From positions 1-38,569 of the forward strand of contig JAAFGX010000035.1 in the NCBI GenBank assembly GCA_010365115.1: a DNA stretch of 38,569 nt, read 5' to 3'. Within the stretch, counting starts at the first letter, position 1. Every line of letters starts with the position of its first letter. Below the pieces are notes generated by a model. That model was not told the DNA's origin. It did not search any database and worked only from the letters and a program-made list of their open reading frames with translations. The position numbers and the translations under genes were made by a program. This document shows positions 1-38,569 of this stretch, piece after piece. The DNA comes from Paludibacter sp. Its GTDB lineage: Bacteria; Bacteroidota; Bacteroidia; Bacteroidales; Paludibacteraceae.

Positions 1-1
1 T

Positions 2-67
2 GGGGGTTATGCACAGATGACTCCTCTGGAGTCTAATTTGAACAAAATAAATCAAATCAGTGAATAA
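2..67 (+). CDS. 3' end of an unidentified gene cut by the window edge
   Basis: An open frame enters from the left and ends with TAA at 65-67, encoding 21 residues that include GGYAQMTPLE and end in NKINQISE. A strong terminator hairpin follows 41 bases later, which supports a real gene end. The TPxE stretch recalls the C-terminus of IS3-type integrase-core transposases, but 21 residues are too few to assign a family. No inverted repeat typical of an IS end was recognised after it. Confidence 0.35.
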   Translation, partial: GGYAQMTPLESNLNKINQISE

Positions 68-108
68 GGAAAAATTGATTACCCACCTTATTCGGTATAG
101 AGCCAAAA

Positions 109-155
109 AAAATCTTCACTCAACCTGCCAATTAAATTAGTTGAGTGAAGATTTT
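109..155. terminator. bidirectional rho-independent terminator
   Basis: A perfect 16-bp inverted repeat (109-124 with 140-155) surrounds a 15-nt loop and is flanked by A-rich and T-rich tracts on both sides. It lies between the plus-strand gene tail ending at 67 and the minus-strand gene whose stop is at 177, so it can serve both. Confidence 0.85.
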
Positions 156-176
156 ATCTTTTTATTCATTTGATTA

Positions 177-1406
177 TCAATCTTTCCTTGTGTTTTTAGA
201 GTATAATCTTTTTAAACTTTCAATAGTAGGAGTATTGAAAATGTTAAGCTCTTTTTCCAATTGATTTAAGGTAATATCATTCCTTGAATTGTTTTCTTCA
301 GAAAAAAGTGCTATTTCCGGTTCTAATCGGTTTTTCTCAAATACAAATGCCACACTCTTGCTATACATCGTTTTGAGACTTTCAATGGATGGAGTTTTGA
401 ATATTTTCAATTCTTTACCTAGTTTTCTGAAAGATCTTTTTTGTGAATGAATATTTTCTGACCCTTCTCTGAAAGAATAATCAAAATATGACGATTCTGA
501 TTTGGAAACATTACTTTCGAAAAAGAAAGAAATACTTTTGTAATAGAGTGTTTTAAGGTAATCAATACTAGGAGTATTGAAAATGCTTAAATCTTTTCCC
601 CAATATTTATTCGTAGTTTTTACAGGTTCATTTTCATTTAATTTTTCAAAAGTATCTGAAATGGAAGATTCTTCAAATTTCCAATAGCTCTTGTCATATG
701 AAAAAGCAACACTTTTATGATATAAGAATTTTAAAACTTCAATGCTTGGAGCTCTAAATATATTTAAGCTATAACCAAATGGTTTTACCGGTTTTTTTTG
801 TGCGTTAGTATTTTTGTATTTCCAAAAAGATTCTGTTAATGGAGTTGTAATTGCTTCCCAACTCTTTTCTTTGAATCCGAATATGCGCGTAATTATGTTA
901 TATTTCCGTGACCATACATGTTTCGAAAGTTGTTCCAAAACTTCGGGTTGTTCCAATGATTTTGGATAATACTTCATATTTCCTTCGATATTTGCAAATG
1001 TCCAAAGTTCATCAGCAGCAATTATACCATCTTGCCAAAGTCTGATAACAGCTTTATTGACAGCTTCATGCTCGTGGTTGTCAGGGTTTTCTTCAAATGA
1101 ATTATGTGTTATGATAATATCAAAATGTGTGTTGGGTAGTAATTGTACTATGTTTCGGTCGAGTTCCAACTCTTTAGTTGGATTAGAGTCGGTAATTTCC
1201 TCTAAATTTCCCATAACACCTTCAGCCTTCAATACTTTCAACGCATTATAAAATCGTGGAGCTAATTCAGGATCGTTTGCTTTTGTTAAACAAACTACAA
1301 AACAATTCCACAAAGGATGGCTTAAAATTGTTCCACCAGCCCACAGAGTTTCTTCATCGGGGTGGGTTACAATTATTGCGACTGATTTTAATTCTTCTGT
1401 TTTCAT
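177..1406 (-). CDS. PIG-L family deacetylase with C-terminal repeat region
   Basis: The N-terminal half (residues 1 to about 140) matches the PIG-L/LmbE deacetylase fold. It has the metal-binding HPDEE motif at 15-19, an IITHN strand near 98-102, and a second histidine cluster NHEHEAV at 110-116. This family uses zinc to remove acetyl groups from N-acetylglucosamine-like sugars, often in glycan or small-thiol pathways. The substrate here is unknown. Residues 214-405 are unlike ordinary PIG-L proteins: four copies of a motif resembling L-x-IF-x-TPSIE-x-LK-x-LY-x-KS recur every 54 to 60 residues. No signal peptide is visible. The gene is monocistronic, between a terminator and a 590-bp AT-rich gap. 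The deacetylase domain is a confident call. The repeat has no family I recognise. Confidence 0.8.
   Translation of the reverse strand: MKTEELKSVAIIVTHPDEETLWAGGTILSHPLWNCFVVCLTKANDPELAPRFYNALKVLKAEGVMGNLEEITDSNPTKELELDRNIVQLLPNTHFDIIITHNSFEENPDNHEHEAVNKAVIRLWQDGIIAADELWTFANIEGNMKYYPKSLEQPEVLEQLSKHVWSRKYNIITRIFGFKEKSWEAITTPLTESFWKYKNTNAQKKPVKPFGYSLNIFRAPSIEVLKFLYHKSVAFSYDKSYWKFEESSISDTFEKLNENEPVKTTNKYWGKDLSIFNTPSIDYLKTLYYKSISFFFESNVSKSESSYFDYSFREGSENIHSQKRSFRKLGKELKIFKTPSIESLKTMYSKSVAFVFEKNRLEPEIALFSEENNSRNDITLNQLEKELNIFNTPTIESLKRLYSKNTRKD
192..767 (-). repeat. four-copy protein repeat in the PIG-L gene
   Basis: Copies begin at residues 214, 273, 333 and 387 of the encoded protein. Each has a core of about 27 residues (IF, TPSIE, LK, LY and KS are the constant parts), and the last copy is cut short at the C-terminus. 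Linkers are charged and variable. The similarity is also visible in the DNA, for example in repeated words related to TCAATACTAGGAGTATTGAA. Confidence 0.85.
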
Positions 1407-1420
1407 ATTCTTTTATTTAT

Positions 1421-1428
1421 CAAATGTA
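1421..1428 (-). promoter_or_regulatory. possible -7 element for the PIG-L gene
   Basis: The minus strand reads TACATTTG, matching the Bacteroidota TAnnTTTG consensus. It lies 14 bases upstream of the ATG, giving a very short leader. No clear TTG -33 box is found at the right distance, so this is tentative. Confidence 0.35.
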
Positions 1429-1943
1429 AAACCCGTCACTAAACCTATACCTTCAATTCTAGATGTGTCAAAGTAATTAATTGATGAACTGTATTATTAA
1501 ATCTAACTGAAATATTAGTGAAATGTTATAATGAAATATTTGTTTTATAACAACTTAACATATCAGATTGTTTAATTAAATTAAAGTAAAATAATAAAAT
1601 TATCTCCTATTCTAGGTATTTTTTTAAGAACAAAATAAGTGTCAAAATAGCAAATAAAAAATCATGTTTTGTAATAAAATTTCTACTAATAAAAATTTAC
1701 TATTGAAATTGTTACCTGACTTGATTGATAATGACATTAGATTATGTAAAAATAATTATAATAAATCATCTGATGTTACATAATTTTGAAGGAATGTTGT
1801 ATTATTCACTCATTATTACACTCAAAATTCCGCTCAACTTTTCGCATTAACTTAAAACACTGCAAATGTATAAATAAATTTTTAATTGCAATTTATTTTG
1901 TCAATTGTTTTCATTTTGCTAGTAAATGATTTTTATAAAAAAT
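1429..1943. other. AT-rich intergenic region without recognisable genes
   Basis: About 500 bp between the PIG-L gene and the terminator of the pseudouridine synthase gene. It is strongly AT-rich with no reading frame of credible composition on either strand, no tRNA-like fold and no tandem repeat. Any upstream promoter of the PIG-L gene beyond the weak -7 match would lie here. Confidence 0.5.
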
Positions 1944-1972
1944 AAAAGGCTACAATATTTATTGCAGCCTTT
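1944..1972 (-). terminator. rho-independent terminator of the RluA-family gene
   Basis: Stem AAAGGCT/AGCCTTT, one A-C mismatch, then CAAT/ATTG around a 4-nt loop. On the minus strand it is followed by a T-rich run. It sits 28 bases after the stop codon of the minus-strand gene. Confidence 0.8.
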
Positions 1973-1999
1973 AAGGTTTTATTAAGTATTTTTGAGTTT

Positions 2000-2899
2000 T
2001 TAATGAAATATATTCAGAAAATTTCGGGGAACCGGAGTTTCAAAACTTACTATTTCAGTAGTTATTGGATGATAGAATGCCAAAAGACGTGCATGTAATC
2101 CTAGTCGTGCAATTGGACTTGTTCCTGCACCGTATTTTTTGTCGCCAACTACCGGATGATCTATTTCCTGCATATGAACGCGAATTTGGTTTTTTCGCCC
2201 AGTTTCAAGTTCAATTTCGAGCAACGAATAATTTTCGTTTGATTTTATACGTTTGTAATGAGTAATTGCTTGTTGACCACCATTATCTGTTGAACTGGAA
2301 TGAATTTTCAGTGATTTTTCGTTTTCAGTCAACCAGGTTACAATTGTATCTTGTTCTTTTTCTACTTTACCTTCTACTAAAGCCACATAAACCCTGCGAG
2401 TTATGATACGATGCCAGTTTTCTTGCAAAATCAACTGAACTTCTTTGCTTTTTGCAAACATAATTACACCCGAAGTTTCTCTATCGAGTCTGTGAACAAC
2501 AAAAATCCGATTTTGGGGAGAATTCTTTTTTACGTATTCTTTTAGAATTGAAAATGCAGTAGTTTCGTCGCTGTTGCCTGTGCTTACAGTTAATAGACCT
2601 TCCTTTTTCTCCACCACAATTAAATATGCATCTTCAAAAATAACTTTAAGTTTAGGATGCGAAAGCTCTATATTCCCGCGACCACTGTTCACAATAACCT
2701 GATCGTTGGGTTGCAAAGCTAGGTTGAACTGAGTTGATATTTTGTTGTTCACCATCACTTGACGGTGAGCTAGTAAGGATTTTACCGAAGTACGACTCAT
2801 TCCACCCATTTTTGCTAACAAAAATGTCATTAATTCAACTGGTTCAGCAACTTTCAGTTTAACTTCTTTTGGTGTAACCGCTTGGGGTTTACGTTTCAT
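2000..2899 (-). CDS. RluA-family 23S rRNA/tRNA pseudouridine synthase
   Basis: A 299-residue protein with an N-terminal S4 RNA-binding domain (about residues 17-75) and a C-terminal RluA-type catalytic domain. The signature HRLDRETSG (136-144) contains the catalytic Asp139, which isomerises uridine to pseudouridine in structured RNA. Further downstream, GRKNQIRVHM and HPVVGDKKYG are typical RluA/RluD blocks. Length and domain order fit the RluD/RluC group, but the exact target site cannot be read from sequence alone. The gene has its own terminator downstream. No TAnnTTTG promoter was found in the 88 bases upstream. Confidence 0.9.
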   Translation of the reverse strand: MKRKPQAVTPKEVKLKVAEPVELMTFLLAKMGGMSRTSVKSLLAHRQVMVNNKISTQFNLALQPNDQVIVNSGRGNIELSHPKLKVIFEDAYLIVVEKKEGLLTVSTGNSDETTAFSILKEYVKKNSPQNRIFVVHRLDRETSGVIMFAKSKEVQLILQENWHRIITRRVYVALVEGKVEKEQDTIVTWLTENEKSLKIHSSSTDNGGQQAITHYKRIKSNENYSLLEIELETGRKNQIRVHMQEIDHPVVGDKKYGAGTSPIARLGLHARLLAFYHPITTEIVSFETPVPRNFLNIFH

Positions 2900-2987
2900 T
2901 TTTTATATTTTATTTCGAGTTTGTATTTTTCTTTCTCAAGTTAATTATTTGTATGAGCAATCGTATTCACAAAAATTTAGAATGAAC

Positions 2988-4562
2988 CTACTTGCTTTCG
3001 CCAATCAACCATTTAATAACATTATTTGCAGCATTTTCACCATCAACAGCCGAAGATGTGATTCCTCCCGAATAACCAGAACCTTCGCCTGCCGGGAAAA
3101 GTCCTTTTATTGTAGGGTGTTGTCCGGTTTCCACATCACGGGGAATGCGAATTGCTGATGAAGAGCGGGTTTCAACACCCACAACCACAGCATCGTTTGT
3201 TACGTAGCCATGCATTTTGCGGTCGAATTTTTTAAATCCTTCACGAAGTCGGGACGAAATTATTTCGGGTAGCCAGAAATGCAAAGGCGATGATATTAAT
3301 CCGGGCAAATAGGAGCATTCGGGTAAATCGGACGAAAGCTTTCCTTTTACGAAGTCAGCCAACCGTTGTGCCGGAGCCACTTGTCCGAGACCGCCGTTAT
3401 TTTTTAAAGCCATATTTTCAACGTGTTGTTGGAATTTTAAGCCCGCCAACACGCCAAATTCCTTAAACTCGTCAGGAATATCTTCAGGACGAATTTCTAC
3501 CACAATACCAGAATTGGCATAAGGCGAATTGCGTTGCGAAGCTGACATACCATTTACCACAATTTCGTTTTCATTGCTTCCTGCAGGTACGATATGACCG
3601 CCAGGACACATGCAAAATGAATAAACACCACGCTCATTTACCTGATCTACTAGATTATAGCTGGCAGCCGGTAAAAATTCACTTCGCGTCTTACAGTGAT
3701 ATTGAATGCTATCAATGAAGGATTGCTTATGCTCCACTCGAACACCCATTGCAAAACCTTTAGGTTCTAAGGCAATTCCCTGATTGTGTAGCATTTCATA
3801 AATATCGTGAGCCGAATGTCCGGTAGCTAGAATTAACGATTTTGCCTCGAAAATACTTCCATCAGCTGTTTTACAACCCGTAATTTGATTATTCTTAATT
3901 AGTATTTCAGTCAGTTTTTGTTCAAAATGAATTTTACCACCAAAAGATGTTATAGTTTTACTGATATTTTCAATTACCTGTGGTAATTTATCAGAGCCAA
4001 TATGAGGATGCGCTTCGTACATAATTTCGGAAGCGGCTCCATGATAATGAAATAGCTCAAAAATGCGATCGGTATTTCCTTTCTTTTTCGAGCGAGTATA
4101 CAATTTACCATCAGAGAATGTGCCTGCTCCACCTTCGCCGAAACAATAGTTGGAATCTGCGTCAATCCCTTTATTCCGGCTCAATTGTGCAATGTCAACT
4201 TTACGTTCGTGTGCGTTTTTTCCTCGTTCAAGTATAATTGGCTTCAAGCCTGATTCAATGAGCCTTAAAGCTGCAAAAAGCCCCGCAGGACCCGCACCAA
4301 TTATCAAAACAGGAGTTTCGTTACTTACGTTTTTGAAATTAAATTCAGGTTTGATCAACTTAGGTGCTTCTTCATCCCAATATACTTCAACTGTAAGATT
4401 TACTTTCGGCAAAAAAGCTCGGGAATCTATTGATTTTTTCAACGTTCGCAATCGGGTAATCCGTTGCGGTGAAATTTCAAGTTTATCAGCAACCAGTTTT
4501 GTAAGTAAATCCTGTTTGTAAGCCTGTTCGGGAGTAAGTGAAATTTGGAGTTCGTTGTGCAT
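2988..4562 (-). CDS. FAD-dependent oxidoreductase (COG2509-like)
   Basis: A 524-residue flavoprotein. The dinucleotide-binding motif GAGPAG is at about residues 89-94, followed by LERG at the end of the second strand. A conserved GEGGAGTFSDGKL block lies near 142-154. A C-terminal FAD-closing segment, FPAGEGSGYSGGITSSAVDG, completes the fold. The roughly 85-residue N-terminal extension before the Rossmann motif is typical of this group of uncharacterised FAD-dependent dehydrogenases. The substrate is unknown. The longest reading frame starts 13 codons upstream at 4601, but a TATCTTTG promoter element lies inside that extension (4589-4596), so the ATG at 4562 is chosen. It follows yigZ on the same strand with its own promoter. 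Confidence 0.85.
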   Translation of the reverse strand: MHNELQISLTPEQAYKQDLLTKLVADKLEISPQRITRLRTLKKSIDSRAFLPKVNLTVEVYWDEEAPKLIKPEFNFKNVSNETPVLIIGAGPAGLFAALRLIESGLKPIILERGKNAHERKVDIAQLSRNKGIDADSNYCFGEGGAGTFSDGKLYTRSKKKGNTDRIFELFHYHGAASEIMYEAHPHIGSDKLPQVIENISKTITSFGGKIHFEQKLTEILIKNNQITGCKTADGSIFEAKSLILATGHSAHDIYEMLHNQGIALEPKGFAMGVRVEHKQSFIDSIQYHCKTRSEFLPAASYNLVDQVNERGVYSFCMCPGGHIVPAGSNENEIVVNGMSASQRNSPYANSGIVVEIRPEDIPDEFKEFGVLAGLKFQQHVENMALKNNGGLGQVAPAQRLADFVKGKLSSDLPECSYLPGLISSPLHFWLPEIISSRLREGFKKFDRKMHGYVTNDAVVVGVETRSSSAIRIPRDVETGQHPTIKGLFPAGEGSGYSGGITSSAVDGENAANNVIKWLIGESK

Positions 4563-4588
4563 GTATTCTAATGAAAAATATTGGAGTA

Positions 4589-4596
4589 CAAAGATA
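4589..4596 (-). promoter_or_regulatory. -7 promoter element for the FAD oxidoreductase
   Basis: The minus strand reads TATCTTTG, an exact Bacteroidota -7 consensus, 26 bases upstream of the ATG at 4562. No clear -33 TTG is seen at 19-21 bases. It decides against the longer reading frame that begins at 4601. Confidence 0.7.
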
Positions 4597-4636
4597 CGCA
4601 AAAACTACCTTAATGCAGTAATTATGAGAAAACGGT

Positions 4637-5242
4637 TTAAATCTGCTCCATTTTAATTACCAAACCCATTATTTTGTTAAGTTTTGAGGTAAATTGGTTC
4701 TCATTTTGTTTTGGGATGGAAAGTTGAATTACACATAAATTCTCAAAGGATTGTTCAATAATCCGGGCGTTTGAGTCTTTGATAATATGCATTACTTCGT
4801 TCGTTTGAACATAATCAAAATGAATGGTAATAATTACGTCAACCGTTTTTTCAATAATTGCGGCCAGATTAAGTGCATCGGCTGCAGCTTCTTTGTAAGC
4901 AGTTGTCAATCCGCCAGTTCCTAATAGAACACCACCAAAATATCGAACTACGATAACCAAAACGTTGGTCAATTCGCGTGAGTTTATTTGTCCCAGAATT
5001 GGCCGTCCTGCCGTTCCTCCAGGTTCACCGTCGTCATTTGTTCTGAAATCATTCCTATCAGCTCCAAGCATGTATGCATAACATACGTGGCGGGCATCAT
5101 AATAATCCTTCCGATGGTTTTTTACAAACTCTTTCACTTCTTCAACTGTACTCACAGGAATTGCAAAAGAAAGAAATTTACTTCCTTTTTCTTTATAAAT
5201 CCCTTTAAATGTTGTAGTTATTGTTTTATAAATATCGGACAT
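4637..5242 (-). CDS. yigZ: YigZ/IMPACT family protein
   Basis: A 201-residue protein of the UPF0029/IMPACT family. The N-terminal domain carries the family blocks KGSKFLSFAIPV, ARHVCYAY, DDGEPGGTAGRPIL and VVRYFGGVLLGTGGL. The shorter C-terminal part (about 135-201) fits the DUF1949 ferredoxin-like domain. The bacterial members are of uncertain biochemical role, and the eukaryotic relative IMPACT regulates the kinase GCN2. It has its own promoter match upstream and lies 74 bases before the FAD oxidoreductase gene on the same strand. Length and motif order match the family well. Confidence 0.93.
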   Translation of the reverse strand: MSDIYKTITTTFKGIYKEKGSKFLSFAIPVSTVEEVKEFVKNHRKDYYDARHVCYAYMLGADRNDFRTNDDGEPGGTAGRPILGQINSRELTNVLVIVVRYFGGVLLGTGGLTTAYKEAAADALNLAAIIEKTVDVIITIHFDYVQTNEVMHIIKDSNARIIEQSFENLCVIQLSIPKQNENQFTSKLNKIMGLVIKMEQI

Positions 5243-5287
5243 TCCTTTTATGAGTAATATAATTGAAAGTTTGTATTTACACTTCTA

Positions 5288-5295
5288 CAAATGTA
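5288..5295 (-). promoter_or_regulatory. -7 promoter element for yigZ
   Basis: The minus strand reads TACATTTG, matching TAnnTTTG, 45 bases upstream of the ATG. A TTTG -33-like word lies at 5319-5322, slightly further away (23 bases) than the usual 19-21. Confidence 0.55.
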
Positions 5296-5450
5296 CGGTT
5301 TTTGAAATTAATTATGCGCAAAGAACTTATTTTAAAAGAAACTGAAGTTTTAAGAATATTGAGACTATTTCCTATTTTATTTACCAATCCATGTTGAAAT
5401 AAGAACCAAATAATTATTGCTATTACCATCTAGAAATTAATAAAAAGAAG

Positions 5451-5458
5451 TATATTTG
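5451..5458 (+). promoter_or_regulatory. -7 promoter element for tRNA-Thr
   Basis: TATATTTG matches the TAnnTTTG consensus and lies 39 bases before the mature tRNA start. The expected -33 TTG is not clear. Confidence 0.55.
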
Positions 5459-5497
5459 CAACTCAAATAAAGATAACTAAATTATATTTATTTACAT

Positions 5498-5570
5498 GCC
5501 TCTTTAGCTCAGTTGGTAGAGCAATTCATTCGTAATGAATAGGTCGCGGGTTCGAGTCCCATGAGAGGCT
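5498..5570 (+). tRNA. tRNA-Thr (anticodon CGT)
   Basis: A full cloverleaf. Acceptor stem GCCTCTT pairs with GAGAGGC (one T-G wobble), the D arm reads AGCTCAGTTGGTAGAGC, anticodon stem ATTCA/TGAAT encloses loop TTCGTAA, and the T arm contains GGTTCGAGTCC. The anticodon CGT is at 5531-5533 and reads ACG threonine codons. The discriminator is T5570. The 3' CCA is not encoded, as CAA follows. Confidence 0.95.
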
Positions 5571-5581
5571 CAAAAAGTAAT

Positions 5582-5606
5582 ATCAACTAATGTTGGTGTT
5601 TTATTT
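5582..5606 (+). terminator. short terminator after tRNA-Thr
   Basis: ATCAAC (5582-5587) pairs with GTTGGT (5592-5597), with one T-G wobble and a 4-nt loop, followed by GTTTTATTT. The stem is short but correctly placed, 11 bases after the tRNA. Confidence 0.5.
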
Positions 5607-5618
5607 AAAATTCTATTC

Positions 5619-5963
5619 ATGTTAATGTTCGATAACGCAATATTTGCTTCATTTATTCCTCAGATACTGATGGTAATAGCATATATTTCGTGCGTTATTG
5701 CGCCGAATTTCACAAAACAAGATGATGTTGATGTTACAGAGACACCAATTTATAAAGTTGTTTTAGTTCAATCAACTTCTAGCCTTCCATCTCAAACGAT
5801 TTCTTTTGACAATATCAATTTGATCTCCGAATTGTTTGTACCTAAGATTGAAAATACATTTCCCAATGCATTTTTTTTTAAAAAGATATTTCCGGAAGTT
5901 GTGTTTGACATTTCTAAAAGTCTCAAATTCTTTTCTTTTTTACGCCCTCCTCCTTCTTTTTGA
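5619..5963 (+). CDS. small membrane-anchored hypothetical protein
   Basis: A 114-residue protein with an alternative ATG two codons in. It has one probable transmembrane helix near the N-terminus (about residues 8-29, containing IPQILMVIAYISCVIA). A polar middle and a C-terminal segment rich in Phe end in LRPPPSF. I do not recognise a family. It is oriented with, and 168 bases upstream of, the TonB receptor and haem genes, and starts 12 bases after the tRNA-Thr terminator. The hydrophobic start, single TM segment and lack of overlap with another gene favour a real gene. A short TM protein with a periplasmic tail beside an outer-membrane receptor could be an accessory of that receptor, but this is a guess from position only. 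Confidence 0.55.
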   Translation: MLMFDNAIFASFIPQILMVIAYISCVIAPNFTKQDDVDVTETPIYKVVLVQSTSSLPSQTISFDNINLISELFVPKIENTFPNAFFFKKIFPEVVFDISKSLKFFSFLRPPPSF

Positions 5964-6107
5964 TAATTTCTTTCTTTTTTCTATGTTTATAATTTATAGT
6001 GTTTAGGAGCAATTGTGCTTTTGAACATGTATGGATTACAAACATACGAACACTTTTTACCTTTATTAATGAGAATTTTCTGATGTTTTAAACAGAGAAA
6101 CCAGCTT

Positions 6108-6115
6108 TATATTTC
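6108..6115 (+). promoter_or_regulatory. weak candidate promoter before the haem operon
   Basis: TATATTTC is one base off the TAnnTTTG consensus and lies 16 bases before the ATG of the TonB receptor. The 168-bp spacer (5964-6131) also holds small inverted repeats: AGCA/TGCT at 6008-6019 and GTATG/CATAC at 6029-6047. Either could be an operator, but nothing matches a known Fur or haem-regulator site convincingly. Confidence 0.3.
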
Positions 6116-6131
6116 CACAAAAATTAATTCA

Positions 6132-8216
6132 ATGAGTAATCGTGTCAACTATTTTATTGTCACATTTTTATATTTAAGCAGTAGTGTTTTTGGAGTAAAT
6201 TTTAATGCCCCAAAAAATTACTCCGACTCAGTTGCTCTAAACGAAATAGTAGTGCAAGCCTCGCGTGACAATTCGAAGCTACATGCTATTCCTGCTTCTG
6301 TCTCAATAATTTCTTCAAAGCAAATTCAAACGCTTGGAATCAATTCGTTGACTGATGCGACTTCTACAATTGCCAATCTTTTTATGCCCGATTATGGTTC
6401 AAAGCTCACTTCCCCTATTTATATCCGCGGCATTGGATCGCGTATAAATGCGCCTTCGGTAGGATTGTACGTCGATCATGTTCCATATTTCGAAAAGGCT
6501 GCTTTCAATTTCGATTTTTTCGATATCAACCGTATCGAAGTTTTACGCGGCCCGCAGGGAACTCAATACGGACGAAATACTATGGGTGGCATTGTCAATA
6601 TTCTTACCAAATCGCCCATCGATTATCAGGGTACTGATCTCAATTTACAAACCGGAACGTATGGAACATTTTTATTGAATATAGGGAATTATTCTAAAAT
6701 CAATACTAAATTTGCATGGTCGCTTGCGTTAAATTATCGTCATAACGATGGCTTTTTTATAAACGATTTTTTGAATACAAAAGTGGACAACCTCGATTCT
6801 TATGGAGCAAGAACCCGATTGGTTTGGAGTGTTAATGATAAACTATCGGTAGAAAATATATTAAGTTTTGAGTCCAGTAAACAAGGTGGTTATCCGTATG
6901 CCGTTTACAACGACAGTTTGAAAAAGCCCGAGAAAATTTCCTATAATCTGGAAAGTGGTTACAACCGCAATTTAATTTCGGATGCGTTGGTTTTGAAATA
7001 TAACACGAAAAGTATTGAGCTGAAATCTGTTACTTCTTATCAATATTTATCCGATAATCAGTTTATAGATCAGGATTTTAGTGATAAAAATATTTTTTTT
7101 GTAACTCAACTATCAAACCAAAATATGGTATCGCAGGAAGTGACTGTACAATCAAAAAACAAAGTGAAATATAGTTGGATTTCTGGTGCTTACGGCTTTG
7201 TGCAACAATTTGATAATGGAACTGATGTGAACCGTTTTGCTACAAAAACGATGACGATGAAGAAATATGATCATGTAATAAGTGGAGGTGCAATTTTTCA
7301 TCAATCAACTTTAAAAGATTTTATTTTACCCAACTTTAATCTTTCAGCCGGAATAAGAGTTGACGCCGAAACTGATTTGCTAACGTATCTATATGATATC
7401 AAAATAAATAACGAAATTGCAAACTTGAAAGATACAACTTATAACTCGTTGAACTCATTACAGGTTTTACCCAAAATTTCGATGAATTATAAAGTGAATA
7501 CCACTAATTTTTATGCGTTGGTGGCTCGCGGTTACAAAACGGGAGGTTTCAATTCTTCATTTGAGCGTCCAGAAGATTTGACTTTTAAACCTGAATCGAG
7601 TTGGAATTACGAAATTGGTATTAAAACATCCTTGTTTAATAATAAATTATTTGTAGAAAGTTCTTTGTTTTATATTGATTGGAAAAATCAGCAAATATAT
7701 CAAACAGCACCAAGTGGCATTGGATCGTTGTTGAAAAATGCAGGTGTGTCGGTAAGTAAAGGTTTAGAAATAACCCTAAATACTGCGAAAATTCATGGAT
7801 TTGAATTTATGGTTTCCTATGGATTTACGAATGCTACTTTTATATCAAACGTTATGAATGCAACGGTTAATTATAATGGTAATTTTATACCTTATGTTCC
7901 GAAAAATACGTTGGCAATTCAACTGAATAAGACATTTGAAATTGTAAATTCAAATTTATTGAATCGTATTGTGCTGAATACTATATATAAAGGTACAGGA
8001 GAAATTTACTGGAATGATAAAAATTCCCATAAACAAGATTTTTATAATCTGCTAGATGCCCGGATTAGTTTTATTCGCAGAAACATACAAGTTGATTTTT
8101 GGGGCACAAACCTGACAAATACTTCTTACGAAACTTTTTATTTCGAGTCTGGGAGAAAATATGTACAAATGGGAAGACCTTTACACATGGGAGTAAAGTT
8201 ATCGGTAAATTTTTAA
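6132..8216 (+). CDS. TonB-dependent outer-membrane receptor, probable porphyrin/haem or iron-chelate uptake
   Basis: A 694-residue protein with an N-terminal signal segment (about residues 1-21) and a TonB-box-like stretch around LNEIVVQASRD. It has a plug domain (about 45-165) containing PIYIRGIGSR, GLYVDHVPY, RIEVLRGPQGTQYGRNTMGG and VNILTKSP. A 22-strand-type barrel follows and ends in a terminal Phe (LSVNF), as outer-membrane proteins do. It imports a ligand across the outer membrane using TonB energy. The next gene starts 4 bases after its stop, and haem enzymes follow, so a porphyrin, haem or iron complex is the likely ligand. The ligand itself cannot be read from the sequence. No haem-binding HmuR-type motif was clearly identified. 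Confidence 0.88.
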   Translation: MSNRVNYFIVTFLYLSSSVFGVNFNAPKNYSDSVALNEIVVQASRDNSKLHAIPASVSIISSKQIQTLGINSLTDATSTIANLFMPDYGSKLTSPIYIRGIGSRINAPSVGLYVDHVPYFEKAAFNFDFFDINRIEVLRGPQGTQYGRNTMGGIVNILTKSPIDYQGTDLNLQTGTYGTFLLNIGNYSKINTKFAWSLALNYRHNDGFFINDFLNTKVDNLDSYGARTRLVWSVNDKLSVENILSFESSKQGGYPYAVYNDSLKKPEKISYNLESGYNRNLISDALVLKYNTKSIELKSVTSYQYLSDNQFIDQDFSDKNIFFVTQLSNQNMVSQEVTVQSKNKVKYSWISGAYGFVQQFDNGTDVNRFATKTMTMKKYDHVISGGAIFHQSTLKDFILPNFNLSAGIRVDAETDLLTYLYDIKINNEIANLKDTTYNSLNSLQVLPKISMNYKVNTTNFYALVARGYKTGGFNSSFERPEDLTFKPESSWNYEIGIKTSLFNNKLFVESSLFYIDWKNQQIYQTAPSGIGSLLKNAGVSVSKGLEITLNTAKIHGFEFMVSYGFTNATFISNVMNATVNYNGNFIPYVPKNTLAIQLNKTFEIVNSNLLNRIVLNTIYKGTGEIYWNDKNSHKQDFYNLLDARISFIRRNIQVDFWGTNLTNTSYETFYFESGRKYVQMGRPLHMGVKLSVNF

Positions 8217-8220
8217 AAAT

Positions 8221-9432
8221 ATGAAAGAGAAAGATTGGCACAAGTTTCCAGTATTGTTCAGTTTGTATATTGCACAGTCTATTCCTATGAGTTTTTTCTC
8301 AACGGTGGTTCCAGTCATCATGCGCCAGGAAAATTACTCGTTGGTGTCAATTGGTTTATTGCAATTGGTGAAACTGCCCTGGATATTGAAATTTCTGTGG
8401 GCACCGCTTGTGGACAACAAAGCCCGAACGACAAAGGAACTGAAGCGCTGGATTTTTATTTCGGAAGCCTTTTACGCAATAATTATATTTTCTATCGCGT
8501 TTTTCAATTTGCAGACCGATTTCAAACTCATTGTTTTTCTGGTCGTTATTGCCTTTATAGCCTCGGCCACACAAGATATAGCGGTTGATATTTATGCCAT
8601 TTTATCGCTGAAACCTTCGGAGCGTAGTTTGGGAAATAGCATGCAATCGGGCGGAAGTTTTGTGGGTACATTTTTCGGAACAGGCTTATTGTTGGTAGCG
8701 TATCATTATTTTGGGTGGTTCAATGTGCTGATGTTGCTATCCGTTTTTGTGTTGATTGCACTTCTGCCATTGTACTTTTCGCGAAAAAAAGTTCCAGTTG
8801 AAAATGCTCACAAAGAACGTGTTACACTAAAAGATCTCGCTTCGTTTTTTAATCAAAAGGGAAAACTGAAACAAATTTTAGTATTGGCTTTCTATTATTC
8901 GGGAATTATTGGCATTATGACAATGCTAAAACCTTATTTAGTTGACTTAGGGTATAGCGTAAAGGAAATTGCATTTATGTCAGGCATTTTTGGTACTTTA
9001 ACAGCTGCACTTTCTGCTTTTGCTGGTGGATTTATTGTAAAAAAAATAGGTCGACGAATTTCGATGTTTTTGTTTCTGACCGTTAGTTTGTTTGCAGGCG
9101 TTTATTTTTGGTACATTTCTGACGGAATTCCAACGGTTTTAGCATTATACATTGCAATTGGCTTGGTTTGGAGTGCTTATGGTTTATCGACAGTAGCCAT
9201 TTACACCATTGCTATGGATACGGTGAGAAAAGGACGGGAAGGAACCGATTTTACTATCCAGATTGTAATTACACACATTGGAAGTTTACTGGTGGCAACA
9301 TTAAGTGGAAAAGTGGCTAACGAATTAGGATACAACGGTTTGTTCGGAGTGGAAGCTCTTATTACAATAATGGTATTTTTTATACTTTTATATGCTCTGC
9401 CGAAAAATAATCAATTAAAAAAAGAAGTATAA
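8221..9432 (+). CDS. MFS transporter (RhtX/FptX/AmpG-like), inner membrane
   Basis: A 403-residue polytopic protein with about 12 transmembrane helices and no signal peptide. The N-terminus (LYIAQSIPMSFF, then WAPLVDNK after helix 2) resembles the group that includes AmpG, acetyl-CoA transporters and the siderophore permeases RhtX/FptX. It starts 4 bases after the TonB receptor, and hemN begins 3 bases after its stop, so the three are translationally close. In RhtX/FptX systems a single MFS protein replaces an ABC importer to carry an iron chelate across the inner membrane. By analogy this protein may bring in what the receptor imports. An AmpG-like muropeptide role is less likely in this context. 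Confidence 0.8.
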   Translation: MKEKDWHKFPVLFSLYIAQSIPMSFFSTVVPVIMRQENYSLVSIGLLQLVKLPWILKFLWAPLVDNKARTTKELKRWIFISEAFYAIIIFSIAFFNLQTDFKLIVFLVVIAFIASATQDIAVDIYAILSLKPSERSLGNSMQSGGSFVGTFFGTGLLLVAYHYFGWFNVLMLLSVFVLIALLPLYFSRKKVPVENAHKERVTLKDLASFFNQKGKLKQILVLAFYYSGIIGIMTMLKPYLVDLGYSVKEIAFMSGIFGTLTAALSAFAGGFIVKKIGRRISMFLFLTVSLFAGVYFWYISDGIPTVLALYIAIGLVWSAYGLSTVAIYTIAMDTVRKGREGTDFTIQIVITHIGSLLVATLSGKVANELGYNGLFGVEALITIMVFFILLYALPKNNQLKKEV

Positions 9433-9435
9433 AAG

Positions 9436-10812
9436 ATGGAAATATCAGAAAATCTTTTTCAAAAATATAACGTTCCGGTGCCTCGCTACACAAGTTATCC
9501 GCCGGCAACTGCTTTTCATGCGGGGTTTAGTAGCGATAATTATGTTGAACAAATAAAGTCTTCGAACAACGCTGAACCGCAAAATATCTCTATTTATATC
9601 CATATTCCGTTTTGTACACAGCGCTGTCATTTTTGTGGGTGTAACACGGCTTTGTCGCAAAGTGAAGACAGAATAAATAGATACATTGATGCTGTAATAA
9701 AGGAAATTAGGCATGTTGCGCAATATGTTGATAAAAAGAGACGTGTGACTCAGGTAAGCTGGGGAGGTGGTACGCCCAATTCTATTGATTTAGCGTATGT
9801 CCGCAAAATTATGTCGGTACTCAAATCAGAATTTTTATTTGCTGATTTTGCCGAAATAGCAATGGAATGTAGCCCTGCATACCTCGATTTTGAAGATGTA
9901 GACATATTGCATGAAATTGGTTTCAATCGCATTAGCCTTGGAATTCAGGATTTCCATTTAAATGTGTTGGAAGCTATAAACCGGCGAGCACCTAAACATG
10001 ATGTGGGTGAAATGTTAGCTTACATGAAAAATAAAGGTTTTAATGGACTTAATCTCGATTTGGTGTATGGCTTACCATTGCAAACTCCGACTTCGTTCAT
10101 GGAAAACATTGAACGTGTGATAGAACTGCAACCCGACAGAATTGCTACATTCTCGTATGCGCATATTCCGTGGTTTAACGAAGCGCAGCGGTTAATGGAG
10201 AAACACCGTTTCCCTACGCCTGACGAAAAGCTTGAAATGCTTGTTTTTGCTATCAATCAACTAACTTTGCACGGTTATGAAGTGATTGGTATGGATCATT
10301 TTGCCCGAAAAAATGATGAACTAGCTATTGCGAAGCAAAATAAAATGCTCCACCGCAATTTTCAGGGATACAACACTAAGAAAACTACCGGACAAGTTTA
10401 TGCTTTTGGAGCATCGGGAATCAGTCAGTTAAATGGAGCTTTTGCACAGAATATCAAACAATATGATAAGTATATTGAGTCCATTGAATCATGCGGTTTA
10501 GCTGTGGAACGAGGATATATACTTAGTAAAGAGGATATTGTTATCCGAAATACAATTAATGAAATTATGTGCAATGGTTTTTTGGATTTTGAACAAATGG
10601 CTGCTAAATCTAATTGTTCTGTGAAGGAGTTTTTGGCTATTACCAAGTTCAATACATCAAAAATTTCAACACTGATTGAAGATGGATTAGTGAAACTAAC
10701 TGAAAATTGGCTGCAAGTAACTCCCGAAGGCATGTTGATTGTACGGAATGTGGCTGTTGCTTTCGATCCCAATTTTGTGCCGGTGATAAATAGGTATTCA
10801 ACCACTATTTAA
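9436..10812 (+). CDS. hemN: oxygen-independent coproporphyrinogen III dehydrogenase
   Basis: A 458-residue radical-SAM enzyme that converts coproporphyrinogen III to protoporphyrinogen IX without oxygen. It is a true HemN rather than the chaperone HemW. It has the N-terminal PRYTSYPPA motif (16-24), the four-cysteine cluster C60-x3-C64-x2-C67-x-C69, the SAM-binding GGGTP, and MDHFA in the middle. Length fits HemN (about 450-460). The stop codon overlaps the start of hemH by one base (TAATG). It is placed directly after the receptor and permease genes, suggesting that its substrate may partly come from outside. Confidence 0.95.
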   Translation: MEISENLFQKYNVPVPRYTSYPPATAFHAGFSSDNYVEQIKSSNNAEPQNISIYIHIPFCTQRCHFCGCNTALSQSEDRINRYIDAVIKEIRHVAQYVDKKRRVTQVSWGGGTPNSIDLAYVRKIMSVLKSEFLFADFAEIAMECSPAYLDFEDVDILHEIGFNRISLGIQDFHLNVLEAINRRAPKHDVGEMLAYMKNKGFNGLNLDLVYGLPLQTPTSFMENIERVIELQPDRIATFSYAHIPWFNEAQRLMEKHRFPTPDEKLEMLVFAINQLTLHGYEVIGMDHFARKNDELAIAKQNKMLHRNFQGYNTKKTTGQVYAFGASGISQLNGAFAQNIKQYDKYIESIESCGLAVERGYILSKEDIVIRNTINEIMCNGFLDFEQMAAKSNCSVKEFLAITKFNTSKISTLIEDGLVKLTENWLQVTPEGMLIVRNVAVAFDPNFVPVINRYSTTI

Positions 10813-11759
10813 TGAATAATATGAAAGCTGTTTTACTCGCAAATATGGGTGCTCCCGTTTCGGAAAAAGGGATGAAGGTTTTTCTGAAACGTATGTTTAG
10901 TGATAAAGCCATTATTTACGCACCAATATTAGTGCGTATTCTGATGTCTACTATTATCAGCAATGTTCGCTATAAAGCTTCGTGGCGGAAATACCTGCAA
11001 ATTGGTGGTTCGCCTTTGCAAAAATCGATGGACAAAATGGCTGAGGATTTAAAACAATTGTTGGATAAAAATTATGTCGTTAGCAGTGTATATTCTTATT
11101 CCGAGCCTTTTATCGAAAAGAAAATAGCCGAACTGTATGCAATTGGAATCAAAGATATTACGGTGATTTCAATGTATCCGCAAGCTAGTTTATCTACAAC
11201 GGGAAGCGTACAAACTTCGATGGATAAAATGCAAAACAGATATAATGATATTAATTTTAGCTTTATAGAGGATTATTTTGATAATGAGCTTTTTATTGAA
11301 AGTTGGATAGGACTAATCAAAAATAAAATAGCAGAACAGTCGTATCAAAAACCGTATTTATTATTTAGTTCACATGCCATTCCTACATCATTTATCGAAC
11401 GGGGTGACTTATATGCCGAAAAGATGAAAACATCAGCTCGCCACATTTCCGAAAGGCTTGGTTTGCCATATAGTTTGAGTTATCAGTCTAAAATTGGTCC
11501 TATTGAGTGGACACGTCCATATTCTGCTGATCAACTGAAAGAGCTTCATAACGAAGGAATTAGTGAAATTGTAATTGTTCCGTTGAGTTTCATAAACGAG
11601 AACCTGGAGACAAGATACGATCTGGATTTAGAATTGATTCCTTATGGTTTAAATGATTTGGGTATAAAGAATATTTGCAGAATTACCATTCCCGAAAGTG
11701 ACTCGGGTTTAATTAAAATGTTTTATGAGTTTATAAATGAACAAGATGAAAACAATTGA
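10812..11759 (+). CDS. hemH: ferrochelatase
   Basis: A 315-residue protein that inserts Fe2+ into protoporphyrin IX. Family blocks are present: LLANMGAP at the N-terminus, GGSPL near 65, FSSHAIPTSF (185-194) with the probable catalytic His188, YQSKIGPIEWTRPY (224-237), and INENLETRYDLDLE (261-274) with the conserved Glu266. The usual SHGIP reads SHAIP here, and the SDHIET-type block reads NENLET. These are mild departures that keep the His and Glu. A second ATG three codons in (10821) may be the true start. It overlaps hemG by 23 bases, so co-translation is likely. Confidence 0.93.
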   Translation: MNNMKAVLLANMGAPVSEKGMKVFLKRMFSDKAIIYAPILVRILMSTIISNVRYKASWRKYLQIGGSPLQKSMDKMAEDLKQLLDKNYVVSSVYSYSEPFIEKKIAELYAIGIKDITVISMYPQASLSTTGSVQTSMDKMQNRYNDINFSFIEDYFDNELFIESWIGLIKNKIAEQSYQKPYLLFSSHAIPTSFIERGDLYAEKMKTSARHISERLGLPYSLSYQSKIGPIEWTRPYSADQLKELHNEGISEIVIVPLSFINENLETRYDLDLELIPYGLNDLGIKNICRITIPESDSGLIKMFYEFINEQDENN

Positions 11760-13131
11760 AAATGATGTAGTGATAATAGGTGCCGGACTAACAGGTTTGA
11801 CACTTGCTTATTATTTAAAAAAAGCGGGTAAAAATATATTGCTCATTGAACAAAATGACAGAGCCGGTGGTGTAATCAATTCGGTTACTGAAAATGGATT
11901 TACCTATGAACAAGGTCCATCTACAGGTGTTCTCGGTTCGCTGGAAATTGTAGAGTTATTCGAAGAACTTGGCAACAGTTGTACGTTGGAAACTGCAAGT
12001 AAACAAGCTGCCAATAAACGATATATTTGGAAAAAAAAGCAGTGGGAAGCTCTTCCATCGGGTTTAATGTCAGCAATTACAACGCCATTATTCACATGGT
12101 ACGATAAGTTTCGTATTCTGGGTGAACCATTTCGCAAAAAAGGCGGTTATCCTGATGAATCGATAGCAGAATTGGTAGTCCGACGCTTGGGAAAAAGTTT
12201 TCTGGATTATGCTGTAGATCCATTTCTTTCGGGTGTTTATGCTGGTGATCCCAGTAAATTAATAACGCGTCATGCATTACCTAAGTTATACGCGCTCGAA
12301 GCCGAACATGGAGGTTTCATTAAAGGAACAATAGCAAAACATAAAGGAGTTAAGTTGCAAACGCATAAAAATGCTCATAAAGCATCTCGTGAAGTGTTTT
12401 CTGTTCAGGGTGGCTTAAAGGGTATGATTGATGCGCTGACAGCCGAAATTGGTAACGATAAAATTTTGTTAGGCTGTAAACGAACAAAGGTAAGCAGTAT
12501 TGGAAATGTGTTTGGAATAACCTATACCGATGCCTCGGGTGTTGATAAAGAATTGTTTTCGGCTAATGTTGTTACTACTATTGGCGGTTATGCTTTACCA
12601 GATGTTTTGCCTTTTGTGGATAATAAGTTGATGAAACACATATCGAATACAACTTATGCTCCTGTTATTCAGGTGGCAGTAGGCTATAAGCAATGGACGG
12701 GCATAAAACTTGATGCTTTTGGTGGACTTGTTTCGTCACAAGACAACCGCAAAGTGCTGGGTGTTTTGTTTCCATCAGCTATATTTGCAAATCGGGCTCC
12801 TGAAGGTGGGGCCATGCTTTCAGTGTTTATGGGAGGGATGAAAAATCCGAACATGATTAAATTGTCGGATGATGAAATTAGCAGGATTGTATGCGATGAA
12901 ATTCACATTACCATGAAAACTTCCAACGACCCGGATCTGATTCGTATTCATCGTTATGAACATGCCATTGCTCAATATGATATTAAAAGCGAAGGGCGTT
13001 TTGCAGGAATTGTTGAGATTGAAAAAAAATATCCTGGATTGATTCTCGCAGGTAGCTTCCGTGATGGTATAGGTATGGCCGATCGAGTGAAACAGGCCAA
13101 GATGATTGCAAACCAACTAAATCAGGATTAA
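11737..13131 (+). CDS. hemG: protoporphyrinogen oxidase (FAD, HemY-type)
   Basis: A 464-residue flavoprotein that oxidises protoporphyrinogen IX to protoporphyrin IX. The Rossmann motif GAGLTG is at 15-20, with LIEQNDRAGG closing the FAD site. A GPSTG segment follows, then DPFLSGVYAGDP (typical of HemY-type enzymes) in the middle, and a C-terminal AGSFRDGIGMADRV block. It is the FAD type (often named hemG or hemY), not the flavodoxin-like enzyme of E. coli. Starts at 11737 or 11746 both overlap the end of hemH. With hemN and hemH it completes coproporphyrinogen III to haem. No earlier haem gene lies in the window. Confidence 0.92.
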   Translation: MNKMKTIENDVVIIGAGLTGLTLAYYLKKAGKNILLIEQNDRAGGVINSVTENGFTYEQGPSTGVLGSLEIVELFEELGNSCTLETASKQAANKRYIWKKKQWEALPSGLMSAITTPLFTWYDKFRILGEPFRKKGGYPDESIAELVVRRLGKSFLDYAVDPFLSGVYAGDPSKLITRHALPKLYALEAEHGGFIKGTIAKHKGVKLQTHKNAHKASREVFSVQGGLKGMIDALTAEIGNDKILLGCKRTKVSSIGNVFGITYTDASGVDKELFSANVVTTIGGYALPDVLPFVDNKLMKHISNTTYAPVIQVAVGYKQWTGIKLDAFGGLVSSQDNRKVLGVLFPSAIFANRAPEGGAMLSVFMGGMKNPNMIKLSDDEISRIVCDEIHITMKTSNDPDLIRIHRYEHAIAQYDIKSEGRFAGIVEIEKKYPGLILAGSFRDGIGMADRVKQAKMIANQLNQD

Positions 13132-13208
13132 ATTATTAAATAAAGTTAAACTAATTGTCAGCAATATTGTTTAGAAATTGTATTTTTTATCAACTTAAAA
13201 TATTTTTT

Positions 13209-13805
13209 ATGAGAATAATTTTTTTCACTATCGTATTCATTACTTTAATATCAATGAGTATCTTGGCTCAAGAAACCAGCATCTCCAGAGTTCCCAAACA
13301 ATACAGTGTAGAAATTGGATACAGAAATGTATTTTATCAGCCAACCAATTTGCTAAATGTAAATAATGTAGTAAACCAAGCAACTAATGGTTACGGTTTT
13401 TTGCTCGACTATGGGTGGCAGTTAAGCGGATTGGATGGCAAAAAGGCAGCTGCATTTATTACCGTTCCAATTGGATACACAGCTATGATGCCCGATAATG
13501 CTTCATCGAAACGAATTTCAATGCTTAACTATGGATGGACGGTAAGGCATGAATTAAAGAAAGATGGAAAAATTGTTCCTTTTTTGGGTTATGGATTGTT
13601 GTTGAATACTTTGAAAATTGATGGAACTCCCGGTTCGGTTATGGGTCATCAGACTCAATTTGAATTTGGAACTAATTTTTATACCAGCACACGGTTAAAA
13701 TACTTTGCTAAAATTCAGGGCAGTTACACATCATACCCTAAACTGGGAGTAAAAGAACGCTTGCATTTTATGTTTGCCGATTTAAGAGTAGGAGTAAGGT
13801 TCTGA
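13209..13805 (+). CDS. small outer-membrane beta-barrel protein
   Basis: A 198-residue protein with a clear signal peptide ending near LAQ|ETS. Alternating hydrophobic strands follow (QYSVEIGYRNVFY, NGYGFLLDYGW, VPIGYTAMM, VPFLGYGLLL, LKYFAKIQGSY), and it ends in a terminal Phe (RVGVRF). That is the pattern of an 8-strand barrel. The open frame extends 18 codons further up, but the ATG at 13209 starts the signal peptide and is preferred. It lies 77 bases after hemG on the same strand and is followed by the operon terminator, so it is probably co-transcribed with the haem genes. The family and ligand are unknown. Confidence 0.7.
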   Translation: MRIIFFTIVFITLISMSILAQETSISRVPKQYSVEIGYRNVFYQPTNLLNVNNVVNQATNGYGFLLDYGWQLSGLDGKKAAAFITVPIGYTAMMPDNASSKRISMLNYGWTVRHELKKDGKIVPFLGYGLLLNTLKIDGTPGSVMGHQTQFEFGTNFYTSTRLKYFAKIQGSYTSYPKLGVKERLHFMFADLRVGVRF

Positions 13806-13845
13806 AAAGTTAGTAAAAAAACGAACTTAAAACTTCATAAGAACT

Positions 13846-13879
13846 AACCCCAAAAGTTTTTTGTTTTACTTTTGGGGTT
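13846..13879. terminator. bidirectional terminator at the end of the haem operon
   Basis: A perfect 12-bp stem, AACCCCAAAAGT/ACTTTTGGGGTT, with a 10-nt T-rich loop. It lies between the plus-strand barrel gene (stop 13805) and the minus-strand U32 gene (stop at 13904). Confidence 0.85.
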
Positions 13880-13903
13880 CATTCTAAAATTCAGGCTATC
13901 CAT

Positions 13904-15718
13904 TTATAGAGTTTTTGTAATCCGCATTTCACAAAGTTTACAATCGAAGGTTAATTCATACATCTGATCGCCGTTTTTAAGATATAACGGTTCTTTGAAT
14001 GTTGCTTTGTAGCCTTCTTTGGGGCACCAACCCAAAGTGTATTTTATACAATGTTTTGTAAACATTAATGGTACTCCTTCTTCTGCTTTCACTTCAAATC
14101 CGGGCATTATTTCCTCAACTCCGTGACTATGGTAAAATTCTTCGGAAAGTTTGTTGGTGACATTGCCAAGATAATTGAGTTGTTTTATTGGGTATGTAGC
14201 TGCTATTGAGTCGCGTTTTGGTTCACGAACATAAGAATTTGCTCTCACTTCATCGAGTTTCTCTATTGCTTGTCTTCGCCACTCGCTGAGTTGAGAAGCA
14301 GGGAAAAACCAAGGTGCATTGATTTCTATTTGAATATCTGTTGCTTCGTAAATGGTGTTGCCCAATTTTGAAAGTTGATTTTTGATATTGTCATTTACTG
14401 CTTCTGGTTTTTGAGCAGGTTGTTTGTCACATTCCACTTCAAAAACACAAGGAATATTATTTTCATCGGTAAGTTCGATTTTAAATCCTTTTGTTGTTTC
14501 TTTAAAAAAGATATGAACTCCTACTTTTCGTTCAGCAGTTTTTCCTTTCAATATTTTTTCAAAAGCCTGATCCTGATTTCGGTATAACCAAATTCCTTCT
14601 GAAAGTTTTGGCATATCGGCAGGATAAACTCGACGACCGTCCACTTTATTTACACGAAAACCAGTTAAATCGCCATGAGGATTAATAAAACAAAGTCCGT
14701 CGCCATTATTCAACTTTTCTGCACTAGACATCGTGAAATAATAGTCGCCAATTTCCTTTACTTTACCAATAGCTTCACCCATAGATTTAGGTGTATCCAG
14801 TTGAACAATGTCTGATTTACGACCGTGTAAAAAATAATCAGTATTTCCACGACGGAAACTTTTTTCAGGATTTGGATCGAAAAATATGGTAGTACGACCG
14901 GCTGAAGCTTTTTGAAATCTGGTATTTCCTTCAAAAATCGCATCCAGTTTCTTTCGATAATAAGCTGTTATATTTTTTACGTAATCTACATCTTTCAACC
15001 GTCCTTCAATTTTGAACGAAGTGACTCCCGCATTCATCATTTCTTCCAACGAATCGGATAAATCCAAATCTTTCAATGAAAGTAAATGTTTGTTCTTCAA
15101 TAAGATGTTATCATCTGCATCCAGTAAATGATAGGGCAAGCGGCAATATTGCGCACATTGTCCGCGATTGGCGCTTCGTCCGCAATTGGCCTGACTCATG
15201 TAACACTGACCGCTGTAACTTACACACAAAGCACCATGTACAAAAGCTTCCAATTCTACTTTGGTTTGATCTGAAATCACTTTTATTTGCTCCAGGTTAA
15301 GCTCACGAGCCAGGACTACGCGCGAAAAACCTACATCTTCGAGGAATTTTACTTTTTCAACTGACCTGTTATCGGTTTGTGTACTGGCGTGAATTGCAAT
15401 TGGCGGTAATTTCAGTTGCAATATGCCCATATCCTGAATTATTAATGCATCGGCTCCTGCTTCATAAATTTCCCAAATCAATTTTTCGGCTTCCGGCAAT
15501 TGATCGTCAGTTAAAATTGTATTTAACGCTACCAATACTTTAACCCGATATTGATGTGCATATTTCACCAACGTGGCAATATCTTCCACCGAATTCGCGG
15601 CAGCAGCACGTGCTCCAAATTGAGATGCACCGATATAAACGGCATCAGCTCCGTGATTGATGGCTGCCAAACCACATTCTAGGTTTTTGGCAGGAGAGAG
15701 AAGTTCTATTTTGCGCAT
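13904..15718 (-). CDS. U32 peptidase-family protein (RlhA/TrhP-like RNA hydroxylation family)
   Basis: A 604-residue protein with the U32 signature ELEAFVHGALCVSYSGQC and then NRGQCAQYCR. It has a cysteine set at 165, 172, 179, 188 and 192 that in this family holds an iron-sulfur cluster. The N-terminal part begins LLSPAKNLE and GADAVYIG, typical of the barrel domain. Members were named collagenase-like peptidases, but studied E. coli relatives take part in prephenate-dependent hydroxylation of tRNA (TrhP) or 23S rRNA (RlhA). The 600-residue length with an extended C-terminal half fits the long RlhA-like form. The C-terminus adds a cysteine group (CIKYTLGWCP and CKLCEMR). The target RNA is not determined. 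The gene starts 44 bases after mscS and may share its transcript. Confidence 0.85.
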   Translation of the reverse strand: MRKIELLSPAKNLECGLAAINHGADAVYIGASQFGARAAAANSVEDIATLVKYAHQYRVKVLVALNTILTDDQLPEAEKLIWEIYEAGADALIIQDMGILQLKLPPIAIHASTQTDNRSVEKVKFLEDVGFSRVVLARELNLEQIKVISDQTKVELEAFVHGALCVSYSGQCYMSQANCGRSANRGQCAQYCRLPYHLLDADDNILLKNKHLLSLKDLDLSDSLEEMMNAGVTSFKIEGRLKDVDYVKNITAYYRKKLDAIFEGNTRFQKASAGRTTIFFDPNPEKSFRRGNTDYFLHGRKSDIVQLDTPKSMGEAIGKVKEIGDYYFTMSSAEKLNNGDGLCFINPHGDLTGFRVNKVDGRRVYPADMPKLSEGIWLYRNQDQAFEKILKGKTAERKVGVHIFFKETTKGFKIELTDENNIPCVFEVECDKQPAQKPEAVNDNIKNQLSKLGNTIYEATDIQIEINAPWFFPASQLSEWRRQAIEKLDEVRANSYVREPKRDSIAATYPIKQLNYLGNVTNKLSEEFYHSHGVEEIMPGFEVKAEEGVPLMFTKHCIKYTLGWCPKEGYKATFKEPLYLKNGDQMYELTFDCKLCEMRITKTL

Positions 15719-15762
15719 GAATAAAATTTGAGAATGAATTATTGGTTTTGGAAACAGTTTTT

Positions 15763-16620
15763 TTATTCCGTATCCGTGGGCATCTCAGGTTTACCTGTTT
15801 TAAAATGCAAATCGAGTTGAGGAAATGGTATGATTATATCGTTTTCTATAAACTTGCGGTTAATGATTACCCGTATCTCACTTTTCACCCTTTCAATGCG
15901 GAAGATATTTTCGCTATAGAATAAAAGCTGAAAGTCCAGAGAAGAACTTCCGAAATCCAGGAAACGAGCATCAACTGTTGTTTTATCCGACACTTCCGGG
16001 TGTTCCAATGCACTTACTTTCATGATTCTCATCACAAGATCGACATCGCTTCCATAGGCTACTCCTACATTGATCTTAAAACGGGTTTGCTTGGACTGAT
16101 GACTCCAGTTAATTACCTTATTGGTAGTGATAAGTGAATTTGGTATTATAATTGAAATTTCATCGCGGTTTAAGCCCATCGATGTTCTTAAACCAATTTC
16201 CTGAATTTTTACAATATCACCATCTATTTCTAAAATATCATTGATTTTTATGGATTTTTCGGAAAGTAAAATGATACCTGAAACCACATCATTAAAAGTC
16301 TGCTGCAGACCCAATCCAACACCTACCAATAACGCAGCAGATCCGGCCAATAAAACTGTTAAGTCAATTTTTAATGCCTTAAACATAAATGAAATAGCCA
16401 AAACCCAAATAATATATTTAACTATTTGGAATAAGGCATAAGTACTTCCCGGATCAAGATTATGTGACTTATTCCGTCGATGAAGTGCTTTTTTGATTAA
16501 CCAAAGCAATAATCTTGTAATCAGAAAGATGAATATAATAATAATCAAAGAGTAAACTTTTATCTTATATTCTTCAAAGCTAATCAACTCTAGATTTAAT
16601 ACATTCTTAACTATATCCAT
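15763..16620 (-). CDS. small-conductance mechanosensitive channel (MscS family)
   Basis: A 285-residue membrane protein. Two helices lie at about 22-42 and 68-88. The pore-lining third helix follows (LLAGSAALLVGVGLGLQQTF), with the small-residue Gly/Ala pattern characteristic of MscS. A beta domain contains GDIVKIQEIGLRTSMG and IIIPNSLI. It opens under membrane tension to release solutes during hypo-osmotic shock. It has the minimal three-helix MscS architecture and lies 44 bases after metA on the same strand. Confidence 0.92.
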   Translation of the reverse strand: MDIVKNVLNLELISFEEYKIKVYSLIIIIFIFLITRLLLWLIKKALHRRNKSHNLDPGSTYALFQIVKYIIWVLAISFMFKALKIDLTVLLAGSAALLVGVGLGLQQTFNDVVSGIILLSEKSIKINDILEIDGDIVKIQEIGLRTSMGLNRDEISIIIPNSLITTNKVINWSHQSKQTRFKINVGVAYGSDVDLVMRIMKVSALEHPEVSDKTTVDARFLDFGSSSLDFQLLFYSENIFRIERVKSEIRVIINRKFIENDIIIPFPQLDLHFKTGKPEMPTDTE

Positions 16621-16664
16621 TTAACTATTTTTTAATTGTCAAAAAGGTAATACTTCCATAAATT

Positions 16665-17582
16665 TTAATGAATTGCAGTCAGATCATATGGAGTTTCCTG
16701 ATAAACAAAGTAATTCAGCCAGTTGGTAAACAATAGATTAGCATGACTACGCCAACGAACCAAAGGTGGATTGGTCGGATCATTATTTAGGTAATAATTT
16801 TGAGGCATATTGATAAGTAAACCTTTATCCAAATCGCGTTTGTATTCAGTATCCAATGTATTCGGTGAATATTCAGAATGTCCGGTGATAAAGAATTCGC
16901 GTCCATTACGCCCCATGACCATGTAAACGCCAGATTCGGCTGATTCTGATAGTAAAGTTAGTTCGGGGTTTTTCAAAATATCTTCCGCACGCACTTCGGT
17001 GTGGCGACTGTGAGGTACGTAAAAAACATCGTCGAATCCACGGAAAATTGGATTGAGATGATCAAATTTTACATGTTCAAATACACCAAACATTTTTGTG
17101 TCAAGTAGATGTTTTTGAATCCCGTAATAATGATGCAGACCAGCCTGTGCAGCCCAACAGATAAAGAATGTGGAAGTGACATGATTACGAGCCCAATCGA
17201 AAATTTTAGTAAGTTCAGGCCAATAATTTACTTCTTCAAACTCCATCAATTCTACCGGTGCTCCGGTTATAATCATACCATCATAATTGCTTTGCTGAAC
17301 TTCATCAAATGTTTTGTAAAATGTCATCAAATGTTCGATAGGTGTATTTTTCGAAGTATGACTTTCCATGTGCATAAAGTCGATTTCAATCTGTAAAGGT
17401 GAATTTGACAGTAACCGAATCAAATCCGTTTCAGTAGTTATTTTAATCGGCATTAGGTTCAATATCAGAATCTTCAACGGACGAATTTCCTGAGTAGATG
17501 CGCGCTCAGAATCCATTACAAATATATTTTCTTTTCGTAAGGTATCTACTGCAGGCAGTGTGAATGGAATATTTAAAGGCAT
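16665..17582 (-). CDS. metA: homoserine O-acyltransferase, probably acetyl-CoA dependent
   Basis: A 305-residue MetA-family enzyme for the first committed step of methionine synthesis. The catalytic residues are visible: Cys142 in FICWAAQAG, and His235 and Glu237 in ITGHSEYS. Position 111, in GAPVE, is Glu. Published work on this family reports that Glu111 gives acetyl-CoA use and Gly111 gives succinyl-CoA use, so an acetyltransferase is predicted despite the usual label homoserine O-succinyltransferase. Length and blocks fit the family over the whole protein. A 112-bp leader carries degenerate GTTTG-type repeats, and no TAnnTTTG promoter was found there. It may be co-transcribed with the binding protein upstream. 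Confidence 0.93.
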
Positions 17583-17599
17583 TATTTTAAAAATTTGAA

Positions 17600-17656
17600 T
17601 GGTTTGAAAAGTTTGAAAGTTTAAAACGTTTTGTGTTTAGTGTTTTGCGTTTCTGA
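17600..17656. repeat. degenerate short tandem repeats in the metA leader
   Basis: On the plus strand, GTTTGAAAA, GTTTGAAA and GTTTAAAAC come one after another. They run into T-rich words with GTTTTGTGTTTAGTGTTTTGCGTTT. The second part resembles the GCGTTTT heptamer found inside pabB, and the first part the 9-bp units found after gdhA. Confidence 0.6.
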
Positions 17657-17694
17657 TTAGATCTTTATTCTATTGTCATTGTTCTTGGCTCTAT

Positions 17695-18501
17695 TCAATA
17701 ATACTTTCTATATATTTTCCAATAGGCTGAGCTATACATAAAATCATCGAGAAAATTATTTAATTTCTCGAGCAATAAAGTTGATTGAGGATGAACAACC
17801 CAACCCAATTGTTGTTCAAAACCGATGGGTAATGAAACATTAATATTCGGATATTGCAGCTTTAGTCTGCTGGCAGATTTTTCATCACAAATTGTATACT
17901 TTATATTTCCATTAGAAACCATTCTTACCAATTGCTCTGAACTTACATTTTTCATTTCAAAAATATTGATATTGTTAGCAATTTCGTTTGACAGATTTTT
18001 CAATCGCATTTTAAATGGAGAATGAAGTGGAATATAAATACTATCATCAGCTAATTGTAACTGATTGGTAATTTTTATAGACTGTGTTGAGTCATTTATA
18101 ATGCGTTGTACCAATACTTGCCTTGATATTAGAAGCGGTTTTGTGAAAACTGCATCTTTTTTCCATTCAGAAGTAATTGGAATAAAATTAGCAATTATAT
18201 CATAATCGCCACTTTTAATATCTTCCAAATTAGCTTGAAAATCGTTTTGTTCAGTTATAACAAGTTCAAGACCTAAAGTATCAGCAAATGCTTTAATAAT
18301 TTCATATTGAAATCCGAAAACACTGTCGCCTTTCACCGAAAAACCTAATCTACTGCTATCAGTCAACACAGAAAGTCGACCCGATTCCATTATGCTAGGC
18401 AAATCATGAATCCGGCTTCGAACATCTTTAATCCATAAAACTGCTCCAAAAAGTAAGAGCAATGTTACAAGGATAATTCCAATTTGTAGTTTGATTCGCA
18501 T
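17695..18501 (-). CDS. membrane-anchored periplasmic solute-binding protein, family 3 type
   Basis: A 268-residue protein with a single N-terminal hydrophobic segment (about residues 7-25) followed by a bacterial solute-binding type 3 fold. It contains LSVLTDSSRLGFSV, a FGFQYEIIKAFADTLG helix and SGDYDIIANF, as in amino-acid binding proteins and the N-terminal domain of MltF. No transglycosylase domain follows, so it is not a full MltF. No ABC permease partner is adjacent. The uncleaved-looking anchor suggests it faces the periplasm. The ligand is unknown. It lies 44 bases after the porin gene. Confidence 0.75.
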   Translation of the reverse strand: MRIKLQIGIILVTLLLLFGAVLWIKDVRSRIHDLPSIMESGRLSVLTDSSRLGFSVKGDSVFGFQYEIIKAFADTLGLELVITEQNDFQANLEDIKSGDYDIIANFIPITSEWKKDAVFTKPLLISRQVLVQRIINDSTQSIKITNQLQLADDSIYIPLHSPFKMRLKNLSNEIANNINIFEMKNVSSEQLVRMVSNGNIKYTICDEKSASRLKLQYPNINVSLPIGFEQQLGWVVHPQSTLLLEKLNNFLDDFMYSSAYWKIYRKYY

Positions 18502-18545
18502 ATTATATTCATTGTTTTAAAGGTTTGTATTATAAAACAAGAGTA

Positions 18546-20468
18546 TTAATCATAAAAATTCCATGATAAACCCATTTTGAAATTTGCAGGGTTTATTGGA
18601 TAATTTGGCATTGAAAAATAGGCAGTATTCATAAATAGCTGATTTATATGATAGTATTCCACAAAAAAACGGGTTCGTTTTAAATGTAAGTTTGCGTACA
18701 AATTTACTACGGGATAATTGCCGATTTTTACATTGGTTTGCGAATAAAACTGTCCGGTAGCTGGCATATAAGCAGGTGCATAATACGCTGTATGATAGCG
18801 TACGTTAGCTCCCAATTGAACACTCAAAACTTTGAACCAAAGATCTTTAAAATATAAATTATGAAAAAGAGCTAATGTTGGTAATGGCAATATGTTTTGC
18901 TGCGAACTAACCTGATATACAACATTGTTTTCGAGTGAAAATTTACCCAAATGAAAATCCTGTTTCAAATTTGCTGATAAGACCTGAATATTTCCATCAA
19001 ATTGTGTAGGTAAGGCCTCAGAGTTAAAATATACATATTTAGTAATATTTTCGATAGAAACATTCAACGCAAATGAGCGAGTAGGAATTGAGAAAATCCC
19101 ACCAACATTTGTTCGATATATTTTGCCAAAATTGTTGTTCCATCTAAAGTGATTGGACTGATAAGATTGTAGGAAATAGGATGGTTCATTACTTCGTATA
19201 AAACCATTGGCTGTCAATGAAATGCTATCTTTCCACAATTTAAAAAAACCGCCAATATTCCCATCTAACAAGAAATCTCCGGTTTTGTAACCGAGTAAAT
19301 CAATTTCGCCTAACACATTGTATCTGAATATATTACCTCTTTGTTTCGATAGTATTCCACCTAATTTTGTATTCGATTCTGTTTTTTTGTTCAAAACCGT
19401 ATCCACTAAAAAGTGAAATTGCTGAATTTCATTTTCTACAAATGCTGTCAATCCAAAAGCCATCCACTTATTAAATTCTTCTTCTAAAGCTACAGAAACA
19501 TTGTTTGTAACTGTTTGTAAAGTTGCAGTATCATTGGTCATAGTTCCGTTTTGATACGTGTTCTTATAAAACGTTTTTTCAACGGTATTTTCTAAATAAC
19601 GTTTACTCAAATTATCATATTTGAAAGTGTGGGCAAATCGGGTAACCGGAACATAATCCATTCGCACCGAATCTTCGTTAATACGGAATGGACGTTCAAT
19701 TCCGATTGAATATTGATGGTTATAAAATATAGAGCTTTGTTTGTAATTAGTATAACCTGTTATTGAAGTTGGAATATCCTTTGAGGCAATTCCTTTTGGT
19801 TCAGTAATATAAGTGGCATCTGCAACCCCGCCATTTTCCTGACCTTTGAGTGTGTTGGTCGCAAACATTGCAGTGGCAACATAATGTTTCCCATTGAAAC
19901 TTCCAAATAGGGAGCCCGAAAAGCGATTCACAGCTTGTAAATTGTACTCGCCGGGTGCAAAAATATAATCTAATGTAGTACCAACATTTAGTTTATTGTT
20001 GACATTAGAAGTAAAAAGAAACTTGATATTATCTTCATCTCTATAGGATGTACCACCGGTTTTATAATTCAAATAGCTAAAGGGAGTTTTGGTATTATAA
20101 AATGTAGCATGTTGAATATCCATTATATATGGACAGTAGGCATTTGAGAATATAAAATCGTTATTTGCCGGACGATTAAAATACAATTTCGACTGAATTG
20201 GCGATCCAAGGTTTCCATTGTATGAATTTGAAATACTTAATCTATCGATAGGATTTTCGTCCTGAAAATTCAAATGCATAGTATCCACTGGGATTGAATC
20301 AACTACTGCAAAGCGGTCGGAAACCTTCCACGTTTTCACAAACCTGTAATTAGGTGGTACTTGTGAAAAAATGTACGAAAAATTTAGTAAAAATATATAA
20401 AATATGATTATCTTTCTCACACAAAAAGTATTAATATATAAACATTTAATCAAAGAGAATAGTCTCAA
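18546..20468 (-). CDS. putative porin (Porin_10-like)
   Basis: A 640-residue outer-membrane protein. A hydrophobic signal region ends near SYIFSQ (about residue 36), and YRFVKTWKVSDRF follows. Repeated aromatic beta-strand patterns run through to a C-terminal LSWNFYD. The layout, including the DTMHLNFQDENPID segment and blocks around FSNAYCPY, fits the Bacteroidota putative-porin family Porin_10. The start at 20468 is supported by a TATCTTTG element 26 bases upstream. The signal region is long, and internal starts closer to the hydrophobic core are possible. The transported solute is unknown. Confidence 0.8.
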   Translation of the reverse strand: MRLFSLIKCLYINTFCVRKIIIFYIFLLNFSYIFSQVPPNYRFVKTWKVSDRFAVVDSIPVDTMHLNFQDENPIDRLSISNSYNGNLGSPIQSKLYFNRPANNDFIFSNAYCPYIMDIQHATFYNTKTPFSYLNYKTGGTSYRDEDNIKFLFTSNVNNKLNVGTTLDYIFAPGEYNLQAVNRFSGSLFGSFNGKHYVATAMFATNTLKGQENGGVADATYITEPKGIASKDIPTSITGYTNYKQSSIFYNHQYSIGIERPFRINEDSVRMDYVPVTRFAHTFKYDNLSKRYLENTVEKTFYKNTYQNGTMTNDTATLQTVTNNVSVALEEEFNKWMAFGLTAFVENEIQQFHFLVDTVLNKKTESNTKLGGILSKQRGNIFRYNVLGEIDLLGYKTGDFLLDGNIGGFFKLWKDSISLTANGFIRSNEPSYFLQSYQSNHFRWNNNFGKIYRTNVGGIFSIPTRSFALNVSIENITKYVYFNSEALPTQFDGNIQVLSANLKQDFHLGKFSLENNVVYQVSSQQNILPLPTLALFHNLYFKDLWFKVLSVQLGANVRYHTAYYAPAYMPATGQFYSQTNVKIGNYPVVNLYANLHLKRTRFFVEYYHINQLFMNTAYFSMPNYPINPANFKMGLSWNFYD

Positions 20469-20493
20469 TGATTTGAATTTTAGTTAGGTGTGC

Positions 20494-20501
20494 AAAGATA
20501 C
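20494..20501 (-). promoter_or_regulatory. -7 promoter element for the putative porin
   Basis: The minus strand reads TATCTTTG, an exact consensus, 26 bases before the ATG at 20468. No clear -33 TTG is seen. Confidence 0.65.
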
Positions 20502-21054
20502 AAAAATTTATTGTCGAAGCAGAAAGGAGTGTTATAAATAATGAAAACGAAAATTCATAAAATATAATTTCATAATATTCATTTTTAGTGCAAATACAAT
20601 ATCTCAAAAAAAATAAAATAAATTTGAGAGACATTACACTGTGAAATTTTGAACTTACGATTTGATACAATCATCAATTTTCATTCAACTATCAATTAAT
20701 TTCAATATAATTAATTAAAATTAAAAAATAATGTTAAGTTGCACTCAGACAGATAAATATAACTTATTTGAACCTCTTTTAAAATCTTTAAAAAAAATAA
20801 TTATTAAAAATACCCTAAAATGTTTGATTATGACAAATAAATACTTTAAACTTGTAACGAAATCGAAATGATATCTTTAAAGGCTTTATTACAGGTGATT
20901 CCGATGTCGTGTTCTATTGTTTTTATTAAAATAATATCAATAACTTTCATATTGTAACTAATTTTCTATATTTCTAATAAAGAAAGAATCAAAAGAATCA
21001 AATAATAAAAGAAATAACAATTTATTTATACTTCTAATCTAATAACCATTTTGT
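20502..21054. other. AT-rich divergent intergenic region upstream of gdhA
   Basis: About 550 bp between the divergent putative porin and gdhA genes. A plus-strand TAAATTTG (20619-20626) fits the -7 consensus but is 430 bp from gdhA. TATCTTTA at 20872-20879 is a near match closer to the gene. No protein-like frame or RNA motif was recognised. If gdhA has a long leader, this is where it lies. Confidence 0.45.
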
Positions 21055-22389
21055 ATGAATATCGAAAAAATAATGCAATCGCTTGAAGCAAAACACCCTG
21101 GCGAAAATGAGTATTTACAGGCTGTGCGTGAAGTTTTAATGACAATTGAAAAGGAATACAACTCGCATCCCGAATTTGAAAAAGCAAAAATTGCTGAACG
21201 TTTAGTCGAACCGGATAGAATTTTTACTTTTAAAGTGCCTTGGGTCGACGATAGGGGAGATGTGCAACTAAATCTTGGATATCGTATTCAGTTCAACAAT
21301 GCTATTGGTCCATATAAAGGTGGTTTGCGTTTTCACCCATCGGTGAATCTGTCAATTCTGAAATTTCTAGGTTTTGAACAGATTTTCAAAAATGCACTTA
21401 CTACTTTGCCAATGGGCGGCGCTAAAGGTGGCTCGGACTTTAATCCAAAAGGAAAATCTGATGCTGAAGTAATGCGTTTTTGTCAAGCTTTTATGCTTGA
21501 ACTTTGGCGATATATAGGGCCTGAAACAGATATTCCTGCAGGTGATATTGGAGTGGGAGGCCGCGAAATAGGTTTTATGTACGGTATGTATCGTAAACTG
21601 GCTCGCGAAAATACCGGTGTTCTTACTGGTAAAAATATGGAATTTGGTGGTTCACTTATTCGCCCGGAAGCAACTGGTTTTGGCGGTTTGTACTTTGTAA
21701 AGCAAATGTTTGAAACAGCAGGAATGTATATTAAAGATAAAACCATTGCTATCTCAGGTTTTGGAAATGTGGCTTGGGGAGCAGCAATAAAAGCGACCGA
21801 AATGGGTGCAAAAGTAGTAAGCATTTCCGGACCTGACGGTTACATTTATGATGAGAATGGAATTTCAGGAGAAAAAATTGAATACATGCTCGAACTTCGT
21901 GCAACTTGCAATGACATTGTTTCCCCTTATGCCGAAAAGTTCGGAGCTGTGTTTGTACCCAATCGTAGACCGTGGGAATTAAAAGTGGACATTGCTTTGC
22001 CTAGCGCAACTCAAAATGAACTCAATGAGGAAGATGCCAAACATTTAATAGAAAATGGAGTTTTGTGTGTTGGTGAAATATCTAATATGGGTTGTACGCC
22101 CGAAGCAATTGAATTATTTTTGAAACATAAAATAATGTACGGACCCGGAAAGGCTGTAAATGCAGGTGGAGTAGCTACTTCTGGATTGGAAATGTCTCAA
22201 AATGCAATGCACCTTTCGTGGACTTCGACAGAAGTGGATGCTAAATTACATCAAATAATGAGCGAAATTCATTCACAATGTGTGAAATATGGTCGCGAAT
22301 CGGATGGATATATAAATTATATGAAAGGTGCAAACATTGCAGGATTTCTCAAAGTTGCCAAAGCTATGATGGCGCAGGGAGTGTTGTAA
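21055..22389 (+). CDS. gdhA: NADP-type glutamate dehydrogenase
   Basis: A 444-residue hexameric-type glutamate dehydrogenase interconverting glutamate and 2-oxoglutarate plus ammonia. Residues include the substrate-binding block GPYKGGLRFHPSVN (85-98) and PMGGAKGGSDF (119-129) with Lys124. PAGDIGVGGREIGFMYG and the Rossmann segment SGFGNVAWGA follow. Length and motif order match the small NADP-specific enzymes used for ammonium assimilation. A 9-bp tandem repeat array starts 10 bases after its stop, in place of an ordinary terminator. Confidence 0.96.
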   Translation: MNIEKIMQSLEAKHPGENEYLQAVREVLMTIEKEYNSHPEFEKAKIAERLVEPDRIFTFKVPWVDDRGDVQLNLGYRIQFNNAIGPYKGGLRFHPSVNLSILKFLGFEQIFKNALTTLPMGGAKGGSDFNPKGKSDAEVMRFCQAFMLELWRYIGPETDIPAGDIGVGGREIGFMYGMYRKLARENTGVLTGKNMEFGGSLIRPEATGFGGLYFVKQMFETAGMYIKDKTIAISGFGNVAWGAAIKATEMGAKVVSISGPDGYIYDENGISGEKIEYMLELRATCNDIVSPYAEKFGAVFVPNRRPWELKVDIALPSATQNELNEEDAKHLIENGVLCVGEISNMGCTPEAIELFLKHKIMYGPGKAVNAGGVATSGLEMSQNAMHLSWTSTEVDAKLHQIMSEIHSQCVKYGRESDGYINYMKGANIAGFLKVAKAMMAQGVL

Positions 22390-22398
22390 ATATAAATA

Positions 22399-22497
22399 GT
22401 TTGTAAAGTTTGTAAAGTTTATAAAGTTTGTAAAGTTTGTAAAGCTTATAAAGTTTGTAAAGTTTGTAAAGTTTATAAAGTTTATAAAGTTTGTAAA
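22399..22497 (+). repeat. 11-copy 9-bp tandem repeat (GTTTGTAAA)
   Basis: Eleven consecutive 9-bp units. Seven are GTTTGTAAA, three are GTTTATAAA and one is GCTTATAAA. The variants fall in the order G,G,A,G,G,A,G,G,A,A,G, which suggests an older 27-bp unit of three. The array is intergenic, directly after gdhA. A 115-residue minus-strand frame across it is only the translated repeat. Confidence 0.95.
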
Positions 22498-22559
22498 ATT
22501 AAAAGTAAAGAGAGAAAACGAAACAATTTTTTTGTGTAGAGTTTTCTCTTTTAATTTTA

Positions 22560-22591
22560 TTTGTAACTCATTTCCGAAACAGCTATCTTTG
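22560..22591 (+). promoter_or_regulatory. promoter of the nitroreductase gene
   Basis: TTTG (22560-22563), a 20-bp spacer and TATCTTTG (22584-22591): both elements of the Bacteroidota promoter at the expected spacing. Transcription should start near 22597, inside the inverted repeat units. Confidence 0.8.
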
Positions 22592-22622
22592 CAAACTTTA
22601 TAAACTTTACAAACTTTCAAAC
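22588..22622 (-). repeat. inverted copies of the 9-bp repeat
   Basis: TTTGCAAAC, TTTATAAAC, TTTACAAAC and TTTCAAAC follow one another. They are the reverse complement of the GTTTGTAAA/GTTTATAAA array about 90 bp upstream. The first unit shares its TTTG with the -7 box of the nitroreductase promoter. Confidence 0.9.
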
Positions 22623-22631
22623 TGATTATTT

Positions 22632-23375
22632 ATGCTCCACTTACTCAACCAACACCGCACAATTCGTAAATATACCGAACAACCCATTAAATCAGAATTA
22701 CTTAATCAATTGCTCGAAGCAACTTGCAGAACTTCCAATACTGGGAATATGCAGGCATACAGCATTATTGTAACAACTGATAGCACACTTAAAGAGCAAC
22801 TTTCACCAGCGCATTTCAATCAACCAATGATTAAACAAGCGCCAGTAGTACTTACATTTTGTGCAGATTTTAATCGTTTTACAAAATGGTGTAATCAACG
22901 CAACGCTGAGCCTGGATATGATAATTTTCAATCGTTTATGGCTACAGCTATTGATGCGCTTATTGCAGCACAAACATTTTGTATTGCAGCCGAAAGTGTG
23001 GGTTTAGGAATTTGTTATTTGGGAACTACAACGTATAATGCCCGAGAAATAATTGATGTGTTGCAGTTACCAAAATTAGTAGTGCCAATTACCACCATTA
23101 CAGTTGGTTATCCAGTTGAAATGCCTGATCAAACAGACCGTTTGCCAATGAAAGCAGTCATCCACAACGAAATTTATCATGACTTTTCTGCAATTGATAT
23201 TGAAGAATTATACACAGAAAAAGAGAAGAGCGAATTTTACAAACAATTTGTTGCTGAGAATAATAAGGAGAATCTGGCACAGGTTTTTACTGATATCCGT
23301 TATAGTAAGAAAAATAACGAATTTTTTTCAGAAAAATTCCTTCTGGTTTTAAAGGAACAAGGATTTTTAAAATAG
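22632..23375 (+). CDS. nitroreductase-family flavoprotein (NfsA-like)
   Basis: A 247-residue FMN enzyme. The N-terminal HRTIRKYTEQPI motif, the TSNTGNMQAYSIIV block for FMN phosphate binding, and the central ALIAAQTFCIAAESVGLGICYLG segment are diagnostic. Such enzymes use NAD(P)H to reduce nitro compounds, quinones or flavins. The physiological substrate is not evident. The C-terminal third (YTEKEKSEFYKQFVAE and beyond) resembles the NfsA/FRP subgroup. It has its own well-formed promoter and is convergent with the Nim-like gene. Confidence 0.9.
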   Translation: MLHLLNQHRTIRKYTEQPIKSELLNQLLEATCRTSNTGNMQAYSIIVTTDSTLKEQLSPAHFNQPMIKQAPVVLTFCADFNRFTKWCNQRNAEPGYDNFQSFMATAIDALIAAQTFCIAAESVGLGICYLGTTTYNAREIIDVLQLPKLVVPITTITVGYPVEMPDQTDRLPMKAVIHNEIYHDFSAIDIEELYTEKEKSEFYKQFVAENNKENLAQVFTDIRYSKKNNEFFSEKFLLVLKEQGFLK

Positions 23376-23411
23376 GTTGATTAAGTAGCAACTTTTTTAA
23401 GAAGAATTCAC

Positions 23412-23458
23412 AATTACGCCTTTAAATTTTCTGATACAGGAAAATTTGGGGCGTAATT
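23412..23458. terminator. bidirectional terminator between nitroreductase and Nim-like genes
   Basis: An outer stem of AATTACGCC/GGCGTAATT and an inner stem of AAATTTTC/GAAAATTT, separated by a small T/G internal mismatch, with an 8-nt loop. T-rich sequence follows on the plus strand. It is placed between convergent stop codons. Confidence 0.8.
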
Positions 23459-23462
23459 CTTT

Positions 23463-23933
23463 TTATTTGAAGTTCTGCCCAAATGCCTTTGAGGTCATTT
23501 CATCAACTTTTACCCGCCATACCTTCACATTCATTAATGCAGGCTTCGAAAATTTGAAAGGTCTGTCAGAATAATTCTTCATAAATTGGTTCATTATTTT
23601 TTCTTTTTCTGTAATATCTTCAATGAAAGTTACAGAACCCTTGCATACCACGCTTTTTGAGGTCATACTGTAGCTGCAAGCCACATCAGGATGTTGATAA
23701 ACCAATTTCCTTTCGGAGCAAAATGTAACGCAAATGCGATTGCTTAATTCCAATAAATGAATGTGTTTGCCTTCGGGTGCAGAATGCAAAATAATTTCTC
23801 CGTTTTCATATCCGAAATTCATTGGTATAACATATGGAGTTCCATCAGCTTCGGTAAATCCGACAAAACAAATATCACATTGATTTATTATACTTTCTAT
23901 TTCTTTTTTATCAGTTACTATACTTGTTCTCAT
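23463..23933 (-). CDS. pyridoxamine 5'-phosphate oxidase-fold flavoprotein, Nim-like
   Basis: A 156-residue protein of the PNPOx-like split-barrel fold. YVIPMNFGYENGEIILHSA followed by GKHIHLL and ICVTF is the pattern shared with NimA-type 5-nitroimidazole reductases and related FMN-binding proteins. These bind FMN or haem and may act as reductases. Whether this protein reduces nitroimidazoles cannot be told from sequence. Many family members are chromosomal housekeeping proteins. It has its own promoter and is convergent with a nitroreductase. Confidence 0.82.
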   Translation of the reverse strand: MRTSIVTDKKEIESIINQCDICFVGFTEADGTPYVIPMNFGYENGEIILHSAPEGKHIHLLELSNRICVTFCSERKLVYQHPDVACSYSMTSKSVVCKGSVTFIEDITEKEKIMNQFMKNYSDRPFKFSKPALMNVKVWRVKVDEMTSKAFGQNFK

Positions 23934-23954
23934 AATTGCTTATTTTAATTTTTA

Positions 23955-23985
23955 CAAAAATAGTAGAAATAATTTATACGAGCAA
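23955..23985 (-). promoter_or_regulatory. promoter of the Nim-like gene
   Basis: The minus strand reads TTG (23985-23983), a 20-bp spacer and TATTTTTG (23962-23955), matching the Bacteroidota promoter pattern. It lies 22 bases before the ATG at 23933. Confidence 0.65.
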
Positions 23986-24096
23986 CATAGTATAATTTCA
24001 TTGCCTAATTTGAAACTTCTTTTAATTATATGGTTCAAGATTAATATTAGTAAAATGGAATTATCATATGGAATCAATAACCGGCACAAAACAAAA

Positions 24097-24225
24097 ATGG
24101 AGTATAGAAAACCGTTAATTGAAAGAATTTTTCTCGATGAAGATATCTCAATGCAACTTTATTCTGCTCCAATAACTGCACCCGGAGATTCCTGGTATAT
24201 ACGTTCTATAACACCTGATTACTAA
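24097..24225 (+). CDS. 42-residue precursor-like peptide
   Basis: A small protein starting MEYRKPLIERIFLDEDISMQ and ending SWYIRSITPDY. It is charged at first, then has a segment with Ser, Pro, Gly and aromatic residues (APITAPGDSWY). It has no signal peptide or TM helix. The form (short conserved-looking leader such as KPLIERIFLDEDIS, then a variable tail) is what is expected of a RiPP precursor. The next gene encodes a PqqD-fold protein of the kind that recognises leader peptides. Longer starts exist: ATG at 24055 (56 aa) and TTG at 24001. The ATG at 24097 is preferred because the translation before it looks like non-coding AT-rich DNA. No consensus promoter was found upstream. Real gene: likely. 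Precursor role: inferred from context. Confidence 0.6.
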   Translation: MEYRKPLIERIFLDEDISMQLYSAPITAPGDSWYIRSITPDY

Positions 24226-24265
24226 AATAATGACCCATTTAAAAATAAAAAGATTGATGTTATTT

Positions 24266-24297
24266 AAAAAAAATCCTCGAGCAATCGGTTTTTTTTT
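24266..24297 (+). terminator. possible weak terminator between peptide gene and pqqD
   Basis: A run of A, then CC and a loop CTCGAGCAATC-like segment, then GG and nine T residues. The A-tract can pair with the T-tract across the CC/GG pairs. The stem is weak in G-C but the T run is strong. If it works it would make a short separate transcript for the peptide. Confidence 0.35.
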
Positions 24298-24325
24298 GTT
24301 TAAATAATTAAAAAAGTTATCTTTG
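24295..24325 (+). promoter_or_regulatory. promoter of the pqqD-HprK-ABC unit
   Basis: TTTG (24295-24298), a 19-bp spacer and TATCTTTG (24318-24325). Transcription should start near 24331, leaving a leader of about 107 nt. A perfect palindrome, CGTTTTTAAAAACG (24347-24360), lies just inside the leader and could be an operator or a small hairpin. Confidence 0.8.
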
Positions 24326-24437
24326 CACTTACTGATCTTTTTAAGACGTTTTTAAAAACGATAATTATTAAGTGATTAGGTTAGTTCTATTCTTTATTAA
24401 AGCTCTAAATTCAAATATTAAAATATTGGAAGTTGCT

Positions 24438-24713
24438 ATGCATATTCAAACACTTTACAAAATTAAATCAAGATTTGTTACCCGTGAAGTCGGAAACGAA
24501 TTAATCATTGTTCCTCTTTCTGGAAATGTAGCTCAAATGAATGAACTGTTTACTTTAAACGAAACGGGAAAATTTATTTGGGAATGCTTAGATGAAAAAA
24601 ACACCTTTGATGATATAGTAGCCTTATTGACCGAAGAATTCGATATTGATGAAAATACTGCACGCACTGATGTGGAATTGTTTTTAAAAAAAATCGAAAA
24701 TTTGTTAGACTAA
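24438..24713 (+). CDS. PqqD-family peptide chaperone (RiPP recognition element fold)
   Basis: A 91-residue protein with the PqqD fold. Beta-hairpins with NELIIVPLSGNVAQMN come first, then the hallmark LNETGKFIWECLD helix start and a winged helical half (TFDDIVALLTEEFDID to VELFLKKIENLL). PqqD-type proteins bind leader peptides and present them to modifying enzymes. The open frame continues 22 codons upstream from a GTG, but the ATG at 24438 gives the usual family length of about 90. It is the first gene of a three-gene unit, 18 bases before the kinase-like gene. No radical-SAM partner is present, unlike the pyrroloquinoline quinone pathway, so the symbol pqqD is not applied. Confidence 0.85.
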   Translation: MHIQTLYKIKSRFVTREVGNELIIVPLSGNVAQMNELFTLNETGKFIWECLDEKNTFDDIVALLTEEFDIDENTARTDVELFLKKIENLLD

Positions 24714-24731
24714 CCATCAACCTTACATACC

Positions 24732-25592
24732 TTGAATCAAAAAAGCATAAACATAGCCGATTTTCAAATAAATCTACTATCTGAAACTGAAATGGTTTTT
24801 GAAATTGGTTACGAACCTTTTTTTTTAACAACCAAAAACTATATTAGCGATATAAACATTCAGTGTTTTTCGGAAATTCCAACATTACCACATCATTTTC
24901 AGAAACCGGTTTTTGAAGCTGAAAACGATACACAAAAATTTTATTCCATTTATAAAATGGATAATGATTTGGTTTTTCTGATCTACAATCAGCAAAACAT
25001 CAATGAAATTCAACAATATGCGGTTTTGGATGAATCTTTCAAAAACTGGAAAATTTATTCTCATTCAAATCCGGAAGGACAGATCAATCCGCTTCGATAC
25101 CCAATGGGGCCTATCGTTATGCAATATCTTACGGTAAAATCGGAAGCTGTCATGATTCATGCTTCCTGCGTTTTTGATGGTGAAAAAGGTCGCATTTTTA
25201 CAGGCTTTTCGGGAGCAGGAAAGAGCACTATGTCAAAAATATGGGCTGAAGCCGGGAACTTAATAATTAACGACGACCGATTGATAATTCGCAAAACCAG
25301 AGAAGGTTATTTTGCATATAACACACCCATGTATTATGCCGACGAACCCAAAAAAGCGCCTTTAAGCAGTATTTTCTTAATCAAACATTCGCCTGAAAAT
25401 AAAATAATCAAATTGAGTGGTGCATTGGCTGTATCAAAAGTGCTTGCTTTTTGCATTCAAAATAATTTTGATAAATATTTTATTGCAAATAACCTCAATT
25501 TTATTGCAGAATTGAGTACTCAAGTTGCTGTTTATGAACTTGGAGTAGTGCCCGACATGAATATCATTAATTATGTATTAACCAATGAATGA
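24732..25592 (+). CDS. HPr-kinase-like P-loop protein
   Basis: A 286-residue protein whose C-terminal half matches the catalytic fold of HPr kinase/phosphorylase. It has IHAS at 142-145, the P-loop GFSGAGKST at 158-166 and INDDR at 179-183, corresponding to the HprK GVGKS and ADD motifs. The N-terminal 130 residues are of unknown fold. HprK-like proteins without a PTS link occur in RiPP gene clusters, where some phosphorylate a precursor peptide. Such a role here is inferred. The gene begins with TTG, 18 bases after the pqqD-like stop. The next in-frame ATG (24792) would remove 20 plausible residues. Its end overlaps the ABC gene by 8 bases, so the two are translationally coupled. Confidence 0.78.
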   Translation: MNQKSINIADFQINLLSETEMVFEIGYEPFFLTTKNYISDINIQCFSEIPTLPHHFQKPVFEAENDTQKFYSIYKMDNDLVFLIYNQQNINEIQQYAVLDESFKNWKIYSHSNPEGQINPLRYPMGPIVMQYLTVKSEAVMIHASCVFDGEKGRIFTGFSGAGKSTMSKIWAEAGNLIINDDRLIIRKTREGYFAYNTPMYYADEPKKAPLSSIFLIKHSPENKIIKLSGALAVSKVLAFCIQNNFDKYFIANNLNFIAELSTQVAVYELGVVPDMNIINYVLTNE

Positions 25593-27834
25593 TAGTAAAT
25601 TAAACAATGAACTTTACAATTTAGCTGAAACTATTCTTAATGGAAACCATTCATTGAGTTATAAAATGAAAGGATTCAGTATGTATCCTACTCTTAGACC
25701 AGGAGATATTGGTTTGGTTGAGAAATTTGGTACAGAAGAATATAAAGTTGGGGATATTGTTGTTTTTAAGTCAAATGGGATATTAGTAGGTCATAGACTA
25801 ATAGAAATAAACATTGAAAATGGTGAACGCATTTATATAACAAGAGGAGATAAAAGTCCACGAAATGATGCACCATTTAGGAACGAAGATCTTTTAGGAA
25901 AAATCACTTCTTTCGAGAGAAAAAATCGCAAAATAAAAATAAACAGTCCTCTTTCGAAAATGAGGAAATTTTCAGTGCTCCATTTTCATAAACATACACT
26001 AAACATTTACAACTTTATGCTTCGGAATGAAAATCGTATCAACTCGCTTTTTTCAAATCTGAGATCAATCAAACGGAATGTTTCAATTGTCTCAAAAGGC
26101 TCTGAAAAAGTTTTTATAATAAATGCCGTCATTTCCGTACTTCAGGGAATAATCCCATTTATTATTATAGTGTGCATTAAATCGTTAGTTGATTATCTGT
26201 CTATATCTTCTACTCAAAACATACGTGAACAGTTATTTTTTATCTCGCTCTTAATTGGGACAGCACTTGTTTTTCTTTTAAGTGCGGTACTTTCAGAAAT
26301 AAAAACCTTATATTCCGAAAAATTATCGCAATCTATTACCCGTCGTATTTACGAAAAATTACACAAAAAGCATGCTTTGCTCGACTTGTCGAATTACGAA
26401 AATCCCGATAAACAAGATAAAATTCACCGTGCAGTGCAGGAAGCATCTTTCCGCCCAATCAAAATCATGAATGCATTGCTCTTGGGCATAAAATCGATTG
26501 CTTCCGTACTGTTCTTAATCGGTTTATTTATCTCCATCAAATGGTATTTGGTAGTGATTTTATTAATAGCTATTATTCCCGATGTTTTTGTAAGACTTAA
26601 ATTTTCAAAGAAACTCTATGAACTAAAAGATTCGCAAAGTACAAAAGAACGCGAAATGTATTATTATAACCGAATTTTAACCGGTTTTCCCTTTGCTAAA
26701 GAATTGAAATTATTTGGTTTTTCAGATTTTTTTCTAAAACGATTTTCAAAAGTTCAAGAAACTCTTTATGAACAAAAAATATCACTTCGCAAATCGGAAC
26801 TTCGTTTAGGAATTTTTGCACAGATTTTTGCAGTAGTTTTAATATTTATTTCACTTGGGTATGTTTCATTGCTTAAAATAAATGGTGAAATATCGATTGG
26901 TACTGTTGTATTGTTTTTCTTTGCTTTTCAGCGCGGTTATTCGGTTTTAAATGAATTTTTCCGTTCTATTACTCAAATATTAGAAGATAATACTTTTTTG
27001 AAAGATGTCATAGATTTTCTAAATGCTCCTACACGGGCAAAATCAATTTCCGATTTTATTGTCCCATTTTCGTTGAACAAAGAAATCAGATTTGAAAATG
27101 TTAGTTTTAGGTACGAATCTAGCAAAAGAGACGCTTTAAAATCTATCAACATTAATATTCCAGCAGGGAAAACTGTAGCTTTTGTTGGTGCTAATGGTTC
27201 GGGAAAAACTACTTTAATTAAATTACTTTGTGGATTTTATGAGCCCGATTCAGGCAGAATTCTTTTTGATGGCATAGATTCTAATCAAATAGGACAAAAA
27301 GTAGTTTGTGAAAATATTACAGCCGTATTCCAGGATTTTGCTTTGTATAATATTCCTGTTTTCGAGAATCTTGGATTAGGGAACATTCAAAAATCTTTTA
27401 ATCTTGAAAAAGCCAAAGAAGCAGCAAAAGCAGCCGGAATTGATGACATAATTGAGACATTACCGAATGGCTACCATACTTTACTTGGTAATTTATTTAA
27501 AGGTGGCGAAGAATTAAGTATCGGTCAATGGCAAAAAATGGCTATCGCTCGTGCTTTTTATCGCAATTCGTCATTAATATTGATGGATGAACCTTCGAGT
27601 GCGTTGGATGCAAATTCTGAAATGCAAATTATCAATAGTTTGAAAGATTTATCTCAAGGCAAAACTGCTGTTATCGTAAGTCACCGACTCACTACGGTCC
27701 AATGGGCCGATTTGATTTATTTTTTTCAGGATGGAGAAGTAGTGGAATCGGGTAGTCACAACGAACTGATGGCATTGAAAGGTAGTTATTTTGCACTGTT
27801 TCAAACAGCGAATAAACAGTTTGAAGAATCCTAA
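25585..27834 (+). CDS. ABC exporter with N-terminal S26 signal-peptidase-like domain
   Basis: A 749-residue fusion. Residues 1 to about 125 are an S24/S26 peptidase-like domain. It has GFSMYPTLRPGD (30-41) with the predicted nucleophile Ser32, GDIVVFK, VGHRLIEI with His70, and TRGDKSPRND with Asp89 or Asp95. This is the Ser-His-Asp set of SipW/ER-type signal peptidases. Transmembrane helices follow from about 175 to 465. The ATPase domain has Walker A GANGSGKTT (535-543), Gln583, signature LSIGQ (644-648), Walker B LILMDEP and His700. The peptidase domain has no helix before it, so it should face the cytoplasm. That mirrors C39-peptidase exporters, which cut precursor leaders during export, with an unrelated serine peptidase. 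Its stop overlaps pabC, on the opposite strand, by four bases. Confidence 0.88.
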   Translation: MNDSKLNNELYNLAETILNGNHSLSYKMKGFSMYPTLRPGDIGLVEKFGTEEYKVGDIVVFKSNGILVGHRLIEINIENGERIYITRGDKSPRNDAPFRNEDLLGKITSFERKNRKIKINSPLSKMRKFSVLHFHKHTLNIYNFMLRNENRINSLFSNLRSIKRNVSIVSKGSEKVFIINAVISVLQGIIPFIIIVCIKSLVDYLSISSTQNIREQLFFISLLIGTALVFLLSAVLSEIKTLYSEKLSQSITRRIYEKLHKKHALLDLSNYENPDKQDKIHRAVQEASFRPIKIMNALLLGIKSIASVLFLIGLFISIKWYLVVILLIAIIPDVFVRLKFSKKLYELKDSQSTKEREMYYYNRILTGFPFAKELKLFGFSDFFLKRFSKVQETLYEQKISLRKSELRLGIFAQIFAVVLIFISLGYVSLLKINGEISIGTVVLFFFAFQRGYSVLNEFFRSITQILEDNTFLKDVIDFLNAPTRAKSISDFIVPFSLNKEIRFENVSFRYESSKRDALKSININIPAGKTVAFVGANGSGKTTLIKLLCGFYEPDSGRILFDGIDSNQIGQKVVCENITAVFQDFALYNIPVFENLGLGNIQKSFNLEKAKEAAKAAGIDDIIETLPNGYHTLLGNLFKGGEELSIGQWQKMAIARAFYRNSSLILMDEPSSALDANSEMQIINSLKDLSQGKTAVIVSHRLTTVQWADLIYFFQDGEVVESGSHNELMALKGSYFALFQTANKQFEES

Positions 27835-28427
27835 AATACTTTATCGATATCCAATATCAATTCACCAAATTCTATCATAGCATTGAATAAGGCAATTTGT
27901 TGATAATTTTTTAAATCTAGTATTTTAATATCTTTTTCAATCAACTTTCCTTCTTTGAGCAATTCTGCTCTGTTTACTCCATAAAGTAACGGAATTTGTG
28001 GAGTAAACCAGTTATTCCCATCGAACAAAGCTATGTTGCAATAAGAAGTATCAGTCAATAAGCCATTTTTAACCAACAACACATCATCGCAATCGCCTCG
28101 TAGAGCGAAAGCTGCATTGTAGAGGCTTCTATCTTCGGGTTTGTAAGGCAAACTTTCTATTTCAGTCCCGATAAGTCGAAGTGAGTTGATTGGTCGCATA
28201 ACATACTGACTGAATTCCAATTGACGAATTTCAACATTATAGATTACACGGCATTTAAAAATTCCTTTTTCGGTTGGGAAATCAGAATTGCTAAGAAATT
28301 CGGCTAAATCGAACACTTTTTCATTGGGAAAAAATGCTTCAAAAGCTTTCCGGATCCTTGACTGATGAAGGTCAATTCTCTTGAATTTGCCATCCTGTAA
28401 TTTTATCGATTCAATAAATCGGTACAT
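27831..28427 (-). CDS. pabC: aminodeoxychorismate lyase, class IV aminotransferase fold
   Basis: A 198-residue PLP enzyme of the class IV aminotransferase fold. LPYKPEDRSLYNAAFALRG contains the probable PLP lysine, and LVKNGLLTDTSYCNIALFDG is the family's active-site block. It would release pyruvate from 4-amino-4-deoxychorismate to give p-aminobenzoate for folate. The length is short (many PabC are about 260-270), with a compact N-terminal domain. It overlaps the end of pabB by 17 bases, confirming a paired function. Its own stop overlaps the ABC exporter stop on the other strand by four bases. Confidence 0.85.
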   Translation of the reverse strand: MYRFIESIKLQDGKFKRIDLHQSRIRKAFEAFFPNEKVFDLAEFLSNSDFPTEKGIFKCRVIYNVEIRQLEFSQYVMRPINSLRLIGTEIESLPYKPEDRSLYNAAFALRGDCDDVLLVKNGLLTDTSYCNIALFDGNNWFTPQIPLLYGVNRAELLKEGKLIEKDIKILDLKNYQQIALFNAMIEFGELILDIDKVF

Positions 28428-29400
28428 ATACTTTTTGAATTAGTTCTTCGTATTCTTTTTGCAAATCACTTTGAGCAGTTATTCCACCTCCGCTTTTAAA
28501 AAATAATTTATCACCAATTTTTTCAATAAATCGAATCATAACTGCAGAATCCAAATTTTCACCATCAAACCAGCCACAAATCCCCGTGTAAAATCCCCGT
28601 TCGTAACCTTCTGCATTTTCAATTATTTCCAGAGTTTTTGATTTTGGAGCTCCACTTATTGAACCTGCCGGGAGAAGAGAAAACAGAATATCACCTAATC
28701 GTTCCAAATAATTATCCGGCAAATGACCTGAAATTTGGGAGCTTACCTGCAATAAATCCTGTTTATTCGTTTTAAGCTTTTCGATATAACGGTACCGTTT
28801 TACTTCCACATTTTCGGCAACTAAACTCAGGTCGTTTCTAATTAAATCAACAATGGTGGCATGTTCGGCCTTTTCTTTCGGGTCGTTCAATATAATTTCT
28901 TCGGCATTCGGCATGGAAGCATCAATCGTTCCTTTCATCGGATAAGATGAAATGGTTTGTCCATTTATACGAATAAATGTTTCGGGCGAAAGTACAGTAA
29001 ATTTATTGTATAGCCAAAGTTTGTATTTTGCATTACCAAGCTTGTATAAATCAAGTAATGACAAATTGGTTTCAACCTCAGTGGGTTGAGTAAGGTTTGT
29101 TAGAAAAGAATTTCCCAAATGGATTTGCTCAATTACGTAATCGAACTTTGGACGATATTCTTCAATATTTAGTTGCAAAACCTGCCAAAGAATTGTTTCG
29201 TGTTCTGCGTTTTGCGTTTTGCGTTTTGCGTTCTCAAATCGAACAAATCGATCATCCAATTCATACTGTTTAATAACATAACCTTGCTCAGCTTTATAAT
29301 CAATAATAAACAAAAATGGAGTATGCAGAGCAGCCAAACTGTTGATTTGCTGAATTATTTGTTGCTTTTTTAAAAGTATATATGGGAACGTTTCTGTCAT
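28411..29400 (-). CDS. pabB: aminodeoxychorismate synthase component I
   Basis: A 329-residue chorismate-binding enzyme that makes 4-amino-4-deoxychorismate. Motifs in order are SSYPMKGTID with the key Lys, EHATIVDLIRNDL, LLPAGSISGAPK, and GFYTGICGWFDG with a C-terminal FKSGGGITAQSD. It lacks the longer N-terminal domain of trpE-type enzymes. Near residue 60 a stretch rich in Asn, Ala, Lys and Arg (ENAKRKTQNAE) is encoded by a 7-bp tandem repeat, in a part without recognised function. It is co-transcribed with pabC. No glutaminase (pabA) is in the window. Confidence 0.92.
   Translation of the reverse strand: MTETFPYILLKKQQIIQQINSLAALHTPFLFIIDYKAEQGYVIKQYELDDRFVRFENAKRKTQNAEHETILWQVLQLNIEEYRPKFDYVIEQIHLGNSFLTNLTQPTEVETNLSLLDLYKLGNAKYKLWLYNKFTVLSPETFIRINGQTISSYPMKGTIDASMPNAEEIILNDPKEKAEHATIVDLIRNDLSLVAENVEVKRYRYIEKLKTNKQDLLQVSSQISGHLPDNYLERLGDILFSLLPAGSISGAPKSKTLEIIENAEGYERGFYTGICGWFDGENLDSAVMIRFIEKIGDKLFFKSGGGITAQSDLQKEYEELIQKVYVPIY
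29207..29234. repeat. four-copy 7-bp tandem repeat inside pabB
   Basis: GCGTTTT three times, then GCGTTCT, on the plus strand (reverse complement AAAACGC). A change of one unit would shift the pabB frame, because 7 is not a multiple of 3. The same words occur in the metA leader. Confidence 0.9.
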
Positions 29401-29424
29401 TTTTGTTGAATAAACTTAATGCTG

Positions 29425-29432
29425 CAAAGTTA
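29425..29432 (-). promoter_or_regulatory. -7 promoter element for pabB
   Basis: The minus strand reads TAACTTTG, matching TAnnTTTG, 24 bases before the ATG at 29400. The -33 element is unclear, and the nearest TTG is only 16 bases away. Confidence 0.5.
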
Positions 29433-29451
29433 CGTAAAGTTTTTAAAACAA

Positions 29452-29482
29452 CTGACGGGGTGACTTGAAGCCACCCCGTCAG
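29452..29482 (-). terminator. terminator after the T9SS-exported protein gene
   Basis: A perfect 11-bp GC-rich stem, CTGACGGGGTG/CACCCCGTCAG, with a 9-nt loop. On the minus strand it is followed by a T-rich run and comes 34 bases after the stop at 29517. Confidence 0.85.
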
Positions 29483-29516
29483 AATAAAAGAAAATTTTAT
29501 AAAAGAAACCAAACAC

Positions 29517-31676
29517 CTAAAGCACTACTTTATAAGCTTTCGAATTGATTCTTACAATATAAGCTGAATTGTGTTGAACAGGTAATTCTAAAGTTTCACC
29601 TGTTGATTTTGTAGTTTGTAATAATTTCCCTGAAAAAGAAAACAACTCAACAGTTTCATTTTTTTTAGCGCCTTGCACAATTATATTCTTGGAATTTGAA
29701 TATATTCTCACTTGGTTAGCATCTGCACCAGAGATATCTGTAGATAACAATACGTTTCCATCTAATGCAATGTATTTAGATGTAATCCCATTAGAAGAAA
29801 CATCAATTTGACCTAAATACTTACTCACTCCCAATCCTGCAGCTAAACGTACATAAATTGATGTTGGAAGTACTTTTCCACTTGATATCGGAAGAACCAA
29901 ATTACTTGTTCCTAAAAAACCAGTTCCCATAATGGTCGATAATTCAAAGCCTGCCGGAGCACTGATGATCAGATCTGATAACAAACCATCAGCACTTACA
30001 GAAAACGATTGTTGGTTTGATGGTCCGTTGCCAATTAAATAATTTAATTCTGAAATTATACCTGTGGAAACCGTTAGCGTCTTAGGCACGGAAACCAATC
30101 CACTCAAATATATCGAGTTAGTTATACCACCACCTGTTTGTAATACAATACTTCCAGAACGAGAACCGTCAGTTAGATTTGCTTTTAATCGTACATAAAT
30201 TAAAGTTGAATTGATAATGCCACTTGATTGTGATAAAACTAATTGCGAAGTTCCACTAAATTGACTACCCGTTTCAGTTGATATTTCGTAATCTGAAGAT
30301 GCTGTAATGATTAATCCCGGTGAAATTTCTTTACCGCTAACTGTAAAAAACTGTACAGCAGAAGGACCGTTTCCTACCACATAACCGAAGTCTGTTAATG
30401 TTGTAGATGAAACATTTATTTTAGGAATTAAGTTAACAGCACCTGCAAAAGCAATTGTTTTCGTTGTTTTCGTTGTTGCCCCGGATGTTAAACTTAGGTT
30501 TTCAAAATATGAACCCTTTGTCAAACCGGCTTTTAGTCTTACATAAATGGTGATTAATGCTACATTACCGCCCGATTGTGAAATAGTAAATGAATTAGAA
30601 CCCGAAAAGTCAAAATGTGCGAATATTGAGATTTCATAACTTTCGGGAGCGCTAATGGTAATGCCACTAGTCAGACCACTTCCTGATACAGTAAACGATT
30701 TTATGTTAGAAGGACCATCACCTTCGTTGTAAGTAAATCCAGATAATGACAATATAGAGTTGTTTATAGTAGCAGGTGGTGGACCTACTGTTCCTGTTAA
30801 TAAAATCGACGATGAAGTTGCATTGGCAGATACAACGGTAATATTTCCACCATAAGTATTGGAAGTTAAGTTTGACTTTAATCGCGTGTAAATTGTAACC
30901 GAGTTTACAAATCCATTGATCTGAGGGATAATTATTGAATTTTTTGGATCAAAAGAACTTCCAGAAAACGTTGATATTTCATAGTTTAAAGGTGCAGTAA
31001 CAGTTATTGGAACTATGAGGTTGCTTCCTTTCACTATAAAGGACTTTTCACTTGAAGGACCATTACCTGGAGTGTAATTAAATCCGATCAAATCCGTTTT
31101 CGAAACATAGACTGTAGGTTTAGTATTTAAGCTAAACGAAAAATTATCCCAGAAAACGATACTATAGGCCGAACTTTGCACGTTAAAAACAAAATCAGTG
31201 GCACCTATTGGAGCTACGATATCACATGTATAGGTTTTCCAAACTCCAAGTTCAGTAAACAAATAAGCACCTTTTCCTCCAGGACCTTTTAAAATTAGAG
31301 AATCTTCAAGCGACATTGCAATAGCTTTATTTGCCGAGTTTTTGAAATAACAGGAAATTAGGGCATCTTCTCCATCACCTTGTTCAATGTAATATGATAA
31401 TTTGAGAGTATAAGTTTTACCTGCCGTGACTGTTACGCTTTGTGAAACAGAAATGTCATTGTTAGATTGTCCAGTGTTAATTTTACAAGATGTTGCACCT
31501 TCAGTAAAAATTAAATTATTTTGTGAAATATAAGTTGTATTTGTAAAAGTCCAGCCCGTAGGTTTACCATTTGCCCAGGTTTCGAACCCAGGATTCACCA
31601 ATAAATTCTGTGCATTTAAATGTATTGCACAGAATAAAACGATCAACAATAGTAGATTTTTTTTCATGTGTTTCAT
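29517..31676 (-). CDS. secreted multi-repeat protein with type IX secretion sorting domain
   Basis: A 719-residue exported protein. A signal peptide (about residues 1-23, ending LNAQ) leads into a jelly-roll-like domain (about 25-185, starting LLVNPGFETW) of the kind often binding carbohydrate. Four copies of a repeat of about 110 residues follow (188-297, 303-413, 418-527, 532-641). Each has a GNGPS block, a YEIST-like strand and IYVRLKA. The C-terminus (about 652-719, VRIYSNSKNIIV to AYIVRINSKAYKVVL) is a type A sorting domain that directs passage through the type IX secretion system to the cell surface. The terminal pattern is a confident match. The function of the repeats is unknown. It is monocistronic with its own terminator. 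Confidence 0.88.
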   Translation of the reverse strand: MKHMKKNLLLLIVLFCAIHLNAQNLLVNPGFETWANGKPTGWTFTNTTYISQNNLIFTEGATSCKINTGQSNNDISVSQSVTVTAGKTYTLKLSYYIEQGDGEDALISCYFKNSANKAIAMSLEDSLILKGPGGKGAYLFTELGVWKTYTCDIVAPIGATDFVFNVQSSAYSIVFWDNFSFSLNTKPTVYVSKTDLIGFNYTPGNGPSSEKSFIVKGSNLIVPITVTAPLNYEISTFSGSSFDPKNSIIIPQINGFVNSVTIYTRLKSNLTSNTYGGNITVVSANATSSSILLTGTVGPPPATINNSILSLSGFTYNEGDGPSNIKSFTVSGSGLTSGITISAPESYEISIFAHFDFSGSNSFTISQSGGNVALITIYVRLKAGLTKGSYFENLSLTSGATTKTTKTIAFAGAVNLIPKINVSSTTLTDFGYVVGNGPSAVQFFTVSGKEISPGLIITASSDYEISTETGSQFSGTSQLVLSQSSGIINSTLIYVRLKANLTDGSRSGSIVLQTGGGITNSIYLSGLVSVPKTLTVSTGIISELNYLIGNGPSNQQSFSVSADGLLSDLIISAPAGFELSTIMGTGFLGTSNLVLPISSGKVLPTSIYVRLAAGLGVSKYLGQIDVSSNGITSKYIALDGNVLLSTDISGADANQVRIYSNSKNIIVQGAKKNETVELFSFSGKLLQTTKSTGETLELPVQHNSAYIVRINSKAYKVVL

Positions 31677-31881
31677 ATTTAAAATACTAGTTAATTTTAA
31701 TTTTAAGCGACAATAAACAAATAAATAAGTAGCTACAAGTATTTAGTTACGAGTTACAAGTCTTATTATCTGAAAGTTATTCCAAAATAACCTATCAATA
31801 ATATTTTTAATTACTTATATAAAATGTAGAAGTGTGCTGTAAATTTTTCATGTCCAATATTTTTTGATTTATTACAGAATA

Positions 31882-31925
31882 CAAATATAGGAAAGTGGAT
31901 ACTAAAGAAAAACTAGACAAATATA
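31882..31925 (-). promoter_or_regulatory. two TATATTTG elements upstream of the T9SS cargo gene
   Basis: The minus strand carries TATATTTG at 31925-31918 and 31889-31882, both exact TAnnTTTG matches. They imply leaders of about 200 nt before the start at 31676. Neither has a well-placed -33 box. Confidence 0.4.
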
Positions 31926-32056
31926 ATTATTATTTTATTATTATTGTTTTAATTTCGTAAATATAATTTATAAAATATAAAAATATATTATTTGTGTCAT
32001 AATTATTATAATAAATTGAAAATCAAACAGTAATAAATATGATTAAATAAAAAAGC

Positions 32057-32070
32057 CATGCAAATGCATG
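32057..32070 (-). terminator. terminator of the DEAD-box helicase gene
   Basis: A short CATGC/GCATG stem with a 4-nt loop. On the minus strand it is followed by GGC and a run of T residues. It comes 60 bases after the helicase stop. The stem is short, so termination may be partial. Confidence 0.55.
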
Positions 32071-32129
32071 AGTAAAATGACTATTATAAATTATATTGCT
32101 TTTCTAAATATTTTCTCAAACAAAAAACA

Positions 32130-33356
32130 TCATTTTTTAGGTTTACGTCTATTAAATGAACCTTTTCCCTTGGTGAATTTTTTATGACCAAACCTGTGGA
32201 GTTCAGGTTTATATTCAGGTGCTTCGCCAAGTTCTACTGGCATTGGAATTTTGTAAATATCTTTTTCGAGAAATTCTTCAATTTGTTTGAATTTGTATTG
32301 CTCATCTTCCGACACAAATGTAATCGACATTCCTTTAGCACTAGCACGTGCTGTTCGTCCAATCCGGTGAACATAATCTTCTGCATCATGCGGTACATCG
32401 TAGTTTATTACAAGCGAAATATCATCAATGTCAATTCCGCGGGAGACAATATCAGTTGCCACCAAAATATTTACACGATTATTTTTGAATTCATGCATGA
32501 TGTGTTCTCGTTGGGGTTGGTCGAGGTCGGAATGCATTTCACCAACTGATAGTCCCATTTGGTGGAACGTTTTGAAAAGTTCTTTTACTTTAAGTTTCGA
32601 ACCGGAGAAAATAATCACTTTAGTTGCTTCTTGTTCAACAAATAAATGACGAATAATGCCTAGTTTTTGACCTTCGTAACAAATATAAGCAGTTTGCATT
32701 ATGCTTTCTGGTGGTTTTGAAACTGCAATTTTTACTTCAACCGGATTATTCAATATTGTTTTTGCCAAAAGCCTGATTTTAGGTGGCATTGTAGCCGAAA
32801 ACATAATGGTTTGGCGGTCTTTCGGCAAGCGATTAACCACTATCATAATATCATCAAAGAAACCCATATCGAGCATACGATCGGCCTCATCAAGAATAAA
32901 ATATTTCACATGCGAAAAATCAATATCGTAAAGATTAATATGTGAAAGTAAACGTCCGGGAGTAGCAATAACTACATCAGCTCCTTTTTGCAAACCACGA
33001 CGTTGAACATCCCATGCATTGGAATCACTTCCACCATATACTGCCACCGATGAAAAAGAGGTGAAATATGAAAACCCTTCCATTTGTTGATCAATCTGCT
33101 GTGCCAGCTCACGGGTTGGCGCCATTATAATGGCATTTACTTTATCTTCAGGATGAGGTTCGGATTGTAAATTGTGTAATAATGGCAAAATAAAAGCGGC
33201 TGTTTTACCAGTTCCAGTTTGCGCACAAGCAATTACATCTCGTTTTGCTAAAATTACTGGTATCGTTTCGGCTTGAACCGGAGTGGCTTCTTTAAAATTC
33301 ATTGCTTGCAATCCGTCTAAAACGGCATCACAAAGTGGTAGTTCTTCAAATCTCAT
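32130..33356 (-). CDS. DEAD-box RNA helicase (RhlE-like)
   Basis: A 408-residue ATP-dependent RNA helicase. Motifs in order are the Q-motif region (NFKEATPVQAETIP), motif I AQTGTGKT (45-52), PTRELAQQI, DEADRMLD, SAT, and the C-terminal VATDIVSRGIDIDD and YVHRIGRTARA. It ends in a short basic tail (FTKGKGSFNRRKPKK), as in RhlE-type proteins acting in ribosome assembly or RNA decay. The longer frame from 33380 is rejected because a TATCTTTG promoter box overlaps its first codons (33378-33385). The ATG at 33356 starts the usual MRFEELPL. Confidence 0.93.
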   Translation of the reverse strand: MRFEELPLCDAVLDGLQAMNFKEATPVQAETIPVILAKRDVIACAQTGTGKTAAFILPLLHNLQSEPHPEDKVNAIIMAPTRELAQQIDQQMEGFSYFTSFSSVAVYGGSDSNAWDVQRRGLQKGADVVIATPGRLLSHINLYDIDFSHVKYFILDEADRMLDMGFFDDIMIVVNRLPKDRQTIMFSATMPPKIRLLAKTILNNPVEVKIAVSKPPESIMQTAYICYEGQKLGIIRHLFVEQEATKVIIFSGSKLKVKELFKTFHQMGLSVGEMHSDLDQPQREHIMHEFKNNRVNILVATDIVSRGIDIDDISLVINYDVPHDAEDYVHRIGRTARASAKGMSITFVSEDEQYKFKQIEEFLEKDIYKIPMPVELGEAPEYKPELHRFGHKKFTKGKGSFNRRKPKK

Positions 33357-33377
33357 GGAAAATATATTAATATGCTG

Positions 33378-33412
33378 CAAAGATACGCAATATTGAACGC
33401 AATTTATGCAAA
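33378..33412 (-). promoter_or_regulatory. promoter of the DEAD-box helicase
   Basis: The minus strand reads TATCTTTG at 33385-33378, an exact -7 element, with TTTG at 33412-33409 (23-base spacer, slightly long). It fixes the translation start at 33356. Confidence 0.65.
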
Positions 33413-33488
33413 TTGAACAAATTAAGCTGCTTCAATGGATTTTTAAAGGAATAAGAATGTCAGATTAAAAAGTACTAAAAAATAAAAA

Positions 33489-33513
33489 CCATGTAAATAT
33501 GAGATTTACATGG
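33489..33513 (-). terminator. terminator after tRNA-Lys
   Basis: A perfect 10-bp stem, CCATGTAAAT/ATTTACATGG, with a 5-nt loop. On the minus strand a T-rich run follows. It lies just 6 bases after the encoded CCA end of the tRNA. Confidence 0.85.
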
Positions 33514-33519
33514 CTTTTA

Positions 33520-33595
33520 TGGTGACCCAGGAGGGGCTCGAACCCTCGACCCACAGATTAAGAGTCTGTTGCTCTACCAACTGAGCTACTAAGTC
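33520..33595 (-). tRNA. tRNA-Lys (anticodon CTT)
   Basis: On the minus strand the acceptor stem GACTTAG pairs with CTGGGTC (two G-T wobbles). The D arm reads AGCTCAGTTGGTAGAGC, stem ACAGA/TCTGT encloses loop CTCTTAA, and the T arm contains GGTTCGAGCC. The anticodon CTT reads AAG. The 3' CCA is encoded (ACCA), unlike in the other two tRNAs here. Confidence 0.95.
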
Positions 33596-33693
33596 ATTAA
33601 TTAGTATTTTATCGTATCGTACTTGTTAAGCGAATGCAAAGTTAATCAAAAATTCATCTTTTTTCCTTTTAAACTCGAAAAAATTGAATTTAT

Positions 33694-34440
33694 TTATCTC
33701 ATCATTGGTTTACAAACTACTACGGTAATATGAAAACATGATTGCTTCCGTTCACGCACTACTACTAATTTACATTCTTCACGCATTTCTGACAGCACTT
33801 TTGTGAGCGATATTACGCCTTCATAGCTGCTTTCTATTGAATCGTTTACAGGATTGTAAAAGTTTTTGTATGAAATGTCTACAGTAGTGCCATACAAGTG
33901 TGCTGAGTGTTCGGTGGCGTTATGATTGCGTTTGCTCAAACTGTTTTGCGTCTCTTTTGTACGAAGCAATGAAGTAAGCCTAAAGCAATAATTATTGTAT
34001 TTTTTTTCTTTTAATCTCAACTGAAACCTATATCCAATTTCATTAAGCATATCTACTGCTTCAGGAATTAGATAGGGATGTGAATGCGTTAATGATTTAA
34101 GTTTATAGAATCTATTTTCAGTAACCTCTACCAATACGTTTTTTTTTATGAGTTCATCAATTTCTGTGTCGAATTCTATGTTCGTGTTTATTGGTTGCTT
34201 TAGCCCATTGGTTACAGCATGAAGCAGATGCAAATCGTTCAAATCATTTAGTTTTTTACTCGGAGTAATTGGTGCACTAGCATATTTAATATGGTCGCAA
34301 TTACCTATTTTGATTTCCTTTATGATATAAGGTTTCTTTTTCTTCTGAAAAAATAAAGTTGTTCCAATTATTATTAAAATGCTTAAACCGATTAGTATAG
34401 ATATGTTTTGTATAGATAAAAATATTCTTCTTCTGTTCAT
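33694..34440 (-). CDS. DUF5715-type, M15 peptidase-like membrane-anchored protein
   Basis: A 248-residue protein with one N-terminal transmembrane helix (about 11-31). The C-terminal half resembles the M15/VanY D-Ala-D-Ala peptidase fold. CFRLTSLLRTKETQ is followed by EHSAHLYGTTVDISY, in which His181-x2-Gly-x3-Asp188 gives the zinc motif, and the late His237 in CFHITV. That suggests a periplasmic zinc-dependent cell-wall peptidase or a relative. In Bacteroidota such proteins are often labelled DUF5715. The longer frame from 34464 overlaps a TATCTTTG promoter, so the ATG at 34440 is used. Confidence 0.75.
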   Translation of the reverse strand: MNRRRIFLSIQNISILIGLSILIIIGTTLFFQKKKKPYIIKEIKIGNCDHIKYASAPITPSKKLNDLNDLHLLHAVTNGLKQPINTNIEFDTEIDELIKKNVLVEVTENRFYKLKSLTHSHPYLIPEAVDMLNEIGYRFQLRLKEKKYNNYCFRLTSLLRTKETQNSLSKRNHNATEHSAHLYGTTVDISYKNFYNPVNDSIESSYEGVISLTKVLSEMREECKLVVVRERKQSCFHITVVVCKPMMR

Positions 34441-34461
34441 AAAATGGTTATGTTTGGGTTG

Positions 34462-34491
34462 CAAAGATAAATTTTTTTAGCAATAATACAA
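34462..34491 (-). promoter_or_regulatory. promoter of the M15-like gene
   Basis: On the minus strand: TTG (34491-34489), a 19-bp spacer and TATCTTTG (34469-34462). Both boxes are at consensus spacing. It lies 21 bases upstream of the ATG at 34440. Confidence 0.8.
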
Positions 34492-34624
34492 TGGAAGAGT
34501 GATTGATATTATCAACATTTGCATGCAATTATTTGATATACAGTATTATATTTTTGATTTGAAAATTGTTCATAAAATAACCATAAAATGAACAGTAAAA
34601 ATTTCTCAATTCAAAACTTATCCC

Positions 34625-34632
34625 TAATTTTG
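34625..34632 (+). promoter_or_regulatory. -7 promoter element for the nucleotidyltransferase
   Basis: TAATTTTG matches TAnnTTTG and lies 27 bases before the ATG at 34660. It also lies inside the longer reading frame that would start at 34588, which argues for the shorter protein. Confidence 0.65.
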
Positions 34633-34659
34633 CAGTTCAATTTTTTTTTAATAAAATAT

Positions 34660-35565
34660 ATGAAACCTACTTTATTTGTTTTAGCAGCAGGGATGGGCAG
34701 TCGTTATGGTGGTTTAAAACAATTGGATGGTCTTGGGCCCAATGGAGAAACTATAATGGATTATTCTATTTATGATGCAATCAAAGCCGGATTTGGAAAG
34801 ATTGTTTTTGTAATTAGATCAAGTTTTGAGAAAGATTTTAAAACGGTGGTAATTGATAAATTTAAAGATTTAATAGATACCGAAATTGTTTTTCAGGAAA
34901 TTTCAAATGTACCTGAAGGTTCAACTTATAATCCAGAGCGCGAAAAACCATGGGGAACAAACCATGCAGTGTTGATGGGGAAAGATGCCATCAAAGAGCC
35001 ATTTGCAGTTATTAATGCTGACGATTTTTATGGTCAGGAGTCATTTTCAATTTTGGCCGATTTTCTACGTGGTGTAGAAGGCAAACAAAATGAATACTGC
35101 ATGATTGGTTATCGGGTTGGAAACACCTTGTCAGAAAGTGGTGCGGTGAGTCGTGGTGTCTGTGTGGTTGATGATAAAGATTTGTTGGTCAATGTGGTGG
35201 AGCGCACGCACATAGTTGAAAGAAGTGGAACAATTTTTTATCTAGATGAAAATGGTCAAGAAGTTGTTATTCCAAAAAACACTCCAGTATCTATGAATAT
35301 GTGGGGATTTACGCCTGATTACTTTGATTATTCCGAATCATATTTTAAAGAGTTTTTAGCTAATTTTGGTCAGGAGCTTAAATCAGAATTTTATATTCCC
35401 TTAGCAGTAAATAATTTAATTGTTGAAGGTAGAGCTACTTGTAAAGTCTTGGATACGCCTTCAAAATGGTTTGGAGTTACTTACGCTGAAGATCGTTCGC
35501 AAGTTGTATTGAAGATCAATGAGTTAGTTCGAAAGGGAATATATCCCGAAAAATTATATAAATAA
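34660..35565 (+). CDS. NDP-sugar nucleotidyltransferase family protein
   Basis: A 301-residue protein that begins with the sugar-nucleotidyltransferase signature LAAGMGSRYGGLKQ (8-21). INADDFYG is the metal-binding acidic motif, and GTNHAVLMGKDAI and NMWGFTPDYF are further family blocks. Such enzymes couple an NTP and a sugar phosphate to give an NDP-sugar. The exact sugar is not readable. It is followed 89 bases later by galE, which epimerises UDP-glucose, and the pair is probably one transcript. The first 24 codons of the longest frame are not used, because of the promoter at 34625. Confidence 0.82.
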   Translation: MKPTLFVLAAGMGSRYGGLKQLDGLGPNGETIMDYSIYDAIKAGFGKIVFVIRSSFEKDFKTVVIDKFKDLIDTEIVFQEISNVPEGSTYNPEREKPWGTNHAVLMGKDAIKEPFAVINADDFYGQESFSILADFLRGVEGKQNEYCMIGYRVGNTLSESGAVSRGVCVVDDKDLLVNVVERTHIVERSGTIFYLDENGQEVVIPKNTPVSMNMWGFTPDYFDYSESYFKEFLANFGQELKSEFYIPLAVNNLIVEGRATCKVLDTPSKWFGVTYAEDRSQVVLKINELVRKGIYPEKLYK

Positions 35566-35654
35566 AATCAGTATTCATCAAACTGTTCTAACATTAAATG
35601 ATTTGAATTATATCAAAAATCAAATCTGATGCTGGAATTCATAACATAAATAAA

Positions 35655-36689
35655 ATGGCAAAAATTTTAGTAACTGGTGGAACGGGATATATTGGATCGC
35701 ATACGGTTGTTGAATTGCAAAAAGTAGGATTTGAAGTGATAATTGTTGATAATTTGTCCAATTCAAGCATAGATGTTCTTTCAGGAATCGAGAAAATTAC
35801 GGGTATTCGTCCGGCATTCGAGAATATTGATTGTGTTGATTATGTGAGCATGGACAGAATGTTTGAAAAACACAACAATATTGAAGCAATTATCCATTTT
35901 GCAGCCAGTAAAGCGGTAGGCGAATCGGTTGAAAAGCCATTGTTGTATTATCGCAATAATCTGGTATCGCTGATTAATTTACTTCAACTAATGCCGATAC
36001 ATAAAGTGAAGAATATTGTATTTTCATCTTCGTGCACAGTTTATGGTCAACCAGATATTTTACCGGTTACAGAAGATGCTCCTATAAAACCGGCGTTATC
36101 ACCTTATGGTAATACAAAGCAAATAGGAGAGGAAATTATACGTGATACAATTTATGCAAATCCTTGTTATCAGAGCGTTATCCTTCGCTATTTTAATCCG
36201 ATAGGTGCACATTCGTCAGCCGAAATAGGTGAATTGCCAAATGGAGTTCCGAATAATTTACTTCCTTTTGTAACTCAAACCGCAATTGGTTTGCGCAAAC
36301 AGCTTCAAGTTTTTGGCAACGATTACAATACGCCCGATGGATCATGTGTTCGCGATTATATACATGTAGTAGATTTGGCAAAAGCACATGTTGTTGCCGT
36401 TGAACGAATGTTGAAAAATGAAACAAAGAAAAGGGTAGAAACCTTTAATTTAGGAACAGGACGAGGATTGTCAGTTTTAGAAATTATTGAAACTTTCGAA
36501 AAAGTCACTGGAGTAAGTGTTCCTTATAAAATTGTAGGACGTCGAGAAGGTGATATTGAGAAAGTATGGGCCGATCCTACTTATGCTAATGGAGAATTGG
36601 GATGGACTGCCAAAGAAACTGTAGAAGAAACACTCCGCAGTGCATGGGCTTGGGAGCAAAACCTTGAAAAACGGAACATTCAGGAATAA
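35655..36689 (+). CDS. galE: UDP-glucose 4-epimerase
   Basis: A 344-residue extended short-chain dehydrogenase interconverting UDP-glucose and UDP-galactose. The NAD-binding GGTGYIG (8-14), the Ser-rich SSSCTVYG and the catalytic Tyr151-x3-Lys155 (SPYGNTK) are present. RYFNPIGAH and NLGTGRGLSVLEI are GalE-specific blocks. Length matches GalE (about 340). No promoter was seen in the 89 bases before it, so it likely shares the nucleotidyltransferase transcript. A strong terminator follows. Confidence 0.95.
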   Translation: MAKILVTGGTGYIGSHTVVELQKVGFEVIIVDNLSNSSIDVLSGIEKITGIRPAFENIDCVDYVSMDRMFEKHNNIEAIIHFAASKAVGESVEKPLLYYRNNLVSLINLLQLMPIHKVKNIVFSSSCTVYGQPDILPVTEDAPIKPALSPYGNTKQIGEEIIRDTIYANPCYQSVILRYFNPIGAHSSAEIGELPNGVPNNLLPFVTQTAIGLRKQLQVFGNDYNTPDGSCVRDYIHVVDLAKAHVVAVERMLKNETKKRVETFNLGTGRGLSVLEIIETFEKVTGVSVPYKIVGRREGDIEKVWADPTYANGELGWTAKETVEETLRSAWAWEQNLEKRNIQE

Positions 36690-36698
36690 TAAAAATAA

Positions 36699-36738
36699 AA
36701 AAAAACGGCTTCAAATTAAATTTGAGGCCGTTTTTTTT
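36699..36738. terminator. bidirectional terminator between galE and der
   Basis: AAAAACGGC pairs with GCCGTTTTT, with an inner T-G wobble and TCAAAT/ATTTGA, flanked by A and T runs on both sides. It lies between convergent stops at 36689 and 36754. Confidence 0.9.
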
Positions 36739-36753
36739 TGTCAAATTCCGATA

Positions 36754-38067
36754 TTATTTCTGACGAATAAAAATCTGTATAGGAGTTCCGGTAAAACCAT
36801 ATTTTGAACGGAGTTTATTTTCCAAAAAACGCTTGTATGGATCTTTCACATATTGTGGTAAATTGGCGAAGAAAACAAATGTTGGAACTTGAGTTCCTGG
36901 CAATTGCGTTACATATTTAATACGAATATATTTACCTTTTAGTGCAGGTGGTGGATAATTTTCAATCAGCGGCAACATGTATTCGTTCAGTTTGGCGGTA
37001 GCTACTTTCTTTTGTTTATTTTCATAAACTTCCACTGCAGTTTCCAACACTTTCAAAATACGTTGTTTGGTAACAGCCGAAGTGAAAATAATCGGAAAAT
37101 CAACAAATGGAGCTAATCTCTCACGAATGGTAACTTCATATTTTTTTATGTCGTTCGATTCTTTGTTTTCAATCAAATCCCATTTGTTTACGCAAACTAC
37201 GAATCCTTTTTTATTTTTCTGAATTAACGAAAAGATATTCAAATCCTGACTTTCGATACCTCGAGTGGCATCAATCATTAGAATACAAACATCGCAATTT
37301 TCGATGGCACGAATAGAACGAACCACTGAATAATATTCCAAATCTTCGTTTACCTTGGCTTTCTTACGAATTCCGGCAGTATCTACCAGATAGAAATCGT
37401 GTCCGAATTTATTGAATCGTGTGTAAATTGAGTCGCGTGTAGTTCCGGGTATGTCAGTTACAATTGTTCGTTCTTCGCCGATAAATGCATTAACGATGGA
37501 CGATTTACCTGCATTAGGACGACCAACCACTGCAAAACGAGGTAAATCTTCTTCAAGGTCTTCGGAAAAATCCGATTTAAAGAGGGAAAGGAGTTTGTCC
37601 AGAAAATCGCCGGTTCCAAGTCCATTGATAGCTGAAATCATGTGCGGTTCGCCCAATCCTAGTTTGTAGAATTCGGCTAATTGATATTGCCATTCAAACG
37701 TGTCGGCTTTGTTGGAAACTAACAACACGGGTTTGGTGTGGCCACGAAGGATTTGCGCTACTTCAAGGTCATAGTCGGTAATTCCATTCTGAATATCGAC
37801 CATAAACAAAATAATGTCGGCTTCTTCGATGGCCAAAATCACATGGCGCTTGATTTCATCTTCGAACACATCCGACGAGTTTATCACCCAACCTCCGGTG
37901 TCGATCACCGAAAATTCACGGCCTTCCCATTCGCATTTGCCGTATTGGCGGTCACGGGTGGTGCCGGCTTCTTCATTTACTATGGCTCTGCGAGTTTTCG
38001 TGAGCCTGTTATACAGGGTCGATTTCCCCACGTTTGGGCGACCAACAATTGCAACAATATTTCCCAT
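36754..38067 (-). CDS. der: ribosome biogenesis GTPase Der (EngA)
   Basis: A 437-residue protein with two GTPase domains in tandem, the defining feature of Der. The first has GRPNVGKST (9-17) and NKAD (119-122). The second has GRPNAGKSS (182-190) and NKWD. A C-terminal KH-like domain contains [13 protein letters not shown]. It acts in assembly of the 50S ribosomal subunit. Full family length and standard motifs. A TACCTTTG promoter box is 104 bases upstream. Confidence 0.97.
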
Positions 38068-38171
38068 TGTTTTTTTTTATATCTATTAAGTTAGATATTT
38101 ACATTCCTTTTATTCGTTTCTGACCGAATTTTCACAAAGTCGGTGCAGCGGGTGCAAATATTTTTCGGGTG

Positions 38172-38179
38172 CAAAGGTA
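38172..38179 (-). promoter_or_regulatory. -7 promoter element for der
   Basis: The minus strand reads TACCTTTG, matching TAnnTTTG, 104 bases upstream of the ATG at 38067. No clear -33 TTG is seen. The implied leader is about 98 nt. Confidence 0.5.
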
Positions 38180-38356
38180 CGGTTTTTTATTGAATGGGGA
38201 AAATAGAGGAGATTTGGAAATCCAAGTACTTAAAACAATGAAAATATTATAGAAGAGGATTTATTTTTTTTAATGTTAAGTACATTGATTTTAAATGTAT
38301 TAAAAGAAATGGAAAATAAAATTATTAGAATTATATGAAAATATCTTTTGTGACTC

Positions 38357-38386
38357 TTGCAGAATATAAAAAAAGCAGTATCTTTG
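38357..38386 (+). promoter_or_regulatory. promoter of tRNA-Val
   Basis: TTG (38357-38359), a 19-bp spacer and TATCTTTG (38379-38386), both at consensus positions, 45 bases before the mature tRNA. Confidence 0.75.
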
Positions 38387-38431
38387 CAACGCTTTAGGAG
38401 AAAGGCATTCACAATCCGAAAAGAATAATTC

Positions 38432-38506
38432 GGGCGTTTAGCTCAGCTGGTTCAGAGCATCTGCCTTACAAGCAGAGGGTCGGGGGTTCGAATCCCTCAA
38501 CGCCCA
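38432..38506 (+). tRNA. tRNA-Val (anticodon TAC)
   Basis: Acceptor stem GGGCGTT/AACGCCC, D arm AGCTCAGCTGGTTCAGAGC, anticodon stem TCTGC/GCAGA with loop CTTACAA, and T arm with GGTTCGAATCC. The anticodon TAC is at 38467-38469. Discriminator A38506. The CCA is not encoded. Confidence 0.96.
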
Positions 38507-38545
38507 CAATAGGTTAAGCCTAAAAGCGACACCTTTAAGACAAAC

Positions 38546-38569
38546 CCTACAAAATCAACGTTTTGTAGG
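38546..38569 (+). terminator. hairpin after tRNA-Val, cut by the window end
   Basis: CCTACAAAA pairs with TTTTGTAGG across a 6-nt loop, a perfect 9-bp stem ending at the last base of the window. A T-run beyond the edge cannot be seen. Confidence 0.6.

Follow-up and report, generated by a model that had tools for sequence, protein, structure and literature searches.

In the Paludibacter source genome and its relatives, we found one gene triad per genome for a PqqD-fold protein, an HprK-like kinase, and an exporter, together with many genes for small precursor peptides that lie scattered across the genome, nearly always behind a gene for a large cargo protein of the type IX secretion system (T9SS). 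By analogy with the LPP (linear polyphosphorylated peptide) class of RiPPs, we consider it probable (roughly 0.6) that the pathway represents a Bacteroidota version of the LPP type, in which a central maturation station serves many precursors and the peptides act with the neighboring surface proteins. The enzyme set is already known from LPPs; the unexpected part is the cargo pairing.

The triad and its precursor family

We analyzed a 38,569-nucleotide stretch of Paludibacter sp. DNA (hereafter the window), in which the locus comprises the following features:

24097..24225, plus strand: precursor peptide of an LPP-like family, 42 aa, C-terminal part shortened by an in-frame TAA at 24223-24225
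24226..24267, plus strand: in-frame continuation past the TAA with the C-terminal motif NNDPFK, untranslated in the standard code
24438..24713, plus strand: discrete PqqD-fold protein, predicted RiPP recognition element with an LppB-like role, 91 aa; PF05402
24732..25592, plus strand: predicted HprK/PEPCK-type P-loop peptide kinase with an LppK-like role, 286 aa, TTG start
25585..25950, plus strand: exporter residues 1-122, an N-terminal domain of signal-peptidase type (S24/S26); Ser32-His70-Asp95; SEC11C 8.4e-6
25951..27834, plus strand: ABC exporter part with transmembrane and ATP-binding domains, MsbA/peptide-exporter type; PF00005, PF00664

The original prediction had read four genes on one strand, an 8-base overlap of kinase and exporter, and the motifs IHAS, GAGKST, and NDDR in the HprK-like protein, and all of these are present in the window sequence, the overlap lying at 25585-25592. 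The whole peptidase-ABC protein spans 25585-27834 on the plus strand (749 aa). The peptide of 42 residues is a real ORF but a truncated member of a family that is mostly 53-62 aa long: it matches the peptide model with one TAA inside (E 2.1e-21, 78.1 bits), and the 13 codons after the TAA (to 24264) encode the conserved family end NNDPFK. Its leader is complete, with YxxP, a small residue at Tyr+15, and Ser at Tyr+20. Sorting-domain and module models detected no cargo remnant upstream of it.

The PqqD-fold protein scored 65.1 bits against PF05402 (cut-off 23.4), and its PDB sequence hits were TbiB1 (5v1u, E 5.7e-4) and a lasso PqqD chaperone (9x90, E 0.0054); the LppB entry 9x8z, at E 0.078 in the pairwise PDB search, was a weaker hit than the lasso TbiB1. 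Phosphorylated lasso clusters likewise have a PqqD-fold protein, B1. The kinase matched HprK/PEPCK profiles only weakly; its H143, P-loop residues, and N180-D181-D182-R183 are invariant among 24 sequences, and the peptidase residues Ser32, His70, and Asp95 are so in 43 of 43 homologues of at least 150 aa. The exporter scored 102.7 bits against PF00005 and 44.5 bits against PF00664, its best NCBIfam match being TIGR02203 at 284 bits, below the curated cut-off of 602. Peptidase and exporter are fused in 32 of the 43 homologues; nine of the 11 short ones come from Flavobacteriales or Chlorobiota, one (L183) ends at a contig end, and one (L184) is from Paludibacter. A search for HprK homologues on plasmids gave one weak hit only.

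The PqqD, HprK, and ABC genes were contiguous and in the same order in all 23 strong loci of related genomes, an arrangement beyond what chance would give. The position of the peptide beside the triad held for a minority of these loci: it started within 500 bases upstream of the PqqD gene in only 7 of the 23, and in 5 of the 16 loci without a nearby peptide the contig reaches less than 650 bases upstream. NTP_transf_5 (PF14907), without a match in the source genome, was found in 18 of 24 triad genomes versus 7 of 36 others; of 49 triad loci, 13 have the neighbor family F4 close by, and the two F4 members tested both match PF14907.

The source genome contains seven precursor matches, the window copy and six intact ones elsewhere, and relatives carry up to 28 matches per genome on many contigs, forming a natural system of one enzyme set for many precursors. 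Prochlorosins likewise have one maturation system for many precursors; their enzymes and leaders are unrelated to those here, and we know of no pairing of prochlorosins with secreted proteins. Across 60 genomes, we found 188 precursor matches in 26 genomes; 23 genomes had both triad and peptide, 33 neither, 1 the triad only, and 3 the peptide only (Fisher p 2.5e-12). Peptide and triad thus co-occur, as the original prediction required of the peptide and the PqqD-fold protein. The peptide models hold rows from the genomes searched, and without the 10 genomes that contributed rows the counts were 13, 33, 1, and 3 (p 2e-8). In a phylum sample, the kinase was found at E <= 1e-20 in 3 of 395 genomes, the source genome included, and the system therefore looks rare outside Paludibacter relatives.

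The leader consensus is YxxPxIExIxLDxEISLxLxS. Among the 79 YxxP-bearing precursor hits, Tyr+15 was Ser, Ala, or Thr in all 79 and Tyr+20 was Ser in 77. We restricted the codon analysis to Bacteroidales precursors with E <= 1e-8 (n = 62), in which the single-base codon differences numbered 880, 522, and 4988 by position and the invariant residues were encoded by many synonymous codons; both patterns suggest that the precursor peptide is translated. A PDB search with one precursor gave no match, and one with the precursor alignment gave only a chance-level hit (E 0.71).

Precursors and T9SS cargo genes

To count the pairing, identical peptide strings were taken once, which left 80 distinct hits, some of them degenerate copies, from 89 stretches. 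An ORF of at least 80 aa ending at most 400 bases upstream was present for 70 of the 80, and 68 of these were tested; two ORFs shorter than 100 aa were left out, one being the first precursor behind the same cargo (L104) and the other a contig-end fragment (L190). Ten hits lacked such an ORF: the window copy, the degenerate L110, four tandem copies in L189, and one hit in L192, while the other three lie at contig ends (L167, L185, L193). At E <= 0.01, a threshold that admits some matches below the curated cut-offs, the upstream C-termini matched the T9SS type A sorting domain TIGR04183 in 67 of 68 cases and PF18962 in 66 of 68. One of the 68 upstream ORFs (L192:12452) is the peptidase gene and no cargo.

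Each of the six intact precursors of the source genome has a same-strand T9SS tail before it, and four of these six tails score under the PF18962 cut-off. The genome has 137 known T9SS tails, and only the six have a precursor behind them. With a sorting-domain model made without sequences of this genome, the six linked tails ranked 1, 2, 3, 6, 7, and 8 of 52 matches. Where the cargo gene adjoins the precursor directly, the gap is 8-172 bases, and because of these gaps the two genes are probably expressed together. The pairing extends to Flavobacteriales and Chlorobiota. It was invisible from the window because the peptide there is truncated and no cargo gene precedes it; the compact, self-contained locus envisaged in the original prediction gives way to dispersed precursors paired with T9SS cargo genes. 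Among the matches listed from open-license PMC papers, none linked T9SS cargo to PqqD/HprK-type RiPP genes.

Next to the sorting domain, a module was found in 65 of 67 upstream ORFs. These counts include the 13 cargo proteins, all from genome G023, on which the module model was built, and in the source genome the search with this model comprised 60 stretches, some tails twice, out of the 137 tails. In the PDB, the module matches RemA and RemZ, two gliding adhesins (8gl6 and 8gl8, E 4.4e-27 and 1.9e-21). Among the matches listed, 41 of 46 strong module proteins in six genomes were followed by a precursor, and the module and precursor counts per genome were correlated (Spearman 0.77, 60 genomes). 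Module matches outnumber precursors in the source genome (11 vs 7) and likewise in G019 (37 vs 18) and G024 (19 vs 2); within the linked subtype (C59), two tails had no precursor seen behind them. A RemA-like module is not dependent on the peptide: of the 36 genomes lacking the triad, 21 have one, and in 19 of these its best score is weaker; occurring in 45 of 60 genomes, the module was rejected as an exclusive mark of the system. Mantel tests gave no support for co-variation between the peptide core and the sorting domain in either of the larger sets (p 0.12 and 0.44); in the source genome (n = 6), p was 0.013. We also considered a tie to a second T9SS sortase, PorU, of which the source genome has two, and dropped it because multiple PorU matches occur in triad-less genomes as well: at least two, fragments counted, were found in 6 of 24 triad genomes versus 12 of 36 others.

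Comparison with LPPs and other systems

The set of genes had been thought to belong to no described RiPP class; the LPP class, described in Bacillota (Nat Commun, May 2026; PMC13381572), has the same set plus an NTP transferase, its genes being LppA/B/K/S/D/N. According to PMC13381572, LPPs are restricted to Bacillota, their biological role is unknown, and their patchy distribution is likened by the authors to that of genes of biological conflict; the string "bacteroid" is absent from the main text of that paper. Changing Ser29, His68, and Asp93 of LppS to Ala stopped cleavage, and deletion of lppN left the detected LPP products unchanged (PMC13381572). In LPPs, cleavage follows the Thr at Tyr+15, and the Ser at Tyr+18 is the phosphorylated residue (PMC13381572); we counted both positions from the published motif. 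An LPP remains linear, with one or more phosphates on a core Ser.

As far as the LPP system is described there, the likeness includes a discrete PqqD-fold RRE, an HprK-like kinase, an MsbA-like exporter, and no lasso cyclase in the set; a signal peptidase of SipW/archaeal type whose Ser, His, and Asp have nearly the same spacing as in LppS; and precursors with YxxP, variable C-termini, and a small residue at Tyr+15 that is probably the last of the leader. There are also differences. In this system the exporter includes the peptidase, which is separate in the LPP set; the LPP leader reads YxxPxVLxHQxIxFETxxS, whereas the residues beyond YxxP differ here; the candidate Ser lies at Tyr+20 (core +5) instead of Tyr+18 (core +3); the precursors are spread across the genome and have T9SS cargo partners; and the NTP transferase, part of the LPP set, has no match in the source genome. 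If the relationship is right, the LPP class would extend to another phylum and a peptidase-exporter fusion would be added to LPP-type machinery.

The cargo side also has known counterparts. In Flavobacterium johnsoniae, the type A T9SS cargo proteins RemA and RemZ have the same module beside the sorting domain, and the available text of PMC10994853 mentions no precursor peptide paired with them. For type B T9SS substrates, a PorP/SprF shuttle gene commonly lies directly downstream, and type A cargo is described as being handled by PorV (PMC12618676). The order of cargo and then dedicated partner is the same here, but the cargo has a type A sorting domain and is partnered by a RiPP-type precursor.

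Proposed pathway and alternative explanations

The RiPP-type pathway first proposed, in which the leader is recognized, the peptide possibly phosphorylated, and the leader removed in the course of export, is backed by the LPP analogy and by the conserved residues, and its individual steps, like the contact between peptide and cargo, are predicted from sequence. In the source genome, the triad would act on the six intact precursors at other sites; the copy next to it is preceded by no cargo gene and has a partly lost core. The PqqD-fold protein may grip the Tyr-x-x-Pro of the leader, as the motif and work on LPPs and lasso peptides suggest; the HprK-like kinase would phosphorylate the conserved Ser 20 residues past Tyr, the Ser-His-Asp peptidase domain would cut after the small residue at Tyr+15, and the fused ABC part would export the core peptide to the periplasm. 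Where NTP_transf_5 is present, the phosphate may be decorated further. Gene pairing suggests that the mature peptide could then meet the neighbor's T9SS type A cargo, with its RemA/RemZ-type module by the sorting domain, and help to position this cargo on the cell surface, to anchor it, or to assemble it there. A further step, tentative and on balance unlikely, would join the peptide to the cargo, either bound to the module or coupled to the new C-terminus that arises on loss of the sorting domain, with the phosphate, decorated by any NTP transferase present, linking it to surface glycan; if true, the cargo-joined phosphopeptide would be a peptide-based route of T9SS anchoring or assembly and the first role for an LPP-type RiPP. 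The cargo pairing is a strong clue to the role of such peptides in Bacteroidota, across Paludibacter, Flavobacteriales, and Chlorobiota, and it makes direct tests of cargo secretion, anchoring, and assembly possible.

The pairing itself could be read differently. The peptide might act on its own cargo as a secretion helper or as a small subunit, either unmodified or with modification serving export only, with the kinase step being regulatory. The order of cargo and partner, common for type B substrates and their shuttles (PMC12618676), speaks for this; we nevertheless regard it as rather unlikely, as PorV handles type A cargo in the account of PMC12618676, only 6 of 137 tails of the source genome have a precursor behind them, and the conserved kinase residues and near-invariant Ser suggest that modification matters. 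A bacteriocin-like or signaling RiPP, for which the position behind cargo genes would give only co-expression with surface-life genes, would fit RiPP machinery with an exporter, the multiple divergent precursors per genome, and the patchy distribution of LPPs in Bacillota (PMC13381572). The tight pairing with one cargo subtype would then go unexplained, and no immunity-like family was recognized as shared within 9 kb of 49 triads, as judged by clustering and by eye with partial annotation, the nearest neighbors of dispersed precursors being inspected by eye only. A compact bacteriocin locus is disfavored because the precursors are dispersed and cargo-paired, and we consider the bacteriocin or signaling role quite unlikely.

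The machinery invites two other readings. A lasso-peptide cluster without its cyclase is suggested by the resemblance of the PqqD-fold protein to lasso B1 proteins and by the HprK-like kinases of paeninodin-type clusters. As described in PMC8498205, phosphorylated lasso peptides of paeninodin/pseudomycoidin type share the HprK-like kinase, have a nucleotidyltransferase in some clusters, and carry the kinase target at a C-terminal Ser. The lasso B2 leader protease is missing, PF13471 having no match in the whole source genome, as the original prediction had noted for the locus; no cyclase was recognized by eye among the shared neighbor families, and the peptidase is of signal-peptidase type, so that a lasso cluster is almost certainly the wrong description. 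That the pathway of the source genome is decaying, with the window set a remnant, also seems very unlikely. An in-frame TAA interrupts the precursor next to the triad, which has neither a cargo gene nor a detectable remnant of one before it, and the genome has no NTP_transf_5; on the other hand, the TAA may be an assembly or base error, the leader and candidate Ser are kept, the ORFs of the triad are intact with conserved residues, and the six other precursors are intact and paired.

The triad and its precursor family

All four reading frames of the original prediction were present as described. Against Pfam, the 91-aa protein matched PqqD (65.1 bits), the 286-aa protein gave only a PEPCK match below threshold, and the 749-aa protein matched ABC transporters and, weakly, S24/S26 peptidases; the 42-aa peptide had no match in Pfam or NCBIfam. 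The P-loop, upstream His and NDDR of the kinase were invariant across 24 homologues, and Ser32, His70 and Asp95 of the peptidase domain, which is similar to SEC11-type signal peptidases, were invariant in 43/43. HprK relatives at E < 1e-80 occurred in 24 of 60 genomes (our own, 22 of the same genus and 1 of another family) with a single match in each, and the PqqD, HprK and ABC genes, hereafter the triad, were contiguous and in unchanged order in 23/23 loci of other genomes. A wider search gave 48 loci, including Flavobacteriales (Fluviicola, Crocinitomicaceae, Lishizhenia) and Chlorobiota, and 3 of 395 genomes in a phylum sample were positive, our own among the 3.

Precursors of relatives are mostly 53–62 aa long and run from a variable start through Y-x-x-P-x-I-E-x-I-x-L-D-x-E-I-S-L-x-L-x-S and a Pro/Gly-rich stretch to a C-terminal NDPFK-like motif. 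The window peptide keeps the leader, and its TAA precedes NNDPFK, which continues in frame; either this copy has been truncated or has decayed, or the stop reflects a base error. Codon usage shows the family to be translated: single-base codon differences among 62 precursors number 880, 522 and 4988 at positions 1, 2 and 3, with 4826 differences synonymous versus 1564 non-synonymous. A second degenerate copy with stops lies in locus L110 (9624–9782, − strand), and the loss of single precursors is therefore recurrent. Locus L189 (12974–13440, − strand) holds a tandem array of four precursor-like ORFs whose leaders are almost the same and which have hardly any core; the array adjoins PqqD and a gene of the NTP-transferase-type neighbour family F4.

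The peptide model gave 188 matches in 26/60 genomes: 7 over six contigs in our own, counting the window copy, and up to 28 in others (G002, 28; G011, 21; G004 and G023, 20 each; G019, 18). Peptide and triad co-occurred: 23 of the 60 genomes had both, 1 the triad only, 3 the peptide only and 33 neither (Fisher P = 2.5e-12), and within our own genome and its genus the numbers were 22, 1, 3 and 10 (P = 1.1e-5). When the 10 genomes contributing rows to the peptide model were left out, the counts were 13, 1, 3 and 33 (P = 2e-8) and, at genus level, 12, 1, 3 and 10 (P = 0.001).

Pairing of precursors with T9SS cargo

In our genome, 6/6 intact precursors start shortly downstream of a type A sorting domain on the same strand; 137 such domains were found at E <= 0.01, and 4/6 precursor-linked ones fall under the Pfam cut-off. 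Across all examined loci, 70 of 80 distinct precursor hits had an ORF ending <=400 bases upstream, and of the 68 C-termini tested, 67 matched TIGR04183 and 66 PF18962. The pairing is also seen in Flavobacteriales (e.g., L192, L194–L196, L198 and L200) and is kept in Chlorobiota L197 and L199, where PqqD sits between cargo and peptide. A sorting-domain model built without our own genome's sequences gave 52 matches there, with the six precursor-linked tails at ranks 1, 2, 3, 6, 7 and 8; ranks 4 and 5 were tails of the linked subtype (G000:C59:55552-57810), with no precursor seen behind either. Near the triad, window 29517–31676 (− strand) encodes a 719-aa repeat protein with a very weakly sorting-domain-like C-terminus (6.1 bits), and the peptide model found no precursor near it.

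In five genomes, cargo bodies more than ~400 aa from the sorting domain had little in common, and it was the stretch directly before the domain that was shared. This module matched 65/67 upstream ORFs, a count that includes the 13 cargo proteins, from one genome, on which its model was built. It has no named family in Pfam or NCBIfam but matches the Flavobacterium johnsoniae gliding adhesins RemA (8gl6, E = 4.4e-27) and RemZ (8gl8, 1.9e-21) beside their sorting domains. Among 60 tail stretches of our genome, some tails being included twice, the module was confined to the six linked ones and a single weak case (L232, with no YxxP peptide nearby); the whole genome gave 11 matches, so some module copies lack a precursor. 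Exclusivity of the module to the triad system was rejected, as it occurs in 45/60 genomes, including 21 of the 36 without a triad. The best score was weaker than 1e-60 in 19 of these 21 carriers, and 23/24 triad genomes reached 1e-60. Among the matches listed for six genomes, 41/46 strong module proteins were followed by a precursor, and module and precursor counts correlated over the 60 genomes (Spearman 0.77).

Type B T9SS substrates often have a dedicated shuttle protein encoded directly downstream (PMC12618676), and a cargo-then-partner order is thus accepted T9SS logic. In Porphyromonas gingivalis, PMC13086638 describes cargo amide-linked to a seryl-bearing LPS sugar and ascribes the transfer to the PorU sortase. 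By analogy, the peptide could help to anchor or assemble its own cargo. Our genome, flagged as 7.2% contaminated, contains two full-length PorU genes (G000:C2:4916-8206 and C23:13427-16723); a tie between a second PorU and the triad system was rejected, as PorU copy number does not track the triad.

Relation to linear polyphosphorylated peptides

The original prediction knew of no described RiPP class with such a gene set, but the set is now of a known kind, matching the core of that of the linear polyphosphorylated peptides (LPPs) of Bacillota (Popov et al., Nat Commun, 20 May 2026; PMC13381572). Overall, its observation was confirmed with two corrections and its interpretation is supported in part only. 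In that paper, LPPs are defined by the SpI-like peptidase LppS, the discrete RRE LppB, the HprK-like kinase LppK, the NTP transferase LppN and the MsbA-like exporter LppD. Ser3 of the core is the phosphorylation target of LppK, the leader is cut off behind Thr-1 by LppS acting with LppB, and the biological role is given as unknown. Counted from the motif Tyr, LPP cleavage follows position 15 and phosphorylation is at 18. The 79 precursor hits of this study have Ser/Ala/Thr at position 15 in 79/79 and Ser at position 20 in 77/79. The mechanism therefore reads as LPP-like, with a putative phosphorylation site shifted relative to LPPs. The PqqD-fold protein, a possible member of the LPP clade, is nearer by sequence to TbiB1 than to LppB. 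PF14907, the NTP transferase of the LPP set, had no match in our genome and was found in 18/24 triad genomes versus 7/36 others; F4 lies near the triad in 13/49 loci, and both members tested were PF14907. As far as the listed results of searches of open-licence PMC papers show, novelty lies in the scattering of precursors over the genome, in the fusion of the peptidase to the exporter and, most of all, in the precursors' pairing with RemA-like T9SS cargo.

LPP-like compact clusters in Bacteroidales
L053 (genome G054), 3477–8007, − strand: LPP-like compact cluster
L052 (genome G043), 3970–7386, + strand: LPP-like compact cluster

The L053 cluster encodes a 54-aa YxxP peptide, an HprK-like kinase, a small protein in which signal-peptidase motifs were recognised by eye and which had no Pfam match, PqqD, NTP_transf_5 and an ABC exporter; no peptide was seen in the L052 cluster. 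T9SS tails are scarce or absent in these genomes (5 in G054, 0 in G043), and LPP-type loci outside Bacillota may thus also exist without cargo pairing. In our genome, a second PqqD-fold match (L090, contig C74, 7863–10649) adjoins, as judged by eye, an ATP-grasp-like protein and a PLP-type decarboxylase-like protein; the N-terminus of the putative decarboxylase, MEKIRYERPLIFKMNTG, carries a YxxPxI motif as in RiPP leaders.
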